Source: Phenylobacterium deserti
GTDB lineage: Bacteria > Pseudomonadota > Alphaproteobacteria > Caulobacterales > Caulobacteraceae
Assembly (NCBI GenBank): GCA_945874825.1
Contig: CAMCIK010000003.1
Span: 1-64,000 of the forward strand
Length of the DNA: 64,000 nucleotides
Reading direction: 5' to 3'
The notes under the pieces were generated by a model. The model did not search any database. It saw only the letters and a list, made by a program, of their open reading frames with translations, and was not told the DNA's origin. Of the stretch, positions 1 through 64,000 are shown piece by piece; position 1 is the first letter of the stretch; every line of letters starts with the position of its first letter. The translations under genes and the position numbers were made by a program.

Positions 1-1
1 C

Positions 2-205
2 TTCATCAACAAGAACCCCAGCGTGGTGATGCTGGCCCTCGGCTTCTTGCTGATGATCGGAATGGTGCTGATCGCCGACGGCTTCGGGGTCCATATCCCG
101 AAGGGCTACATCTACACGGCCATGGCCTTCTCGGTGGGAGTTGAGAGCCTCAACATCATCGCCCGGAACGCCAGAGCGAAAAAGGAAGGCCAGGCGGGTC
201 ACTGA
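2..205 (+). CDS. TerC-family integral membrane protein, C-terminal fragment
   Basis: The gene enters from the left edge, so only the last 67 residues are visible. They include a hydrophobic helix ([18 protein letters not shown]) followed by an [21 protein letters not shown] segment, which is the hallmark C-terminus of the TerC/YoaE/YgdQ membrane family. These proteins are linked to metal (Mn, tellurite) homeostasis; the substrate cannot be told from this end. The tail is short and basic ([10 protein letters not shown]). It converges with priA, leaving about 54 bp between the two stops. Family assignment is good; start and full length lie outside the window. Confidence 0.8.
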
Positions 206-236
206 CCCGCCGGCCCCGGCCGAGGCCCCAGGAGAG

Positions 237-266
237 CAGGGCCCTAGAAGACCAGGGCCCTAGAAG
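237..266. repeat. Tandem 14-bp repeat at the priA stop codon
   Basis: The sequence CAGGGCCCTAGAAG occurs at 237-250 and again at 253-266, separated by AC. The right copy contains the priA stop codon (260-262 on the minus strand). Each copy contains the palindrome GGGCCC. It looks like a local slippage duplication between two convergent genes; no function is evident. Confidence 0.75.
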
Positions 267-2422
267 AAGCTGTAGGGGTCGATGTCGACCGTGACCCGGA
301 TGGAGCCGCGCGGCTTCACCCGGGCCCGCCAGGCGCCCATGTAGCCCGAGAGGTCGACCTGCCGGTCGGCCCGGACCAGGAACCGCTTCCGACGGCGCCC
401 GCGGACCAGGGCGAGGGGGGCGTCGGCCGGGCCGTAGACCTCGACGCCCTCGGCATTGGGCGCAGAGGCCGCCATTTCCCGGACAAAGGCTTCCAGGGCC
501 TCGGGATCCCGCCCCGAGACGATAACGGCGGCAAGCCGGCCGAAAGGCGGCAGGCCGGCGATCTCTCGCTCGTCCAGTTCCGTGCGGACGAAGGCGTCCC
601 GGTCCTGCGCCCTGAGGGCCTGCATGACCGGATGGTCCGGCGCCCAGGTCTGGATAAGGGCTCGGCCCGGACGGTCCCGGCGGCCCGCCCGCCCCGTCGC
701 CTGGGCCAGCAGCTGGAAGGTCCGCTCCGCCGCCCGCAGATCGCCCCCACGCAGGCCGAGGTCGGCGTCGATCACCCCCACAAGGGTCAGGTTGGGAAAG
801 TTGTGGCCCTTGGCGGCCGCCTGGGTGGCCACCAGGATGTCAATTCCGCCGGCCTCCATGGTCTCGACCAGGGTCCGGGCGTCCGCGGCGCTGCGCACCG
901 TGTCCGAGGAAAAGACCGCGATCCGCGCCTCGGGAAACAAGAGGCGGGCCTCCTCCTCCAGTCGCTCGACCCCCGGACCGATGGACACGAGGGAGTCCGC
1001 CGCCCCGCAGTGGGGGCAGTGGGTGGGGCGGGGCATGGAGAAGCCGGTCAGGTGGCAGACAAGGCGGTTGGTGTAGCGATGCTCGACCAGCCAGGAATCG
1101 GTATCGGGCGCCGTGAGCTTCTGGCCACAGGCCTTGCAGAGCACCAGGGGGGCATAGCCGCGCCGGTTCAGGAAGAGCAGGGTCTGCTCTCCCGCCGCGA
1201 GCGTCTCGGCCATGGCTATGGCCAGGGGGGGTGAAATCCAGCGCCCCGCGTCCGGGGGCGTCTCCCGGAGGTCGACGAGGCGGATGTCCGGCAGCCGGGC
1301 CTCCCCGTGCCGGTCGGATAGCCGGAGCCAGCGATACCGGCCGGTCTCTGCATTGCGCAGGGACTCCAGGGACGGCGTCGCTGACGCCAGGATGACAGAG
1401 GCGTCCTCGATCTTGGCGCGGACCACGGCCAGGTCCCGGGCCTGGTAGATGAAGCCATCTTCCTGCTTGAAGGAGGTGTCGTGCTCCTCGTCCACCACCA
1501 CAAGCGACAGTCGCCGGAAGGGCAGGAAGAGGGCCGAGCGGGCGCCCACGACCATCCGGCACCGGCCTTCCGCCACCGCGTCCCAGACCCGGCGCCGCTG
1601 GGGCGGGGCGACGCCGGAGTGCCATTCACCTGGGGCACCGCCGAACCGTTCCGTAACCCTTGCGATCAGGGCCTGGGTCAGGGCGATCTCCGGCAGCAGG
1701 ACCAGGACCTGGGCCGCCGGATCCGCGGCCAGGGCGGCGCGGACCGCTTCCAGGTAAACCTCGGTCTTTCCCGATCCCGTCACGCCGTCCAGGAGGGCGG
1801 CCTGGAAACCGCCCTCGGCGATCATCGCCTTGAGGGCCGCGGCGGCGGCGGCCTGGCTGGCGTTGAGGGGCGGCGCGGGCAGGTCCAGGTCGGGTGGCCC
1901 AAAGGGATCCGGCGCAGGCGCGAAGCGAAGCTCGAGGGCACCGTCGTCGATCAGGCCCCGGACCACGGCGGCGGAGACCCCCGCCCTGCGGGCGAGGTCC
2001 GCAGGCATGGCGGGAGCTGCGGCAGCGGCCTCGAGGACCCGGGTGCGGGCAGGGGTGGAGCGGGCGGGCGGCCGGCCAGTGGCCGCTGCCATCCGGTCGG
2101 GACGCGGCGGCGGGGCTCTCGCACCGCGCAGGGCGATGGCCAGGGGCAGGCCAGCGACGTCGGCGGCGTAGCGGGCGGCCCACTGCACGAACTCCAGGGT
2201 GGAAGGGCTGAGCGGAGGCGCATCGAGCCGCCCGGCCAGGGGCTTCAGCGGCCGGTTTCCGCCGGTGCCTTCGCGCAGGCCTGTCACCACCCCGGTCACG
2301 AGCCGACCCCCGAGGGGCGCGGCAACCTGGTCGCCCACAGCCAGCTCCAGGCCCTCGGGCACCTCGTAGTCGAAGGCCTCGGACAGGGGCAGGGGCAGGA
2401 GGACGGAGGCGATGCGGCTCAT
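260..2422 (-). CDS. priA: Primosomal replication protein N' (PriA helicase)
   Basis: A DEAH-type 3'-5' helicase that restarts stalled replication forks by loading the primosome. Visible are the N-terminal DNA-binding region (SEAFDYEVPEGL), Walker A GVTGSGKTEVY near residue 215, DEEH near 311, and the C-terminal helicase lobe (GVIDADLGLRGGDLRAAERT). The start is set at the ATG at 2422 (MSRIASVLLP), where homology begins; an in-frame ATG 28 codons upstream adds a low-complexity leader. The zinc region (about 427-470) has CKAC and CPHC, but the second canonical pair is replaced by APDT and only one Cys of the third remains, so five of the usual eight. The protein is 720 residues, a normal length. 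Confidence 0.95.
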   Translation of the reverse strand: MSRIASVLLPLPLSEAFDYEVPEGLELAVGDQVAAPLGGRLVTGVVTGLREGTGGNRPLKPLAGRLDAPPLSPSTLEFVQWAARYAADVAGLPLAIALRGARAPPPRPDRMAAATGRPPARSTPARTRVLEAAAAAPAMPADLARRAGVSAAVVRGLIDDGALELRFAPAPDPFGPPDLDLPAPPLNASQAAAAAALKAMIAEGGFQAALLDGVTGSGKTEVYLEAVRAALAADPAAQVLVLLPEIALTQALIARVTERFGGAPGEWHSGVAPPQRRRVWDAVAEGRCRMVVGARSALFLPFRRLSLVVVDEEHDTSFKQEDGFIYQARDLAVVRAKIEDASVILASATPSLESLRNAETGRYRWLRLSDRHGEARLPDIRLVDLRETPPDAGRWISPPLAIAMAETLAAGEQTLLFLNRRGYAPLVLCKACGQKLTAPDTDSWLVEHRYTNRLVCHLTGFSMPRPTHCPHCGAADSLVSIGPGVERLEEEARLLFPEARIAVFSSDTVRSAADARTLVETMEAGGIDILVATQAAAKGHNFPNLTLVGVIDADLGLRGGDLRAAERTFQLLAQATGRAGRRDRPGRALIQTWAPDHPVMQALRAQDRDAFVRTELDEREIAGLPPFGRLAAVIVSGRDPEALEAFVREMAASAPNAEGVEVYGPADAPLALVRGRRRKRFLVRADRQVDLSGYMGAWRARVKPRGSIRVTVDIDPYSFF

Positions 2423-2547
2423 CTTGTCGTCTTCATACCCCGAGTGTGCCCGCGCCGCCTCCGGTTCCTCGACAGGATCAGGTCGGGGCTTCCGGGCGGC
2501 GGCCATGAGCCCTACAAGACCCCGACAACAGAAGCGGACGCAGCAGC

Positions 2548-3201
2548 ATGCAACTCTTCCTCGATACCACGGACGTGGCGATCCTCCGGGACCTGGCCGC
2601 CACAGGCCTCGTCGACGGGGTGACCACCAATCCCACCCTGATCGCGAAGTCGGGCCGTCCGATGTTCGAGGTGATCGCCGAGATCTGCAGCCTGGTCGAG
2701 GGGCCGGTCAGCGCAGAGGTCGCCGCCACCGATACGGCGGGCATGCTCGCCGAAGGGGCGAGGCTGGCGGCCATCGCGCCGAACGTGGTGGTCAAGGTGC
2801 CGCTGACCCGGGAAGGCCTGGTGGCGACCTCCGAGTTCGCAGTCCAGGGCATAGCGACCAATGTCACCCTCTGCTTCTCTGCGGCCCAGGCCCTGCTGGC
2901 GGCCAAGGCGGGCGCCTCGTACATCTCGCCCTTCATCGGCAGGCTGGACGACCATGGCGCCGACGGCATGTCGCTGATCGCCGAGATCCGCACCATCTAC
3001 GACAACTATGACTTCGACACCGAGATCCTGGCCGCTTCGATCCGGAGCCCCGACCATGTGACGATGGCGGCCCTGGCGGGGTCGGACTGCGCCACCCTGC
3101 CGCCGGAGGTCTTCGCCGCCCTCTTCAAGCACCCGTTAACCGAACGGGGCCTTTCTCAGTTCCTCAGCGACTGGGCCGCAACCGGGCAGTCGATTCTCTG
3201 A
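2548..3201 (+). CDS. fsa: Fructose-6-phosphate aldolase/transaldolase-like protein (TalB/Fsa family)
   Basis: A 217-residue TIM-barrel aldolase of the small transaldolase subfamily ([16 protein letters not shown], then [14 protein letters not shown]). The Schiff-base lysine is in VVVKVPLT, near residue 86. It interconverts C3/C6/C7 sugar phosphates (pentose phosphate branch or fructose-6-phosphate cleavage); which activity dominates cannot be read from sequence. The start ATG lies 125 bp from the divergent priA start. DUF484 follows 16 bp downstream on the same strand, suggesting co-transcription with DUF484 and xerC. Confidence 0.92.
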
Positions 3202-3217
3202 CGGAGGCGGGACGCGC

Positions 3218-3895
3218 ATGAGCGGGGCGGGCGAGGCAGAGCCGACGGAAGACCCCTGTCCCGAGACCGTGCGGGCCGCACTCCTGAAGCGTCCGGACAT
3301 ACTGACGGGCGATCCCGAGACCCTGCAGGCCCTCGGCCTGGCCCTTGGCGCGGAGGCCCGCGTGGTCGCCTTCGGTCCCGCGGCCCTGGCCCGGGTCAGC
3401 GAGACGGCGCGCCGGGAGAGCGAGGCCCGGGCCAGCCTCGAGGCCGTGGCGCGGGCCAATTTCGTCGCCCATGCCCAGACCCGCGAGGCGGTGATCGACC
3501 TCCTGGACGCCAGGGACGCCCCCGACCTGGCCCGACGCCTCGACGAGATCGCACGCACCCGGTTCGGGCTGCAGGCCGGAGCCCTGGGGCTTGAGGGCAG
3601 GGCGGCGCCGGAAGGCTGGCGGGCACTGCCCCCCGGGGGCGTGGACCAGGTCCTGGAGCCCGGGGCCAACCTCCTGCTCGGCTTCCGCGCCACGGCCCTG
3701 GGCCTGTTCGGCGACCAGGCCCCCTTCATCCGGTCCATGGCCCTTGCCCGGCTGGACCTGCCCGACGACGGGGGCGTGGGCCTGATGGGGTTTGGCTCCG
3801 GCGACCCGGAAGGCTTCACCCCGGACATGGGCCCGGAGCTCGTCAGCTTCATGGCCCGGGTGACCGAGAGGCTGGCGGGGCGGCTTCAGCGCTGA
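3218..3895 (+). CDS. DUF484 family protein
   Basis: A 225-residue protein with a GAF-like DUF484 fold: an N-terminal helical stretch rich in Glu and Arg (about 45-80), then a C-terminal sensor-like half ending in GPELVSFMARVTERLAGRL. The biochemical function of the family is unknown. It is repeatedly found directly upstream of a Xer recombinase in Proteobacteria, as here, where its TGA overlaps the xerC ATG. A purine-rich GGAGGCGGG precedes the ATG. The name is a domain assignment only. Confidence 0.85.
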   Translation: MSGAGEAEPTEDPCPETVRAALLKRPDILTGDPETLQALGLALGAEARVVAFGPAALARVSETARRESEARASLEAVARANFVAHAQTREAVIDLLDARDAPDLARRLDEIARTRFGLQAGALGLEGRAAPEGWRALPPGGVDQVLEPGANLLLGFRATALGLFGDQAPFIRSMALARLDLPDDGGVGLMGFGSGDPEGFTPDMGPELVSFMARVTERLAGRLQR

Positions 3896-4809
3896 TGGAC
3901 GCCCGCGCCGCCCTCGACCAGTGGCTGGAGCACCTGGAGCAGGAAAGGCGCCTGTCGCCACGCACCCTGGCTGCCTACGGATTCATCGGCCGGCGCTATC
4001 TGGGCTTCCTGGAGCACCACCGCGGCGGCCCTCTGTCTGCGGTCGACCTGGGAGAGGTCAGCGCGGCGGAGATCCGGGCCTGGCTGGCCGTTCTTCGCCA
4101 GGGCGAGACACCGCTCTCGCCGCGGTCCCTGTCCCAGTCCCTGTCGGCGGTGCGCACCTTCCATGCCTTCCTGGATCGGCGGCTGGACATTCCCAATCCC
4201 TCCTTGGCCCTGGTGAGGGGGCCGCGCGTGCGTCCCTCCGCGCCGCGCCCGGTCACGGAGACCCAGGCGGCGGAACTCCTCGCCGAACCCGGCCTGGACG
4301 CCAACCTCGACCCCTGGGAGGCCGCACGGGACGCCGCGGTCCTGACCCTGCTCTACGGCTGCGGCCTGCGCATTTCCGAGGCCCTGTCCCTGCGCCGGCG
4401 GGACGCTCCGCTCGGGGAGGTCCTGCGCATCACCGGCAAGGGGGGAAAGACCCGGATGGCACCGATCCTGCCCCGGGTGGCCGAGGCGGTGGACGCCTAT
4501 GCCCGCGCCCTGCCCTTCCCCCTTTCGCCCGATGAGCCCCTGTTCCGCGCCCGGCGGGGCGGGCCCCTTTCGCCCCGGCATGTCCAGGCGACGGTGCAGG
4601 GGATGCGGGGGCGGCTGGGCCTGCCCGACAGCGCCACGCCCCACGCCCTCAGGCATGCCTTCGCCACCCACCTGCTGGGGGCCGGGGCCGATCTCAGGTC
4701 GATCCAGGAACTGCTAGGCCACGCCTCCCTGTCCACCACCCAACGGTACACCCAGGTGGATTCCGCCGCCCTGCTCCGGGCCTATGCGAGCGCCCATCCG
4801 AGAGCCTGA
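3895..4809 (+). CDS. xerC: Tyrosine recombinase XerC
   Basis: Site-specific tyrosine recombinase that resolves chromosome dimers at dif together with XerD. The 304-residue protein has the N-terminal SAM-like core-binding domain (DQWLEHLEQERRLSPRTLAAY) and a catalytic domain with Arg in YGCGLRISEAL (about 158), Lys in KGGKTR (about 184), HALRHAFATHLL (about 249), the second His in LLGHASLSTTQ (about 276) and the nucleophile Tyr in QRYTQVD (about 285). All active-site residues are present. Its ATG overlaps the DUF484 stop, so translation is probably coupled. XerC rather than XerD is inferred from context. Confidence 0.92.
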   Translation: MDARAALDQWLEHLEQERRLSPRTLAAYGFIGRRYLGFLEHHRGGPLSAVDLGEVSAAEIRAWLAVLRQGETPLSPRSLSQSLSAVRTFHAFLDRRLDIPNPSLALVRGPRVRPSAPRPVTETQAAELLAEPGLDANLDPWEAARDAAVLTLLYGCGLRISEALSLRRRDAPLGEVLRITGKGGKTRMAPILPRVAEAVDAYARALPFPLSPDEPLFRARRGGPLSPRHVQATVQGMRGRLGLPDSATPHALRHAFATHLLGAGADLRSIQELLGHASLSTTQRYTQVDSAALLRAYASAHPRA

Positions 4810-4879
4810 TTTCTGGCTACCCGCATGCGCGGGAATCCAATAAAGTTTCGCAAAATCGAAACCTGCTGGGGATCTACAA

Positions 4880-5641
4880 ATGAAAACCGTGATGCGGGCC
4901 GTTACCTCTGCCTTCCTCCTCGCCGCTGCATCAGGTGCCCATGGGGAGGAGGCCGCCAACAACGGCACGGACCCGACCAAGCTGACCACCGTGGCCCAGG
5001 CGACCTGGGAGCGCCTGGACCTCAACGGCGGCTTCCGGAGCGACACCCTGAAGCTGAACTATACGGTTCCGCTCGGGGAAAAGCGGGACTGGAGCCTCCG
5101 CTACCGTGTGCCCCTCGCCTCCGTCGACGTCCTTGGGGACGACAGTTACGGCCTGGGGGACGTCTCCGTGCAGGCGACCCATGTCTTCGGTCTGAGCCGC
5201 CAGGGCGGCTGGGTCGCCCAAGGGGAGATGATCTTGGACACCGCCTCGCGGGACGAGCTCGGTACGGGCAAGAATGTCCTGAAGGGGACGCTCATCAGGG
5301 CCTGGTTCCTGGAGAACGGCGCGATCTTCGCCCCCGCCCTCGTCCACTCGGAGTCTCTCTGGGGCGACGACCGCAGGCGGGACGTCCGGGTCACCACCGT
5401 GGACTTCTACTACGTGCCCAAGCTGAAGGATTCGCGGAACCTCATCACGTTTGATCCCTCGATCAACCAGGACTGGGAAAACGACAAGACCTACCTGGGC
5501 CTTGCGGTGACCTATGGCCGGGTCCTGGGTCCCGCCTTCGGCGGCACGGGCATCGTGACGATCAAGCCCTCGGTCTTCGCCGGCGATGACCGCTTCGGGG
5601 ACTGGGGCCTGGAAGTCGGCTACAAGGTGCTCGGCTTCTGA
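4880..5641 (+). CDS. Small predicted outer-membrane beta-barrel protein
   Basis: A 253-residue exported protein of no recognised family. Residues 1-22 form a signal peptide (MKTVMRAVTSAFLLAAASGAHG). The mature part alternates hydrophobic and polar residues in short strands (TLKLNYTVPLGEKRDWSLRYRVPL, LGLAVTYGRVLG) and ends in an aromatic (GYKVLGF), a typical outer-membrane barrel signature. It resembles transporter-like proteins of the phenol meta-pathway outer-membrane type, but only in architecture. It stands alone 70 bp after xerC, and lpd converges on it. Barrel prediction is fair; function is unknown. Confidence 0.6.
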   Translation: MKTVMRAVTSAFLLAAASGAHGEEAANNGTDPTKLTTVAQATWERLDLNGGFRSDTLKLNYTVPLGEKRDWSLRYRVPLASVDVLGDDSYGLGDVSVQATHVFGLSRQGGWVAQGEMILDTASRDELGTGKNVLKGTLIRAWFLENGAIFAPALVHSESLWGDDRRRDVRVTTVDFYYVPKLKDSRNLITFDPSINQDWENDKTYLGLAVTYGRVLGPAFGGTGIVTIKPSVFAGDDRFGDWGLEVGYKVLGF

Positions 5642-5662
5642 GCCTGAACCGGTGACAGGCCG

Positions 5663-7060
5663 TCAGGCCTGCATGGTCCAGCCCTCGACGCCCATGGCGG
5701 CCTGCCTGCCGGCTTCGGAGCGCGTCGGGTGCGGATGGCAGACGCGGGCGATGTCCTCACTGGCGGCCCGGAAGGCCATGGCCACGCAGTACTCGCCGAT
5801 CATCTCGCCCGCCTGAGGCCCCAGTATGTGCACGCCCAGGACCTCGTCCGTGGCGGCGTCGGCCAGGACCTTCACGAGGCCGTCGGTCTCGTGGTTGATC
5901 TTGGCCCGGCTGTTGGCGGCAAAGGGGAACTTGCCGGCCTTGTAGGCGCGGCCCTCGGCCTTGAGCTGCTCTTCACTGCGGCCGACCCAGGCGACTTCGG
6001 GGGTGGTGTAGACCACGCTGGGCACCAGATTGTAGTCCACGTGACCGGCCTTGCCGGCGATCAGCTCGATGCAGGCGACGGCGTCCTCCTCGGCCTTATG
6101 GGCCAGCATGGGGCCGTGGATCACGTCACCAATGGCCCAGACACCCGCCGCCGCCGTGCGGAAGTGGTCGGTCTCCAGGAAGCCCCGGGCGTCGGGCACC
6201 AGGCCCACCGTCTCCAGGCCCAGGCCGGCCGTATAAGGACGTCGGCCGACGGCCAGGAGGACCCGGTCAGCGGTCAGGGTCTCGGCGCCGCCGCCCGCGG
6301 CGGGCTCGACCGTGAGGTCCACCCGGGACTTACCGGCCTTGGCACCGGTGACCTTGGAACCGAGACGGAAGTTGATGCCCTGCTTGGCCAGGATCCTCTG
6401 GAAGGCCTTGGCGACCTCGGCGTCCATGCCCGGGCAGATGCGATCCAGGTACTCGACCACGGTCACCTCGGCGCCCAGCCGGCGCCAGACCGAGCCCAGC
6501 TCGAGGCCGATGATGCCCGCCCCAATGACCACCAGGGTCTTGGGAACCTCCGAAAACGCCAGGGCACCGGTGGAGTCGACAATGCGGTCGCCGTCGACCT
6601 TGAGGCCAGGAAGGCCTGAGGGCTCGGAACCGGTGGCGATGATGATGTCCTTGGCCTCGAGGGTGAGGGTCTTGCCATCCGCCCCGTCCACCTCGACCCG
6701 GCCGGGGCCCGCGATCCGCCCCTTGCCGAGCAGGCGCTCGACCTTGTTCTTCTTCATGAGGAAGTCGACGCCCTTGGTGAGGGCGGTCACCGACTCGTCC
6801 TTCTGGGCCATCATCTTCGACAGGTTCAGGCGGGGAGTGACCTCGATCCCCAGGTGCTCGAACTCCCGGTTGGCGGACTCAAAGAGCTCGGAGGCATGCA
6901 GCAGGGCCTTGGAGGGCATGCAGCCGACGTTGAGGCAGGTGCCGCCAAGGGTATCGCGCATCTCGATGATGGCGGCCTTCAGGCCAAGCTGGCCGGCGCG
7001 GATGGCGGCATTGTAGCCCCCGGGGCCGCCCCCGATGATGACGACGTCGTACTGGGACAT
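5663..7060 (-). CDS. lpd: Dihydrolipoyl dehydrogenase (E3)
   Basis: FAD-dependent E3 subunit that reoxidises the dihydrolipoyl groups of 2-oxo acid dehydrogenases with NAD+. Of 465 residues, the N-terminus has the FAD motif VVIIGGGPGGYNAA, the redox disulfide is GGTCLNVGC (about 38-43), the NAD site is VVIGAGIIGLELG, and the C-terminal dimer domain carries the catalytic HPHPTRSE. It is last in the minus-strand run sucA-sucB-lpd, 34 bp after sucB, which makes it the partner of the 2-oxoglutarate dehydrogenase complex. Confidence 0.97.
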   Translation of the reverse strand: MSQYDVVIIGGGPGGYNAAIRAGQLGLKAAIIEMRDTLGGTCLNVGCMPSKALLHASELFESANREFEHLGIEVTPRLNLSKMMAQKDESVTALTKGVDFLMKKNKVERLLGKGRIAGPGRVEVDGADGKTLTLEAKDIIIATGSEPSGLPGLKVDGDRIVDSTGALAFSEVPKTLVVIGAGIIGLELGSVWRRLGAEVTVVEYLDRICPGMDAEVAKAFQRILAKQGINFRLGSKVTGAKAGKSRVDLTVEPAAGGGAETLTADRVLLAVGRRPYTAGLGLETVGLVPDARGFLETDHFRTAAAGVWAIGDVIHGPMLAHKAEEDAVACIELIAGKAGHVDYNLVPSVVYTTPEVAWVGRSEEQLKAEGRAYKAGKFPFAANSRAKINHETDGLVKVLADAATDEVLGVHILGPQAGEMIGEYCVAMAFRAASEDIARVCHPHPTRSEAGRQAAMGVEGWTMQA

Positions 7061-7094
7061 GGGATTTCCTCGCCCGCCTGGGGCCTGAACCGAG

Positions 7095-8318
7095 TTAAAT
7101 GTCGAGCAGCAGTCGCTGCGGATCCTCGATGGCTTCCTTGACGCGGACCAGGAAGGTCACGGCGCCCTGGCCGTCGACGACCCGGTGATCATAGGACAGG
7201 GCCAGGTACATCATCGGCCGGATGACCACCTGGCCGTTCACGGCCACCGGGCGCTCCTGGATCTTGTGCATGCCCAGAATGCCCGACTGCGGCGCATTCA
7301 GGATCGGCGTCGACATGAGCGAACCATAGACCCCGCCGTTCGAGATGGTGAAGGTGCCGCCCTGCAGGTCGTCCAGGGCCAGGGCGCCGTCGCGGGCCTT
7401 CTTGCCGAGGTCGCCGATGGCCTTCTCGACCCCCGCCAGGGACAGGACGTCGGCGTCCCGGACCACGGGCACGACCAGGCCGCGGTCGGTGCCGACGGCC
7501 ACGCCAATGTCGTAGTGGTTCTTGTAGATCAGGTCCTGGCCATCGATCTCGGCATTGACCTCGGGCACGGCCTTGAGGGCGTGGATACAGGCCCGGACAA
7601 AGAAGCCCATGAACCCCAGCTTGACGCCGTGGGTCTTCTCGAAGCCTTCCTTGTAGGTGTTGCGCAGAGCCATGATGGCGCTCATGTCGACCTCATTGAA
7701 GGTCGTGAGCATGGCGGCCGTCTGCTGGGCCTCCTTGAGGCGGCGGGCGATGGTCTGCCGTAGCCGGGTCATGCGCACGCGCTCCTCACGGGCATGGGCC
7801 TCGCGCGGGGCGGCGGGTGCAGGTGTCGGCGGCGGGGCAGCGGCCCGGGCTTCGAGGGCGGCCAGGGCGTCGGCCTTGGTCACGCGTCCGTCCTTGCCCG
7901 TGCCGGGGATGGCGGCGGGATCGAGCCCGCCCTCCGTGGCGATGCGCTGGGCCGACGGGGCCAGGACCGGGGCAGCGGAAGTGGTGGCCGGAGCGGTGGC
8001 CGGGGCGGGCGCAGGCTTTGCCGCCTTGGGGGCTGCGGGCGCGGCAGCCGGAGCGGGTGCAGCTGCGGGCGCGGCGGCGGCGGCCCCTTCTTTCAGGTGT
8101 CCAAGGACCGCGCCCGGCTCGACCGTGGCGCCTTCCTCGGCGGAGATGGACTCCAGGACGCCATCGGCGGGCGCGGCCACCTCGAGGCTGACCTTGTCGG
8201 TTTCAAGCTCGACGAGGATCTCGTCCTTGCGGACCGCCTCCCCGGGCTTCTTGGCCCAGCGCGCCACAGTGGCCTCGGAGACGGACTCTCCGAGGGCGGG
8301 GGTCATGATGTCAGCCAT
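7095..8318 (-). CDS. sucB: 2-Oxoglutarate dehydrogenase E2 (dihydrolipoyl succinyltransferase)
   Basis: Transfers succinyl groups from the E1-bound intermediate to CoA. The 407 residues contain an N-terminal lipoyl domain with the lipoylated Lys in [11 protein letters not shown], a long Ala/Pro linker, a peripheral-subunit-binding domain ([30 protein letters not shown]) and the catalytic core ending in [13 protein letters not shown] with the active His and Asp. It starts 16 bp after sucA, so the two are translated from one message. Succinyl specificity follows from the neighbours. Confidence 0.97.
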
Positions 8319-8334
8319 GGTCGTGTCCTCCTGT

Positions 8335-11283
8335 TCAGGCGAGGGCTTCGGCCAGGAAGGCCTGGAGTTCGCGGTTGTGCCGGCTCATCTGGCCGGCGGC
8401 GGTGGAGGCGGAGGCCGGGCGGCCCACGTAGCGGGCGCGCCTGGACTTTACCTTGAGGCGTTCGAGCGTGAGCTCCAGCCAGGGATCGACGAAGGTCCAG
8501 CCGCCCATGTTCTTCGGCTCTTCCTGGCACCAGACGAGTTCGGCGTTGGGGAACCGGGACAGCTCGGTCGACAGGGACTTCATGGGCCAAGGATAGAACT
8601 GTTCGAGCCGCATCAGGTAGATGTCGGTCAGGCCGCGCTCCTCCCGGGCCTCAAGGAGGTCATAATAGACCTTCCCCGAGCAGAGGACGACCCGGCGGAT
8701 CTTCTCCGGCGGGTCCAGGGTGAGGGCCGTATGACGCCCACGCTCGGCGTCATCGTGCAGCACCCGGTGGAAGGATGAGCCCTCACCCATCTCCGGAAGC
8801 AGGGACACCGCCTTCTTGTGCCGCAGAAGCGACTTGGGGGTCATGACTACCAGCGGCTTGCGGAACTCCCGCTTCATCTGCCGCCGAAGGACGTGGAAGT
8901 AATTGGCCGGGGTCGAGCAGTTGACGACCTGGAGGTTGTCCTCGGCGCAGAGCTGGAGAAAGCGCTCGAGCCGCGCGGAGGAATGCTCGGGGCCCTGGCC
9001 CTCATAGCCATGGGGCAGGAGGAGGACGAGGCCGCTCATCCGAAGCCACTTGCGCTCGCCGGAAGAGATGAACTGGTCGATCACCACCTGTGCGCCGTTG
9101 GCGAAGTCGCCAAACTGGCCTTCCCAGAGCACCAGGGTCTTTGGGTCGGCGAGGGAGAAACCGTACTCGAAGCCGAGGACCGCCTCCTCCGAGAGGGGCG
9201 AGTCGATGACCTCGAAATGCGCCTGGCCAGGACCGAGGTTATTGAGGGGAATGTAATGCGCCTCGGTGGTCTGGTCGATGATGTCGCAGTGCCGCTGGGT
9301 GAAGGTCCCCCGCACGCTGTCCTGGCCCGCCAGTCGGACGGGGAACCCGTCCTGCAGAAGGCTGCCGAAGGCAAGATGCTCGGCGGTGGCCCAGTCGATG
9401 CCCTCGCCGGACTCGATGGCCGACTTTCGACCCTCGACCACCCGACGGACGTTCTTGTGGACGTCGATGCCCTCCGGGATGGTGGTGATACGGTCACCGA
9501 GCCCCCGCAGCCGGGCGAGAGGCACGGAAGTGTCACCCCGGCGATCCTCACCCTCGGGCAGGGCCAGCCCCGCCCACTTGCCGTCGAGCCAGTCAGCCTT
9601 GTCGGCCTTGTAGGCCTTGGCCGCATCGAACTCCGCGTCGAGCAGGGCCTCGAACTCCGCCACCCACTGGTCGACGTCGTCCCCGGTGACCACGCCCTCG
9701 CCGACCAGCTGGCGGGCGTAGATCTCCCGGGTGCTCGGATGATCCTTGATCCGGGCATACATGAGCGGCGAGGTCATGGTCGGGTCATCGCCCTCGTTGT
9801 GACCGAACCGCCGGTAGCAGAACATGTCGATGACGACGTCCCGGCCGAACTTCTGGCGGAACTCCGTGGCCACCTTGACGGCGTAGACCGTCGCCTCGGG
9901 GTCGTCCCCGTTGACGTGGAAGATCGGCGCCTCGACCATCAACGCCACATCCGAGGGATAGGGCGAGGACCGGCTGTACTTGGGCGCCGTAGTGAAGCCG
10001 ATCTGGTTGTTGACGATGAAGTGGATGCAGCCACCGGTCCTGTAGCCCCGGGTGCCGGAGATGGCGAAGCACTCGGCCACCACACCCTGGCCCGCGAAGG
10101 CGGCGTCACCGTGCATCAGAAGCGGGAGCACATGGCCGCGGCCGGCGTCGGAGGTCTCCCGCAGGACATAGGCCTGCTTGGCGCGGGCCTTCCCCAGAAC
10201 GACGGGATTCACGATCTCCAAGTGTGACGGGTTGGCCGTCAGGGACAGGTGAACATTGTTTCCATCGAAGGCGCGGTCGGAGGAGGCACCCATGTGGTAC
10301 TTCACGTCTCCGGACCCCTGCACGTCCGAAGGCAGAGTCGATCCGCCCTGGAACTCATGGAAGATGACCCGGTAGGGCTTGCCCATCACGGCGGCCAGGA
10401 CATTCAGCCGGCCGCGGTGGGGCATGCCGATGACGATGTCGCGGACGCCCAGGGCGCCGCCGCGCTTGATGATCTGCTCGAGGGCCGGGACCATGGCCTC
10501 GCCGCCGTCGAGGCCGAAGCGCTTGGTGCCGGGGAAGCGCTTGTGCAGGAATCGCTCGAAGCCTTCGGCCTCGATAAGCTTCTTGAGGATGGCGATCTTG
10601 CCCTCGCGGGTGAAGACGATCTCCTTGTCCCGCCCCTCGATCCGCTCCTGGAGCCAGGCCTTCTGCGCCGGGTCGGAGATGTGCATGTACTGCACGCCGA
10701 TGTCGGCGCAGTAGGTGCGCTTGAGGATGGCGAGGATCTCGCGGAGCGTGCCGGTCTCCAGTCCCAGGACGTAGTCCAGGAAGATGGGACGGTCGTAGTC
10801 CGCCTCGGAGAAGCCGTAGGAGGCGGGATCGAGCTCGGAGGCGTCGCCCTCGGGTACGGCGATGCCAAGAGGGTCCAGGTTGGCCCGCAGGTGCCCCCGC
10901 ATCCGGTAGGCCCGGATCATCATGATGGCGCGCAGGGAATCGAGTGTGGCCGCACGGACGTCCTGCGACGCCACGGCGGGGGTCCGCTCCGAGATCTTCG
11001 AGGTCAGCTTGGCTTCGACGGCGGGCCAGAGCCCGTCGATGGCGGACAGCCAGTCCGGACGGGCGGACGGCGCCGTGCGGGCGGTCCAGGCCGGGGGGGA
11101 AAGCGGTTGACCCGCTCCGGCACGGTCATGGACCGAGGCGAAGAAACTGCGCCAGGACGCCTCGACCGAGTCGGGCGACTTCAGCCATCGGGCGTAGAGA
11201 TCCTCGATGAAGGCGGCGTTGCCGCCATAGAGGAAGGAAGTCTCCGCCAGGAGCTCGTTGATCCGTCCAGCGTCATCCGCCAT
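8335..11283 (-). CDS. sucA: 2-Oxoglutarate dehydrogenase E1 component
   Basis: Thiamine-diphosphate-dependent decarboxylase of the TCA cycle, 982 residues, normal for the family. It begins with the E2-interacting motif ([17 protein letters not shown]), then has the OdhA core [21 protein letters not shown], the ThDP motif ([13 protein letters not shown] and VNNQIGFTT) and the C-terminal transketolase-like domain ([23 protein letters not shown]). It lies 82 bp downstream of sucD on the same strand, within the run sucC-sucD-sucA-sucB-lpd. Confidence 0.97.
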
Positions 11284-11365
11284 GTCGCCCGCCTGTCGCC
11301 GGCGGCCCGCGACGCCTTCTGGAGGAGGGTCGAGCTGGACCGCTCAAGGTTGAATTGTGGCCCCC

Positions 11366-12244
11366 TCAGGTGCCCTTCAGCACCTCGAGCAGGGTTTCTC
11401 CCAGCTTCGCCGGAGACGGTGCCACGCGAATTCCCGCGGACTCCATCGCCGAAATCTTGTCCTCCGCGCCGCCCTTGCCGCCCGAGATGATGGCGCCGGC
11501 ATGGCCCATCCTTCGTCCGGGCGGGGCAGTGCGACCCGCAATGAACCCGACCATAGGCTTCCGAATCGCTGAATTCTTTATGAATTCCGCAGCATCTTCT
11601 TCGGCCGAACCCCCGATTTCGCCAATCATGATGATCGACTCGGTCTCAGGGTCCTTCAGGAACATGTCGAGCACGTCGATGAACTCCGTGCCCTTGACGG
11701 GGTCCCCGCCGATCCCGACAGCCGTTGTCTGTCCAAGTCCCACCTGGGTGGTCTGGAAGACCGCTTCATAGGTAAGGGTACCCGAGCGCGAAACCACCCC
11801 GACCGAGCCTTTTCTGAAGATATTTCCGGGCATGATCCCGATCTTGCAGGCTTCCGGCGTCAGGACGCCCGGGCAGTTGGGTCCGATCAGCCGGGACTTC
11901 GAGCCCGACAGGGCGCGCTTGACCTTGATCATGTCGGCGACAGGAATGCCTTCAGTGATGCAGATGATCAGGGGAATCCCGGCGTCGATGGCTTCGAGGA
12001 TCGAATCTGCGGCGAAGGGCGGCGGCACATAGATCACGCTCGCGTCTGCGCCCGTTTGCCGCACGGCTTCATCCACCGTATTGAACACCGGCAGGCCCAC
12101 ATGGGTGGTCCCGCCCTTTCCGGGGGTCACGCCACCGACCATCTTGGTCCCGTAGGCGATGGCCTGCTCGGAGTGGAAGGTGCCCTGGGCGCCGGTAATG
12201 CCCTGACAGATGACCCGGGTTTCTTTGCCGATCAGAATGGACAT
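11366..12244 (-). CDS. sucD: Succinyl-CoA synthetase alpha subunit
   Basis: The CoA-binding subunit that carries the phosphohistidine in substrate-level phosphorylation of ADP or GDP. The 292 residues show the Rossmann CoA domain ([21 protein letters not shown]), [18 protein letters not shown], and the phospho-His in [18 protein letters not shown]. It shares one base with the sucC stop (TAATG), so translation is coupled and gives an equimolar alpha-beta pair. This gene is somewhat less GC-biased than its neighbours, but nothing else suggests transfer. Confidence 0.97.
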
Positions 12245-13443
12245 TAGGCGAGCCCCCGCACGGCTTTCACAATCTTCTCGGCACCATCGCTGAGGTCGTT
12301 GGCCGCAATGACGTTGAGGCCGCTCTCATTGATGATCTTCTTGCCCAGCTCGGCGTTTGTGCCTTCCAGGCGGACCACCAGAGGCACGGTCAGGCCAACC
12401 TGCTTGACGGCGCTGACGACGCCGTTGGCCAGGATATCGCACCGGGCGATCCCGCCGAAGATGTTGACCAGAATGCCCTTCACATTGGGATCGGCCATGA
12501 TGATCTTGAAGGCGGCCGTCACCTTGGCTTCGTCCGCGCCGCCGCCGACGTCCAGGAAATTGGCGGGCTCGGCACCATAGAGCTTGATGATGTCCATGGT
12601 CGCCATGGCCAGGCCTGCGCCGTTGACCATGCAGCCGATCTCGCCGTCGAGGGCGATGTAGGAGAGGTCGAACTTGGAAGCTTCGATTTCCTTGGGGTCT
12701 TCTTCGCTCTCGTCGCGCAGAGCCACCACTTCCGGATGCCGGTAGAGGGCGTTGGAGTCGAAGGACACCTTGGCGTCCAGGACCCGCAGCTGGTCATCGG
12801 CGGTCACGATCAGCGGGTTGATCTCGAGCATCGCCATGTCTTTGGCGACAAAGGCCGCGTAGAGCTGACCCAGAAGCTTGGTCGCCTGCTTGGCGAGGTC
12901 ACCGCTGAGGCCAAGGGCCTTGGACAGGGTGCGCCCGTGGAACGGCCAGACGCCGGTCGCCGGGTCGATCCCGAAGGTTATGATCTTCTCCGGCGTGTCG
13001 TGGGCGACGGTTTCAATATCCATGCCGCCTTCTGTCGAGGCGACCACCGAGACCCAGCTGGTTTCGCGGTCGACCAGGAGGGAGAGGTAGAACTCCTTGG
13101 CGATGGCCGCGCCTTCCTCGATGTAAAGACGGTTGACCTGCTTGCCCTTGGGCCCGGTCTGGTGCGTCACCAGGACCCGGCCAAGCATTTCCTGGGCGTT
13201 GGTCCGAACGTCGTCAACGCTCTTGACCACCCGGACGCCGCCCTTGGCGTCGGGCCCGAGGCCCTCGAAGCGGCCTTTGCCGCGCCCACCGGCGTGGATC
13301 TGGGACTTCACCACAAAGACCGGGCCGCCCAGCTGTTCGGCGGCCTTTACGGCCTCTTCGACGGAGAAGGCGGGAAACCCGCGCGGGACCGCCACTCCGA
13401 ACTCGGACAGGACGGTCTTGGCTTGATGTTCGTGGATGTTCAT
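12244..13443 (-). CDS. sucC: Succinyl-CoA synthetase beta subunit
   Basis: ATP-grasp subunit of succinyl-CoA synthetase, 399 residues. It starts with [20 protein letters not shown], contains the nucleotide grasp region ([16 protein letters not shown]), the Mg-binding [10 protein letters not shown], and the C-terminal flavodoxin-like domain ([15 protein letters not shown]). It is first in the sucCDAB-lpd run, and a good housekeeping promoter lies about 50 bp upstream. The 5' leader can form a small hairpin (CTCGCC/GGCGAG at 13470-13486). Confidence 0.97.
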
Positions 13444-13493
13444 GGGGCCCAGAGACGCTGTTCTGCTGGCTCGCCCGATTGGCGAGTGGCTGG

Positions 13494-13522
13494 TTTATAG
13501 GCGCCCCCCGGAGATCAGGCAA
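13494..13522 (-). promoter_or_regulatory. Predicted sigma-70-type promoter for sucCDAB-lpd
   Basis: On the minus strand a -35 box TTGCCT (13522-13517) is followed after exactly 17 bp by a -10 box TATAAA (13499-13494). Transcription would start near 13487, giving a leader of about 44 nt before the sucC ATG. The hairpin at 13470-13486 falls inside this leader. The match was made by eye; no start-site data support it. Confidence 0.55.
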
Positions 13523-13546
13523 CCGCCGAGGGCGGCCTGCCGCCCG

Positions 13547-14095
13547 TCAGCCCAGAAAGAGGTTCCATACCAAACGGCCTGGCAGGAGGACGAACAGGAG
13601 GTTCACCGCAAAGCCGCCGTAGAACATTCCGGTCATGTAGCGCCGGTGCCGTTCCACGTCATGGCGTCGGGCCGCCGCCACCGCCAGGGGCAGGGCGATG
13701 ATCACATAGCCGCTCAGGATGTGGATGAAGGAGAAGTGGCCCGGATTGACGGTCTGGATGAAGAGCGAGGTGACGGCGACGATCCCCACCGCAAGCACCC
13801 AGCCCCAGCCGAGGATCCGGTGCGTCCGGGCCCCCTTGCGGCCCGCCATGAGGATGGCGCCGACCGCCAGGGCAAGCACCCCGAAGCCGAGATGGACAAG
13901 GATGACCGGAGAGGTCTGGCCGAGGCGCTCAAGGTCTGGGCCGTGCAGGCGGACGGCGAACAGGGCCCTGACGCCATCGGGATCGGCGAGGTAGGCTGGA
14001 AAAAGGGTGCCGGCCAGGGCCAGGGGGCCAGCAAGGATGGCCAGTCCGAGCGCCAGCTTGCGGGACGGGCGGGGAAGCTGCGAAAAGACGGTCAT
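13547..14095 (-). CDS. DUF2306-type integral membrane protein
   Basis: A 182-residue protein with about five hydrophobic helices (LALGLAILAGPLALAGTLFPAYL, ILVHLGFGVLALAVGAILMAG, ILGWGWVLAVGIVAVTSLFI, LSGYVIIALPLAVAAA and the C-terminal helix). The GARTHRILGW segment and a second basic loop (RRHDVERHRRYMTGMFYG) match the DUF2306 family, whose function is unknown. The start is placed at the ATG at 14095 (MTVFSQLPRP). It is transcribed divergently from a membrane LytTR regulator 96 bp away, which suggests that the regulator controls it. Confidence 0.7.
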   Translation of the reverse strand: MTVFSQLPRPSRKLALGLAILAGPLALAGTLFPAYLADPDGVRALFAVRLHGPDLERLGQTSPVILVHLGFGVLALAVGAILMAGRKGARTHRILGWGWVLAVGIVAVTSLFIQTVNPGHFSFIHILSGYVIIALPLAVAAARRHDVERHRRYMTGMFYGGFAVNLLFVLLPGRLVWNLFLG

Positions 14096-14191
14096 GCAGG
14101 AAACTCCATTAGGCGGAAACCGGGCGGCCCAGGTCGGCACCCTGTCTTCGACCCCGGTCTTCGGAGGCGGTGGACCTGGCGGCAATGGGAG

Positions 14192-14992
14192 ATGCGCCAG
14201 ATGACGTCGCCGTTTCGCAGGTGGCTCCCCGACGCCGTTCGCGAAGCGTGGACGGCGGCAGGTCTGCGGCGGATGGTCGTCGTCACGGCCGGCGTCGCCG
14301 CAGCTGTCGGTGCCTTCCTCGCCTTCGTGGGCGCCTTCGGCTTGACGGCCTTTCCCCTGGTCCTGCGGATCGCCTACATGGTCCCGGTGTCGATCCTGAC
14401 CGGCATGATCGGCCTGGGAGGATACCTTCTGGCCGGCCGGCTTGCGCCCCGGTTGGACCCTTGGCTCCGCGCTGTCCTCGGCGGCCTCCTGATCTTCGCG
14501 CCGATCGGCGTAATCGTCTGGCTAACCGCAGGCCTGATCCCGGGTGCGGACATCGGCCTCTCGGCCCTGCCCGGCTTCATCGGCACGTCCCTGGTGGTTT
14601 CCGTCGCCATGTCGCTGCTCTCGGTCGCGGTGAACCTGGCCCGCCAGGATAGGACCCAGCCCGCCCTGGACTCCGCACCCTCGCGCTTCCTGGAGCGGCT
14701 GCCCGTACGGATGCGTAGTGCCGAGATCTGGGCCGTTGAGGCCGAGGACCACTATCTGCGGGTGCACACCAGTGCTGGACAGGACCTGATCCTGCTGCGC
14801 ATGGCCGACGCCATCGCCGAACTGGCGGGCCAGGAAGGCATGCAGGTGCACCGGTCCTGGTGGGTGGCCCGGTCAGCCATCGTTGACGCCCGCCGGGGCG
14901 ACGGGCGCGCCACCCTGACCCTCAAGGACGGCACCGAGGCCCCGGTCAGCCGCACCTACGCCGCCGAACTCCGGCGGCGCGGGTGGATCTGA
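14192..14992 (+). CDS. Membrane-anchored LytTR-domain transcriptional regulator
   Basis: Starting at ATG 14192 (or 14201) the product has about 266 residues. Four transmembrane helices occupy roughly 25-155 (VVVTAGVAAAVGAFLAFVGAF, LVLRIAYMVPVSILTGMIGLG, AVLGGLLIFAPIGVIVWLTA, FIGTSLVVSVAMSLLSVAV). A LytTR DNA-binding domain follows at about 165-266 (IWAVEAEDHYLRVHTSAG, MQVHRSWWVARSAI, GTEAPVSRTYAAELRRRGW). The frame is open much further upstream, but that part reads through the antisense of the DUF2306 gene. It probably senses a membrane signal and regulates its divergent neighbour. Confidence 0.85.
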   Translation: MRQMTSPFRRWLPDAVREAWTAAGLRRMVVVTAGVAAAVGAFLAFVGAFGLTAFPLVLRIAYMVPVSILTGMIGLGGYLLAGRLAPRLDPWLRAVLGGLLIFAPIGVIVWLTAGLIPGADIGLSALPGFIGTSLVVSVAMSLLSVAVNLARQDRTQPALDSAPSRFLERLPVRMRSAEIWAVEAEDHYLRVHTSAGQDLILLRMADAIAELAGQEGMQVHRSWWVARSAIVDARRGDGRATLTLKDGTEAPVSRTYAAELRRRGWI

Positions 14993-14995
14993 GGA

Positions 14996-15982
<987 letters not shown>

Positions 15983-16106
15983 GGCTCTTCTCCTAGATGT
16001 GCGCCTCGCGGTTGGCCCGCGTCGCAGCGGTCCCTAGCTGGAAGCGCCGGGGCCTGCAACGCCGCAGGCGCTTGTGAAGACCCACCGGCCCGGCCAATCT
16101 GTCCCC

Positions 16107-16580
16107 ATGCCTGAGATCGATCCCGCCTTCCTGGCTGGCTCCCACGCCCTGGACGAGCTGCCCCTCTGTCACGTCCGACTGCAGGACGACGCCCGCTGGC
16201 CTTGGCTGATCCTGATCCCGCAGGTCGCCGGCGCCCGGGAGATCGAGGACCTGTCGGCCGCAGAGCGGCGCCTGCTGGTCGAGGAGATCGTGGCTGCGGG
16301 ACACGCCGTCCGGGCCCTGGGCGTCGCCCTCGCCCTGAAGGTGGACAAGCTGAACGTCGGTGCCCTGGGCAATGTCACGCCCCAGCTGCACGTGCATGTG
16401 GTGGGCCGGCGACAGGACGACCCGGCCTGGCCCGGTCCGGTCTGGGGGTTTGGCGAGGCTGAGCGCATGGAGCCCGAAACCCTGGCAAGGGCCATGGCCG
16501 CCGCCCGTCCCGCCCTGGCGCCAGGTGCCCAGCCCTACCCGCCCTTCCCCGGACGCGGCCCTGGGCGCGGTCCCGGCTAA
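16107..16580 (+). CDS. HIT-family nucleotide hydrolase-like protein
   Basis: A 157-residue histidine-triad protein. The catalytic triad is in QLHVHVVGRR near residue 93, preceded by KLNVGALGNVTP, as in Fhit/HIT hydrolases acting on dinucleoside polyphosphates or AMP conjugates. The start is the ATG at 16107 (MPEIDPAFLAGS); an upstream in-frame GTG adds 11 residues with no homology. The C-terminus is a Pro/Gly-rich tail. It is transcribed divergently from mdh. The natural substrate is unknown. Confidence 0.88.
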   Translation: MPEIDPAFLAGSHALDELPLCHVRLQDDARWPWLILIPQVAGAREIEDLSAAERRLLVEEIVAAGHAVRALGVALALKVDKLNVGALGNVTPQLHVHVVGRRQDDPAWPGPVWGFGEAERMEPETLARAMAAARPALAPGAQPYPPFPGRGPGRGPG

Positions 16581-16587
16581 GCCCGGT

Positions 16588-17235
16588 TCAGTCGCGCTGC
16601 ATACGAACAGACACCTCAACCCCATCCTCCGACAGGACCCCCGACCACTGGCCGGCGGGTTCCGCACGCAGCTGGAGTCGCACCGCACCCCGGTGGGGTG
16701 GGGCCTCGAAGCTGAGGGTCAGACGGTCGGTGCTGCGGCTGGCGGACCGGATGTAGCCGGACCCGGTCAGGGCACCCGGGCGGCGCGGGTCGCTCCAGGC
16801 TCCGTCCAGGGTTCCCGATCCGGAATCGATCAGCTGGAAGGCGTAGAGGGCACCGGCCTGGCTGCGTACCAGCCAGCGACCCTCAAGCGAGCCCTGGCGG
16901 TTCTCCGCAGCGGTGAAGCCCGCACGGATCCGCGACTCGTAGCCCCGTTCGGCGGAGGTCAGGGGCGGCTCGGGCGTACGTTTGTGATCGTCGACCAGGA
17001 CGCGCTGCCCGGGAACGGAGACCGGGCCGGGACGGGAGGGCGTGTTCGGAGCGACGTCCGGCAAGTCGAGGACAACGCCCCTGGCCTCGTCGTCCTCGTC
17101 CGAGGCCGGGGAAGGCCCAGCCGGTGCGGACTTCAGGAGGTCGCCGATGGGATCGACCGGCTGGGCACTGGCGAGGGCCGGCGCGAACAAGAGGGCGAAG
17201 GTCAGTACGGCAGCTCGGGTGCGGGGCAAGGTCAT
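16588..17235 (-). CDS. Exported protein of unknown function
   Basis: A 215-residue protein with a clear signal peptide (residues 1-24, LTFALLFAPALASAQP). A Pro/Asp/Glu-rich low-complexity stretch follows (to about 95), then a compact C-terminal domain of short strands (GSLEGRWLVRSQAGALYAFQLID, LTGSGYIRSASRSTDRLTLSFE). No family recognised. Its ATG overlaps the stop of the CitE-like gene (17232-17235), so they share a message, although the exported location argues against a shared pathway. Confidence 0.6.
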   Translation of the reverse strand: MTLPRTRAAVLTFALLFAPALASAQPVDPIGDLLKSAPAGPSPASDEDDEARGVVLDLPDVAPNTPSRPGPVSVPGQRVLVDDHKRTPEPPLTSAERGYESRIRAGFTAAENRQGSLEGRWLVRSQAGALYAFQLIDSGSGTLDGAWSDPRRPGALTGSGYIRSASRSTDRLTLSFEAPPHRGAVRLQLRAEPAGQWSGVLSEDGVEVSVRMQRD

Positions 17236-18089
17236 GCCTCTTCAAGGGCTCCGGCGATCTCTAGCAGGCGAAGGGCCTGCTCCAGGTGCAGGCGTTCGAC
17301 CATCCGGCCCTCGACCCGCAGGACCCCCTTGCCGGCACTTTCCGCCGTTTTGAAGGCAGCCGCGACAATCTGTGCCCAGGCCACCTCCTCCGGGTCCGGA
17401 GAGAAGGCCCGGTTGGCGGCGGCAACCTGGTCGGGATGGATCAGGGTCTTGCCGTCGAAGCCAAACTCGACGCCCTGCCGGCATTGGACCTCAAGGCCGG
17501 CGAGGTCGGCGATGTCGTTCCAGACCCCGTCCAGGACGGTCAGCCCAAAGGCGCGGCCGGCGGCGACCGTCAGGGACAAAGCCGCCTGCAGGGGGCGGCG
17601 TTCGGCGTCCACCCGGCAGCGCATCTCCTTCACCAGGTCGTTCGACCCGACAACGAGGGCGGTCAGGGGTCCGCCCGAGGCGGCAAGGCGGTCAAGGGTA
17701 AAGAGGCTGGCGCAGGTCTCGACCATGATCCAGAGGTCGACGCCCTGCGGCAGGCGGGCGGCATAGGCGGCGACATCCGCCGGCGTCGAGACCTTGGGGG
17801 CGAGGACCGCATGGGGCCGCACGGTGCCGGCGGAGACGGCGGCGAGGTCGGCCTCGCCCCAGGGGGTGTCGAGGCCGTTCACCCGGACCACCAGCTCGCG
17901 TCTGCCGAAGCCGCCCTCGGCCGTGGCGGCGACGGCAAGGTCACGGGCCGCCGGCTTGGCCTCAGGTGCGACCGAGTCCTCCAGGTCGAGGATGACCACG
18001 TCGCAGGCCAGGCTCCGCGCCTTCTCGATGGCGCGGGGATTTCCGGCCGGCATGTAGAGGGCGCTGCGGCGGGGGCGTGCGGGGCTCAT
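17232..18089 (-). CDS. HpcH/HpaI-CitE family CoA-ester lyase
   Basis: A 285-residue TIM-barrel lyase of the CitE/malyl-CoA lyase family. Diagnostic segments are RRSALYMPAGNPRAIEKA, VVILDLEDSVAP (metal-binding Glu/Asp), ELVVRVNGLDTPW, IMVETCASLF and EFGFDGKTLIHPDQV. Members cleave citryl-CoA, malyl-CoA, citramalyl-CoA or related acyl-CoAs; the exact substrate is open. Two citrate-synthase-family genes 0.4 kb or more upstream hint at acyl-CoA or organic-acid metabolism. It overlaps the downstream exported-protein gene by 4 bp. Confidence 0.88.
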   Translation of the reverse strand: MSPARPRRSALYMPAGNPRAIEKARSLACDVVILDLEDSVAPEAKPAARDLAVAATAEGGFGRRELVVRVNGLDTPWGEADLAAVSAGTVRPHAVLAPKVSTPADVAAYAARLPQGVDLWIMVETCASLFTLDRLAASGGPLTALVVGSNDLVKEMRCRVDAERRPLQAALSLTVAAGRAFGLTVLDGVWNDIADLAGLEVQCRQGVEFGFDGKTLIHPDQVAAANRAFSPDPEEVAWAQIVAAAFKTAESAGKGVLRVEGRMVERLHLEQALRLLEIAGALEEA

Positions 18090-18154
18090 CTCGGGTCTCC
18101 GTGGCGCAGCGAGAAGGGTCGCCGGACGGGGTCGTTCTAGACTATGATCGGCGC

Positions 18155-18556
18155 ATGATCACCCGCTACGACCCCGACGCCCTTAACGTACTGGGCGGTC
18201 CCCTCGACCCCTGCGGCCTGGACCCGGTGACCGGCTTCTACCGCAACGGCTGCTGCGAGACCGGCGCGGAGGACGTCGGCCTGCACACGGTCTGTGCCAT
18301 TGTGACCGCCGAGTTCCTCGCCTTCTCGAACGCCATGGGCAATGACCTGACGACCTCGGTCCCCGCCTACCGCTTCGCGGGCCTGAAGCCCGGCGACCGT
18401 TGGTGCCTTTGCGCGCCGCGCTGGAAGGAGGCCCTGGACGCCGGGGCGGCCCCGGGCGTGGTCCTGGAAGCCACCCACGAGGAGACCCTCGCTGTCGTCC
18501 CCCTCGACGTCCTGAGGGCCTACGCGGTGTCGGGCTCCGGAACCGGCCCGGTATAG
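18155..18556 (+). CDS. DUF2237 family protein
   Basis: A 133-residue soluble protein matching DUF2237 almost end to end: NVLGGPLDPCGLDPVTGFYRNGCC, EDVGLHTVCAIVT, GNDLTTSVPAYRFAGLKPGD and RWCLCAPRWKEAL. Several conserved Cys suggest metal or disulfide chemistry, but the family has no established function. The start at ATG 18155 is where family similarity begins. Its 3' end overlaps the convergent citrate-synthase-like gene by 37 bp. Confidence 0.85.
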   Translation: MITRYDPDALNVLGGPLDPCGLDPVTGFYRNGCCETGAEDVGLHTVCAIVTAEFLAFSNAMGNDLTTSVPAYRFAGLKPGDRWCLCAPRWKEALDAGAAPGVVLEATHEETLAVVPLDVLRAYAVSGSGTGPV

Positions 18557-19695
18557 CGGGCCCGGGGCCGGATGAGTCCACCGTCCTGGATCTGTTCAAG
18601 GGCGTGGGCCAGCCATCCGGCGCAGCGGGCGGCGGCGAACAATGAGAAGGCCGACCCTTCCGGTGCCTTCAGGTGGTCACAAAGGGCGACCAGGGCGAAA
18701 TCGACGTTAGGCGTCAGGCCGGTCGTTGCCCGCACCTGGGCCGCAAGCCGAATCAGGTCCTCCGGCACCGGGAAACGGGCCAGGAGCGCCTGCGCCCGGG
18801 GATCTCCGCCCGGGTAGAGGGGATGGCCAAAGCCCGGCAGGCTGCGGTCGCCCGCCAGGCGCGCCGACACGGCGTCAGCCACCCCCCTGCCCAGAGCCTC
18901 GCTTCGGAAGAGGGAAAGGGCGGCCGGCGCGCCTCCATGGCGGGGACCCGAGAGGGCCGCAAGCCCGGCGAGGGCGGATGCGGCGAGGGAGGCCCCTGTC
19001 GAGGCCACCACCCGCGCCGCAAAGGCAGAGGGGTTGAGTTCGTGGTCTGCCAGCAGGACCAGGGCGCGACGCACAAGATCCGCGCCGGGCCCACCCGGGA
19101 CCAGACCCGGACCCAACCTCCAGGCCTTGGCGAGCCGGAGATGGATGGGACCCGGCGTGGTTTCGGCGACCAGGGCGTCCGCAAAGATGTCGAGCAGGAC
19201 CGCGGCCTCCGCCGAGAGGGCCAGCAAGGGCTGGCCAAGGGCCGGGGGAGACGCAGCAGCCCGGCTGGCGAGCGCCAGGAAGGCCCGGGCAAGGGGCGGT
19301 CCGCCCTCGGGCGGGGCCGGGCGGTCTGAGCGCTTCAGTGTGACCCCGTCGCCGCCCCGCAGGAGCCTGGCGACGGATTCCAGGGTCTCGGTCTCAGAGA
19401 GCACCAGGACGTCGCGGCCACGATACCAGGGCCGTCCGTCCTGTACCGTCGTGATGGCCGACGACAGGACAGGCTCTCCCCAGGTCATGGCGCCGGCGGC
19501 GACTTCCGAGGGTCGACGGCTGCGGCGCCGGCGGGCCGCCAGGGCCTCGACCTCATGCGCGCGATAGAGGCTCCGTCGTGAGTCGAGGGGATCGGCCCGG
19601 GCGGTCAGCAAACCCCGGCTGACATAGGCGTAGAGGCTCTGGGGCTTCAGTCCAAGCCGCGCCAGGGCCTCTCCTGCAGGGATCCAGTCGGTCAT
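18520..19695 (-). CDS. Citrate-synthase-like protein with N-terminal helix-turn-helix (putative metabolite-responsive regulator)
   Basis: The 391-residue product has a MerR/excisionase-type HTH at about 4-60 (IPAGEALARLGLKPQSLYAYV, SRRSLYRAHEVEALAARR). A citrate-synthase fold follows (LADHELNPSAFAARVVAST, SGPRHGGAP, GFGHPLYPGGDPRA, VDFALVALCDHL). Such fusions are a recognised subgroup of the citrate synthase superfamily. Catalytic landmarks (HELN, GFGHPLY, Asp in NVDFAL) are partly kept, so it may still bind oxaloacetate or acyl-CoA. It diverges from a plain citrate synthase across a palindromic 102-bp gap, which fits autoregulation and control of that partner. The regulatory role is inference. 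Confidence 0.8.
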   Translation of the reverse strand: MTDWIPAGEALARLGLKPQSLYAYVSRGLLTARADPLDSRRSLYRAHEVEALAARRRRSRRPSEVAAGAMTWGEPVLSSAITTVQDGRPWYRGRDVLVLSETETLESVARLLRGGDGVTLKRSDRPAPPEGGPPLARAFLALASRAAASPPALGQPLLALSAEAAVLLDIFADALVAETTPGPIHLRLAKAWRLGPGLVPGGPGADLVRRALVLLADHELNPSAFAARVVASTGASLAASALAGLAALSGPRHGGAPAALSLFRSEALGRGVADAVSARLAGDRSLPGFGHPLYPGGDPRAQALLARFPVPEDLIRLAAQVRATTGLTPNVDFALVALCDHLKAPEGSAFSLFAAARCAGWLAHALEQIQDGGLIRPRARYTGPVPEPDTA

Positions 19696-19710
19696 GCCAG
19701 CACCTTTATG

Positions 19711-19741
19711 TTGATTAAATTGATCAAGATTGACTGATCAA
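19711..19741. promoter_or_regulatory. Palindromic operator-like sequence between two citrate synthase genes
   Basis: In the 102-bp divergent gap, TTGATCA (19720-19726) and TGATCAA (19735-19741) form a perfect 7+7 bp inverted repeat with an 8-bp spacer. A further half-site TTGATTA begins at 19711, and with ATCAA at 19723-19727 it makes a second, overlapping inverted repeat. The AT-rich sites stand out in an otherwise GC-rich context and lie 15-50 bp upstream of the HTH gene start. They are the obvious target for the HTH protein encoded next door. Confidence 0.55.
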
Positions 19742-19797
19742 TGCAAGGGGCGCTCCTGGGCACAGAGATTGCTGGTCACTCGATAAGGAGACCCCCC

Positions 19798-20868
19798 ATG
19801 GAAGCCGGACTTGAAGACGTCATTGCCGCCCGGACGGTGCTCTCGGATGTCGACGGCAAGGCCGGACGCCTGATCATCAGGGGCGCCTCCCTGGACAGCC
19901 TGGTTGGCGTGGAGTCCTTCGAGAGCGTCTGCGCCCGTCTCTGGGCAGGACTGTCGCCGGACCTTCCGGCCGACCTGCCCGGTGCCCTCGGGCGGGCGCG
20001 GGCGGAAGTCTGGCGCGAGGTCGACGACCTGGATGACCGCCTGGCCGCCCTGCCGCCCGTCGAGGCCCTGCGCGGACTGATGGCGCGGCTGGCTGATGGC
20101 GAAGACACCGCCACCGCCCTGCGGGTCGTCGCCGCCCCGGCCGTCTTCACGGGCGCCGTGCTGAGGCGTGCGCAGGGACTTGCGCCTGTGCGACCGGATC
20201 CCCGGGCCGGTCATGCCGCCGACCTTCTCCGGATGATTTCAGGCGTACCACCGACACCGGCCCAGGCCGCCGCCCTCGACGCCTACCTGGTCACCGTGAT
20301 CGACCATGGGCTGAACGCATCGACCTTTGCCGCCCGGGTCGCCGCTTCGACCCGGGCTGGCCTGGTCTCGGCCGCCCTCGCCGGCCTCAGCGCCCTCAAG
20401 GGACCCCTGCATGGTGGTGCCCCCGGACCGGTGATCGACATGCTGGACGCCATCGGGACACCGGACCAGGCGCGGGCTTGGCTTGAGGCTGCGCTGGACG
20501 GAGGGGACCGGCTGATGGGTTTCGGGCACCGCGTCTACCGGGTCCGTGACCCCCGGGCCGACGCCCTGAAGTCAGCCATCCGCCGCCTCGGCGCCGATCA
20601 GGGCCGCCTCGCCCTGGGCGAAGCCGTCGAGGCGGCCGCCCTGGAGATCCTGCGCACCCGCAAGCCGGAGCGGGCGCTTGAGACGAATGTCGAGTTCTAT
20701 ACGGCCCTCCTGCTCGAGGCCCTGTCGATCCCGCCCGCCGCCTTCACCTGCATATTCGCCGCGGGCCGGGTCGCCGGATGGACCGCCCACGCCTGGGAGC
20801 AGGTCGCCACGGGGCGGCTGATCCGGCCCCAGTCGATCTATGTCGGGCCGGTTCCGGCTGCCGCCTGA
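19798..20868 (+). CDS. Citrate synthase / 2-methylcitrate synthase family enzyme
   Basis: A 356-residue citrate-synthase fold enzyme condensing an acyl-CoA with oxaloacetate. Key segments are the first His in VTVIDHGLNASTFAARV, GPLHGGAPGPV, the second His in LMGFGHRVYRVRDPRADAL, and the Asp-equivalent region ETNVEFYTALLLEALSIP, where Glu stands in the place usually held by Asp. The start at ATG 19798 has a good ribosome site (AAGGAG at 19785-19790). Whether it makes citrate or methylcitrate cannot be decided. It diverges from the HTH-fused paralogue. Confidence 0.85.
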   Translation: MEAGLEDVIAARTVLSDVDGKAGRLIIRGASLDSLVGVESFESVCARLWAGLSPDLPADLPGALGRARAEVWREVDDLDDRLAALPPVEALRGLMARLADGEDTATALRVVAAPAVFTGAVLRRAQGLAPVRPDPRAGHAADLLRMISGVPPTPAQAAALDAYLVTVIDHGLNASTFAARVAASTRAGLVSAALAGLSALKGPLHGGAPGPVIDMLDAIGTPDQARAWLEAALDGGDRLMGFGHRVYRVRDPRADALKSAIRRLGADQGRLALGEAVEAAALEILRTRKPERALETNVEFYTALLLEALSIPPAAFTCIFAAGRVAGWTAHAWEQVATGRLIRPQSIYVGPVPAAA

Positions 20869-20917
20869 TCCGTGGGGTGGATTGGCTGAGGGCGGCCCAG
20901 AGGCTAGAAGGGGCGTC

Positions 20918-21856
20918 ATGTCGTCCGAAATGCGAGCCTCTGACCTTCCGCCTGCCAGCCTGACCCGGGGCATCACCCTGATGTCGGTCGGCGTCGCCGC
21001 CCTGCTGGTCGCGGTCAAGGCCATTGCCTGGATGGCCTCGGGGTCAGTGGCCCTCCTCGCCTCGCTGGCGGATTCGGCCCTCGACCTCGTCGCTTCGACC
21101 ATCACCTTCTTCGCTGTCCGCTATGCAGCGGTGCCGCCGGATGATGACCACCGCTTCGGTCACGGCAAGGCCGAGGCCTTCGCCAGCCTCCTGCAGGCCG
21201 GCCTGGTCTTCGCCTCGGCGGCCCTGATCGGACAGGAGGCCATCCGCAGCCTGCTGAACCCCGAGCCCATTGCGGCGGAGGGCTGGGCCCTGGCGGTGAT
21301 GATCTTCTCGATCGTCATGACCTTCGCCCTGATCACCGCCCAGACCTGGGTCCTGAAGCGTACGCGTTCGGTGGCGGTCAGCGGCGACAGGGCGCATTAC
21401 GCCTCGGACCTGTTCTCGAACCTGGCGGCCCTGGCCGGGATTGCGGCTTCGGCCTGGCTGGGCATCCAGGGCCTGGACGGCGCGGCCGCCCTGCTGATTG
21501 CAGGCCTGCTATTGTGGGGGGCCATCAGCGTCTTCCGCGAGGCCGCGGTGCAGCTGATGGACCAGGAGCTACCGGCGGCGGACCGCGCCCGGATCGTCGA
21601 GCTGGTCACCCAGGACCCACGCCTGAGCGACGTCCACCAGCTGCGCACCCGGGCCTCTGGGCCCTATGTGCACATGCAGATGCATGTGGACCTGGAACCC
21701 CTGCTGACCCTTGCGGACGCCCATCAGGTGATCGTCGAGGCCGAGCGGCGGCTTCTGGCCGCCTTCCCGATGGCCGACATCCTGATCCATCCGGATCCGA
21801 GGGGCCTCGCCGAACCCCATGGCGGGGCTTTCGCGGAAGTCGCGGCCGCAGAGTAA
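20918..21856 (+). CDS. Cation diffusion facilitator (CDF) metal efflux transporter
   Basis: A 312-residue inner-membrane proton-coupled divalent metal exporter of the FieF/ZitB class. Site A residues appear in ASLADSALDLVAS (Asp-x3-Asp) and GDRAHYASDLFSN (His-x3-Asp); DHRFGHGKAEAFASL is the signature loop. Six hydrophobic helices are followed by a cytoplasmic domain with metal-binding His (YVHMQMHVDLEPLLTLADAH). The D-D-H-D pattern suggests Zn, Fe or Cd. The start is ATG 20918. No adjacent metalloregulator is seen. Confidence 0.92.
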   Translation: MSSEMRASDLPPASLTRGITLMSVGVAALLVAVKAIAWMASGSVALLASLADSALDLVASTITFFAVRYAAVPPDDDHRFGHGKAEAFASLLQAGLVFASAALIGQEAIRSLLNPEPIAAEGWALAVMIFSIVMTFALITAQTWVLKRTRSVAVSGDRAHYASDLFSNLAALAGIAASAWLGIQGLDGAAALLIAGLLLWGAISVFREAAVQLMDQELPAADRARIVELVTQDPRLSDVHQLRTRASGPYVHMQMHVDLEPLLTLADAHQVIVEAERRLLAAFPMADILIHPDPRGLAEPHGGAFAEVAAAE

Positions 21857-21918
21857 ACCGCCCCTTAAGGTCTGATCCGCTTGATGTTCGCAGACTCACG
21901 ACGTCCCGCGGGCCAGGC

Positions 21919-22590
21919 ATGACCGAACGCATACTGCATCACTTCCCGCTGGACCCCGCCTCCCGTCAGGTACGCCTCGTCCTGGGCGAGAAGCGCCTCG
22001 CCTTCAACGAGCAGACGGTCCGTTACTGGGAGCAGCCCGACGCCTTCCTGGACCTCAACCCCTCGGGGGTGACGCCGGTCATGGTGGAGGACGGGCTGGT
22101 GCTCTGCGAGTCCCGGACCATCCTCGACCACCTCGAGGAAACCTGCCCTGAGCCCCCGCTCCTAGGACGGGCACCAGAGGAGCGCGCCGAGGCTCGGCGC
22201 CTGGTCCTCTGGTTCGACCGCAAGTTCGACCTGGAGGTGGCCGGCTACCTGCTTCACGAAAAGATGGAGAAGCGGCTTCTGGGCCTGGGAGCGCCAGACC
22301 TGGCGGCCCTCCGTCAGGGTCGGGAGGCCCTTCGCCACCACATGGCCTACTTGGAGGCCCTGCTCTCGGCCCGGGACTGGCTGGCAGGCCGGCGCCTGTC
22401 CCTGGCCGACTTCGCCGCCGCCGCCTACCTGTCGGTGATCGACTACCTGGGGGATGTCCCCTGGGACGGATATCCGGCGGTCAAGACCTGGTACATGAAG
22501 CTCAAGTCCCGCCCGGCCTTTCGTCCCATCCTTGCCGACCGCTGGCCCGGACTGGCTCCAGCGGCGCACTATGACGACCTCGACTTCTGA
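21919..22590 (+). CDS. fzlA: Glutathione-S-transferase-fold protein, FzlA-like (FtsZ-associated division factor)
   Basis: A 223-residue GST-like protein: N-terminal thioredoxin fold (LHHFPLDPASRQVRLVLGEKR, NPSGVTPVMVEDGLVLCESR) and an all-helical C-terminal domain (RDWLAGRRLSLADFAAAAYL), ending in the short conserved tail HYDDLDF. In Caulobacter the FzlA protein of this type binds FtsZ and is needed for constriction; the tail and the queG neighbour support the match. The last 20 bp overlap the queG start. It could alternatively be an ordinary GST, but the tail argues otherwise. Confidence 0.7.
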   Translation: MTERILHHFPLDPASRQVRLVLGEKRLAFNEQTVRYWEQPDAFLDLNPSGVTPVMVEDGLVLCESRTILDHLEETCPEPPLLGRAPEERAEARRLVLWFDRKFDLEVAGYLLHEKMEKRLLGLGAPDLAALRQGREALRHHMAYLEALLSARDWLAGRRLSLADFAAAAYLSVIDYLGDVPWDGYPAVKTWYMKLKSRPAFRPILADRWPGLAPAAHYDDLDF

Positions 22591-23704
22591 CCCCCGGGAC
22601 GAGATCCGCCGCCGGGCGGCCGGGCTGGGCTTTGAGGTCTGCCGGTTCACCGGGCTCGACTCGCCCTGGCCGGCGACCGCCCGGCTGCAGGCCTTCCTGG
22701 AGGCGGGACGCCAGGGCGAGATGGACTGGATGGCCGCCACGGCGGATCGGCGCGCCCACCCCCGTTCCCTCTGGCCGGAAGCCCGTAGCGCGGTCGTCCT
22801 GGGCCTGAACTACGGCCCCGAGGCCGATCCCCTGGAGGGCCTGGCCCTGCGCGACCGGGGGCTCATCTCGGTCTATGCCCGGGGGGAGGACTATCACGAC
22901 ATCATCAAGGGCCGGCTCAAGCAGCTGGGGGGCTGGATGGCCTCGCGGACGGGTGCCGGGCTGAAGGTCTTCGTCGATACCGCCCCCCTTATGGAGAAAC
23001 CCCTGGCCCAGCAGGCGGGCCTGGGCTGGCAGGGCAAGCACACCAACCTGGTCAGCCGCAACTTCGGCTCCTGGCTCTTCCTCGGCGTGATCCTCACCGA
23101 GGCGGTCCTGACGCCCGACGCGCCCGAGACGGACCATTGCGGCCAGTGCCGGGCCTGCCTCGATGCCTGTCCGACAGCGGCCTTCCCCGCACCCTATCAG
23201 CTCGATGCCCGGCGCTGCGTCTCCTACCTGACCATAGAGCACAGGGGGCCGGTGGATCCGGAACTGCGGCCAGGCCTGGGCAACCGGATCTATGGCTGCG
23301 ACGACTGCCTGGCGGTCTGCCCCTGGAACAAGTTCGCCCAGGCCGGACGCGAACAGAGGCTTGCAGCCCGGGACGACCTCGCGGCCCCGCCCCTAGCCGA
23401 GCTGGTGGCCCTGGATGACGCCGCCTTCCGGGCCCGGTTCGCCCGTTCACCGGTCAAGCGCACGGGCCGGGACCGGTTCCTGCGCAATGTCCTGTACGCC
23501 ATCGGCAATTCCGGCGATCCGGCCCTGGTCCCGGCTGCAAGGGCACGGCTGGAAGACGCCTCGCCCCTGGTGCGGGGTGCCGCGGTCTGGGCGCTGGGGC
23601 GACTTCTGCCGCTCCCGGAGACCTTAGAACTCGCTCGCAGTCATGCAGACGCCGAGACCGATCCCACCGTCCTTGCGGAATGGGCGGCGGTTCAGTCGAC
23701 GTAG
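22571..23704 (+). CDS. queG: Epoxyqueuosine reductase QueG
   Basis: Cobalamin-dependent iron-sulfur enzyme performing the last step of queuosine synthesis in tRNA. The 377 residues include the N-terminal cobalamin-binding part (LGFEVCRFTGLDSPWPA), two 4Fe-4S clusters (CGQCRACLDACP about 190-203 and CDDCLAVCPWNKF about 242-254 with an upstream Cys), and a C-terminal HEAT-like region (ARLEDASPLVRGAAVWALGRL). The ATG at 22571 lies inside the end of fzlA, so translation is likely coupled. Its end overlaps the convergent crotonase gene by 13 bp. Confidence 0.95.
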   Translation: MTTSTSDPRDEIRRRAAGLGFEVCRFTGLDSPWPATARLQAFLEAGRQGEMDWMAATADRRAHPRSLWPEARSAVVLGLNYGPEADPLEGLALRDRGLISVYARGEDYHDIIKGRLKQLGGWMASRTGAGLKVFVDTAPLMEKPLAQQAGLGWQGKHTNLVSRNFGSWLFLGVILTEAVLTPDAPETDHCGQCRACLDACPTAAFPAPYQLDARRCVSYLTIEHRGPVDPELRPGLGNRIYGCDDCLAVCPWNKFAQAGREQRLAARDDLAAPPLAELVALDDAAFRARFARSPVKRTGRDRFLRNVLYAIGNSGDPALVPAARARLEDASPLVRGAAVWALGRLLPLPETLELARSHADAETDPTVLAEWAAVQST

Positions 23705-24495
23705 ACGCCCGGCCGGTTCTCCATGGCCGCCTTCACCGCCTCAACCTGGTTCGGCGAGCCGATCAGGGCCCCCTGCTCCTGGCTCTCGGCGAGGAGGATG
23801 GCGTGTTGGTCGGCGTCCGGGGCCAGGTCCAGGAGGCGCTTGCCGGCACGGATGGCCTCGGGGTTCTTCGAGGCGATGTCGGCGGCCATGGCCAGGGCCT
23901 CGGCGCGGGGATCGGCGCAGACCCGGGTGGCGAGACCCAGGCGCTGGGCCTCCTCGCCATTGAAGACCCGTCCCGTGTAGGTGAGCTCCCGGGCGACGTC
24001 GTCGCGCACCAGCCGCTTCATCAGCACGAGGCCCGCCATGTCGGGCACCAGGCCCCACTTGATCTCGAGAACCGCCATGCGGACATCCGGGGTGACGAAG
24101 CGGATGTCGGCACCCAGGGCCAGCTGGAATCCGCCGCCGAAGGCGACCCCATGGATGGCGGCGATGACAGGGACGGTCTGCTCGCGCCAGACCATGACGG
24201 CGTGCTGGGCGTGGTTGGACCCACCTTCTGTACGCTGGGGGGTAATGAGGCCCGCCCCGCCCCGACGTTCGCCGGAGGCCATCTTGGCGAAATTGCCCAT
24301 GTCGAGGCCTGCACAGAAGGCCCGGCCATCGCCCGAGAGCACGATGGCCCGTACGCCCTTCTCGGTCTTGAGGCGCTCGCCCGTGTCGATGAGGGCCTGG
24401 AACATGCGGTCGTCGAGGGCGTTCATCTTGTCGGTGCGGACCAGACGGACGTCAGCGACGCCGTTGTCGAGGGTCACCTGGATGCGGTCGTCCAT
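23692..24495 (-). CDS. Enoyl-CoA hydratase/isomerase (crotonase) family protein
   Basis: A 267-residue crotonase-fold enzyme acting on acyl-CoAs. It has the oxyanion-hole segments GDGRAFCAGLDMGNFAKM and AIHGVAFGGGFQLALGADIRF, followed by RMAVLEIKWGLVPDMAGLVLMKRL. The usual catalytic Glu of hydratases near VLEIKWGLVPD is present, so hydratase activity is possible. It lies 11 bp after a GST-like gene and probably shares its transcript. Substrate chain length cannot be inferred. Confidence 0.9.
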   Translation of the reverse strand: MDDRIQVTLDNGVADVRLVRTDKMNALDDRMFQALIDTGERLKTEKGVRAIVLSGDGRAFCAGLDMGNFAKMASGERRGGAGLITPQRTEGGSNHAQHAVMVWREQTVPVIAAIHGVAFGGGFQLALGADIRFVTPDVRMAVLEIKWGLVPDMAGLVLMKRLVRDDVARELTYTGRVFNGEEAQRLGLATRVCADPRAEALAMAADIASKNPEAIRAGKRLLDLAPDADQHAILLAESQEQGALIGSPNQVEAVKAAMENRPGVYVD

Positions 24496-24506
24496 GGAAG
24501 TCTCCT

Positions 24507-25421
24507 TCAGGTCTTGCCGGGGACGGCGATGTAGCCGACCCGGGGGAAATGCAGGTGCAGGCGGCCGAGGTCAGTGGTCTCCTGCGCCAGGATGAGCCGG
24601 TTGTGGCGAGCCGCCACCAGGGTCCCGGAAATAGGGTCCCGGCCATAGTCGTCGGCCATGACCACCACCGGATCGCCGGGGGACAGGCCAAGGGCGTCAT
24701 TGGGGTCATGCGGCGGCGGGTCCGCAGGCCGGACGCTGCGGGCGATGGCCAGGGCCTCCGCCCCGGTCATGTCCTGCCGCACGCCATGTCCGATCTCCGC
24801 CATGCGGGCGCGCCAGGCCTCCAGCCGGTCAAGGCCTGCGGTCAGGCGGGCGTAGGTGTCGGGCAGGGCGCCCTTCAGCCACCAGATGTTCATCCAGGCC
24901 GCAGCGTCAGCCAGGCCGGGGCGCTCGCCCGCCAGGAAGGGCGCCTCATGCAGGGCGTCGTCAATCCAGGCGGCATGACCCCGCCACTGGACCCGCATGG
25001 GCCCCGCCGCCTGGGCCATGGCCTCCACGTCAAAGGGCCGCCCCGACAGCTTCTCGCGATCCGCGATGAAGGCCTTGGGCGTCAGGTGACCCAGTTCCCC
25101 GAAGATCACCGGAACCGTGGCCTGGAAGAACAGCCGGTCGGCCCAGAGGTTGATGCCCCTCAGGCCTGCCAGACCCCGGTCGCCGGGAAGGGGGGAGCGC
25201 CTCTGCAGCTCATCGAGTATCGCCTGGGAGTCGCAGTAAACGTCCGCGCCGACCTGCAGGACAGGCGCCCGCCGGTAGCCCCCCGTGAGCGGCGTCAGGT
25301 CCGGCTTGGGCATGATGTTGGGCGTGATCACCGAGGACCAGGCCTGGCCGGTCATGCCGCAGACGATCCGCACCTTCTCCGAGAAGGGCGAGGCGTCGTA
25401 GTGGTGAAGGATAGGGTCCAT
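24507..25421 (-). CDS. Glutathione S-transferase family protein with C-terminal extension
   Basis: A 304-residue protein. Residues 1-80 form the thioredoxin-like GST domain (LHHYDASPFSEKVRIVCGM, RRAPVLQVGADVYCDSQAIL) with the Ser/Tyr region of beta/alpha-class enzymes. An all-helical domain follows (to about 215, EAPFLAGERPGLADAAAWM). The last 75 residues form an extra small domain (LGLSPGDPVVVMADDYGRDPIS, HNRLILAQETTDLGRLHLHF) not found in standard GSTs. It is upstream of the crotonase gene on the same strand. Function of the extension is unknown. Confidence 0.85.
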   Translation of the reverse strand: MDPILHHYDASPFSEKVRIVCGMTGQAWSSVITPNIMPKPDLTPLTGGYRRAPVLQVGADVYCDSQAILDELQRRSPLPGDRGLAGLRGINLWADRLFFQATVPVIFGELGHLTPKAFIADREKLSGRPFDVEAMAQAAGPMRVQWRGHAAWIDDALHEAPFLAGERPGLADAAAWMNIWWLKGALPDTYARLTAGLDRLEAWRARMAEIGHGVRQDMTGAEALAIARSVRPADPPPHDPNDALGLSPGDPVVVMADDYGRDPISGTLVAARHNRLILAQETTDLGRLHLHFPRVGYIAVPGKT

Positions 25422-25490
25422 GGGCTCTCCCCGCCGAAACCGGATTGCACGCTGTCACGGATTTCACCGGCGGGCCACCGTGACGCAAGG

Positions 25491-26324
25491 TCAGCGCCAG
25501 CGGATCAGGGCCTCCTGGGCGGCCTCGGCCACCAGCCTTCCGTCCCGGGCATAGATCTGACCCCGGTTGAAGCCCCGCCCGCCCGAGGCCGAGGGGCTGT
25601 CCTGGACGAACAGGTGCCAGTCTTGGAAGTCGGTCGGCTGGTGGAACCACATGGCATGGTCCAGGCTGGCCGCCTGCAGACGCCCGCTGTCCCAGTCCAC
25701 CCCGTGCGGGCGCAGGGAAGCGTCCATCAGGGTCATGTCCGAGCCATAGGCCAGGGCGCACTGGTTGACGGCGACGTCATTGCCCAGGGGTAGGCGAGTG
25801 CGGAACCAGCACATGTCCACCGGCTCGCGGACGCCGACGACGCCATGCGGGACAGGATCGCAGGGCTTGAGCTCCACAGGCCAGATCCGCCGTGTCGTCG
25901 GGTCGAGGCCGGCCTCGGCGCGCAGCTCTTCCTCATTCTTCAGGGTTTCCGGCGGCGGGGCCTCGGGCATGGGCAACTGGTGCTCGAATCCCGTCTCGGG
26001 AACCTGGAAGGAGGCTGCCAGGTTGAAGATCTGCTTGCCGTTCTGGATGGCCACCACCCGGCGCACGCTGAAAGACCCGCCATCCCGGGCCCTGTCGACC
26101 TGGAACAGGATCGGGAGCTTCGGGTTCCCGGGGCGGATGAAATAGCTGTGCAGGGAGTGGCAGACCCGGTCCTCGATCGTCCGGTAGGCGGCAGCCAGGG
26201 CCTGGGCCACCACCTGACCGCCATAGATCCGGCGGGTCTCGAAGGGCGGGTTGAAACCCCGGAAGAGGTCCGTGTCCAGGGTCTCCAGGTCGAGGATGGT
26301 CAGGATTTCATTGTCTTCGGACAT
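25491..26324 (-). CDS. tesB: Acyl-CoA thioesterase II (TesB-like)
   Basis: A double-hotdog thioesterase hydrolysing acyl-CoA to free fatty acid and CoA. The 277 residues show the first hotdog (FETRRIYGGQVVAQALAAAYRT, HSLHSYFIRPGNPKLPILFQVDRARDGGSFSVRRVVA in shortened pieces) and the second (GSDMTLMDASLRPHGVDW, LDHAMWFHQP, HLFVQDSPSASGGRGFNRGQ), containing the Asp, Ser/Thr and Gln catalytic set. It follows rfbC by 22 bp on the same strand and precedes the GST and crotonase genes. Confidence 0.93.
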   Translation of the reverse strand: MSEDNEILTILDLETLDTDLFRGFNPPFETRRIYGGQVVAQALAAAYRTIEDRVCHSLHSYFIRPGNPKLPILFQVDRARDGGSFSVRRVVAIQNGKQIFNLAASFQVPETGFEHQLPMPEAPPPETLKNEEELRAEAGLDPTTRRIWPVELKPCDPVPHGVVGVREPVDMCWFRTRLPLGNDVAVNQCALAYGSDMTLMDASLRPHGVDWDSGRLQAASLDHAMWFHQPTDFQDWHLFVQDSPSASGGRGFNRGQIYARDGRLVAEAAQEALIRWR

Positions 26325-26346
26325 GCGGCGCCTGGATGCGGAGGAC

Positions 26347-26904
26347 TCAGAAGGACAGGGGCGGAAGATCAGCGAGGCGGGGCAGGACGAGGTCCTTGTC
26401 CGAAAGAACGGCCCGGTCCGGCGGGACCGGCCAGTCGATGGCGAGGTCGGGATCGTTCCAGATCACGCCGCCCTCGGTCTGCGGCGCATAGTCGCCGTCG
26501 ACCTTGTAGGCCAGCATGACATCATCGCAGAGGGTGCAGTAGCCGTGGGCGAAGCCCCGGGGCACGAAGAGCTGTTCCCCGCCCTCGGCGGTCAGCCGGG
26601 CCGAGACCCAGCGCCCCCGGGTGGGCGAACCTGCCCTCACGTCGACGGCGACGTCGAGGATGGCGCCGGCCAGGACTCGCACCAGCTTGGCCTGGGGGTG
26701 GGGCGCCGTCTGGAAGTGAAGGCCCCGGACAGTGCCGCTGCGGGCGTTGAAGGCCTGGTTGTCCTGTACGAAGTCGATGTCGAGGCCGGCTGTGGCCAGG
26801 GACCGGCGGCTCCAGGTCTCGGAGAACCATCCACGTGCATCGCCATGGCGGCGCGGCGTGATAAGCAGGACCTCGGGAAGGGCCAGGGGCGTCAGGGTCG
26901 TCAT
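26347..26904 (-). CDS. rfbC: dTDP-4-dehydrorhamnose 3,5-epimerase
   Basis: Cupin-fold epimerase of dTDP-L-rhamnose synthesis, 185 residues. The catalytic His is in GTVRGLHFQTAPHPQAKLVRV, the Tyr region is HGYCTLCDDVMLAYKVDGDY, and GVIWNDPDLAIDWP is the family end motif. The start is ATG 26904 (MTTLTPLALPEVLL). The partner genes rfbA, rfbB and rfbD are not in this window. A divergent glycosyltransferase 44 bp away may use the sugar. Confidence 0.93.
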   Translation of the reverse strand: MTTLTPLALPEVLLITPRRHGDARGWFSETWSRRSLATAGLDIDFVQDNQAFNARSGTVRGLHFQTAPHPQAKLVRVLAGAILDVAVDVRAGSPTRGRWVSARLTAEGGEQLFVPRGFAHGYCTLCDDVMLAYKVDGDYAPQTEGGVIWNDPDLAIDWPVPPDRAVLSDKDLVLPRLADLPPLSF

Positions 26905-26948
26905 GGAGATCCCGGAATCGGGCGGCAAGGCCGCGAAGGGTGCGACGC

Positions 26949-27998
26949 ATGGCGCGGGACGCGGCGAAAGACAAGCCTGACAGGCCTCCGGAGGCCTCTG
27001 TCAGCGTCATTGTCGTGGCCTGGCAGTCCGGGGACGACCTTGCCCGGTGCCTCTTGGCCCTGGCCCGGCAGACCACGCCGCCCCGGGAGATCCTGCTGGT
27101 CGACAACGCCTCCACGGACGGCGCGCCCCAGGCAGCGGCGAAGGCGCTGCCGGAGGTGCGGCTCATCGAGGCGGGCGCCAACCTGGGCTTTGCCGCCGGG
27201 GTCAATCTCGGCGCCCGACAGGCCAGGGGCGACTGGCTGGCCCTGGTCAATCCCGACGCCTTCGCCGCACCGGACTGGCTGGAGCGCCTGATCGCCGGCG
27301 CGGCGCGCAATCCCGGTGTTGAATGCTTCGGCTGCCGCCAGACCCTGGCGGGGGCGAAGGGGCGGCTCGACGGCCTGGGCGACGTGATGAGCCTGCCCGG
27401 CATCCCCTATCGCGGCGGCTACGGCCTGGCCGATCCCGGTCCGGTGGAAGAGGGCGAGTGCTTCTCTGCCTGCGGGGGCGCCATGCTGATCCGGCGGTCC
27501 CTGTTCGAGGCCCTGGGTGGGTTCGACGAAGACCTGTTCATGTACTGCGAGGACGTTGACCTGGGCTACCGCATCCGGCTGGCGGGCGGTGCCTGCAGGG
27601 TCATCCCTGACGCCGTGGTCGACCACATCGGCTCAGCCTCCACGGGTGGGGCCGGTTCCGACTTCGCCAGCTTCCATGGCGCGCGCAACCGCATCCGGGT
27701 CTTCATCAAGGACACCCCGCCCCTGCTGTTCTGGCTGACCCTGCCCCTGCACGCCCTGGCCACCGCCGTGCTGTTCCTGAGGCTGGCGGGACAGGGGCGA
27801 CTGGGACCGAACCTGAAGGGCGCGAGGGCGGCTATCGCCGACCTGCCTGCGGCCTTCGCCGCCCGCCGACGCACCCAGGCCAACCGCAAGGCCTCCTCCT
27901 GGGACATTGCCCGGGCGATGACCTGGAATCCCCTCGACCTCCTCGGCCGGCGGGTGGTGATCCGCCGCCCGCGCCGAGGCGGCATCTCAGCCGCCTGA
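26949..27998 (+). CDS. Family 2 glycosyltransferase (rhamnosyltransferase-like)
   Basis: A 349-residue GT-A enzyme. The nucleotide-binding start is SVSVIVVAWQSGDDLARCL, followed by ILLVDNASTDGAP, LGFAAGVNLGARQA and the DxD-like NPDAFAAPDWLE. The FSACGGAMLIRRSLFEALGG and DLFMYCEDVDLGYRIRLAGG motifs mark the WbbL/rhamnosyltransferase subgroup. A C-terminal hydrophobic stretch (PLLFWLTLPLHALATAVLFL) suggests membrane association. The adjacent divergent rfbC supports rhamnose as donor sugar, though this is inference. Its end overlaps the convergent FKBP gene by 12 bp. Confidence 0.88.
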   Translation: MARDAAKDKPDRPPEASVSVIVVAWQSGDDLARCLLALARQTTPPREILLVDNASTDGAPQAAAKALPEVRLIEAGANLGFAAGVNLGARQARGDWLALVNPDAFAAPDWLERLIAGAARNPGVECFGCRQTLAGAKGRLDGLGDVMSLPGIPYRGGYGLADPGPVEEGECFSACGGAMLIRRSLFEALGGFDEDLFMYCEDVDLGYRIRLAGGACRVIPDAVVDHIGSASTGGAGSDFASFHGARNRIRVFIKDTPPLLFWLTLPLHALATAVLFLRLAGQGRLGPNLKGARAAIADLPAAFAARRRTQANRKASSWDIARAMTWNPLDLLGRRVVIRRPRRGGISAA

Positions 27999-28493
27999 GA
28001 CGCGCCGGGGTCCCGGAAGGACGTCGATCAGCTCGATCCGGAAGACCAGGGTGGCACCGGGCGGGATCGGGCCGCCGCCCTCCTCGCCATAGCCGAGGTC
28101 GGAGGGGACGAAGATCCGCCACTCGTCGCCGGGCCGCATCAGCTGCAGGGCCTCGACCCAGCCAGGGATCAGGCCGTCCAGCGGCATGACGGCGGGGACG
28201 CGACGGTCGTAGGAACTGTCGAACACCTCACCGGAGAGGAGCTTGCCCTCATAGTGGACCTTGACCTGGTCGCCGGGCAGAGGCTTCACCCCGTCGGCCG
28301 GGCCGGAGCGGACTACCAGGTACTGAAGGCCGGAAGGCAGGGTTTGCACCCCCGCCTCAGAGGTGTTCTTGGCCAGGAAGGCCTTGCCGGCCTCGGCGTT
28401 GGCGGCCAGGACCTGGGGATCGGGCCCACGCTGGCAGGCCCCCATGAGGGCGAGGCTGGCGACAAGGACAAGGGCGGACAGACGCATTGGCAT
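27987..28493 (-). CDS. FKBP-type peptidyl-prolyl isomerase lipoprotein
   Basis: A 168-residue periplasmic lipoprotein. The lipobox LMGAC puts the acylated Cys at residue 20, then a short helical linker leads to an FKBP domain (LPSGLQYLVVRSGPADGVKPL, GDQVKVHYEGKLLSGEVFDSSYDR, LGYGEEGGGPIPPGATLVFRIELIDV). This is the FkpA/Mip-like arrangement, which assists folding of envelope proteins. An alternative ATG at 28487 would remove two residues. It sits 5 bp after ilvA on the same strand. Confidence 0.92.
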   Translation of the reverse strand: MPMRLSALVLVASLALMGACQRGPDPQVLAANAEAGKAFLAKNTSEAGVQTLPSGLQYLVVRSGPADGVKPLPGDQVKVHYEGKLLSGEVFDSSYDRRVPAVMPLDGLIPGWVEALQLMRPGDEWRIFVPSDLGYGEEGGGPIPPGATLVFRIELIDVLPGPRRVSGG

Positions 28494-28498
28494 CTCCT

Positions 28499-29701
28499 TC
28501 AGACCGTGCGGGGCGGATAGCCCCGGGCCCTGAGGGCCTCAATGATTTCCTCCGTGTGCCGGGCATCGCGGGTCTCGATCATGATGTCGAATTCCGCGCC
28601 CTTGGCAGGGACGTCGAGGGCGAGGCGGTTGTGGGCGACCTCGATGATATTGGCGCCCAGCTGGCCGATCAGGGCCGAGACATTGGCCAGGAGTCCTGGG
28701 CGGTCGTCTCCGATGATCCGAAGGGAAACGAGGCGCTGGTCCCGGACCAGCTGGCGGGTGAGGACCGAGGCGAGAAGGCGGGTGTCGATGTTGCCGCCGC
28801 AGAGGATCACCCCGACCTTCTTGCCCTGGAACCGGTCCGGATAGGCCAGGAGGGCGGCGAGGGCCGCCGCGCCGGCGCCCTCGGCGACAGTCTTCTCCAC
28901 GTTGCAGTACAGGGCCACGGCGCGCTCGAGAAAGGGCTCCTCGAGCAGCAGGACCTCGTCGATCAGAGGGCGGGTGATGCCGTAGGTCAGGTCGCCGACC
29001 TGCTTGACGGCTATGCCCTCGGCGATGGTCGCCCCACCGGTGATGGCCTCGACGCCCCGCATGCGCGCCGTGAAGGACGGATACATGGCCGGCTCGACGC
29101 CGATCACGCGGCAATTCGGGTTGATCGACTTGGCCACGGTGGCGCAGCCTGCAATCAGGCCGCCGCCGCCGATAGGCACGGGCAGGACCTCGATGTCGGG
29201 CTGTTCCTCGAACATCTCCAGGGCCACCGTGCCCTGGCCAGCCATGACCTTGAGGTCATTGAAGGGGTGGACGAAGGTCAGCTCGCGTTCGTCGCAGAGT
29301 TTCATCGCGACGGCGGCGGACTCGTCGTAGGTGTCGCCCTCCAGCACCACCTCGGCGCCGAAGGCGCGGGTCTGTTGGACCTTCACGAAGGGGGTGCTGC
29401 GCGGCATGACGATGGTCACCGGCACACCCAGGCGCGCGGCGTGGTAGGCGAGGCCCTGGCTGTGGTTGCCGGCCGAGGCGGCGATGACGCCTCGCCGGGA
29501 CTCATTGTCCGACAGCTGCAGCAAGGTGTTGAGGGCCCCGCGTTCCTTGAAGGCGGCTGTGAACTGCAGGTTCTCGAATTTTACCCAGACCTCGGCCCCG
29601 GTGATCTCGGAGAGGGTCTGTGACCGGCGCATGGGCGTGCGTTCGACCTGGCCGGCGATACGCTCGGCGGCGGCGCGGACATCAGCGAGGGAGAGGCTCA
29701 T
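28499..29701 (-). CDS. ilvA: Threonine dehydratase with ACT domain
   Basis: PLP-dependent enzyme converting threonine to 2-oxobutyrate for isoleucine synthesis or catabolism. The 400 residues show the PLP Lys in KFENLQFTAAFKERGALNTL, the phosphate loop VPIGGGGLIAG, and the Ser/Gly-rich ILCGGNIDTRLLASVL. The final 80 residues are an ACT regulatory domain (LRIIGDDRPGLLANVSALIG), as in the TdcB/IlvA short form with one ACT unit. The start is ATG 29701 (MSLSLADVRAAAERI); the frame is open for 61 more codons upstream but without homology. Confidence 0.93.
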   Translation of the reverse strand: MSLSLADVRAAAERIAGQVERTPMRRSQTLSEITGAEVWVKFENLQFTAAFKERGALNTLLQLSDNESRRGVIAASAGNHSQGLAYHAARLGVPVTIVMPRSTPFVKVQQTRAFGAEVVLEGDTYDESAAVAMKLCDERELTFVHPFNDLKVMAGQGTVALEMFEEQPDIEVLPVPIGGGGLIAGCATVAKSINPNCRVIGVEPAMYPSFTARMRGVEAITGGATIAEGIAVKQVGDLTYGITRPLIDEVLLLEEPFLERAVALYCNVEKTVAEGAGAAALAALLAYPDRFQGKKVGVILCGGNIDTRLLASVLTRQLVRDQRLVSLRIIGDDRPGLLANVSALIGQLGANIIEVAHNRLALDVPAKGAEFDIMIETRDARHTEEIIEALRARGYPPRTV

Positions 29702-29774
29702 GGCGGACCTGTGACTTTCAGGGGTCTTCCCTAGTCGCTCCGCCCGAAAAGGGGAAGCGCCGCCGCCTTCCGGG

Positions 29775-31616
29775 TCAGGCGGGCGGATCAAACTCGCTGA
29801 CCCAGTGGCCCGGGGCGACAGCCTCCAGCCGGGGGCGGTAGACCGGGGTCTGGCCCCGGCGGGAAGGCAGGAAGCGCAGGGCACCCTCGGGGTCCAGGGG
29901 GCTCGGAAGCTCTCCCGTCAGGCGCACCCGGGGCCGCCGCCGCTCAACGGCGGGATCGGGGATGAGGGCGGCAGACAGCAGGGCACGGGTATAGGGGTGA
30001 CGGGCGTCCTCGAAGATGCGGTCGGCCGGCGCCAGCTCCACCACCCGGCCCAGGTAGAGAACCATCACCCGGTGGCTGATCTCCCGAACCACGGCCAGGT
30101 CATGGCTGATGAACATCATGGCCATGCCGAACTCCCCCTGGAGGTCGATCAGCAGGTCGATGATCTGGGCGCGGATCGAGACGTCGAGGGCCGAGACCGC
30201 CTCGTCGCAGACCACCACCCGGGGTTTCAGGATCATGGCCCGGGCGATGCCGACCCTCTGGTTCTGACCCCCGGACAGTTCGTGCGGATAGCGGTTGATC
30301 AGGTCCGCGGACAGGCCGACCCGCTCCATCATGGCGCGGACCGCAGCCTCCCGGCCCCCCCGGTCAAGGTCCGGCCGGAAGACGCCCAAGGGCTCGGCGA
30401 TGGAATCGCCCACCGGCATCCGGGGGTCCAGGCTGGCGAGGGGGTCCTGGAAGACGATCTGCAGGTCGCGGCGCGCGGCGCGCAGGGCCTCCCGGTCCGC
30501 CTCGGGAATGTCCCGGCCCAGCAGGGTGACGGCACCGGCTGTACGGGGGATCAGGCGCAGGACCGCCCGGGAGAGGGTCGACTTGCCGCAGCCGCTCTCG
30601 CCAACCACGCCCAGGGTCTCGCCCTGCTGGATCTCCAGGCTGACGCCATCCACGGCCCGGAGTTCGGCCTTCCGGCTGAACAGGCCCTGCCGGACGGGGA
30701 ACCAGACCTTCACGTCCCTTGCCTCGACAGTCAGGGGGGCGTCCGCGGGGACAGGCGCCGGGGCGGGACGGCCCCCGCGGTCCGGGCGGTCGAGACGGGG
30801 CGCGGCCGCCAGCAGGTTCCGGGCATAGTCGGTCTGCGGGCGGGCGAAGACCTCTGCGGCAGGACCGGCCTCGACATAGGTGCCGTCCTTCATCACGCAG
30901 ACCCGGTCGGCCAGCCGGGCCACCACCCCCATGTCGTGGGTGATCAGGACAAGGCCAGCGCCACTCTCGCGGGCCAGCTCCTCCATGAGGTCGAGGATCT
31001 CGGCCTGGACCGTTACGTCGAGGGCTGTGGTGGGTTCGTCGGCGATCAGAAGGCGGGGTGAGCAGGCCATGGCACCGGCGATCATCACCCGCTGGCGCAT
31101 GCCGCCGGACAGCTCATGGGGATATTGGTCCAGCCGCCGGGCCGCATCCGGGATTCGTACCCGGTCCAGCCAGCGCAGGGCCTCAGCCCTGGCGTCCCTT
31201 GCCGACAGGCCCCGTCCGCGACGCAGGGGCTCACCCAGCTGGTCGCCGATCCGCAGGTGCGGGGTCAGGGCGGTCAGGGGATCCTGGAAGATCATGCCCA
31301 TGCCGGTGCCCCGGATGTCGTTGAGCACGCGGTTGGGTACCCCGAGAATCTCCTGGCCCTCGAATCGGACCGACCCGGTCGCCCGGCCGTTGGGTGCCAG
31401 CAGGCCCATGACCGCCATGAAGGTTTGGCTCTTGCCAGAACCGCTCTCGCCCACCACCCCCAGGGTCTCGCCGGGCCGGACTTCGAGCGAGACGCCCCGC
31501 ACCGCCGGCACAGACCCGTCCCGGGTCTGGAAGTCGATGTGCAGGTCCTCGATGGTCAGGACAGGCGGGAGAGGGGCTTGGCTCACTCTGGGCTCCGGTC
31601 GGCTTAGCGGGAACAT
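29775..31616 (-). CDS. ABC transporter protein with two fused ATPase domains (oligopeptide/GsiA type)
   Basis: A 613-residue cytoplasmic protein with two complete nucleotide-binding domains. The first has Walker [10 protein letters not shown], signature [12 protein letters not shown] and [13 protein letters not shown]; the second has GESGCGKST, signature [12 protein letters not shown] and [13 protein letters not shown]. Each is followed by an oligopeptide-ABC C-terminal motif ([13 protein letters not shown] in the second). This matches YejF/GsiA/DppDF fusions that drive dipeptide, glutathione or nickel import. No permease or binding protein is adjacent. The ATG at 31616 was chosen; a GTG at 31586 is also plausible. 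Confidence 0.9.
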
Positions 31617-31676
31617 AGGGGTCCGGACGCGGAAGGGAAATCGCCAGCGGCCCGGAATGACGTTAGACTTCTGCCT

Positions 31677-32195
31677 GTGTCCAGATTGCTCCGGCCCGCC
31701 CTGTTCCTCGACCGCGACGGCGTCCTCAACGAGGACCGCGGCTATGTCCACCGCTGGGAGGACTTCTGCTGGATCCCGGGTGCCCGGGAGGCGGTGGCGG
31801 CCTTCAACGCCCGCAACTGGTGGGTCTTTGTGGTCACCAACCAGTCCGGGGTCGGGCGGGGCTACTATCCCGAGGCGGACGTCCTCGCCCTGCACGCCCG
31901 GATGGAGGCGGACCTGGCGGCGGCGGGCGCACGGATCGACGCCTTCTACCACTGCCCCTTCCATCCCGAGGCCCTCGAGGACCGCTATCGCCACCCCGAC
32001 CCGCCGGATCGCAAGCCTAACCCCGGCATGCTCCTGCGCGCCATGGCCGACTGGCCGGTGGACGCCGCGCGCTCGGTCATGGTGGGGGACAAGGGCATCG
32101 ACCTGGAGGCCGGCCGGCGGGCGGGGGTGCGCAGCCTCCTCTTCCCGGGCGGCGACCTGTCCGCCTTCCTCGCCGCCGAAGTCGCCGGGGACTGA
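31677..32195 (+). CDS. HAD-IIIA phosphatase, GmhB/HisB-like
   Basis: A 172-residue HAD phosphatase related to D-glycero-D-manno-heptose-1,7-bisphosphate 7-phosphatase. Catalytic motifs are [36 protein letters not shown] and [19 protein letters not shown]. The zinc loop is altered: CPFHPE keeps the Cys but has Phe where GmhB has its His ligand, and the downstream Cys-x-Cys is replaced by PPD. Heptose specificity is therefore uncertain. The start is GTG 31677, 60 bp divergent from the ABC gene. Confidence 0.85.
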
Positions 32196-32237
32196 CGGCG
32201 CATTGACCCGTTCCTTCCGTCGCTGCAAACGGAAGGC

Positions 32238-32708
32238 ATGAGCGATGCCAATCCTAACCTGCCCAATCCTAATCTGGACGCCGCCGCCGCCATGGCGACA
32301 GAGGTCCCCCAGGCGGCCGCCCTGGGCTTCCAGATGGTCTCAGCCAGCGATGCCCGGGGGGTCATGCACGTACCCTGGCGCGAAGACCTGGTGGGCGACC
32401 CTGACACCGCCGTCATTGCCTCCGGGGTGGTGACTTCCCTGCTCGACCACTGCTGCGGCATGGCCATCACCGCCGCAACAGGCGAGCGGCGGCCCACCGC
32501 CACCCTCGACCTTCGCATCGACTACATGCGCCCCGCCGCCTCCCGGGCCGGGGTCACGGTGGAGGCCCACTGCTACCACATGACCCGGTCCATCGCCTTC
32601 GTACGGGCCCACGCCTGGGACGCCGACCCGGCCGATCCCATCGCCACGGCACAGGCCGCCTTCATGCTGGCCGGCCCCGCTGGCCCCGGGACGGGAGGCG
32701 CGGCGTGA
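32238..32708 (+). CDS. PaaI-type hotdog thioesterase
   Basis: A 156-residue hotdog-fold thioesterase. After an Asn/Pro/Ala-rich leader come [22 protein letters not shown], the catalytic region [16 protein letters not shown], and [24 protein letters not shown]. Family members hydrolyse aromatic or short acyl-CoAs. Its TGA overlaps the GTG of a second PaaI-type gene (32705-32708), so the two are translationally coupled and may form heteromers or act on related thioesters. Substrate unknown. Confidence 0.85.
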
Positions 32709-33115
32709 CCTCCCAGGACCACCTCAGGGCCTTCCTGGAGCGGGCACCCTATATCCGCTTCCTGGGCATGACCGCCGAGCTGGCGGGCGACGAGCTGACC
32801 GGGATCCTGCCCTTCTCGCCCCACCTGATCGGCAATACCCTCCTGCCGGCCCTTCACGGCGGGGTGATCGGCGGCTTCCTGGAGATGACCGCCCTGGCCC
32901 AGCTGGCCGTCACCCAGTCGACCCCCCGGGTGCACAAGACCATCGATGTGACCATCGAGTACCTGCGCCCAGGCCGGGCCCTGACCACCTACGCCCGGGC
33001 CGACCTGCGCAAGGTGGGCCGCCGGATCGCCAACGTCCACGTCGAGGCCTGGCAGGAAGCCCGAAGCCAGCCCATCGCCGCCCTCCGTGGCCACTTCATG
33101 CTGGCTGAGGACTAG
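32705..33115 (+). CDS. PaaI-type hotdog thioesterase (second of a coupled pair)
   Basis: A 136-residue hotdog protein beginning at GTG 32705, overlapping the preceding paralogue by 4 bp. It has RAPYIRFLGMTAELAGDELTGIL, the active-site helix ALHGGVIGGFLEMTALAQL and VHKTIDVTIEYLRPGRALTTYARADL. It is more compact than its partner and lacks the N-terminal leader. The tandem arrangement of two divergent hotdog thioesterases is common in alphaproteobacteria, but their acyl-CoA substrates are not known. Confidence 0.85.
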   Translation: MTSQDHLRAFLERAPYIRFLGMTAELAGDELTGILPFSPHLIGNTLLPALHGGVIGGFLEMTALAQLAVTQSTPRVHKTIDVTIEYLRPGRALTTYARADLRKVGRRIANVHVEAWQEARSQPIAALRGHFMLAED

Positions 33116-33144
33116 GTCTTCGAGTCGGCACCCGGCGCGGCCGT

Positions 33145-33255
33145 TGACCCCCTCCCCCGGCTTCGCCGGGAGCTCCCCCTGATGGGGAGCAATTGAACAG
33201 CGCCAAATCCTCCCCCAATGGGGAGGTGGACCGCGCAGCGGGCCGAAGGGGGTCA
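33145..33255. repeat. 111-bp palindrome-rich intergenic element with 9-bp terminal inverted repeats
   Basis: The element is bounded by TGACCCCCT (33145-33153) and AGGGGGTCA (33247-33255), a perfect 9-bp inverted repeat. Inside are three nested hairpins: CCCGGC/GCCGGG, CTCCCC/GGGGAG and CCTCCCC/GGGGAGG. Its right end coincides with the phnD stop codon (33253-33255). The layout is that of a REP-like or miniature mobile repeat of the GC-rich kind seen scattered in alphaproteobacterial genomes; only one copy is present in this window. Confidence 0.55.
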
Positions 33256-34257
33256 GCCGTCTCGCCGCGCCGCCAGGGCCTTCTGCTCGGCCTGGACCTG
33301 GTCGAGTTCGGCCTTCGCCTTCGCCTCGGCGGCGGCATCCTTGCGGTTGCGGGCGTCGATCAGGGCGGCGGTGGCCTCCATCTCCCGGACCGGCAGGAGG
33401 TGGGTGTCGTCGGCGGCCTTGAAGGGACCGGTCTGGATGGCGCGAATGACCTCGCGCTGGCGCTTCGCCTCGTCGCTGTCGCCGACGCCGTACGAGAGGA
33501 TGAAGTCGCGGATCTTCGCCTTCAGGGCCGGGTCCAGGTCCTTGCGCCAGATCATCGGGTCCTCGGGCAGGGTAGGCGAGCGCCAGACCACCTCGATGTC
33601 GGCCACCGCCTTCTGCGCCGCCGCGGTCTTCTGGTCGGCCAGGCGGGCGATGGACTGGGAATTGTTGGTGGCCGCATCCAGCTGGCCCATGGAGACAGCG
33701 AAGAGATTGGCCTCGTGGTTGGCGCTGCGCACGGTCTTGAAGCAGGTCTCCGGGCGAATGTTGCGCGGGCCGAACAGCCAGGTCATGGGCGCCAGCGTCC
33801 CCGAGGTCGACTTGGCGTCCCCCATGGCGAAGTTCAGGGTCCGGTCACAGGCCAGGATGCGGTCCAGCGTCAGGCCCGATCCCTTCTTGACCACGATGAG
33901 GGCCTGGTAGCCGTCGGGCCCGTCGGGCTTGGTGGTGCGGGCGAAGATCTCGCCGCCGGACCGGCGCACGGCCTCCAGGCCCGACTGGTTGGTGAACCAG
34001 CCCACATCGGTCTGCTTGAAGCGCATAGCCTCGATCAGGGCGGTGTAGTTGGTCCCGTAGTAGGGCTCGATCTTCAGGCCCGTGGCCTTCTCCATGTCGG
34101 CGAGGAAGGGGGTCCAGGCGCCCTGGGCGGCCTGGATGTTCTCGGTGGACATGATGGAGAAGCGCACCGTCCCCGGCGGCGGGCCCTCGGGCGCATTGGG
34201 CTGGCAGGCGGCCAGGACGAGACCGGCGAGGAGAAGGGCGAGGCGGTGGACGGACAT
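33253..34257 (-). CDS. phnD: PhnD-family phosphonate/phosphate substrate-binding lipoprotein
   Basis: A 334-residue periplasmic binding lipoprotein. The lipobox LVLAAC places the lipidated Cys at residue 18. The core carries [41 protein letters not shown] and [21 protein letters not shown], typical of PhnD/PtxB proteins. The C-terminus is an unusual Ala/Lys-rich helix ([21 protein letters not shown]). No phnC or phnE is adjacent, so it is an orphan here. The binding ligand is not determined. Confidence 0.88.
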
Positions 34258-34388
34258 GGGCGGGCTCCGGCGCCGGAGGCTTTGGGGGCGCTGTGGGGCG
34301 ACTTCATGCCCGTTTCGGCGCGCTCCGCAAGGCGCCGCCGGCGCGCTGCGGGCTTGAGGCCGCCGCCAAGGAAGGCTAACGCCCCTTC

Positions 34389-36083
34389 ATGCCCCTTCCC
34401 ACCGACCTGTCCCGGCTTGCCCTGCCCGCCCGTGAGGCCCGCTCCTGGCCCTTCGAGCAGGCCCGCCTCCTGCTTGACCGGGTCCTGCGCCTGCGCCTCG
34501 ACGACACCGGCCGCGACCTGGCCGCCGCCCTCCTGGCCCAGGGCCGCCCGGATGAGGCCGTCACCGCCCTGCCCGCCCTGCGCGAGCCCGTCATCTTCCA
34601 GTGCGGCTACGGCGCCTCGGGCCTGCCGCACATGGGCACCTTCGGCGAGGCGGCCCGGCCGACCATGGTGCGTACCGCCTTCCGCGCCCTGACGGGCGAG
34701 GCCATCCCCACCCGGCTGATCGTCTTCTCCGACGACATGGACGGCTTCCGGAAGATCCCCGACAACGTCCCCAACCGCGAGGCGCTGGAGCTCGACCGCG
34801 ACAAGCCGGTGACCAGCGTCCGCGACCCCTTCGGCCTCTACGAGAGCTTCGGGGCCCACAACAACGCCCGCCTGCGCGCCTTTCTCGACGGCTTTGGCTT
34901 CGACTACGACTTCATGTCCTCCACCGAGACCTACCGGTCCGGGCGGCTGGATGCCGTGCTCCTGAAGGTTCTGGAGCGCTTCGACGCCATCCAGGGGGTC
35001 ATGCTGCCCACCCTGGGCGAGGAGCGCCGGGCCACCTATTCGCCCTTCCTGCCCATCAGCCCCAGGACCGGCCGGGTCCTGCAGGTTCCCACCCTGGAGC
35101 GCAATGTCGAGGCCGGGACCATCGTCTTCCGGGACGAGGACGGGACCCTGACCGAGACACCAGTCACCGGCGGCCACGTGAAGCTGCAGTGGCGGCCCGA
35201 CTGGGCGGCCCGCTGGGTGGCCCTGGGGGTCGACTACGAGATGTCCGGCAAGGACCTGGTGGACTCCGTGAGGGTGTCGAACCGGCTGGCGAAGATCCTC
35301 GGCGGCGAGCCCCCCGAGGCCTTCCACTACGAACTCTTCATGGACGAGAACAACCAGAAGATCTCCAAGTCCAAGGGCAATGGCCTGACCATGGAGGAGT
35401 GGCTGCGCTACGGCGCGCCCGAGAGCCTCGCCTACTACATGTACCAGTCGCCCAAGTCGGCCAAGCGGCTCTATTTCGACGTCATCCCCAAGGCGACGGA
35501 CGAGTACCTACAGCAGCTGGACGCCTACAACCGGGTCCGCGCCGAGGCCAATGCGCCGGCCATCGACAACCCCGCCTGGCACGTCCACACCGGCGCGCCG
35601 CCGGCGGCGGGCTCGCCCCTGTCCTTCTCCCTGCTCCTGAACCTGGTGTCGGCGGCCGACGCCTCGACCAAGGAGATCCTGTGGGGCTTCATCGCCCGCT
35701 ACATGCCCGGCGCCGACGCCGCCAGCCAGCCCCTGCTGGACCGACTGGCCGACAATGCGATCCACTACTACGAGGACTTCGTGAAGCCCTCGAAGCGGTT
35801 CCGGGTGCCGGATGACCGGGAGCGGGCCGCCATGGTCGACCTCGCCGCACGGCTGCGCGCCCTGCCCGCCGGCTGCCAGGACGCCGAGCTCATCCAGGCC
35901 GAGGTCTACGAGGCGGGCAAGGCGGCGGGCTTCGAGCCCCTGCGCCTGTGGTTCAGCGCCCTCTACGAGGTCCTGCTCGGCCAGAGCCAGGGTCCGCGCT
36001 TCGGCTCCTTCGCGGCCATCTTCGGCCTCGACCGGACGGTGGACCTGATCGAGCGCGCCCTCGCCGGCGAACTGGCCCGCTAG
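34389..36083 (+). CDS. lysK: Lysyl-tRNA synthetase, class I
   Basis: A class I LysRS of 564 residues that charges tRNA-Lys, typical of alphaproteobacteria and archaea rather than the class II LysS. It has the HIGH equivalent GYGASGLPHMGTF (about 73-85) and KISKSKGNG (KMSKS motif, about 323). Further supporting segments are IVFSDDMDGFRKIPDNVPN and GVDYEMSGKDLVDSV. The helical anticodon-binding C-terminus is complete. It is divergent from phnD by 131 bp and convergent with ggt. Confidence 0.95.
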   Translation: MPLPTDLSRLALPAREARSWPFEQARLLLDRVLRLRLDDTGRDLAAALLAQGRPDEAVTALPALREPVIFQCGYGASGLPHMGTFGEAARPTMVRTAFRALTGEAIPTRLIVFSDDMDGFRKIPDNVPNREALELDRDKPVTSVRDPFGLYESFGAHNNARLRAFLDGFGFDYDFMSSTETYRSGRLDAVLLKVLERFDAIQGVMLPTLGEERRATYSPFLPISPRTGRVLQVPTLERNVEAGTIVFRDEDGTLTETPVTGGHVKLQWRPDWAARWVALGVDYEMSGKDLVDSVRVSNRLAKILGGEPPEAFHYELFMDENNQKISKSKGNGLTMEEWLRYGAPESLAYYMYQSPKSAKRLYFDVIPKATDEYLQQLDAYNRVRAEANAPAIDNPAWHVHTGAPPAAGSPLSFSLLLNLVSAADASTKEILWGFIARYMPGADAASQPLLDRLADNAIHYYEDFVKPSKRFRVPDDRERAAMVDLAARLRALPAGCQDAELIQAEVYEAGKAAGFEPLRLWFSALYEVLLGQSQGPRFGSFAAIFGLDRTVDLIERALAGELAR

Positions 36084-36090
36084 GACGACG

Positions 36091-37833
36091 TCAGGGCTTG
36101 CGCGCCACGCCCTCGCGGCGGGGATCGGCGCCGCCGGACAGGCCCTGGGGCGTCACCATCACCCCGTGCAGGCCCGAGCCCTCGGCACCGCCGGAGCCCA
36201 CCAGCACCACGCCGCGGGCCGCGAGGCCCTCCGCCACGCCAGGGGCGAACTTGGCCGGCTCCGACAGGTAGGGCGCGCCCCGGGCGATGAGGTTGGGCAG
36301 GGCCACGGCCTCCTGCATGGAGAGCTTCCAGTCCAGCACACCCACCAGGGCCTTGAGGTTGTATGCCAGGATGGAGTTGCCCCCCGGCGAGCCGACGGCG
36401 GCCACGAACCGGCCCCTGCGGTCCAGCACCACGGCCGGGGCCATGGACGAGCGCGGCCGCTTGCCGGGCGCTACCGCATTGGCGGCAGGAACCCCGTCCT
36501 TCTCGGTGGGCGAGAAGGAAAAGTCGGTGAGCTGGTTGTTCAGGAAGAAGCCGTGGACCATCCGGCCGGAGCCGAACAGGCTCTCCACCGTGGTGGTCAT
36601 GGAGACGACATTGCCATTGCCGTCGACGATGACGAAGTGGGTGGTGCCGCCGGGCTCCTGGGTGGCGTCGGGGGCGCGGGGGCCGGCCCCGCGGGGCTTG
36701 CCGGGCGGCGGCGGCGCGCCGGCGACCTGCGGCGGGATCAGGGCCGCCCGGGCCTTGAGGTAGGCCGGGTCCAAAAGGCCCTTCACCGGCACGTCGACAA
36801 AGTCCGGATCACCGAAATAGCGGTCGCGGTCGGCGTACATCAGCCGGCTGGCCTGGGAGAAGAGGTACCAGCCCTGCACCGTGTCCGGGCCGTGGGCGGC
36901 GATGTCGGTGTTGGCCAGTATGCCCAGGCCCATCAGCACGGCGGGGCCGCCCGAGGGCGCCGGCGGCACGCAGACCACATAGACCCGGTAGGGCCGGCAG
37001 ACCGGGTCGGAGACCTTGGGCTTGTAGGCCTTCAGGTCGGCGAGCGTCAGGGTTCCCGGCAGGTCGCCCTCGGTCGTGCGCCGCACGATGGCCTCGGCGA
37101 TCTCGCCCTCCAGCAGGGCGGCAGGCCCCTCGGCGGCGATCTTGCGCAGGGTGGCGGCATAGGCCGGGTTCTTCAGGGTGTCGCCGGCCTGGATCAGCTG
37201 GCCGTCAGGCTTGGTGAAATAGGCCACGGCGTCGGGCTGCTTGGCCTGGGGCGCGCGGGAGGCGGCCAGGGCGGCCAGTCGCGGGGTGACGGCAAAACCC
37301 TGGTCGGCCAGGGCTTCGGCCTCGGTGAAGAGGTCCTTCCAGGCCAGGCGCCCGTGGGCCTTCTGGGCCATGTGCAGCATGGCCACGGCGCCGGGCACGC
37401 CGGTGGACCGTCCGCTGGTCACGGCGGCAATGAAGGACAGGGGCTTGCCGTCCGGGCCCAGGAACATGTCGGGCGAGGCGCCCATGGGCGCGGTCTCACG
37501 GCCATTGTAGGTGGTGATCTTGCGGGTCTTCGCATCGTAGTAGGTCATGAAGGCCCCGCCGCCGATGCCCGAGCTCTGTGGCTCCACCAGACCCAGGGCC
37601 GACTGCACCGCGACCGCCGCGTCCACCGCCGAGCCGCCGCGCCTCAGGACCGAGACGCCCGCCTCCACCGCCAGGGGATGGGCGGCGGCGACCATGCCGG
37701 TCTCCTTGACCTGAGCGGCTGACGCGGCCGCCGGGGCCGTCCCCTCCCGCGCCAGTACTGGCGATGCGGGCAGGGCCAGGGCCAGGACGGCGGCGGAGAG
37801 AAGGGCCGACTTCAGCAGGGGGAAGGAACGCAT
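36091..37833 (-). CDS. ggt: Gamma-glutamyltransferase
   Basis: Periplasmic N-terminal-nucleophile enzyme that cleaves glutathione and transfers gamma-glutamyl groups. The 580-residue precursor has a signal peptide (LLKSALLSAAVLALALPASPVLA), VEAGVSVLRRGGSAVDAAVAV, and the autocleavage site with nucleophilic Thr in QEPGGTTHFVIVDGNGN, followed by VSMTTTVESLFGSG and GSPGGNSILAYN. Self-processing would give large and small subunits. The gene converges with lysK (7 bp apart) and stands alone. Confidence 0.95.
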   Translation of the reverse strand: MRSFPLLKSALLSAAVLALALPASPVLAREGTAPAAASAAQVKETGMVAAAHPLAVEAGVSVLRRGGSAVDAAVAVQSALGLVEPQSSGIGGGAFMTYYDAKTRKITTYNGRETAPMGASPDMFLGPDGKPLSFIAAVTSGRSTGVPGAVAMLHMAQKAHGRLAWKDLFTEAEALADQGFAVTPRLAALAASRAPQAKQPDAVAYFTKPDGQLIQAGDTLKNPAYAATLRKIAAEGPAALLEGEIAEAIVRRTTEGDLPGTLTLADLKAYKPKVSDPVCRPYRVYVVCVPPAPSGGPAVLMGLGILANTDIAAHGPDTVQGWYLFSQASRLMYADRDRYFGDPDFVDVPVKGLLDPAYLKARAALIPPQVAGAPPPPGKPRGAGPRAPDATQEPGGTTHFVIVDGNGNVVSMTTTVESLFGSGRMVHGFFLNNQLTDFSFSPTEKDGVPAANAVAPGKRPRSSMAPAVVLDRRGRFVAAVGSPGGNSILAYNLKALVGVLDWKLSMQEAVALPNLIARGAPYLSEPAKFAPGVAEGLAARGVVLVGSGGAEGSGLHGVMVTPQGLSGGADPRREGVARKP

Positions 37834-37935
37834 GGGAGCCTCACGACGCAGGAACCCTTCGACCTATAGACCCGCCCGTTTGGACAAGGAACGCCTTCGG
37901 CGTAGAAGGTCAGCATCACCGAGAGGGATGCCCTT

Positions 37936-38427
37936 ATGCTCCGAAGCGCCGTCGTCGCCACGCTTGTCTTCTGGTCACTGTCCTCCGACGCCAGGGCGTC
38001 AGACCCCGCCGGAGCGTCTGCTGGCCCGCTCCAGGCCCACATCAACCAGGCCCTCCAGTCCCCGACCGACGTCCCGTTCCGCGCGGCGGAAACCGACCTC
38101 AACGGCGACGGCCAGGATGAGGTGGTCGTCCACGTTACGAGCCGCGATTACTGCGGCAGCGGCGGATGCGTGACGCTCGTGCTCCAGCGGACGGGCCAGG
38201 GCTACCGCACCGTGATGCGCGCCTCGGTCACCCGCCCGCCCATCCGCGTCCTGGAGACCCGGCATCAGGGCTGGAAGGACATCGGCGTCACGGTTTCGGG
38301 GGGCGGTGCAGGCCCGGCCTACGAGGCCGCCCTGGCCTTCGACGGCCGCCGCTATCCCTCCAACCCCACGACGCCGCCTGCCCGCCCGGTAAAGGACGCC
38401 GCCGGCGTCACCCTGATCGCGGAATGA
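37936..38427 (+). CDS. Small exported protein with Ca-binding-like repeat
   Basis: A 163-residue protein with a signal peptide (residues 1-22, VVATLVFWSLSSDARA). The mature part includes ETDLNGDGQDEVVVHVTS, an EF-hand-like or FG-GAP calcium loop, followed by a beta-rich domain with a Cys pair in SRDYCGSGGCVTLVLQ. No named family recognised. Its stop overlaps the start of the P1 peptidase gene (ATGA), so they share a transcript. Function unknown. Confidence 0.65.
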   Translation: MLRSAVVATLVFWSLSSDARASDPAGASAGPLQAHINQALQSPTDVPFRAAETDLNGDGQDEVVVHVTSRDYCGSGGCVTLVLQRTGQGYRTVMRASVTRPPIRVLETRHQGWKDIGVTVSGGGAGPAYEAALAFDGRRYPSNPTTPPARPVKDAAGVTLIAE

Positions 38428-39482
38428 GTGACACCGCCTCCAAGGGCGGCGCCGGCCCGGCGCCCGGCCCCCGCAACCTCATCACCGACGTGCCCGGCCT
38501 GTTGGTGGGCCAGGCGCAGGACGCTGCCGTGCGCACCGGTGTGACGGTGATCCTGCCCGACGACCGGGCGGTCTGTGCCGTGGATGTGCGCGGCGGCGGC
38601 CCCGGCACCCGGGAGACCGACGCCCTGGCGCCCGAGAACCTGGTGGAGGCGGTGGACGCCGTGGTCCTGTCCGGCGGCTCGGTCTGGGGCCTGGCCGCTG
38701 CTGATGGCGCCGTGGCCTGGCTGGGCGCCCGGGGCCGGGGCTTTCGCCTCGCCAACCGGCCCGGCGTTCCACCCTCGCCGGTCGTGCCTGCGGCCATCCT
38801 CTTCGACCTCGCCAATGGGGGCGACAAGGCCTGGGGCGAGGATCCGCCCTATCGCGAACTGGGGCGCCGGGCCTGTGCCGCCGCCAGCCTCGATGCCGAC
38901 CTCGGCACGGCCGGCGCGGGATATGGCGCGGCGGCGGGGGGCCTTAAGGGCGGGACCGGCTCGGCCTCGATTCTCTCCGCCGATGGCGCCATGGGAGCCC
39001 TGGTCTGCGTCAACAGTTGGGGCTCGGTCACCGCCCCGGACGGCCGCACCTTCTGGGCCACCCCCTTCGAAATCGACGGCGAGTTCGGGGGCCTGCCCCT
39101 CGACGGCCTGCGCGCCGGCCCCGGCCAGTGGGGCCCGTCCAAGGCCCCGCCCCCGGCGGGCGCCCGCCAGAACACCACCATCGCCTGCGTGGCCACCGAC
39201 GTGGCCCTCACCCCGGCCCAGGCCAGGCGCCTGGCCATCATGGCCCAGGACGGCCTGGCCCGCGCCATCCGCCCCGTCCACGCCCCCTTCGACGGCGACG
39301 TGGTCTTCGCCCTGTCCACGGCCCGTCGCCCCCTAGAGGGCGGAGACGCCGCCCTCGCCCGCCTGGGCGCCCTGGCCGCCGACACCCTGGCCCGGGCCAT
39401 CGCCCGGGGCGTCTACGAGGCGAGCCCCTGGCCCGACGCCCGCCCCGGCGAGGCCCCCCCCGCCTGGCGCGACCGCCGCTGA
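38424..39482 (+). CDS. P1 (S58) family peptidase / DmpA-like aminopeptidase
   Basis: A 352-residue member of the DmpA/BapA N-terminal-nucleophile family. It begins NLITDVPGLLVGQAQDAAVRTGVTV, carries VDVRGGGPGTRETDAL, DAVVLSGGSVWGLAAADGAV and the self-cleavage site in GARQNTTIACVATDVALTP, where Thr is the likely nucleophile after Asn. These enzymes remove N-terminal D- or L-amino acids or beta-amino acids. The ATG at 38424 overlaps the upstream stop. Confidence 0.92.
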   Translation: MSDTASKGGAGPAPGPRNLITDVPGLLVGQAQDAAVRTGVTVILPDDRAVCAVDVRGGGPGTRETDALAPENLVEAVDAVVLSGGSVWGLAAADGAVAWLGARGRGFRLANRPGVPPSPVVPAAILFDLANGGDKAWGEDPPYRELGRRACAAASLDADLGTAGAGYGAAAGGLKGGTGSASILSADGAMGALVCVNSWGSVTAPDGRTFWATPFEIDGEFGGLPLDGLRAGPGQWGPSKAPPPAGARQNTTIACVATDVALTPAQARRLAIMAQDGLARAIRPVHAPFDGDVVFALSTARRPLEGGDAALARLGALAADTLARAIARGVYEASPWPDARPGEAPPAWRDRR

Positions 39483-39504
39483 ACCGCCGAGGAATCTCCC
39501 GCCC

Positions 39505-39640
39505 CCCGCTTGCGCTTTTCCGCCCGTGCGACTAGGTTCCGCGCCCTCGCCACAAGGCGGTGCGCGCCCGTAGCTCAGCTGGATAGAGCCTCAGACTACG
39601 AATCTGAGGGTCGGACGTTCGAATCGTTCCGGGCGCGCCA
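39505..39640. repeat. Left copy of a 136-bp direct repeat (tRNA-Arg plus its upstream region)
   Basis: This segment aligns without gaps to 44124-44259, 4,619 bp away. The tRNA part is identical except for one base; the roughly 59 bp upstream are diverged but clearly related (shared CCCGCT, GCGCTTTT, GCGCCCTCGCC and AAGGCGGTGC blocks). The two copies flank the peptide-export island like the ends of an integrated element or an old tandem duplication. Confidence 0.8.
39564..39640 (+). tRNA. tRNA-Arg (anticodon ACG), copy 1
   Basis: A complete 77-nt cloverleaf with CCA encoded. The acceptor stem pairs GCGCCCG with CGGGCGC. The anticodon loop CTACGAA (anticodon ACG at 39598-39600) is closed by TCAGA/TCTGA; the T-loop is TTCGAAT. 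It reads CGU/CGC/CGA codons after A-to-I editing by TadA. The base at position 26 is C, where a purine is usual and where copy 2 has A. Confidence 0.97.
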
Positions 39641-39848
39641 TTTCGGTTTAAAATCGAGAACTGCCGACAGAGGGGGCTTCAAGGCCAGAACGCGACGTGA
39701 GTGTTCGTAGCAGTTCGGTTGGCGGGTAGGCAAAAGCAGATCTCTCGAACCGTAAGAGTTTGCATAGCCCCGCCTAGCCATTGAGCCTTTAATTAAAAGC
39801 GGGCTGGAGGAAATTCAGGCAATTCTGCCGAGTTTTTGAATCATTGTA

Positions 39849-41975
39849 TTAGGCGTCGATCGCGATCAGTTCCTTCGGTGCTGTCAGTACGCCGTTCTCG
39901 ACGACAAGTACGCGATCAGCTCGCCTTAGCAATGCAGGTCTGTGGGCTACGATAATCCGTGTGATCGGAATTTGCGCGACCAGTTCAGCTATGAGTTCTT
40001 CAGTTGCAACGTCCAGATTGGCGGTGCCTTCGTCTAGGACCAGGATGCGTGGCTGTCGATAAAGGGCGCGGGCTAGCAATACCCGTTGCTTCTGGCCGCC
40101 TGAGAGGGTGGAGCCCATGTCGCCGACCAACGACAGATACTGCATAGGCATCCGGCTGATGTCCTCATGCACTTGTGCGGCCATGGCAGCGCCTTGGACC
40201 CGCGCCATATCAAGATCCGGGTCGAAGAAAGCTATGTTGTCAGCAATGGTGCCCGACAATAGCCGATCGTCTTGGGCTACGACCCCAACCTGTTCCCGCC
40301 AAGACCTCCACAGGTCGGGCGTTGCGGTATGGCCGTCAAGGGTGATCATGCCGCCTGTCGGTTGACGCAGACCCAGCATCAGCTTCAGCAAGGTTGTCTT
40401 GCCCCCCCCGGAGGCTCCGGTAATGGCCAGGAATTCTCCGGGCTGAACTTCGAGATTCAACCCATGAAGGATAGCTCGGTCGGCGGCACCATATTGGAAG
40501 TCGATGTCCCTGAGACTCATAGCCCCGCGCACGTCAAGGCGGGGCGGCGTGCTGGTCGACGACGTCTCGACCTCGGCAGTGACGATGTCGGCCAGCCGAT
40601 CGAGGTGCAGCTCCAGGAATCTGAACTGAATGGCTTGATTGATCAATGCGTTCGCTCGGTCCGTAAAGGTCTGGCGGAACGACAGGAAGGCGAACAACAT
40701 ACCGACCGAGAAGCCGTCGCCCGCCAGGATCGTCCGAGCACCTAGGTAGATGACGATTACTGACTGCAGACCTGTCACCAACCCTTGAATGAAGGACATG
40801 GAAATCTGGAGCTTGCCCACGGTGATGTCGGCATTGACGGCATTGGCGTAAAGATTGCGCCAGGCGCTTTCGCGCTCGACTTCGCGGCCCATGACCTTGA
40901 TCGTCGTGGCGGCACGGACCGTCTCCATAATGTGGGACTGTTCGCGCGCGGACTCGATGATCTGTTCTTCGGTCCGGGCCTTCAGCGCCGGGTACACGGC
41001 GAAGGCCAGAGCCAGGTTTACCGCCACGGCCCCAACGACGACCGCCGTTAGCGTCGGCGAGTACAACAGTAGGATAACGACCGCCACGATCGCCATCAGC
41101 CCGTCGATGATGGCCGCAATGACGCCGCGGGTCAGAACGTCCTGGATCGCTGAGGCCGAACCGAAGCGTGAGAGAATGTCACCGACATGGCGCTTCTCAA
41201 ACCATTCGCTGGGCAGGCGAATCATGTGCCGCACCAGGTTACCAACCATCTGAAAGCTCAGCATCTGGCCGAACACCTGCAAGGCCCAGGCCCTTAAGGC
41301 CTCGATCGTCGCCTGGATGATAACCAAGGCACCGAAACCGATCGCCAGCACGGTTAACAGGTTACGATCAGCGCGGAAAATCGCCTCATCCACCACCAAC
41401 TGCATCTGAAACGGCATGGCGAAAGCCGCGACCTGAAGTGCCAGCGACAAGCCCAGGATCTGGAAGAAGGCGGGCCAGAAGCCGACCATGCGGGACCACA
41501 GGCTGGTCAGCTTGATTGGGGCGCGGGCGGTAACCTTCTCGAAGGTGTCGGACGGGCTCAACTCCAGCGCCACACCCGTAAAATGCTTCGACAGATCGTC
41601 CAGGGTATAGGTACGAGCACCTAGGGCCGGGTCGTGGATCACGGCCTTGCCATTTGCGACCGACTTCAGGACGACGAAATGGTTCAGGTCCCAGTGCAGG
41701 ATCGCGGGCAGTCGCACCCTGGGTAGCGCCGACAACTCGACCCGAAGGGCACGGGGCGCAAGCCCCAGGCTGTCGGCGAACCCCATAATGCTGCGCAATG
41801 TCGCGCCGGACATCGACAGGGTGAACCGTTGGCGTAGACCATTTAGATCGACATCATGGCCATGATACCGGGCGATCATGGCCATACAGGCGAGACCACA
41901 TTCGGCAGCCTCGGCCGCTTGGATGATAGGCAGCCGTCGGCGTCGGGCAAAGTTCAGTTCTGATGGGATTTTCAT
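39849..41975 (-). CDS. Peptidase-containing ABC exporter (C39 bacteriocin-type; CdzA-like)
   Basis: A 708-residue inner-membrane exporter that cleaves double-glycine leaders and exports the peptide. The N-terminal C39 peptidase has its catalytic Cys in AAECGLACMAMIARYHGHDVD (Cys 26), with His in HWDLNHFVVLK and Asp in IHDPALG. A six-helix transmembrane domain follows, then an ATPase with Walker A GASGGGKTT, signature LSGGQKQR and ILVLDEGTANLD. The start ATG 41975 overlaps the stop of the HlyD gene. Base composition is clearly less GC-rich than the flanking genes. Two leader-bearing peptides nearby are the likely cargo. Confidence 0.93.
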   Translation of the reverse strand: MKIPSELNFARRRRLPIIQAAEAAECGLACMAMIARYHGHDVDLNGLRQRFTLSMSGATLRSIMGFADSLGLAPRALRVELSALPRVRLPAILHWDLNHFVVLKSVANGKAVIHDPALGARTYTLDDLSKHFTGVALELSPSDTFEKVTARAPIKLTSLWSRMVGFWPAFFQILGLSLALQVAAFAMPFQMQLVVDEAIFRADRNLLTVLAIGFGALVIIQATIEALRAWALQVFGQMLSFQMVGNLVRHMIRLPSEWFEKRHVGDILSRFGSASAIQDVLTRGVIAAIIDGLMAIVAVVILLLYSPTLTAVVVGAVAVNLALAFAVYPALKARTEEQIIESAREQSHIMETVRAATTIKVMGREVERESAWRNLYANAVNADITVGKLQISMSFIQGLVTGLQSVIVIYLGARTILAGDGFSVGMLFAFLSFRQTFTDRANALINQAIQFRFLELHLDRLADIVTAEVETSSTSTPPRLDVRGAMSLRDIDFQYGAADRAILHGLNLEVQPGEFLAITGASGGGKTTLLKLMLGLRQPTGGMITLDGHTATPDLWRSWREQVGVVAQDDRLLSGTIADNIAFFDPDLDMARVQGAAMAAQVHEDISRMPMQYLSLVGDMGSTLSGGQKQRVLLARALYRQPRILVLDEGTANLDVATEELIAELVAQIPITRIIVAHRPALLRRADRVLVVENGVLTAPKELIAIDA

Positions 41976-43216
41976 CAACGGTTCCCGGCAGCGTACAGCG
42001 GGTCCAGCAACCATTCCAGCAACGACCGTCGGTCAATGACTACATCGGCGCTCAACAGCATGCCAGGCTGAAGCGGCAGGGTCTCGCCATAGGCTTCGAC
42101 GCTGTCTTTGGCCAGTTTGACCCGGACGCGGAACACCGGCTCTTGGACCTGAAGACCGGGGATTGAGACTTCGGCCGGGGCCAGCACCGTGCGGGAAACC
42201 GAGGTCACGACGCCCTGGCCTGTCCCGAACTTCTGATGCGGGAAGGCCTGGTAGAGTAGGCGCACCTCCTGGCCCTCGCGCACGAAGCCGGCGGCCCTTG
42301 AGGGGGCATAGAGCTCAGCCTCAAGGGCGGACGCTCCAGCGGTCAGGACGGCGACGGCAGCCCCGGGGGCAACGGTCTGGCCCGCTTGGACCGGTAGAGC
42401 CGCCACCCGGCCCGCCACGGTGGCGACAACCACATAGCGGCCTTGGGCTTCGGTCTGGGTCGCCTGCTGGTCCAAACCGGCCCGGGTCGAAGCCGCCTCA
42501 GCACGCACGGTCTGAAGGTCGATCGGGATCGCAGCCAGGCGAGCATTCACCTCCCCAATCTCACGCTCGTAACCCAGCGCCTGCGACGACAGGGTCGAGG
42601 CCTCCTGCTGCACCAAAAGTTCGGCGGATCGGCGGGCCTCCAGTTCGCGACGCGGCAGGAAACCCTGGGCCACCATGGTCTCGGCGCGCGTGACTTCAGC
42701 GCGTGCCAAAGCCAGCCGTTCCCCCTGCAGACCAATCCTGCGGCGAGTTTCTGCCAATTCCCGGCTAATGGCAGCACGACGAGCGATCATCTGACGCTGC
42801 TCCGCACCCAGTGCGGCCTGGGCGGCGGCGGCGCGCGACTGGGCCGCCGCGCCCTGCGCATCAAGGCTTCGGGAAAGCGCCGCAAAACTGTCGCCGCCTT
42901 CCAGCGCCGAGGATAGGTTCAAGGTTGCAATGGGTTGCCCGACGACGACCCGATCGCCTTCACGCACATGCACTGTGGATACGATCCCGCCCTGGCGCGC
43001 GGCCAGCCGGATCATCCCGGCTTGAGGCGTCAGCCAACCCACGACGGTCTCCTTGCGGGCATAAGAGGCTGTGGCCGCGAACGATGCCCCGCCGATCACG
43101 ACCGCAAACATCAGCCCGGCGAGGAGCCGAGACGAAAGGGAGGACGCCAGCACCACTTCGCCTGCGAGGCGGCGTGTGGCGTGGGTGATGGCTTCCTTAC
43201 GAAAAAGACTGTGCAC
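41975..43216 (-). CDS. HlyD-family membrane-fusion adaptor (CdzB-like)
   Basis: A 413-residue periplasmic adaptor for a type I secretion system. One transmembrane helix lies near residues 32-50 (LLAGLMFAVVIGGASFAATA). Then come a split lipoyl domain (GIVSTVHVREGDRVVVGQPIATL and VVVATVAGRVAALPVQAGQTV), a long alpha-helical coiled-coil hairpin (about 110-235), and a beta-barrel end (GMLLSADVVIDRRSLLEWL). The start is GTG 43216. It is upstream of and coupled to the exporter. A TolC-type outer-membrane channel is not in this window. Confidence 0.92.
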   Translation of the reverse strand: MHSLFRKEAITHATRRLAGEVVLASSLSSRLLAGLMFAVVIGGASFAATASYARKETVVGWLTPQAGMIRLAARQGGIVSTVHVREGDRVVVGQPIATLNLSSALEGGDSFAALSRSLDAQGAAAQSRAAAAQAALGAEQRQMIARRAAISRELAETRRRIGLQGERLALARAEVTRAETMVAQGFLPRRELEARRSAELLVQQEASTLSSQALGYEREIGEVNARLAAIPIDLQTVRAEAASTRAGLDQQATQTEAQGRYVVVATVAGRVAALPVQAGQTVAPGAAVAVLTAGASALEAELYAPSRAAGFVREGQEVRLLYQAFPHQKFGTGQGVVTSVSRTVLAPAEVSIPGLQVQEPVFRVRVKLAKDSVEAYGETLPLQPGMLLSADVVIDRRSLLEWLLDPLYAAGNR

Positions 43217-43250
43217 TGACGTTGTCAGACCTATGTTGCTGAAGTTTTAT

Positions 43251-43291
43251 ACTTCGCGATGTTGACAGCATCGAAAGTGGGAAGCAACACT
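43251..43291 (+). promoter_or_regulatory. Possible promoter and overlapping operator for the peptide genes
   Basis: A consensus -35 box TTGACA lies at 43262-43267; 18 bp later AACACT (43286-43291) is a poor -10 candidate. The -35 box is inside an imperfect palindrome: ACTTCGCGATG (43251-43261) and CATCGAAAGT (43269-43278) are near inverted copies around TTGACAG. The gap serves divergent hlyD-type and peptide transcripts, so a shared regulator here is plausible. Both calls are by eye. Confidence 0.35.
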
Positions 43292-43338
43292 GGACCCCGG
43301 CTCCGGCTCGTATGGACTTTACAACCTAGGAGGAAGGA

Positions 43339-43626
43339 ATGGCGGCTTTGGATGTCGGCGTATATGACAATTTTGTTTCAGACACGCTTCAATCAGAGAT
43401 GAGTGATCTGCGCGTTTTAGGCGACAACGAAGTTGAGTTGGTAAACGGGCAATTTTTACTACCAGGCGCTGGAGCAGTTGTTATTGGTGGGCTTGCCGTT
43501 GCTGCTGCAGCTGCCGTGATTGGATTTGGAATCGGTTACTGGATGAACCGGGATCCTCAACCCCCTCCGCCGCCGGAGCCCCCCGCCCCACCCAGGCCTC
43601 CAGCTCCATACTCCGGCTACTGGTAA
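43339..43626 (+). CDS. Putative exported glycine-zipper peptide 1 (CdzC/CdzD-like), non-canonical leader
   Basis: A 95-residue peptide with a strong ribosome site (AGGAGG at 43328-43333, 5 bp before the ATG). The leader ends LRVLGDNEVELVNGQ (residues 24-38), which matches double-glycine leaders except that the last Gly is Gln. The core opens with a Gly/Ala-rich hydrophobic segment (AGAVVIGGLAVAAAAAVIG) containing an AxxxGxxxG zipper (AAVIGFGIG), then has a Pro-rich tail (PPPPPEPPAPPRPPAP) ending in YSGYW. It diverges from the adaptor and exporter genes. Toxin function is inferred from similarity to the Cdz system. Confidence 0.65.
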   Translation: MAALDVGVYDNFVSDTLQSEMSDLRVLGDNEVELVNGQFLLPGAGAVVIGGLAVAAAAAVIGFGIGYWMNRDPQPPPPPEPPAPPRPPAPYSGYW

Positions 43627-43644
43627 CTCTATATGACTCAGCCG

Positions 43645-43680
43645 CGCTATAGCGTGGGGCTCTGACCCCGCCGCAGCGGG
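43645..43680 (+). other. Structured intergenic region between the two peptide genes
   Basis: The 115-bp gap contains the 10-bp palindrome CGCTATAGCG (43645-43654), a GTGGGG/CCCCGC hairpin with a six-base loop (43654-43671) and a CCCG/CGGG hairpin (43667-43680). There is no T-run, so it is not a standard terminator. It could adjust relative expression of the two peptides by mRNA processing or partial attenuation. No gene is evident in this gap. Confidence 0.3.
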
Positions 43681-43741
43681 CTTGGATTCTATGAGCAAAC
43701 TCGACAGTCGTAAGTAACAAACCTTCTGAAAGGATCAAGAA

Positions 43742-43948
43742 ATGAACAGTGCGACAGCAGATATTCGTGAGATGACTCACGAGGAGATTTCAGATGTGAA
43801 CGGGGGGGTCGTGGCTGAGATCTTTACAGGTGCAGTCATCCTCGGAGCTATCTACTTTGGTTTTAAAACTGGTTATGATGCTGGGAGAGATTGTGCCCTA
43901 AATCACAACCGTCAAGACGACAGAAAAAGGGGTTGCGTGGGTAAGTAA
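43742..43948 (+). CDS. Putative exported glycine-zipper peptide 2 (CdzC/CdzD-like), double-glycine leader
   Basis: A 68-residue peptide. Residues 1-22 (ending REMTHEEISDVNGG) are a canonical double-glycine leader for C39 exporters; cleavage would release a 46-residue core. The core starts VVAEIFTGAVILGAIYFG, carries the exact glycine zipper GFKTGYDAG (GxxxGxxxG), and ends in a charged tail with two Cys that could form a disulfide. An AAAGGA ribosome site precedes the ATG. It is 115 bp after peptide 1 on the same strand and ahead of a rho-independent terminator. Confidence 0.72.
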   Translation: MNSATADIREMTHEEISDVNGGVVAEIFTGAVILGAIYFGFKTGYDAGRDCALNHNRQDDRKRGCVGK

Positions 43949-44021
43949 ACGAGGAAAATCATATTCAGGGAGTGCAGGGTTGGGAAACTCCACTGAAATA
44001 GAGACATAGGTTTAGCGAAAA

Positions 44022-44058
44022 GGGAGGTCTGTTCAAAATGACAGATCTCCCACTTTTT
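44022..44058 (+). terminator. Rho-independent terminator of the peptide operon
   Basis: GGGAGGTCTG (44022-44031) pairs with CAGATCTCCC (44042-44051) with one G-T wobble across a 10-base loop, and is followed by ACTTTTTCT. It lies 74 bp after the second peptide gene, which marks the end of the peptide transcript. The 74 bp hold no gene with a plausible start. Confidence 0.75.
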
Positions 44059-44123
44059 CTGAGTTTCACGGGCGCCATCCCCTGGCGGCCACCGGTGCCG
44101 AGGCAGGGCAAACTCCGGACCGG

Positions 44124-44259
44124 CCCGCTAGCGCTTTTTCACCCTTACGGCGAGGTACTGCGCCCTCGCCGTAAGGCGGTGCGCGCCCGTAGCTCAGCTG
44201 GATAGAGCATCAGACTACGAATCTGAGGGTCGGACGTTCGAATCGTTCCGGGCGCGCCA
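44124..44259. repeat. Right copy of the 136-bp direct repeat (tRNA-Arg plus its upstream region)
   Basis: This is the partner of 39505-39640, in the same orientation, and aligned without gaps. The upstream 59 bp differ at roughly a quarter of positions, whereas the tRNA differs at one. Such unequal divergence fits selection on the tRNA after an old duplication, or an element that brought its own tRNA copy. Confidence 0.8.
44183..44259 (+). tRNA. tRNA-Arg (anticodon ACG), copy 2
   Basis: A 77-nt tRNA identical to copy 1 at 39564 except for position 26, which is A here (C there). The acceptor stem, anticodon ACG, T-loop TTCGAAT and encoded CCA are intact, so both copies look functional. The PhyH-like gene ends 10 bp beyond the CCA on the opposite strand. 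Confidence 0.97.
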
Positions 44260-44269
44260 TTTTCTCTTC

Positions 44270-45046
44270 TCACCCCTCCCGCAAGAACCGCCACGTCATC
44301 ATCAGCCTCGGCGCCGGTGACGCGTTCGGCGAAGCCGTGTGCAGGGCCCGCATGTCCATCAGCCAGAGGTCACCGGGGGTGCCGGTCAGCTCCACCACCT
44401 CGATGGGAACGCCGTCCACCTCGCCCAGGGGGCCAGGGGCGGCGGGGCGGTCGGGGTGGGCGGGGTCCATCAGGCGGGCGAAGGGCGGCAGGGCGCGCAG
44501 GCGGGCCTTGATGTCCTTCGACCTCAACTCGCCCTGGTCATTGAGCAGGCGGTGCGAGCCGGCGGCGACGAGGGTTCCGCCGGCGCCCGGGGTGACGGGC
44601 GAAAGGAAGCTGAAGACCTGGACCCCGGGGCAGCCAGCCTGAGACGTGCGGGGGACGTCGGTGTGCCAGAGGATGGCGGGCAGGCTCCAGGCCGGGGCGT
44701 TGGGCAGGGTCCAGAGGAGCTGGGGTCGGCTGAGGCCGCCGGCGGTTCCCATCCTCGCCCCTGCCAGCGCATCGAGGCCGGCGATGAGCCCGGCGGGGAC
44801 CAGGGTCTCCAGCAGGTTGGCCAGCCGGCGGTCCTTGAAGGCAGCCGGCGCCTTGCCGAGGGCGGGCCAGCGCGGCCTGTCGGCGCCCGCCAGGGTCCAG
44901 CCCTCGCCCTCGGTCCAGAGCCCCGCGCGCGACAGGAAATCAAAGACCGCGCTCCGGGCGGCGGCCAGGCCCGCGGGATCGGCGGCGTCGGGAAGGCGCA
45001 GGAGACCGCGGTCGCGGAAGACGGCGACGTCGGCGTCGGAGATCAT
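44270..45046 (-). CDS. Phytanoyl-CoA dioxygenase family protein
   Basis: A 258-residue Fe(II)/2-oxoglutarate-dependent oxygenase-like protein. The iron ligands are likely the His and Asp of ILWHTDVPRTS and the His of DMRALHTASPNASP; the 2-oxoglutarate Arg is probably in RLMMTWRF. The core GCPGVQVFSFLSPVTPGAGGTLVAAGSHRL (in parts) is PhyH-like. The start is ATG 45046 (MISDADVAVFRDRGLLRLP). Substrate unknown. It converges on tRNA copy 2 and is divergent from the nucleotidyltransferase. Confidence 0.82.
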   Translation of the reverse strand: MISDADVAVFRDRGLLRLPDAADPAGLAAARSAVFDFLSRAGLWTEGEGWTLAGADRPRWPALGKAPAAFKDRRLANLLETLVPAGLIAGLDALAGARMGTAGGLSRPQLLWTLPNAPAWSLPAILWHTDVPRTSQAGCPGVQVFSFLSPVTPGAGGTLVAAGSHRLLNDQGELRSKDIKARLRALPPFARLMDPAHPDRPAAPGPLGEVDGVPIEVVELTGTPGDLWLMDMRALHTASPNASPAPRLMMTWRFLREG

Positions 45047-45149
45047 GGGGCCGCCGCGCCCGGGGGACGGCGGAAGGTTTCCCTGCACATGGGAAGAGCC
45101 TAGACCCGTCGCGACCGCAGGGCCATCAGGGCCGGAGGAGACAAACGCC

Positions 45150-45638
45150 ATGACAGACGCGCAGGTTCTGGAGGTGCTGGCGGCCTGCGCGGCGCAGGGG
45201 CTGCCCGTCTGGGTGGACGGCGGCTGGGCGGTGGATGCGGTCCTCGGTCGCCAGACCCGGCCGCACGAGGACCTCGACCTGGCGGCGCGGGTGGAAGACG
45301 GGCCGGCGCTGGAGGCCCTGCTGGCCGGCCTCGGCCTGGTCCGGCAGGCGGGGGGGCCGGCCTGGAACCCTGTCTACAGCGACGGCGGGGGCCGGCGCGT
45401 CGACCTGCACCTCTTTCGAATGGACGCGGAGGGACGCGGGGTGATGGACCCTGACGATCCGGCTGTGGCCTATCCCGCGGGGTCCTTCGACGGTCGTGGC
45501 GCCATCGCCGGGCGGGCCGTGGACTGCCTGCCCGCCGACATCCTCTGGCGGCTGAAGACCGGCTATCCGCCCCGGGACCGGGACCTTCTGGACCTCGCCG
45601 CCCTGGCGGCCGCCTTCGGCTTTTCCCGGGGCCCTTGA
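45150..45638 (+). CDS. Nucleotidyltransferase-like protein (AadB/Lnu-type fold)
   Basis: A 162-residue protein whose core VWVDGGWAVDAVLG and HEDLDLA match the small aminoglycoside 2''- or lincosamide nucleotidyltransferase family (DxD metal site in EDLDLA, later Asp in RVDLHLF). An excellent GGAGGAG ribosome site precedes the ATG at 45150. Chromosomal relatives are usually of unknown role and should not be assumed to give antibiotic resistance. Confidence 0.75.
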   Translation: MTDAQVLEVLAACAAQGLPVWVDGGWAVDAVLGRQTRPHEDLDLAARVEDGPALEALLAGLGLVRQAGGPAWNPVYSDGGGRRVDLHLFRMDAEGRGVMDPDDPAVAYPAGSFDGRGAIAGRAVDCLPADILWRLKTGYPPRDRDLLDLAALAAAFGFSRGP

Positions 45639-45895
45639 AGCCTCCCGCCTCTTCGGGGAAGTCCGACACGACCGCCACATCCACCGCTGCGCGTGAACGC
45701 CGGGGGAGGCGGAGTTGACCGGGTTCATGGGCCACTGAGCCCCACGTCCGGGCGCCGGATCGCTCTTTTTTCACGCCTTTTTCCCGCAGGCGGGCTGCCC
45801 GCGCTCACGGTGGCCGGACTGAGGCCCGGCAAAAGCCTCCACGTGAAATGTCGTCGGGTCCAGTCCGGCGGCCACCAGCGGCCGGGGGCCAGGTC

Positions 45896-46402
45896 ATGTC
45901 GACGATCCGGATAGAATCTCTGACGGCAAGGATCGCCATCTTTCCGACGGGTGAGCGGATGGTGATCGTCAAGGCGGTGTGCTGGGGGCCGGCCGACCTC
46001 TGCGCCGTCTCCAGCCTGAGACCGCGCCAGCATATCGCAGCGCCGGCAGACGGCATGTGGAACCTCGACCTTTTCACCAACCTGAAGGTCCGGGGTCTTG
46101 CGGCCTATGAGCGCCGGGAACTCTTCTTTACGGGCGAGGCGGACTGGTGTCAGGGCGTGCGCCTGCATGGGGAAGGGGTGGTCCTTGAGCACAGGCTGGC
46201 CCGGCATGAAGTCCTGGACCGCCGGCCCGCCGCGCCCCCGGCGGCAAGGCCGAAGCCGCCGCAGGCCCGCCGGGCGGTGGCTCTCCGTTCTCCCTGGTTC
46301 GACCCCGACCGCCCACCGATGATCATCCCGGCCGGGCGACCTGTGCCCCGGGCGCCGCGGCGCTGCTGGCTACATCTCTATCCTGAGCCGGCTGTGGCTT
46401 GA
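45896..46402 (+). CDS. Unrecognised protein A of a tandem paralogous pair
   Basis: A 168-residue protein that I could not assign to a family. Residues 1-105 (RIESLTARIAIFPTGERMVI, GMWNLDLFTNLKVRG, LFFTGEADWCQGVRLHGEG, VVLEHRLARHEV) are clearly homologous to the next gene. The C-terminus is a Pro/Arg-rich linker. The start is ATG 45896. A 257-bp gap precedes it, with no gene seen there. The shared core suggests a small beta-rich domain of about 100 residues; function unknown. Confidence 0.6.
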   Translation: MSTIRIESLTARIAIFPTGERMVIVKAVCWGPADLCAVSSLRPRQHIAAPADGMWNLDLFTNLKVRGLAAYERRELFFTGEADWCQGVRLHGEGVVLEHRLARHEVLDRRPAAPPAARPKPPQARRAVALRSPWFDPDRPPMIIPAGRPVPRAPRRCWLHLYPEPAVA

Positions 46403-46420
46403 GGCGGCCGGGACCTGATC

Positions 46421-46954
46421 ATGCGCAAGCTCTCCATCGAGACCGCGACCCTTCGAATCGCCACCTTCGCCTCCGGCGGCCGGCTGCTCACCCTGACCGC
46501 CCTCTGCTTCGGGCCGACCGGGGCCTTTGAAACCGCCCGGCTGGTCCCGAGGCGGCACGAGACGGTGCCCGAGGACGGGCTCTGGGACTTCGACCTGGTC
46601 TGTGCGCCCGGGACCGATCCGGCGGGCGCACCTTCCTGGCGGAACCTGGCCTTTACTGGCGCGGCCGGCTGGTGCGAGGGCGTTCGCCTTCACAGCCCGG
46701 GTGGCGTGCTCGAGTACAGGCTGCAGCGGGGGGCGTGGATCGGCCCCGCCCCCGCCGCACCGGGGATAACCGGATCTTCGGCCTCCCGGGTCCAGCCCCT
46801 GCGCCCGGAGGCCGTGCGCCGGCCGCCTGAGCCCCTGCGCCGCTTGCTGGATGCCGTGGCCGGCGCGCTGGTCGCACTGGGGCTATCGATGCTGCCCCTG
46901 GCCGTGCCAGCCGTGGCGGGAGAACGCCCGGCGGCCTCCGTAGCCTCCCGGTAA
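46421..46954 (+). CDS. Unrecognised protein B of a tandem paralogous pair, with C-terminal hydrophobic helix
   Basis: A 177-residue paralogue of the preceding gene (SIETATLRIATFASGGRLLT, GLWDFDLVCAPG, LAFTGAAGWCEGVRLHSPGG, VLEYRLQRG). It differs by a C-terminal hydrophobic segment (LLDAVAGALVALGLSMLPLA) followed by VPAVAGERPA, suggesting membrane attachment. It starts 18 bp after gene A. No family recognised; the pair looks like a local duplication. Confidence 0.6.
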   Translation: MRKLSIETATLRIATFASGGRLLTLTALCFGPTGAFETARLVPRRHETVPEDGLWDFDLVCAPGTDPAGAPSWRNLAFTGAAGWCEGVRLHSPGGVLEYRLQRGAWIGPAPAAPGITGSSASRVQPLRPEAVRRPPEPLRRLLDAVAGALVALGLSMLPLAVPAVAGERPAASVASR

Positions 46955-47023
46955 CCCACCGGCTGCCCTTGCGTCGGGGGGACGGCTTGGCTTCAGCCTG
47001 CTCCCTACGCACCGGAGGCGCCC

Positions 47024-47725
47024 ATGCCCCGACTCAAGCTGAATGATGAACGCCACAGGGTCACCCGGGTCGGATGGCTGAGGGCCGCGGTCCTGGGTGC
47101 CAATGACGGTATCGTCTCCACCGCCAGCCTGATCGTCGGGGTCGCGGCCGCCTCGTCCGGACGCTCCGAGGTCCTCGTCGCCGGGGTGGCGGGGCTGGTC
47201 GCCGGCGCCATGTCCATGGCGGCGGGAGAATATGTCTCGGTGAGCTCCCAGTCCGACACCGAGAGCGCCGACCTTGCGCGGGAAAAGGGCGAACTGGCGA
47301 CCCAGCCGGATTCCGAACTGGAGGAGCTTGCCGGCGTCTACCGCAGCCGGGGCCTCGATGCGGAGACCGCCCGCAAGACGGCCGAGCAGCTCATGGCCCA
47401 CGACGCCCTGGGCGCCCACGCCCGGGACGAACTCGGCATTTCCGACATCACCGCCGCCCGCCCGGTACAGGCTGCCCTGACCTCGGCCGCCACCTTTACA
47501 GTGGGGGCGGCGGCGCCCCTCATCCTCGCCGCGGTCTCGCCCCTCGGGGCCTTGCCTGGGATCGTCTCGGCCGGATCCCTGGCCGGGCTTGCCGTCCTCG
47601 GTGCGGTGGGGGCCCAGGCCGGCGGCGCGCCTCCGCTCAAGGCCGCAGCGCGGGTCACCTTCTGGGGCGCCCTGGCCATGGCCCTGACGGCCGGCATTGG
47701 CCGGCTGGTGGGCGCGGCGGTCTAG
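47024..47725 (+). CDS. VIT-family Fe/Mn transporter
   Basis: A 233-residue membrane protein of the VIT1/CCC1 family. It contains the signature WLRAAVLGANDGIVSTASLIVGVA and AGAMSMAAGEYVSVSSQSDTE, then a Glu-rich cytoplasmic loop (DSELEELAGVYRSRGLD) that binds metal, and a C-terminal membrane pair (AAPLILAAVSPLG, FWGALAMALTAGIGRLVGAA). It moves Fe(II) or Mn(II) out of the cytoplasm or into storage. It stands alone; a weak terminator follows. Confidence 0.92.
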   Translation: MPRLKLNDERHRVTRVGWLRAAVLGANDGIVSTASLIVGVAAASSGRSEVLVAGVAGLVAGAMSMAAGEYVSVSSQSDTESADLAREKGELATQPDSELEELAGVYRSRGLDAETARKTAEQLMAHDALGAHARDELGISDITAARPVQAALTSAATFTVGAAAPLILAAVSPLGALPGIVSAGSLAGLAVLGAVGAQAGGAPPLKAAARVTFWGALAMALTAGIGRLVGAAV

Positions 47726-47781
47726 GGGAGTCTGTCTGGAAGGTCCTTTCGCAGGGCTCTGCAATTGGAACAATCCGGGAC

Positions 47782-47805
47782 GATCCCGTACGGATCCGGC
47801 TTTTT
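47782..47805 (+). terminator. Weak rho-independent terminator after the VIT gene
   Basis: GATCC (47782-47786) pairs with GGATC (47792-47796) around a CGTAC loop, followed by CGGC and five T residues. The stem is short. The remaining 208 bp up to the next gene hold no evident gene. Confidence 0.35.
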
Positions 47806-48013
47806 GCTCCGGTGCCTACGCCATCGTGTAAACCCTGATGACTTTCCGCGAGCCCCGTCCGTCTGCCTGCGGACAAAGCCGCCGGGCGGATACGCGACAA
47901 TGGGAGGACTTCCTTAAGCCTGTTTGCTCACGCTCGTTTAAGCGTGTTTCCAAACCCTCGATTAAGGGCCTCGGGGTTACCCATGTCCCGTCAAGAGACA
48001 GGGAACAGCGCTC

Positions 48014-48568
48014 ATGTCACGTCACAGCAATATCCATGCCAAGGCGAGCCCCCGGGCCGCCGCCATGTACCGGAACGGGAGCCTGGCTCTCGCGCTCCTC
48101 ACCTTCATCGTGCTTCTGGCCGGAGCCCCCGCCCAGGCGGCGGCCTATGCGCCCTTCGCCGGCAAGGCCATGCAAACGGCAGCCTCCACGGGCACCGACC
48201 GCCTGTCGACTGGAAACGTCCGGGCCGAGGATCGGCGGGTCACCCGCACGTACCGCAATACCTACGGGTCCACCCAGCGCGCCACATCCCACAGGTTCTT
48301 CGGAACCCGCCTCGTCCTGGCCCCGCATCGCATGGCCTCGACCTCGGCGCGTCTTGGCGGCACGGAAACCCGGGTTCTAGTGCCGGTCAGCTGGAGCGGT
48401 GCCGCTGCGCAGACCGCAGACTCCAATCCCTTCGCCCTCGTTGGCAACCGCACCGGGCTGGTGAGCGCCACCCAGGCGGAAGTCCGGGACGGCCAGGTCT
48501 GGCTCACGGACCGCGGTGACGTCGAGGTCGCGGAAAGTGGCGGATTCAGCCGCAGGGCTGCCCCCTGA
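48014..48568 (+). CDS. Exported protein with GNRTG motif, first of three
   Basis: A 184-residue protein with an N-terminal signal (SLALALLTFIVLLAGAPAQA). The mature part is low in hydrophobics and ends with NPFALVGNRTGLVSATQAEV and VWLTDRG. The same arrangement of xFAxxGNRTGLxSAxxxE and a following WL recurs in the next gene, so the two are paralogues. No known family. The role is unknown; periplasmic location is likely. Confidence 0.6.
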   Translation: MSRHSNIHAKASPRAAAMYRNGSLALALLTFIVLLAGAPAQAAAYAPFAGKAMQTAASTGTDRLSTGNVRAEDRRVTRTYRNTYGSTQRATSHRFFGTRLVLAPHRMASTSARLGGTETRVLVPVSWSGAAAQTADSNPFALVGNRTGLVSATQAEVRDGQVWLTDRGDVEVAESGGFSRRAAP

Positions 48569-48724
48569 GGACCCGGGCCTGAAAACCCGGATTTGATCCA
48601 AAGTATGCTTTCTTCATGCTCTCCTGATAGCTGGCGTCCTGCAAACCTCACGGTGCGTTCACGCCAAAGCTTCAATGTGGCCACTCACGCCAGGGCGGCG
48701 ACCAGGGAAGCGGGAGACAGGGAT

Positions 48725-49159
48725 ATGAAGTCCCAGAACACGCGGTCAGGCGATCCCCACCGCAAGCGCCGGGACCGCTGGTCAGGCGCGGTCTCAGGTT
48801 TCTGGATTGGCCTTCTGGCCGCAGGTGCCTTGGCGACGGGACCCCAGGCCGCAGCCGCGCCCCCGACGGCGATGCCGAAGTCGGCTCCCCTTCCTGCCGC
48901 CCCCTTCGCCTACCAGCCGGCCATGAATTCCGATGGCATGCTCCGGACGGTCCCCAGCAGTTCCAAGCCGGGCCAGATCGTCGGGGAAGACCTCTTCGCC
49001 CACTCGGGAAACCGGACTGGTCTGAGCAGTGCGGTGGGCGTCGAGACCCGGGGCGCAGACCTCTGGCTTGCAGCGCCCGCCCGGGAAGTCCCACCCCCCA
49101 GGAGAGAGGTGGCACCTGCCGCTTCCCAAGGATCGCCGTCCTCTATAACTTTCCGGTGA
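48725..49159 (+). CDS. Exported protein with GNRTG motif, second of three
   Basis: A 144-residue protein starting at ATG 48725. A basic N-terminus is followed by a signal helix (AVSGFWIGLLAAGALATGPQ). The mature part has DLFAHSGNRTGLSSAVGVET and DLWLAAPA, matching the preceding paralogue, and a short Pro/Arg-rich tail. It lies 156 bp after the first and 21 bp before the third small exported gene. Unrecognised family. Confidence 0.55.
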   Translation: MKSQNTRSGDPHRKRRDRWSGAVSGFWIGLLAAGALATGPQAAAAPPTAMPKSAPLPAAPFAYQPAMNSDGMLRTVPSSSKPGQIVGEDLFAHSGNRTGLSSAVGVETRGADLWLAAPAREVPPPRREVAPAASQGSPSSITFR

Positions 49160-49180
49160 ACCGTCTCCACCGGGGATCCC

Positions 49181-49411
49181 ATGACCTTCCGTAGCGTCAT
49201 CGCTCTTGCCTTCCTGGCCCTCTGCCTTCCCGCCCCATTGCGCGCGGCGACCGCTGAGACGCCGCCTAGCCTAAGGGCCCGGGACTTTGCCCGGGAGCCC
49301 GCAATCCCGGGCCTCTCCATCTCGCCCAGCGGCAAGAACCAGGTGGGCTTTGCCTCCCCTGAGGGCGACTCCCCGAGAGCGTTAATGTGGCCTTGGATTG
49401 GCGGCCTCTAG
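49181..49411 (+). CDS. Very small exported protein, third of the cluster
   Basis: A 76-residue product with a signal peptide (VIALAFLALCLPAPLRAA). The mature 54 residues include FAREPAIPGLSISPSGKNQVGFASPEG, loosely reminiscent of the GNRTG-motif region of its two neighbours but without the motif itself. It ends 9 bp before gabD. It may be a degenerate paralogue or a real small periplasmic peptide; evidence for expression is only its position and signal. Confidence 0.45.
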   Translation: MTFRSVIALAFLALCLPAPLRAATAETPPSLRARDFAREPAIPGLSISPSGKNQVGFASPEGDSPRALMWPWIGGL

Positions 49412-49420
49412 GGGAAGAGG

Positions 49421-50872
49421 GTGGCAGGACCGGACCTTTCAGACCTCTCCCTGTTGCGCGAAGCCGCCTGGATCGGCGGGGTCGAGCGGACCGGTGCGGC
49501 GTGGATTCCCGTGACCAACCCGGCCACCGGCGTCCGACTCGGGCGTATTCCGGACCTCGGTGCCGAAGCCGCGCTTGAGGCCGTCGCTGCAGCCCGGGAC
49601 GCCCTACCGGCCTGGCGGGGCCTGACCGCGAAGGCGCGGTCGGTCATCCTGCGGCGCTGGTATGACCGGGTCCTGGATGCCCGGTCGGACCTGGCCCGCC
49701 TGCTGACCGCCGAACAGGGCAAGCCCCTGGCCGAGGCCGAGGGCGAGATCGCCTATGCCGCCGCCTTCATCGAGTGGTTCGCCGAAGAGGCCCGGCGGGC
49801 CTATGGCGACGTCATCCCCGGGCACCAGGCCGACCGGCGGCTGCTGGTGCTGAAGCAGGCGGTCGGGGTGGTCGCCGCCGTCACGCCCTGGAACTTCCCT
49901 GCCGCCATGGTCACGCGGAAGGTCGCGCCCGCCCTGGCCGCCGGCTGCACAGTCGTGCTCAAGCCCTCTGAGCTGACCCCCTTCACCGCCCTGGCCCTGG
50001 CGCGACTGGCGGCGGAGGCGGGTGTCCCCGCCGGGGTCTTCAACGTCGTCACCGGAGCACCGGCCCCCATCGGCGAGGTGCTGACCGGATCCCCCGACGT
50101 GGCCAAGTTCACGTTCACGGGTTCCACCGCAGTGGGAAAGCGGCTGGCCGCAGCCTGCATGGGCACGGTCAAGCGGGTCTCCCTGGAACTGGGCGGCAAC
50201 GCTCCCTTCATCGTCTTCGACGACGCCGACCTCGAGGCGGCGGTCGAGGGCCTGATGGCCTCGAAGTTCCGAAACACCGGCCAGACCTGCGTCTGCGCCA
50301 ACCGGATCTATGTCCAGTCCGGCGTCTACGACGCCTTCGCCCAGGCCCTGACGGCGCGGGCGGAGGCCCTGAGGGTGGGCGACGGCCTGGCAGGCCCCAC
50401 CGACCAGGGGCCCCTGATCAACACCGCCGCCCTGGATAAGGTCGAGCGGCATGTGGCGGACGCCCTCGAGGGGGGCGCCAGGGTCCTGACCGGCGCCCAT
50501 CGTCTGCCCGGCGAGGGCCGCTTCTATGCGCCCACCGTCCTGTCTGGCGTGCGCGGGGACGCTCTGGTCAACCGCGAGGAGACCTTCGGGCCTGTCGCGG
50601 GCCTTGTGAGGTTCACGACCGAGGCCGAGGTCCTGTCCCTGGCCAACGCCACCCGGTCCGGGCTGGCGGCCTACGTCTTCACCCGCGACGCCGCCCGCAC
50701 CTGGCGGATGAGCGAGGGGATCGAGGCCGGGATGGTCGGGGTCAATACCGGCCTGATCTCTACAGAGGTCGCGCCCTTCGGCGGGGTCAAGGAATCCGGC
50801 CTGGGCCGCGAGGGCTCGCGCTACGGGCTCGACGAATACCTCGAAACTAAGTTGGTCTGCCTTGCGGTCTGA
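49421..50872 (+). CDS. gabD: Succinate-semialdehyde dehydrogenase (NAD(P)-dependent)
   Basis: Aldehyde dehydrogenase of 483 residues closest to GabD, which oxidises succinate semialdehyde to succinate. It has the cofactor loop VTPWNFPAAMVTRKVAPALAAG, FTGSTAVGKRL, the general base in VSLELGGNAPF (about 256) and the catalytic Cys in NTGQTCVCANR (about 290), and EETFGPVAGLVRF. The start is GTG 49421. It is preceded by the tiny exported gene and followed 42 bp on by a glycosyltransferase. Confidence 0.9.
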   Translation: MAGPDLSDLSLLREAAWIGGVERTGAAWIPVTNPATGVRLGRIPDLGAEAALEAVAAARDALPAWRGLTAKARSVILRRWYDRVLDARSDLARLLTAEQGKPLAEAEGEIAYAAAFIEWFAEEARRAYGDVIPGHQADRRLLVLKQAVGVVAAVTPWNFPAAMVTRKVAPALAAGCTVVLKPSELTPFTALALARLAAEAGVPAGVFNVVTGAPAPIGEVLTGSPDVAKFTFTGSTAVGKRLAAACMGTVKRVSLELGGNAPFIVFDDADLEAAVEGLMASKFRNTGQTCVCANRIYVQSGVYDAFAQALTARAEALRVGDGLAGPTDQGPLINTAALDKVERHVADALEGGARVLTGAHRLPGEGRFYAPTVLSGVRGDALVNREETFGPVAGLVRFTTEAEVLSLANATRSGLAAYVFTRDAARTWRMSEGIEAGMVGVNTGLISTEVAPFGGVKESGLGREGSRYGLDEYLETKLVCLAV

Positions 50873-50914
50873 CCGCGGCCGACCGGTCATGCCAAAGGGA
50901 AGGAACCCAAAAGG

Positions 50915-52585
50915 GTGAAGCCAGGGTCCAGGCTCGCAATCTACCATCCGCCAGGAAGGATCGGCCCGAAGGCCAATCCCTTCGGCAAGGACGTGGCGAA
51001 CCTGCAGCTCTACCGGGCCCTCGCCCGGCATGGCGGCTATGCCCGGGTTGACCTGCTCTCCAACCTGCCCGTCGCCGACGCCGATGTTGCGGAGGACCTT
51101 TTCCCGGACGCGCGGCCGCCCTGCCAGGTGGCGGGGGGCAGCGTCCTCTCCGTCGAGGCGCCGACGGAGGGCGGGATCCTCTTCCGGGGCCAGCCCGACC
51201 TCGAGACCCTGGCCTGGATCCGCCGCAAGGCGACAGGCGACCGGGGCTACAGCCTGGCGGGCCTGATCCACACCCTGGCACCGCCGGCCATGCGCCAGAT
51301 CATCGCCGGGGCCCTGACCTCGCCGGTCCAGCCCTGGGACGCTCTCATCTGCACCTCGCCCTCGGTGCGGGACGCCGTGTCGCGCATGTTCGACGGCTGG
51401 GGTGACTTCCTGGGCGAGCGCTTTGGCGGCGAGGCCCGGCCCCGGCCCCAGCTGCCGGTCATCCCCCTGGGAGTCCCGGCCCAGGAGATCCGCGACAAGG
51501 CCGACCGCCCCGGCGCCCGGGCCCGGGTTCGCTCGGACCTGGGCATAGAGGCCGACGAGGTCCTTGTGGTCTGGGTCGGGCGCCTGTCCTTCTTCGAGAA
51601 GGCCTTTCCCCAGCCCATGTTCCGGGCCGTGGAAGAGGCCGGGCGCCTCGCCGGGAAGCGCATGCACTTCGCCCTGGCCGGCTGGTTCCCGGGTGGCGAG
51701 GCCGACCGGGCGCGCTATGAGCAGGCCGCTGCCGCCTACGCGCCCTCCGTCCAGGTGGACTTCCAGGACGGCAACGACCCGGAGGTGGTGGCCGACCTTT
51801 GGGCGGCCGGCGACATCTTCCTGTCCCTGGTGGACAACATCCAGGAGACCTTCGGCATCACCCCCCTGGAGGCCATGGCCGCTGGCCTGCCGGTGGTGGC
51901 CAGCGACTGGGATGGCTATCGCTTCACCGTGCGGCACGGCGTCGAGGGCTTCCTCATCCCGACACTGGGCGGGCCGCCCGGGGCCCTCGGCGAGGCCCTC
52001 TCCGCCCGACACGCCATCGGACTGGATTCCTACCAAAGCTTTGTGGGAGCGGTGGCCCAGCACACCGCCGTCCACGTGGGGCGGGCCGCCGAGGCAGTCG
52101 CCGAGCTGACGCGGAACCCGGAGCTCCGCCGTCGCATGGGCGCAGCGGGCCGGGTACGGGTCCGGGAAGCCTTTGACTGGCCTGTCGTGGTGCGCCAGCT
52201 GACCGGCCTGTTCGAGGAGCTGGCGGCCCTGCGCGCCGCCACACCGGGCGGCGCGGCGAGCCACAGGCTGCACCCCCTGCGGGGTGATCCCTTCGCCGAC
52301 TTCGCCGGTTTCGCCACCCATGACCTGGGCCTGGATCGCCGCCTGCGCCTGCGACCCGGTGCCGGCGCGTCAGACCTGACCCGGTCCGAGGGGGTCGAGC
52401 TGGACGGCGCCTTCCGCATGTGGCGGGCGGCACCCGAAGAGGCCGGCCGGGTGGTGGCGCTCCTGGCCGGGGCCGGAGAGCTCAGCGTGCGCGACGTCCT
52501 GCTCGCCTTCCCCGCAGAGCGCCGGCGGGCCGTCCAGATGAGCCTGGTCTGGCTGGCCAAGATCGGCGTTGTCGACTGGCTTTGA
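50915..52585 (+). CDS. Group 1 (GT4) glycosyltransferase with C-terminal extension
   Basis: A 556-residue protein with a GT-B fold. The N-terminal domain starts LAIYHPPGRIGPKANPFGKD; the C-terminal domain holds VVWVGRLSFFEKAF, DIFLSLVDNIQETFGITPLEAMAAGLPVVASDWDGYR, the GT4 donor-binding EX7E region, here split into two parts. About 120 residues after the transferase (HPLRGDPFADFAGFATHDL onward) are an extra region with no recognised domain. The start is GTG 50915. Acceptor and donor sugars are unknown. Confidence 0.82.
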   Translation: MKPGSRLAIYHPPGRIGPKANPFGKDVANLQLYRALARHGGYARVDLLSNLPVADADVAEDLFPDARPPCQVAGGSVLSVEAPTEGGILFRGQPDLETLAWIRRKATGDRGYSLAGLIHTLAPPAMRQIIAGALTSPVQPWDALICTSPSVRDAVSRMFDGWGDFLGERFGGEARPRPQLPVIPLGVPAQEIRDKADRPGARARVRSDLGIEADEVLVVWVGRLSFFEKAFPQPMFRAVEEAGRLAGKRMHFALAGWFPGGEADRARYEQAAAAYAPSVQVDFQDGNDPEVVADLWAAGDIFLSLVDNIQETFGITPLEAMAAGLPVVASDWDGYRFTVRHGVEGFLIPTLGGPPGALGEALSARHAIGLDSYQSFVGAVAQHTAVHVGRAAEAVAELTRNPELRRRMGAAGRVRVREAFDWPVVVRQLTGLFEELAALRAATPGGAASHRLHPLRGDPFADFAGFATHDLGLDRRLRLRPGAGASDLTRSEGVELDGAFRMWRAAPEEAGRVVALLAGAGELSVRDVLLAFPAERRRAVQMSLVWLAKIGVVDWL

Positions 52586-52587
52586 GC

Positions 52588-53379
52588 TCAGGCCTGAGCG
52601 GGCTCCAGCCACAGTTCGCGAATCCGGTCGGCGGCGCGGTCATCCACCCCAAGGTCCGCCAGGTAGGATTCGACCGAGCCCGACCGCTCCCGGATCGCGG
52701 CGAAGGCCGCCTGCAGGTAGGCGCCCTCCACACCCAGGAAGGCCCGGACCGCCGTCTCGGAGGGCTGGCGGCCCAGGCTCTGCGTCAGGGCTTCGGTGAC
52801 CTGGGCCAGGCGGGCCTCGATCCGCGCGGCGCGGTTGGTCAGCTCGAAGTCTGCCGCGGTATCCTCGGGGTGGACCCCCAGCAGATGGTGGGTGAGGGCG
52901 GCGAGCAGGCCGGTCCGGTCCTTGCCGGCCGTGCAGTGGATGAGCACCGCCCGGCCCTCGCCCAGGGCCTCGAAATAGCGGCTGAAAAGCTCCTGGTGAC
53001 GCGGCTCGAAGGGCGCCGTTCGATAATAGTCCAGGAAGAAGGCCCGGGCGCTTTGGGCCGATAGGTCAGTCTCTCTCAGGAAGGCCACGTGGGGCGGCTC
53101 GGCCTGGTCGCCGTGGTCGCTGTCGATCACCCGGGCGGCGAAGCCCTCGGGCCGGCGGGAGGGCTGGTTCGCCCTCTCCGTAGGGCGGCGGAGGTCCACG
53201 ACGGCCGACAGGCCGAGGCTGGCGATGCGCGCCAGGTCCGCGTCGGTGGCACCGCCGTGGTGGGCCGAGCGCCAGAGTCGTCCCCGCACGACCCGGAGGC
53301 CGCCGGGCACAGCGTAGCCGCCGTAATCGCGGAAGTTCTCGACGCCCTCGAGGGGCAGGAGACGTTCATCTGGGGTCAT
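52588..53379 (-). CDS. Tyrosine/phosphoinositide phosphatase, MptpB-like
   Basis: A 263-residue phosphatase. The P-loop HCTAGKDRTGLLAAL (about 147-161) has the Cys-x5-Arg motif with the Lys and Asp typical of the PtpB/lipid phosphatase group. FRDYGGYAVPGG and RGRLWRSAHHGGATDADLARI are family-specific N-terminal segments, and a three-helix C-terminus includes SYLADLGVDD. The start is ATG 53379, which overlaps the end of the upstream DUF3445 gene by 14 bp. Substrate unknown. Confidence 0.85.
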   Translation of the reverse strand: MTPDERLLPLEGVENFRDYGGYAVPGGLRVVRGRLWRSAHHGGATDADLARIASLGLSAVVDLRRPTERANQPSRRPEGFAARVIDSDHGDQAEPPHVAFLRETDLSAQSARAFFLDYYRTAPFEPRHQELFSRYFEALGEGRAVLIHCTAGKDRTGLLAALTHHLLGVHPEDTAADFELTNRAARIEARLAQVTEALTQSLGRQPSETAVRAFLGVEGAYLQAAFAAIRERSGSVESYLADLGVDDRAADRIRELWLEPAQA

Positions 53380-54265
53380 GCAGGGCCTTATGGCTGGGAT
53401 CGGTGACGGTTTCAGCACGGGGTAGGCGACACTCGGCGAGGAAGGCCTCCACCCCCGGGGCAACGGCGGCCAGGCCCTTGTAGTGCCGGAAGTCCTCGGG
53501 CGCCGACGCCCAGGCCTGGGCAAACACCGCGGCGGCCTCGGGGTTGGCGGCCAGGGCCCTGAGGGGGGTCAGGTGGATGCGAATGGTGAACAGCAACCCG
53601 CCGGTCTGCGGCAGGCGGCGCAAGGTCTGACGTTCACAGCGGATGTAAAGGCCCGCCCCCGGTTGTCGCGGCCTCTGGCGAAGCGCGCGACTGCGGGCCG
53701 CCGAAGCCTCCGGGGCGTATAGCCCGCGCCAGGCGACCACCGACCAGTTTCGCCGCTCGACGATGTCCTCCACCGGCAGGTGATCGAATATCCTCCGCAC
53801 ACGGAATAGGAAACGCTCGGCAAAACCGGGAACCGGCCCGTGAAGGGCCTCCAGGGTCTTTCCGAGGGCTTCGTCCGCAGTAAAGAAGGACCCCGCGCTC
53901 AGGCTCAGGGCCGAGACCGCCCAGTCGCCGGCCCGCCGCTCCATCAGGACCAGGTCGTCCGGGACCCTTCGGGCGGCGACCAGGAGGGGCGGGCGGAGGT
54001 CGGGGCGGGCGCGCAGTCCAAGGGCGCCGGTAACCAGGCCCGCCGCCTCGGCCTGGCCGGGACGCGAACCCTGCGTCTCGCCCCAGACCTTGTCCGGGAC
54101 GGCGCGGAAGAGGCGGTCCTTGCGCGCCCAGGGCCGCGCCTCGCCACCCTCCAGCCAGGCCTCGGGCGCGATCCGCCTCAGGCCAATGGCGAATCCGGGC
54201 GGATCGGCCCAGGGCGGATCGACCAAGCGTGAACCCGGCAGGTGGCTGACGGACGGCGGGAGCAT
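53366..54265 (-). CDS. DUF3445 heme-dependent oxidative N-demethylase-like protein
   Basis: A 299-residue protein of the DUF3445 family, members of which use heme to oxidatively demethylate amines such as dimethylamine. Typical segments are DLVLMERRAGDWAVSALSL, SFFTADEALGKTLEALHGPVPGF, RRNWSVVAWR and YIRCERQTLRRLPQTGGLLFTIRIHL, in parts. The start is ATG 54265. It overlaps the phosphatase gene downstream, giving a two-gene unit whose link is obscure. Confidence 0.8.
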   Translation of the reverse strand: MLPPSVSHLPGSRLVDPPWADPPGFAIGLRRIAPEAWLEGGEARPWARKDRLFRAVPDKVWGETQGSRPGQAEAAGLVTGALGLRARPDLRPPLLVAARRVPDDLVLMERRAGDWAVSALSLSAGSFFTADEALGKTLEALHGPVPGFAERFLFRVRRIFDHLPVEDIVERRNWSVVAWRGLYAPEASAARSRALRQRPRQPGAGLYIRCERQTLRRLPQTGGLLFTIRIHLTPLRALAANPEAAAVFAQAWASAPEDFRHYKGLAAVAPGVEAFLAECRLPRAETVTDPSHKALHDPR

Positions 54266-54351
54266 GGGGACGGAGACTAGCACCCTGCGGCATGTTCCCC
54301 TCAAGGCGGAAACGCCCTAGCGTGCCCGGCGTCATTTCCGGAGGGAGAAGT

Positions 54352-54999
54352 ATGGGCGTCGAGGCGGTGATCTGGGATTTCGGCGGGGTATTCACCTCCT
54401 CGCCCTTCGAGGCCTTCAATCGGTACGAGGCGGAGAAGGGCCTGCCCCGGGACCTGATCCGGACGGTCAATGCCACCAATCCGGACTCCAACGCCTGGGC
54501 GCTCTTCGAGCGGGCCGAGGTCGATTCGGCGGGCTTCGACCGGCTGTTCCATGAGGAGAGCGCCGCTCTTGGCCATCCGGTGCCCGGACGCGAGGTCCTG
54601 CCCCTGCTGTCGGGCCACCTACGGCCGGCCATGGTCGATGCCCTGCTGGCCTGCAAGGCCCGGTTCAAGGTGGGCTGCATCACCAACAACATGGCCTCCA
54701 GCCACTCGCCGGGCTCGGAGTCCACAATGGTGACGGCCATGGGGCGGGTCATGCCGCACTTCCATGCCATCATCGAAAGCTCGAAGGCGGGGGTGCGAAA
54801 GCCGGACCCCCGGATCTACCTGATGATGTGCGAGCAGTTGGAGGTCGAACCCGCCGCCTGCATCTACCTCGACGACCTGGGAATCAACTGCAAGCCGGCC
54901 GCCGCCCTGGGCATGCGGGCCATCAAGGTGGTCAGCGAGGCCCAGGCCCTGTCCGAGCTTGCCGAGGCCACAGGGCTCACCTTCGGAGGTGCGGCGTGA
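54352..54999 (+). CDS. HAD-superfamily hydrolase, epoxide-hydrolase-N-like
   Basis: A 215-residue HAD phosphatase. Motif I is [13 protein letters not shown], where the second Asp of DxD is Gly, as in the epoxide-hydrolase N-terminal subgroup. Motif II is GCITNN, the Lys is in [14 protein letters not shown], and motif III is [19 protein letters not shown] good GGAGGGA ribosome site precedes ATG 54352. It overlaps phhB by 4 bp (GTGA). Substrate unknown. Confidence 0.85.
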
Positions 55000-55301
55000 C
55001 CTCCCGGGTGCGGATCGGCGCCATCGACGCCCTCGAGAAGCTGCCCCTGTGGGGCGACCTGCCGGGCGACCGGGACGCCATTTCGCGGACCTTTGTCTTC
55101 GCGGACTTCAACGCCGCCTTCGCCTTCATGACCCGGGTCGCCCTGAAGGCCGAGCGGATGGATCACCATCCCGAATGGGCGAATGTCTGGAACCGGGTCG
55201 AGGTTACCCTCACCACCCATGACGCCGGCGGCGTTACCAGCCTCGACGTCGAACTCGCTGCCTTCATGGACGCCGTGGCGGCCGATCTCGGCGTCAGTTG
55301 A
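54996..55301 (+). CDS. phhB: Pterin-4a-carbinolamine dehydratase
   Basis: A 101-residue PCD that recycles tetrahydrobiopterin formed by aromatic amino acid hydroxylases. The signature is [20 protein letters not shown] followed by TTHDAGG, with the two active-site His. Start is GTG 54996, coupled to the HAD gene. No phenylalanine hydroxylase is visible in the window. Its stop overlaps the convergent exported-protein gene by 8 bp. Confidence 0.92.
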
Positions 55302-55692
55302 TCAGGACGTTCAGCAGGACCAGGCGCGCGCCGGGTCCGCCGACATTCAGGTCCACCTGCTTCTGTAGGAGGGGAGCCAGCACGTCGAGATCGGGCGCCT
55401 GCCCGGGCGCGAGGTTCGAGGTGTAGAGCGAAAGCTGCCGCGCCATGTCGGACCTGAGCCGAGGCTGGATCTGGCCGATCCGGGCCCGGATCTTGGGGTC
55501 CTTCACGTCTACGCCGTTCTCCAGGGAGATCACGCCCCGGGTGCGATTCTGGCGCAGGATGTTGGCCTGGACAAGGGGCAGCCGGATGAAGGTGGGCTGC
55601 GGTTTACCGCCAATTCCGGACCCACCCCCCGCCGCCTGGGCTGGGGCGGCGGCGAAGAGGGGCAGAACGATAAGCAGGCGTCGGCGGTTCAT
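55294..55692 (-). CDS. Small exported protein, possibly FliL-like
   Basis: A 132-residue protein starting at ATG 55692. An RRR followed by [15 protein letters not shown] gives an export signal with Tat-like arginines. The mature part ([42 protein letters not shown]) resembles FliL-type periplasmic domains in arrangement only, and ends [16 protein letters not shown]. No firm family. Its gene faces the PseB gene across about 90 bp. Confidence 0.5.
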
Positions 55693-55783
55693 GACGTCAT
55701 TTGTTACCAATTATGGTTAGCGATCTCTTTACCGGACTTAGGGCAGGCTATGGGAATGGCAAGAATCCGCTCGGAGACCTGAG

Positions 55784-56842
55784 TTGAACCGTTTCTCCAC
55801 AGACGCTGGCGAACTGGAGGGCAAGACCGTCCTCGTGACCGGCGGGACCGGATCCTTCGGCCGCCGCTTCATTGACACCGTGCTCAGCCGGGCCGAGCCG
55901 CGCAAGCTGATCGTCTTTTCCCGGGACGAGCTGAAGCAGCACGAAATGCAGGTCGACATGGCCGAGCGGTTCACCCCCGAGCAGATGAGCCGCATGCGGT
56001 TCTTCCTGGGCGACGTCCGCGACCGCCAGCGCCTGACCCTGGCCCTCCGCGGGGTGGACGTGGTGGTCCACGCCGCCGCCCTCAAGCAGGTGCCCGCAGC
56101 CGAGTACAACCCTTCGGAATTCATCCAGACCAACGTCCTGGGCGCGGAGAACATCGTCTGGGCGGCCCTGGCCAACCGGGTGAAGAAGGTCATCGCCCTG
56201 TCCACCGACAAGGCCTGCAACCCCGCCAACCTTTACGGGGCCACCAAGCTGGCCTCGGACAAGACCTTCGTGGCGGCCAACAACCTGTCCGGCGACATCG
56301 GTGCCCGCTTCGCCGTGGTCCGGTACGGGAATGTCGTCGGGTCGAGGGGATCGGTAGCGCCCCTGTTCCAGCGCCTGATCGCCCAGGGTGCCCGGGATCT
56401 ACCGATCACCGACCCGCGGATGACGCGCTTCTGGATCACCCTGGGCCAGGGGGTCGACTTCGTCCTCTCCTCCCTGTCCATGATGCGGGGCGGGGAGATC
56501 TTCGTGCCGAAGATCCCCTCCATGAAGATGACCGACCTGGCCGAAGCCCTGGCGCCCGGCCTGCCGACCCGGGTCATCGGCATCCGGCCGGGGGAGAAGC
56601 TCCACGAGATGATGATTTCCGTGGATGACGCCCGGCATGTGGTCGACCTTGGCGACCGCTACGCCATCGAGCCGGCCTTCGTGGAATTCTCCCGGGAGTC
56701 TTTCGCCGGTGCCCATCCCCAGGTGCGAGAAGGTTTTTCCTACGCCAGCGACACCAACGAGGAATGGCTGACCCACGAGGGTCTCCTTCGCCTCCTCGGC
56801 GATCCGGGGGCCAGCGCCATGCCCCCGCCCGCCGGAGCCTGA
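55784..56842 (+). CDS. pseB: UDP-N-acetylglucosamine 4,6-dehydratase (inverting) PseB
   Basis: A 352-residue short-chain dehydrogenase that begins pseudaminic acid synthesis for flagellin glycosylation. It has the NAD motif TVLVTGGTGSFGRRF (about 16-28), AAALKQVPAAEYNPSEFIQTN, the active site LYGATKLASDK with Tyr and Lys, and GDIGARFAVVRYGNVVGSRGS. Start is TTG 55784, judged by homology. pseC follows 1 bp after the stop. In Caulobacter the equivalent genes are called flmA and flmB. Confidence 0.93.
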   Translation: MNRFSTDAGELEGKTVLVTGGTGSFGRRFIDTVLSRAEPRKLIVFSRDELKQHEMQVDMAERFTPEQMSRMRFFLGDVRDRQRLTLALRGVDVVVHAAALKQVPAAEYNPSEFIQTNVLGAENIVWAALANRVKKVIALSTDKACNPANLYGATKLASDKTFVAANNLSGDIGARFAVVRYGNVVGSRGSVAPLFQRLIAQGARDLPITDPRMTRFWITLGQGVDFVLSSLSMMRGGEIFVPKIPSMKMTDLAEALAPGLPTRVIGIRPGEKLHEMMISVDDARHVVDLGDRYAIEPAFVEFSRESFAGAHPQVREGFSYASDTNEEWLTHEGLLRLLGDPGASAMPPPAGA

Positions 56843-56843
56843 G

Positions 56844-58013
56844 ATGACCTCGGGAGCCTTCCTGCCCTATGGCCGCCAGGACATTGACGAGTCCGACATC
56901 GCGGCTGTGGCCGAGGCCCTGAGATCCGACTTCCTGACGACGGGTCCCAGAGTCGAGGCCTTCGAGGAGGCCTTTGCCGCCGTGGTGGAGGCACCCTTCG
57001 CCGTCGCCTGCTCCAACGGCACAGCGGCTCTTCACCTGGCCATGCTCGGGCTGGGCGTGGGTCCCGGTGACCGGGTCGCCGTGCCCGCGACCACCTTCCT
57101 GGCCACCGCCAATAGCGTGCGGTTCGTGGGCGGCGAGGTGATCTTCACCGATGTTGACCCCGCCACCGGGCTGATGACACCAGAGACCCTCGTCGAGGCC
57201 CTGGACCGGGCCGGGGCCGGGCACCTGAAGGCCGTGATCCCGGTCCACCTGAGGGGCGATGTCGCAGACCTTCCGGGCCTCGGGGCAGTCGCGTCCGCCT
57301 CCGGTGCCGTCCTGGTGGAGGACGCGCCCCACGCCCTGGGCTCCACGGCGGACTTCGGGCAGGGCCCCGAGCCCGTCGGGTCCGGCTTTCGATCCTCCGC
57401 CGCCACCTTTTCCTTCCACCCGGTCAAGACCATTGCCACGGGCGAGGGCGGCATGATCACCACCCGGGATCCGGACCTGGCCGCCCGGATGCGCCGGCTT
57501 CGCAGCCACGGCATGGAGCGGCCGGCGGGGGGCGATCCCTGGCTCTATGAGATGCGCGAGCCCGGTTTCAACTACCGGCTGCCGGACATCCTCTGCGCCC
57601 TTGGCCAGTCTCAGCTGAAGCGCCTGCCTCAGTTCGCCGCCCGCCGACGCGATCTGGCGCGTCGCTATGCCGAGCGCCTGGCGCCCCTGGCACCCGTGGT
57701 CCGGCTGGCGGACAGCCCGGACTGGAGCCGGCCCGTCCTGCACCTCCTGACGGTCCGGATCGACTTCCCGGCGACTGGACGCAGCCGCCGCGTAGTGGTC
57801 GAGGCCATGGGGGCGGACGGCGTGGGAACCCAGGTCCACTACATTCCCGTGAGCGCCCAGCCCTACTACGTGGCCCGGTATGGTCCCCCGGATCTTCCCG
57901 GGGCCGCCTCCTGGTACCGGAGCGCCCTTTCCCTTCCCCTTTTCCCCGCCATGGCGGATTCGGACGTCGACCGGGCGGTGGACGCCCTCGCCCGCGCCCT
58001 TGGCCTTCGTTGA
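56844..58013 (+). CDS. pseC: UDP-4-amino-4,6-dideoxy-N-acetyl-altrosamine transaminase PseC
   Basis: A 389-residue DegT/DnrJ/EryC1 sugar aminotransferase that uses PLP and glutamate to aminate the PseB product. Pieces are GRQDIDESDIAAVAEALRSDFLT, CSNGTAALHLAMLGLGVGPG, VEDAPHALGS and the PLP Lys in FSFHPVKTIATGEGGM (about 194), then GFNYRLPDILCALGQSQL. It starts 1 bp after the pseB stop. Remaining Pse genes (pseF, G, H, I) are not in the window. Confidence 0.93.
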   Translation: MTSGAFLPYGRQDIDESDIAAVAEALRSDFLTTGPRVEAFEEAFAAVVEAPFAVACSNGTAALHLAMLGLGVGPGDRVAVPATTFLATANSVRFVGGEVIFTDVDPATGLMTPETLVEALDRAGAGHLKAVIPVHLRGDVADLPGLGAVASASGAVLVEDAPHALGSTADFGQGPEPVGSGFRSSAATFSFHPVKTIATGEGGMITTRDPDLAARMRRLRSHGMERPAGGDPWLYEMREPGFNYRLPDILCALGQSQLKRLPQFAARRRDLARRYAERLAPLAPVVRLADSPDWSRPVLHLLTVRIDFPATGRSRRVVVEAMGADGVGTQVHYIPVSAQPYYVARYGPPDLPGAASWYRSALSLPLFPAMADSDVDRAVDALARALGLR

Positions 58014-58026
58014 TCCGTCCGCCCCA

Positions 58027-58055
58027 TTGAGGCCACGGATCGGGGCGACTAGGGT
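58027..58055 (+). promoter_or_regulatory. Possible promoter of the chvI operon
   Basis: TTGAGG (58027-58032) and TAGGGT (58050-58055) are separated by 17 bp, about 44 bp before the chvI ATG. The match to consensus is partial. Autoregulation by ChvI is possible but no ChvI site was identified. Confidence 0.3.
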
Positions 58056-58098
58056 TATCCTGGACTGAAGGACCGGCGAAGAGGACCCGACCCCGCAG

Positions 58099-58803
58099 AT
58101 GGCCCGCATCACCCTAGTGGACGACGACGAGAACATCGTGACCTCCGTAAGCCTTGCGCTGGAGAGCCAGGGCCATGCGGTCAAGGCCTACTTCGACGGC
58201 GCCTCGGGCCTCGCCGCCCTCGAGAACGATCCGCCGGACCTGGCGATACTCGACGTCAAGATGCCGCGCATGGACGGCATGGAGGTGCTTCGGCGCCTGC
58301 GTCGCGCCTCGGACCTGCCGGTGATCATCCTCACCTCAAAGGACGACGAGATCGACGAACTGCTCGGCTTCAATCTCGGTGCCGACGACTACATGCACAA
58401 GCCCTTCAGCCAGCGCCTGCTCATTGAGCGGGTGAAGGCGGTCCTGCGCCGGGCCAACGGCGGTGTTGGGGACGAGGACGAGCCGGAGGCGACGGCACCC
58501 CGGGCGCTGAAGCGCGGCCAGCTTACCCTCGATCCGGCCCGGCACGACTGTCTCTGGAACGGCCTGCCCGTGAAGCTGACCGTGACCGAGTTCCTGCTGC
58601 TCCAGGCCCTCGCCCAGAGACCCGGCTTCGTAAAGAGCCGCGACAACCTGATGGATGCAGCCTACGACGATCAGGTCTATGTCGACGACAGGACCATCGA
58701 CAGCCACATCAAGCGGATGCGCCGCAAGTTCCGGGAGGTCGACCCCGATTTCGACGCGATCGAAACCCTCTATGGCGTCGGCTACCGATACCGCGAAGCC
58801 TGA
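58099..58803 (+). CDS. chvI: Response regulator ChvI (OmpR/PhoB type)
   Basis: A 234-residue regulator. The receiver domain has acidic pocket VDDDENIV, the phospho-acceptor Asp52 in [13 protein letters not shown], the Thr in IILTSKDDE, and the Lys in [10 protein letters not shown] winged-helix DNA-binding domain follows ([51 protein letters not shown]). ChvI governs cell-envelope and acid/osmotic stress genes in alphaproteobacteria. chvG overlaps its 3' end by 32 bp. Confidence 0.95.
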
Positions 58804-60346
58804 GCCCGGCCGCCGGTGGTGGAGCCGGCCGCCGGCGTCCCGTCTCGGAAGGCTGATTCTCGCCCTCAACCTTCTGGGCCTGGCCGTCCTCATTGTCGGT
58901 GCCCTGGTGCTGAACGAGCTGCGCCGGGGCCTTGTGGAGGCCCGGATCGACAGCCTGACCACCCAGGGCGAGCTGATGGCCAGCCTGATCGACCAGGCGG
59001 CGACGGTCGGCGAACCCGTCCCGGCCCTCGACGCCGCCCGGGCCAGCGAGATCCTCCAGCTTCTTGCCAATCCCGGCGTCCAGAGGGCCCGGCTCTTCGA
59101 TCCCCAGGGGCAGGTGATCGCCGACAGCGACTGGATCGCCAACCGGGTGGAGGAAGGCGTACTCCCCCCGGCGCGTCCGAGGGGCGGGGCTGCGCGCCCG
59201 GAGAGCTCCGATAAGCCTCGCGCCTCGCCGGGGCAGGCCGCGCTCCGGGCCGAGATTGCGGGCGCGCTCGAGGGGCGCCGCGTGGCGGGCGTCCGCCGCG
59301 CCGATCCTTCAGGCCGAGTGGTCTCGGTCTCCTTTCCCATCCGCCATGTGCAGGCTGTTCTGGGGGTCCTTACGGTCGAGGCCGGCGACGTGGACAGCAT
59401 CATCGCCCGCCAGAGGGCCGCCCTGGCGCCCTTCATCCTGCTTTCCATCGGCGTCACCCTCTTGTCCTCGGCCCTCCTCACCAGCCTGGTGGCCCTGCCC
59501 GTCCGGCGCCTGGCCCGCGCCGCCGACCGGGTGCGGCTGTCCCGGGTCCGGTCCATCTCCCTCCCCGACCTGGCCAGACGGAAGGACGAACTTGGCGACC
59601 TGACGCGGTCCCTCGAGGCCATGACGGACGCCCAGTCCGAGCGGATGGGCGCCATCGAGCGCTTCGCCGCCGACGTGGCCCATGAAATCCGCAATCCGCT
59701 TACGTCTCTGCGCTCGGCGGTGGAGACCCTGGATCTGGTGTCCGACCCCGACGCCCGAGCCCGGTTGCAGGGGGTGATCCAGCAGGACGTTCAGCGCATG
59801 GACCGCCTCGTCACGGACATCTCCAACGCCTCGCGGTTGGACGCGGAACTATCCCGGGAGGCACCCCGGAGCTTCGACCTGGGTCGCCTCCTCGATGAGT
59901 TGGTCGGGGTCTACGGCGCCACCCGCCGGGAAGGTGACCCGGAGGTCCTTTTGTCCCAGCCCGAGGGTGAGACCCCGGTCCTCGGACGGGAAGGCCCGCT
60001 CGGCCAGGTGTTCCGAAACCTCATAGACAACGCCCGTTCCTTCAGTCCACCGGACGGTTCTGTCCGGCTGTTCCTGACACGCGAGGCTGGAATCACCGAG
60101 GTTCGTGTCGAGGATGACGGTCCGGGCATACCTCCAGAGAACCTGGAGACGGTCTTCGAGCGCTTCTACACCTCCCGGCCCAGGGGTTCGGCCTTCGGCG
60201 GCAATTCGGGCCTTGGCCTGTCCATCGCCCGCCAGATCGTGGAGGCCCAGGGCGGGACCCTCCGGGCCGAGAACCGATTGGGCGAGGCAGGAGAGCGAGC
60301 CGGTGCCTGCTTCCGGGTCCGCCTACCCCTTCGCCCCGGGTCATGA
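58772..60346 (+). CDS. chvG: Sensor histidine kinase ChvG
   Basis: A 524-residue membrane kinase. TM1 lies about 27-47 ([20 protein letters not shown]). A periplasmic sensor region with a Pro/Arg-rich insert follows, TM2 near 215-240 ([22 protein letters not shown]), then HAMP, and the H-box [19 protein letters not shown] with His about 303. The ATPase domain has [16 protein letters not shown] and [13 protein letters not shown], then [19 protein letters not shown]. Start at ATG 58772 overlaps chvI. hprK follows after 10 bp. Confidence 0.93.
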
Positions 60347-60356
60347 GACCGTTCCC

Positions 60357-60848
60357 ATGAGCGAGATCCTGCACGCCGGCCTGATCGCCCTGAGGTCGGG
60401 CGGGCGCTGGCGGGGCGCCCTGGTCTTCGGTCCCTCCGGCAGCGGCAAGAGCGACCTCGCCCTGAGGGCCCTGGACCTGGGATTCCGCCTGGTTGCCGAC
60501 GACCGCACCCTGGTCTGGACGAGCGCCGGACGCCTCTTCGGCCGGGCCCCGGACGTCCTGCGCGGCAAGCTCGAGATCCGGGGTTCCGGCGTGGTGCGCC
60601 TGCCCTGCCTGGACCTTTGCCGGATCGACCTTGCGGTGACCGCAGGGGAGCCTGAGCGCATGCCTGACCCGGAGACCTTCTCGATGCTCGGGCGAGAGAC
60701 GCCGCGGCTCCGGCTCCGACTGACCGAAGCCTCGGCGCCACACCGGGTCGCGGATGCACTTTGTCGGCTTGGAGCCGACGGGGAAGAGTCGTATCAAGTT
60801 CGCCTTCCGGCGCTGGCGCCGACCGCACAGGGTGAGAACGCCCCTTGA
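60357..60848 (+). CDS. hprK: HPr kinase/phosphorylase, short alphaproteobacterial form
   Basis: A 163-residue kinase that phosphorylates HPr on its regulatory serine. Only the catalytic half is present: Walker A VFGPSGSGKSDLALRAL (about 24-40), RLVADDRTLVW, and LEIRGSGVVRLP. The Firmicute enzyme has about 310 residues with an extra N-terminal domain that is missing here, as is usual for this group. It lies between chvG and the EIIA gene. Confidence 0.93.
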   Translation: MSEILHAGLIALRSGGRWRGALVFGPSGSGKSDLALRALDLGFRLVADDRTLVWTSAGRLFGRAPDVLRGKLEIRGSGVVRLPCLDLCRIDLAVTAGEPERMPDPETFSMLGRETPRLRLRLTEASAPHRVADALCRLGADGEESYQVRLPALAPTAQGENAP

Positions 60849-60858
60849 GAGCCTTCCC

Positions 60859-61263
60859 ATGATCGGCCTCGTCATCGTGACCCACGGTCGTCTGGCCGAC
60901 GAGTTCCTGCTGGCCATGGAGCATGTGGTCGGTCCCCAGTCGGGGATCGCCGCCATCTGTATCGGTCCGGACGATGACATGGAGCAGAGGCGACGCGACA
61001 TCCTCTCCGCCTGCGGGCGGGTGGACGACGGGACCGGCGTCATCCTCCTGACCGACATGTTCGGGGGAACGCCTTCGAACCTCGCCATCTCGGTCATGGA
61101 GCAGACCCGGGGCGAGGTCATCGCCGGCCTGAACCTGCCCATGCTGATCAAGCTCGCCAGCGTCCGAAGCCGGCTTGACCTCGCCGATTGCGTCGCCCAG
61201 GCCCAGGAGGCGGGGCGAAAGTACATCTCAGTCGCCTCCTACGTCCTGGCAGGGGACAAGTGA
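60859..61263 (+). CDS. PTS EIIA component, mannose family
   Basis: A 134-residue EIIA-Man-type domain. The phosphorylated His is His9 in VIVTHGRLADEFL; ILLTDMFGGTPSNLAISVM and GLNLPMLIKLASVR complete the fold. With HPr downstream and no sugar-specific IIB/IIC nearby, it probably serves a regulatory phosphorelay rather than sugar uptake. The stop overlaps the HPr start (GTGA). Confidence 0.92.
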   Translation: MIGLVIVTHGRLADEFLLAMEHVVGPQSGIAAICIGPDDDMEQRRRDILSACGRVDDGTGVILLTDMFGGTPSNLAISVMEQTRGEVIAGLNLPMLIKLASVRSRLDLADCVAQAQEAGRKYISVASYVLAGDK

Positions 61264-61532
61264 CCGCCCGGGCCAGGGTCGAGATCATCAACAAGCGCGG
61301 ACTTCACGCCCGCGCCTCCGCCAAGTTCGTGAAGACCGCCTCCGCCTTCAAAGCCGAGGTGCGCGTCTCAAAAGATGGCGCCGAGGTGGACGCCCGTTCG
61401 ATCATGGGCCTGATGATGTTGGCCGCCGGTCCGGGCTGCTGCATCGACATCGCCGCAGAAGGGGCTGAGGCGGACGCAGCCCTCGCCGCCCTTGTCGCCC
61501 TGGTGGCCAATCGTTTCGACGAGGACGAATAG
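61260..61532 (+). CDS. ptsH: HPr phosphocarrier protein
   Basis: A 90-residue HPr. The active His16 is in KRGLHARASAKFV, and the regulatory Ser47 is in DARSIMGLMMLAA, the target of HprK. The start is GTG 61260, coupled to the EIIA gene. The two upstream genes supply its kinase and its partner EIIA. Enzyme I must be encoded elsewhere. Confidence 0.93.
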   Translation: MTARARVEIINKRGLHARASAKFVKTASAFKAEVRVSKDGAEVDARSIMGLMMLAAGPGCCIDIAAEGAEADAALAALVALVANRFDEDE

Positions 61533-61548
61533 CCGTCCGGAGGGGGTC

Positions 61549-62994
61549 GTGACGCCCGAGGTGGAAATCAAGTTCGACTGCCCCCCCGACGCAATCGAGG
61601 CGGTGCTTCTGCGGGTCCTGCACGCCCCGCCCCAGGACCGCACCCTCCTGTCTGTCTACTATGACACCCCCGACGAAGCCCTCGCGGCCGCGGGAGCCTC
61701 CCTGCGACTGCGTAGCGAGGCGTCCGGCCGGACCGTCCAGACCCTGAAGGCCGGATGGGGCCTGGCCCGGGACGAGGTCGAGGCCGAGGTCGCCCCCGGA
61801 CACCTGGATCTCTCCTGGCCAGAGCTGGTCGGACCAGAGTTCGCCGGGCTGGGCCTCGCCGTCATCGGCCTGGACCGGCTTGCGCCGCGATTTTCCGTGC
61901 ATGTGCGCCGGCGCAGCGGCGTGGTCGAGGCCGGCACCTCCCGGATCGAGGCAGCCTTTGACGAGGGCGAGATCCGGGCGGGGGACCGCAGGGCGGCGGT
62001 CTGCGAGGTTGAACTGGAGCTCCTGGAGGGCGACCGCGCGGACCTGCTCACCCTCGCGCGGCGCCTTGTGGCTGAACTGCCCCTGACCCTCTCGCTCCGC
62101 ACCAAGTCCGCCAGGGGCGCGGACCTGGCGGCGGACCGGCCCTGGCCCCGCGCCGCACAGGTCGCCCTGGGCGGGGGGATCACGACGGGCGAGGCCCTGC
62201 GGCTGGCCCTGCTCGGAAGCCTGGCCGAAGTGGCGGGCCGGACACGGAATACAGCGAACGACCCCTCTGCCGAGGCGGTCCACCAGATGCGCGTCGCCCT
62301 GCGGCGGCTGCGAAGCCTGACATTGGTTTTCCGCAGGCGACTGGACGAGGCCTCGGCGGCGACGGTCCGCGCCGGGCTGCGCGACCTGTCCCGGGCCTGC
62401 GGCGAGGTGCGGGAACTGGACGTCCTGATGGCCATGGGCCCCGCCGGCCCGGCCCTCGATGCCGCCCTTTCGGAAGCCCGGCACCGGGCCGCCGCCGGCC
62501 TGTCCGCCAACCTGGCGGCAGCGCCTGCGCGGCTGACCCTGCTGGAAGCACTCATACTGACCGAGACAGGTGACTGGCCTGGCCTGGCCCGGAACGCCGC
62601 GGACGCCTCGGAGGGCCTGGGCTCTGACCTGGAACGCCGCTGGCGGCGCATCCGCCGGGAGGGCCAGGCGGCGGACGCCCTGGGGCCGGAGGACCTCCAC
62701 GCCTTGCGGCTTCGCATCAAGGCCTTTCGCTATGCCCTCGCCGCCTTCGAGGCCCCGGACTGGCGACGGGCCGCTCCGGGTTTCGAGGCCGGGCTCAGGA
62801 AGGCCCAGGACGCGCTTGGCCTGCTCAATGACGCGGCGATGGCGGAGGGCATTCTTTCCCGGCTGGACCTCGACGCCGAGGGTCGGAGGGCGGCGAGAAA
62901 GCTCGTGTCGGGTCTTCGCCGCCGGGGCGACGCGAGGCGGGCCTTGAAGGCTGTCGACCAGCTGGTGCACGGACCCGCACCGCAGTTCACATAA
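61549..62994 (+). CDS. CYTH-CHAD domain protein (inorganic triphosphatase-like)
   Basis: A 481-residue protein. The N-terminal CYTH domain (EVEIKFDCPPDAIEAVL, LLSVYYDTPDEALAAAGASLRLR) carries the ExExK motif that binds triphosphate. The C-terminal CHAD domain (VHQMRVALRRLRSLTLVF, LHALRLRIKAFRYALAAF) is helical and rich in conserved His/Arg and binds polyphosphate. Like E. coli YgiF it may hydrolyse tripolyphosphate. Start is GTG 61549. Its stop codon lies inside the palindrome upstream of ahcY. Confidence 0.9.
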   Translation: MTPEVEIKFDCPPDAIEAVLLRVLHAPPQDRTLLSVYYDTPDEALAAAGASLRLRSEASGRTVQTLKAGWGLARDEVEAEVAPGHLDLSWPELVGPEFAGLGLAVIGLDRLAPRFSVHVRRRSGVVEAGTSRIEAAFDEGEIRAGDRRAAVCEVELELLEGDRADLLTLARRLVAELPLTLSLRTKSARGADLAADRPWPRAAQVALGGGITTGEALRLALLGSLAEVAGRTRNTANDPSAEAVHQMRVALRRLRSLTLVFRRRLDEASAATVRAGLRDLSRACGEVRELDVLMAMGPAGPALDAALSEARHRAAAGLSANLAAAPARLTLLEALILTETGDWPGLARNAADASEGLGSDLERRWRRIRREGQAADALGPEDLHALRLRIKAFRYALAAFEAPDWRRAAPGFEAGLRKAQDALGLLNDAAMAEGILSRLDLDAEGRRAARKLVSGLRRRGDARRALKAVDQLVHGPAPQFT

Positions 62995-63008
62995 AGAAGT
63001 CTTTATGT
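62989..63008. promoter_or_regulatory. Perfect palindrome upstream of ahcY (putative methionine-cycle operator)
   Basis: ACATAAAGA (62989-62997) and TCTTTATGT (63000-63008) are perfect inverted repeats around a 2-bp centre. The AT-rich site contrasts with its surroundings and ends 5 bp before the predicted -35 box of ahcY. Its form fits a dimeric winged-helix regulator such as the ArsR-family SAH-sensing SahR type; identity of the regulator is inference. Confidence 0.6.
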
Positions 63009-63013
63009 CCCGG

Positions 63014-63042
63014 TTGCGACCGGGCTCAGCCGGGGGTATAGG
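63014..63042 (+). promoter_or_regulatory. Predicted promoter of ahcY
   Basis: TTGCGA (63014-63019) and TATAGG (63037-63042) are 17 bp apart. Transcription would start near 63049, about 35 nt before the ATG at 63084. A CCCGGT/ACCGGG inverted repeat (63009-63024) overlaps the -35 box. Called by eye. Confidence 0.5.
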
Positions 63043-63083
63043 ACCCTGCAGGCGGCGACGGCCCGCGCGACAGGAATCCCGAC

Positions 63084-64000
63084 ATGACCGACTATGTGGT
63101 GAAGGATATTTCCCTGGCCGAGTTCGGCCGCAAGGAAATTGCGATTGCCGAGACCGAGATGCCCGGCCTGATGGCCGTCCGCGCCGAGTTCGGGGCCGCC
63201 CAACCCCTCAAGGGCGCCCGCATTGCCGGCTCCCTGCATATGACCATCCAGACGGCGGTCCTGATCCAGACCCTCGAGGCCCTGGGCGCCGAGGTGCGCT
63301 GGGCCTCCTGCAACATCTTCTCCACCCAGGACCACGCCGCGGCGGCCATCGCCGACGCCGGCACGCCCGTCTTCGCCACCAAGGGCGAGACCCTGATGGA
63401 GTACTGGGACTACGCCCACCGCATCTTCGAGTGGGCGGACGGCGGCTATCCCAACCTCATCCTCGACGATGGCGGCGACGCCACCCTGCTCTGCGTGCTC
63501 GGGCCCAAGGCTGAAGCGGACGCCTCGGTCCTCGACAACCCGGAAAACGAGGAGGAGGAGGCCCTCTACGCGGTGATGAAGCGGTACCTGAAGGAAAAGC
63601 CCGGCTTCTACACCGCCATCCGCAACGCCATCGGCGGCGTCTCGGAGGAGACCACCACGGGGGTCCACCGCCTCTACCAGATGGCCGATCGCGGCGAGCT
63701 GCCCTTCCCCGCCATCAACGTCAATGACAGCGTCACCAAGTCCAAGTTCGACAACCTCTACGGTTGCCGCGAGAGCCTGGTGGACGCGATCCGCCGGGGC
63801 ACGGACGTCATGCTCTCGGGCAAGGTCGCCGTGGTCCTGGGCTATGGCGACGTGGGCAAGGGCTCGGCGGCCAGCCTGCGCAATGGCGGGGCCAGGGTCA
63901 TCGTCACCGAGATCGACCCGATCTGCGCCCTGCAGGCGGCCATGGAGGGCTATGAGGTCCAGACCATGGACGACGTGGCCGACAAGGGCGACATCTTCGT
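63084..64000 (+). CDS. ahcY: Adenosylhomocysteinase (S-adenosyl-L-homocysteine hydrolase), N-terminal part
   Basis: NAD-dependent enzyme that hydrolyses S-adenosylhomocysteine to adenosine and homocysteine. 305 residues are visible before the window ends. They begin [18 protein letters not shown] and include [63 protein letters not shown] and the NAD-binding [16 protein letters not shown]. All active-site residues expected in this part are present. The gene runs off the right edge. Confidence 0.97.

Follow-up and report, generated by a model that had tools for sequence, protein, structure and literature searches.

What kind of cargo leaves the cell through a dedicated exporter encoded between two tRNA-Arg copies in a 64,000-nucleotide stretch of Phenylobacterium deserti DNA (the window)? 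A first-pass annotation had seen here a candidate contact-dependent killing locus matching the Cdz system of Caulobacter crescentus. The present analysis favors the view that the locus is probably a small bacteriocin cassette of class IIb/Cdz-like type, exchanged horizontally and encoding two peptides that would be toxic to other bacteria. The following features make up the locus:

39564-39640, plus strand: tRNA-Arg(ACG), left copy, ancestral left chromosomal context, aligned with the single tRNA of an empty site in a relative (L201)
39849-42014, minus strand: C39-peptidase ABC exporter, 721-aa ORF
41975-43216, minus strand: HlyD-family periplasmic adaptor, 5' of the exporter ORF and overlapping it
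43217-43338, no strand assigned: spacer separating the divergently oriented hlyD and peptide A genes
43339-43626, plus strand: peptide A, 95 aa, translation checked
43742-43948, plus strand: peptide B, 68 aa, translation checked
44022-44051, plus strand: terminator-like hairpin 3' of B, 12-bp stem followed by ACTTTTT
44110-44182, plus strand: duplicated tRNA upstream region, resembling the single copy in L201
44183-44259, plus strand: tRNA-Arg(ACG), right copy, ancestral right chromosomal context

The annotated arrangement of a C39 exporter and an HlyD adaptor opposite two small leader peptides is borne out by ORF translations and domain matches, with PF03412 (119.5 bits), PF00664 (112.1 bits) and PF00005 (114.9 bits) in the exporter, for which an alternative start at M14 (position 41975) is possible, and PF13437 (53.9 bits) in the adaptor. 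Peptide A lies 0.12 kb from the hlyD start and 1.3 kb from the exporter. An AGGAGG at 43328-43333 is located 5 nt upstream of its ATG, and no promoter-like site was found in 43217-43338. Downstream of B, the hairpin region (44015-44066) folds with -21.5 kcal/mol (z -4.1). The insert contains four terminator-like sites versus 3.8 expected from shuffles, and the hairpin has the longest stem among them, standing out only by stem length and fold energy. As it directly follows B, nothing seems to have been removed at that end.

Both tRNAs were called, and the DNA between them is indeed less GC-rich, as the first reading had it (0.597 for 39641-44182 versus about 0.70 outside). GC3 amounts to 0.47 and 0.46 in the peptide genes, 0.72 and 0.74 in exporter and HlyD genes, and 0.92 and 0.91 in two neighbor genes. 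When the interval from the tRNA-Arg to the right-hand neighbor gene was opened in six relatives, five held other cargo, including restriction-modification and Fic genes, and one (L201) proved to be an empty site with a single tRNA. The tRNA-Arg site is a place where compact gene cassettes naturally collect, several conflict systems among them.

Peptide A comprises a 38-aa leader ending in LVNGQ, a variable hydrophobic segment, a conserved G[YF]WxNRDP motif and a Pro-rich tail, while B consists of a 22-aa leader ending in DVNGG, a variable transmembrane segment and a conserved KxGYDAG[RK]D tail. Among homologs, mean identity is 86% (A, 10 pairs) and 94% (B, 15 pairs) in the leaders versus 43% and 53% in the cores. 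Scored with a profile of 15 leaders picked by hand at other loci, A and B take first and second place (16.26 and 16.22) among 65,129 12-mers of 551 window ORFs; the third-best 12-mer (13.94) lies within the exporter. Both peptides keep the hydrophobic anchors -4, -7, -12 and -15 as well as E(-8), which are leader docking positions of C39 substrates (PMC6959990 and PMC7018657). Of the two leaders noted earlier as double-glycine-type, that of B ends in GG and that of A in GQ, the latter in five of five homologs. The narrow C39 cleft (PMC6959990) should disfavor such a terminal Gln.

A search with bacteriocin profiles was positive for B, which matches TIGR03949, an NCBI class IIb bacteriocin model, with 28.1 bits (cut-off 21.5) and reaches 17.5 bits with PF10439 (Bacteriocin_IIc), below the gathering cut-off of 27.1. 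In contrast, A passes no bacteriocin model, having no match to TIGR03949 at E<=1 and none to PF10439. Structure prediction, suggested in the first-pass annotation, yielded two helices for A (3-34 and 44-69) and one for B, albeit at low confidence (mean pLDDT 61 and 68).

The exporter contains the complete triad of C39, H112 (C+73) and D128 (H+16), with A33 at the position of the oxyanion-hole Gln (C-6). This Gln occurs in 71 of 99 distinct exporters. The window exporter belongs to a well-supported tree branch (27 of 29 rows) that has Ala, Gly or Ser instead; members of the branch retain Cys-His-Asp, and the leaders of their cargo often end in GA. A full exporter ORF is absent from two of 80 loci (L079 and L092), and the L093 exporter, which a frameshift or stop codon in the MAG concerned reduces to a 529-aa ORF, was excluded from the tree. 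Across 52 peptides, leaders of Gln exporters end in G (21) or A (1), and those of other exporters in G (15), A (14) or C (1), giving a Fisher p of 5.5e-4 on rows that are related, L158 and L159 having one leader in common. Most training leaders of the underlying profile came from Gln-less loci, though the last position was left unscored, and its threshold of 16 leaves A (15.3) and B (14.1) of the window uncounted. For a link between Gln loss and the shift in leader end, the tree provides only two independent pairs, with which significance is unreachable.

Further evidence comes from the relatives. The exporters of L038, L040/L078, L077 and L093 are 78-90% identical to that of the window, whereas the cores of the adjoining peptides share 9-37% identity with A or B, as would be expected of exchangeable bacteriocin cargo. 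Two other close exporters were omitted from this comparison: in L079 (80%) the contig ends before any peptide, and in L039 (81%) the sole leader peptide is about 5 kb away, near a degraded hlyD. One of the relatives in L038 (P0013) bears the NCBI name class IIb bacteriocin. The peptides themselves are rare, a search of 5.8 billion proteins returning four relatives each of A and B beyond the window's own. At E<=0.1, A has matches in 73 of 390 family genomes including its own (best outside its own 6.4e-4); the match in G131 (E 0.018) corresponds to the L038 locus and its first peptide, and the other weak ones are presumed to be low-complexity hydrophobic or Pro-rich stretches. Among 390 genomes, B was detected in its own, at two places in G131 and weakly in G215 and G050 (E 0.007-0.008), and a B-like profile recovered its own genome and one weak match (E 3.3e-4) among 385 class genomes. 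No relatives of A or B were found on viral contigs, ten of which carry exporter relatives of 37-45% identity. Likewise, no plasmid carrying B and no insert DNA in phage records were found, and the best 5,000 plasmid records for the exporter all fall below 60% identity.

Taken together, A and B would be made as precursors from one short, putative operon, and their leaders would be recognized by the C39 domain that their dedicated exporter carries, docking there. Leader cleavage is to be expected for B (GG) and is doubtful for A (GQ). The mature peptides may then exit via the exporter, the HlyD adaptor and one of the TolC-type proteins encoded elsewhere in the genome. Outside, each would form a single hydrophobic helix followed by its conserved polar or Pro-rich tail, and the presumed pair could insert into and permeabilize the membranes of related bacteria. 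Against the bacteriocin reading stand the failure to find an immunity gene, the GQ end of A, its lack of a match to any bacteriocin model and a zipper in it that does not surpass shuffles, the small number of relatives and the low-confidence models.

Alternatively, and this appears unlikely, the locus could be a true Cdz system whose glycine-zipper proteins stay on the cell surface and kill solely by contact, with immunity provided from elsewhere. The first-pass annotation had counted the divergent layout as a departure from Cdz, a point that has to be withdrawn, since cdzAB and cdzCDI also form two divergent operons (PMC5380434). The gene plan of exporter, adaptor and two leader peptides agrees. 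As described in that paper, Cdz-like peptides have 60-151 residues, a leader end G[G/A/S], a type I secretion system no more than 10 kb away and one or two glycine zippers without a proline or charged break. A and B lie in this size range, and hlyD and the exporter are close by, but only B has a fitting leader end. Moreover, the related exporter of Caulobacter vibrioides DSM 9893 (83% identical) adjoins two glycine-rich leader peptides; this locus is the nearest sequence stand-in, Cdz likeness being judged from the published description. The zippers noted in both peptides are present as motifs, but those of B (AIYFGFKTG, GFKTGYDAG and GYDAGRDCA) all include charged residues. In A, AAVIGFGIG is uninterrupted by proline or charge, yet 76% of 5,000 shuffles of the hydrophobic segment reach an equal motif number. 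For the five homologs, the share of such shuffles is 76%, 10%, 6%, 18% and 26%, and the zipper was not taken as evidence for A by itself. The presumed mature peptides contain 44% (A) and 41% (B) G+A+V+I, compared with 75% stated for CdzC/D. B has a charged tail of 27 aa, and the tail of A, with NRDP and a Pro-rich stretch, fits the Cdz-like description more loosely. Finally, no gene resembling that for the small transmembrane immunity protein CdzI was found in the insert, although immunity genes are hard to find in Cdz-like loci according to PMC5380434.

How, then, would a producer survive? Among 57 ORFs of at least 25 aa in 39501-44300, a TM-like stretch occurs only in the exporter, HlyD, A and B, so that no immunity candidate was found in the insert. 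Conceivably, B is the sole exported toxin, while A, with Gln at -1, docks without being cut and stays anchored in the membrane, serving as a partner for immunity or gating. This option, quite unlikely overall, draws on the invariant GQ of A next to intact docking residues. In addition, two relatives (L038, 12498-12677; L081, 287-454) have, between their two leader peptide genes, an ORF for a TM paralog of the B tail that is leaderless and may act likewise. The window insert has no such paralog, and a profile search of its own genome returned only B itself and, weakly, A (E 0.003). However, each of the leaderless ORFs runs 11-17 bp into the following gene and might have arisen by chance. The two A-like peptides found at Paracoccus and Rhizobium loci have GA leader ends and thus point to an A class that can be cut elsewhere, and the exporter clade may simply tolerate other -1 residues. 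In an extended form, which has only a slim chance of being correct, a mostly alphaproteobacterial C39 exporter clade lost the oxyanion-hole Gln, probably once, and accepts GA, GC and GQ, with A held back as immunity and B released as the toxin. Immunity would then come from a look-alike of the toxin that never leaves the cell, a task that the leaderless paralogs would perform in Brevundimonas and Paracoccus. A limited search of the open-access literature gave no titles on leaders with a GQ end, on immunity by leaderless peptides or on C39 exporters without the Gln.

Exported signaling or surface peptides without toxicity are very improbable: the failure to find an immunity gene speaks for them, and pheromones are also exported by C39 exporters (PMC7018657), but the hydrophobic membrane segments, the TIGR03949 match of B, the differing cargo on close exporters and the conflict-type cargo among other hotspot occupants argue otherwise. 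Most improbable is a decaying cassette that has lost its immunity gene and function, as the missing gene and small family might suggest, given four open ORFs, a good ribosome site 5' of A, conserved leaders and tails and a stable terminator-like hairpin right after B.

Should the favored two-peptide bacteriocin be toxic as proposed, a small recognizable group with a shared leader, a variable membrane segment and a GY-type tail would join the few alphaproteobacterial peptide weapons. The exporter clade, in turn, offers natural variants of a catalytic residue, possibly with a change in the last leader residue.

In comparison with known systems, the window shares with Cdz of C. crescentus CB15N, which belongs to the same family as its host, a pair of type I exporter genes pointing away from an operon for two peptides, and small leader peptides with hydrophobic cores; it differs in that the search for an immunity gene had no result, in the GQ end of A and the charged B zipper, and in peptides that are lower in G/A/V/I and carry conserved GY-type tails. 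With the C39 exporters CvaB and PCAT1, the window exporter has the Cys-His-Asp C39 domain and the ABC domains in common, and the triad of the colicin V exporter CvaB (Cys32, His105 and Asp121) is spaced identically, but unlike both it has Ala in place of the oxyanion-hole Gln. Class IIb bacteriocins usually come with an immunity gene. The lactobin A/cerein 7B family of this class (TIGR03949) resembles the window locus in paired peptides with double-glycine-type leaders, and B scores over the curated cut-off, whereas A is unmatched, the exporter is of the Gram-negative type with HlyD, and the insert yielded no immunity gene. The locus of Brevundimonas sp. SL130 (L038; P0012 and P0013) has a first peptide of another type, a second leader ending in GC and the extra leaderless TM paralog, yet combines, as in the window, divergently encoded peptides with an 88% identical exporter and a B-like GYEAGKD...NR tail.

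Two tRNA-Arg(ACG) genes, at 39564-39640 and 44183-44259, enclose a C39-peptidase ABC exporter, an HlyD adaptor and two small ORFs that diverge from the exporter and adaptor genes and lie 115 bp apart:

39849-42014, minus strand, C39-peptidase ABC exporter
41975-43216, minus strand, HlyD adaptor
43339-43626, plus strand, peptide A (95 aa)
43742-43948, plus strand, peptide B (68 aa)

This arrangement, recovered from ORFs, domains and tRNAs, is the one claimed in the first-pass annotation, and it probably represents a bacteriocin-type export locus with a presumed toxin activity. Of the 37 ABC matches in the host genome (2.56 Mb, 103 contigs), this exporter alone covers the peptidase domain; the remaining 36 start at residue 163 or later. 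Outside the locus, TolC-type proteins are represented by two ORFs, each carrying a pair of OEP repeats, and by one partial match.

Double-glycine-type leaders had been proposed for both peptides, and a leader profile bears this out. It was built from 15 hand-picked leaders of other exporter loci, with the window excluded and the last leader residue ignored, and applied to 65,129 12-mers from 551 window ORFs. The leaders of A (LGDNEVELVNGQ, score 16.26) and B (MTHEEISDVNGG, 16.22) rank first and second, followed at 13.94 by a 12-mer within the exporter itself. Both peptides also keep positions -4, -7, -8, -12 and -15, known as docking positions of C39 substrates (PMC6959990 and PMC7018657). The profile search against bacteriocins was divided: B scores over the cut-off of TIGR03949, while A has no match passing any model searched.

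A protein search returned four relatives each for A and B beyond the window's own, and a profile search found 15 B-kind proteins, including those already known. Mean identity of A over 10 pairs is 86% in the leader, 35% in the hydrophobic segment, 84% in the subsequent G[YF]WxNRDP and 37% in the tail; for B (15 pairs) it is 94% in the leader, 39% in the TM segment and 62% in the tail. More distant Brevundimonas, Paracoccus and Rhizobium peptides share tails of the B type (GYxxG[KR]D) or the A type (GYLxNR). Differing peptides adjoin exporters that are 78-90% identical to that of the window.

Cargo at related exporter loci (all within the 78-90% identity group)
L038: distantly B-like pair
Caulobacter vibrioides DSM 9893: two glycine-rich peptides
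L077: a pair of charged peptides next to a CAAX-type protease
L093: one microcin-like peptide and a 149-aa ORF, hydrophobic by eye; exporter broken in that MAG

Two more close exporters (L039, L079) gave no usable cargo comparison and were left out. Varying cargo on a conserved exporter is the pattern of bacteriocin loci, and Cdz-like systems are described in the same way (PMC5380434). At another locus (L046, 11221-12934), an exporter relative is accompanied by a gene that by eye resembles ATP-grasp and by a pair of leader peptides with LVSGG at their ends, perhaps a modified-peptide (graspetide-like) locus. L039, from the same Brevundimonas genome as L038, holds a second, apparently degraded HlyD start adjoined by a leader peptide ending in VNGA (16420-17419).

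The usual C39 substrate ends in GG, at times in GA or GS (PMC7018657), because the cleft is narrow (PMC6959990). For A, by contrast with that rule, each of the five sequences known has Gln at -1. The window exporter has Ala (A33) at the oxyanion-hole Gln position, six residues before the catalytic Cys (counterparts: PCAT1 Q15, CvaB Q26). Among 120 C39 motifs from fetched loci (122 rows minus two non-exporters, some loci fetched twice), 87 have Gln at this position and 33 have Ala, Gly or Ser; for distinct exporters the counts are 71 and 28 of 99. Cys, His and Asp are retained in the exporters with Ala, Gly or Ser. On a quick, midpoint-rooted tree of 98 exporters, built without bootstrap and showing several long terminal branches, the Gln-less type requires 3 changes versus 23.9 with shuffled labels, and one branch (SH-aLRT 99) has 29 rows, 27 of them Gln-less. 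Cargo leaders of Gln-less exporters frequently end in GA. Leaders ending in A or C make up 15/30 near Gln-less exporters versus 1/22 near Gln exporters; since relatedness leaves only 2 independent pairs on the tree, the link between Gln loss and leader ending is a lead. Loss of Gln need not kill the enzyme, judging from CvaB, where Q26A changed colicin V secretion only minimally (PMC3335142).

Two relatives encode a leaderless single-TM ORF with a B-type tail between two leader peptides: L038 (Brevundimonas sp. SL130, going by the identical peptides P0012 and P0013) at 12498-12677, overlapping the second peptide by 17 bp, and L081 (Paracoccus MAG) at 287-454, overlapping by 11 bp. These could be immunity proteins built like the toxin, or chance ORFs. 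The L081 peptides are on the same strand as hlyD, i.e. not divergent. No such ORF lies between A and B in the window, nor did a profile search find a leaderless paralog elsewhere in the genome. Past the second peptide of L038, downstream of 12861, follow a very short ORF with the leader-like start MREMTAAEVGAVAGG and a GroEL-like fragment (by eye).

At E<=1e-40, the right-hand neighbour gene, which looks PhyH-like by eye, has a match in 10 of 100 same-genus genomes, own included. Of the other nine genomes, the six closest had their sites opened.

Occupants of the tRNA-Arg site in related genomes
L198, L199: MvaI/BcnI-type restriction enzyme, Vsr and C5 methylase (families assigned from a scan of L198)
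L200: Fic protein (PADLOC SoFic); tRNA side and right neighbour only
L201 (genome G323): empty, the two flanks meeting at a single tRNA-Arg
L202: GAF and helix-turn-helix genes; tRNA side and right neighbour only, tRNA copy by DNA match, not ARAGORN
L203: three tRNA-Arg copies in a row, different cargo, neighbour-gene fragments

G323 carries the exporter locus L077 elsewhere, away from its empty site. The duplication in the window comprises the tRNA gene together with roughly 70-100 bp upstream of it. A scan of nine larger cargo ORFs gave no integrase match. The insert occupies a hotspot that accepts conflict genes as well; its low GC agrees with this reading, and the less GC-rich island flanked by tRNA copies described earlier is confirmed. 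Left of the tRNA, 37899-38423, holding a 163-aa ORF (37936-38427), is lacking at the corresponding position of L198, L199 and L201 and aligns through in L203; it is a second, small presence/absence site.

That the locus is Cdz proper seems improbable. Divergence is common to both, as cdzAB and cdzCDI form two divergent operons (PMC5380434), so the layout had wrongly been listed as a difference. Compared by the four peptide features described in PMC5380434, A and B have the size of Cdz peptides and B the polar end, to which A conforms loosely; the leader ending of A deviates. Of the glycine zippers claimed for both peptides, the motif stretches are present, but their zipper character is doubtful. 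The clearest difference lies in immunity, for which the insert offers no candidate: its other 53 ORFs all lack a TM-like stretch. The DSM 9893 locus has a small ORF with two such stretches 3' of its peptides. B is followed immediately by a hairpin with a 12-bp stem and a run of T, folding 4.1 sd better than its own shuffles; in a terminator scan, such sites were no commoner in the insert than in shuffles. The core idea is already known, and distinctive here are the missing immunity gene, the GQ leader and the Gln-less exporter clade.
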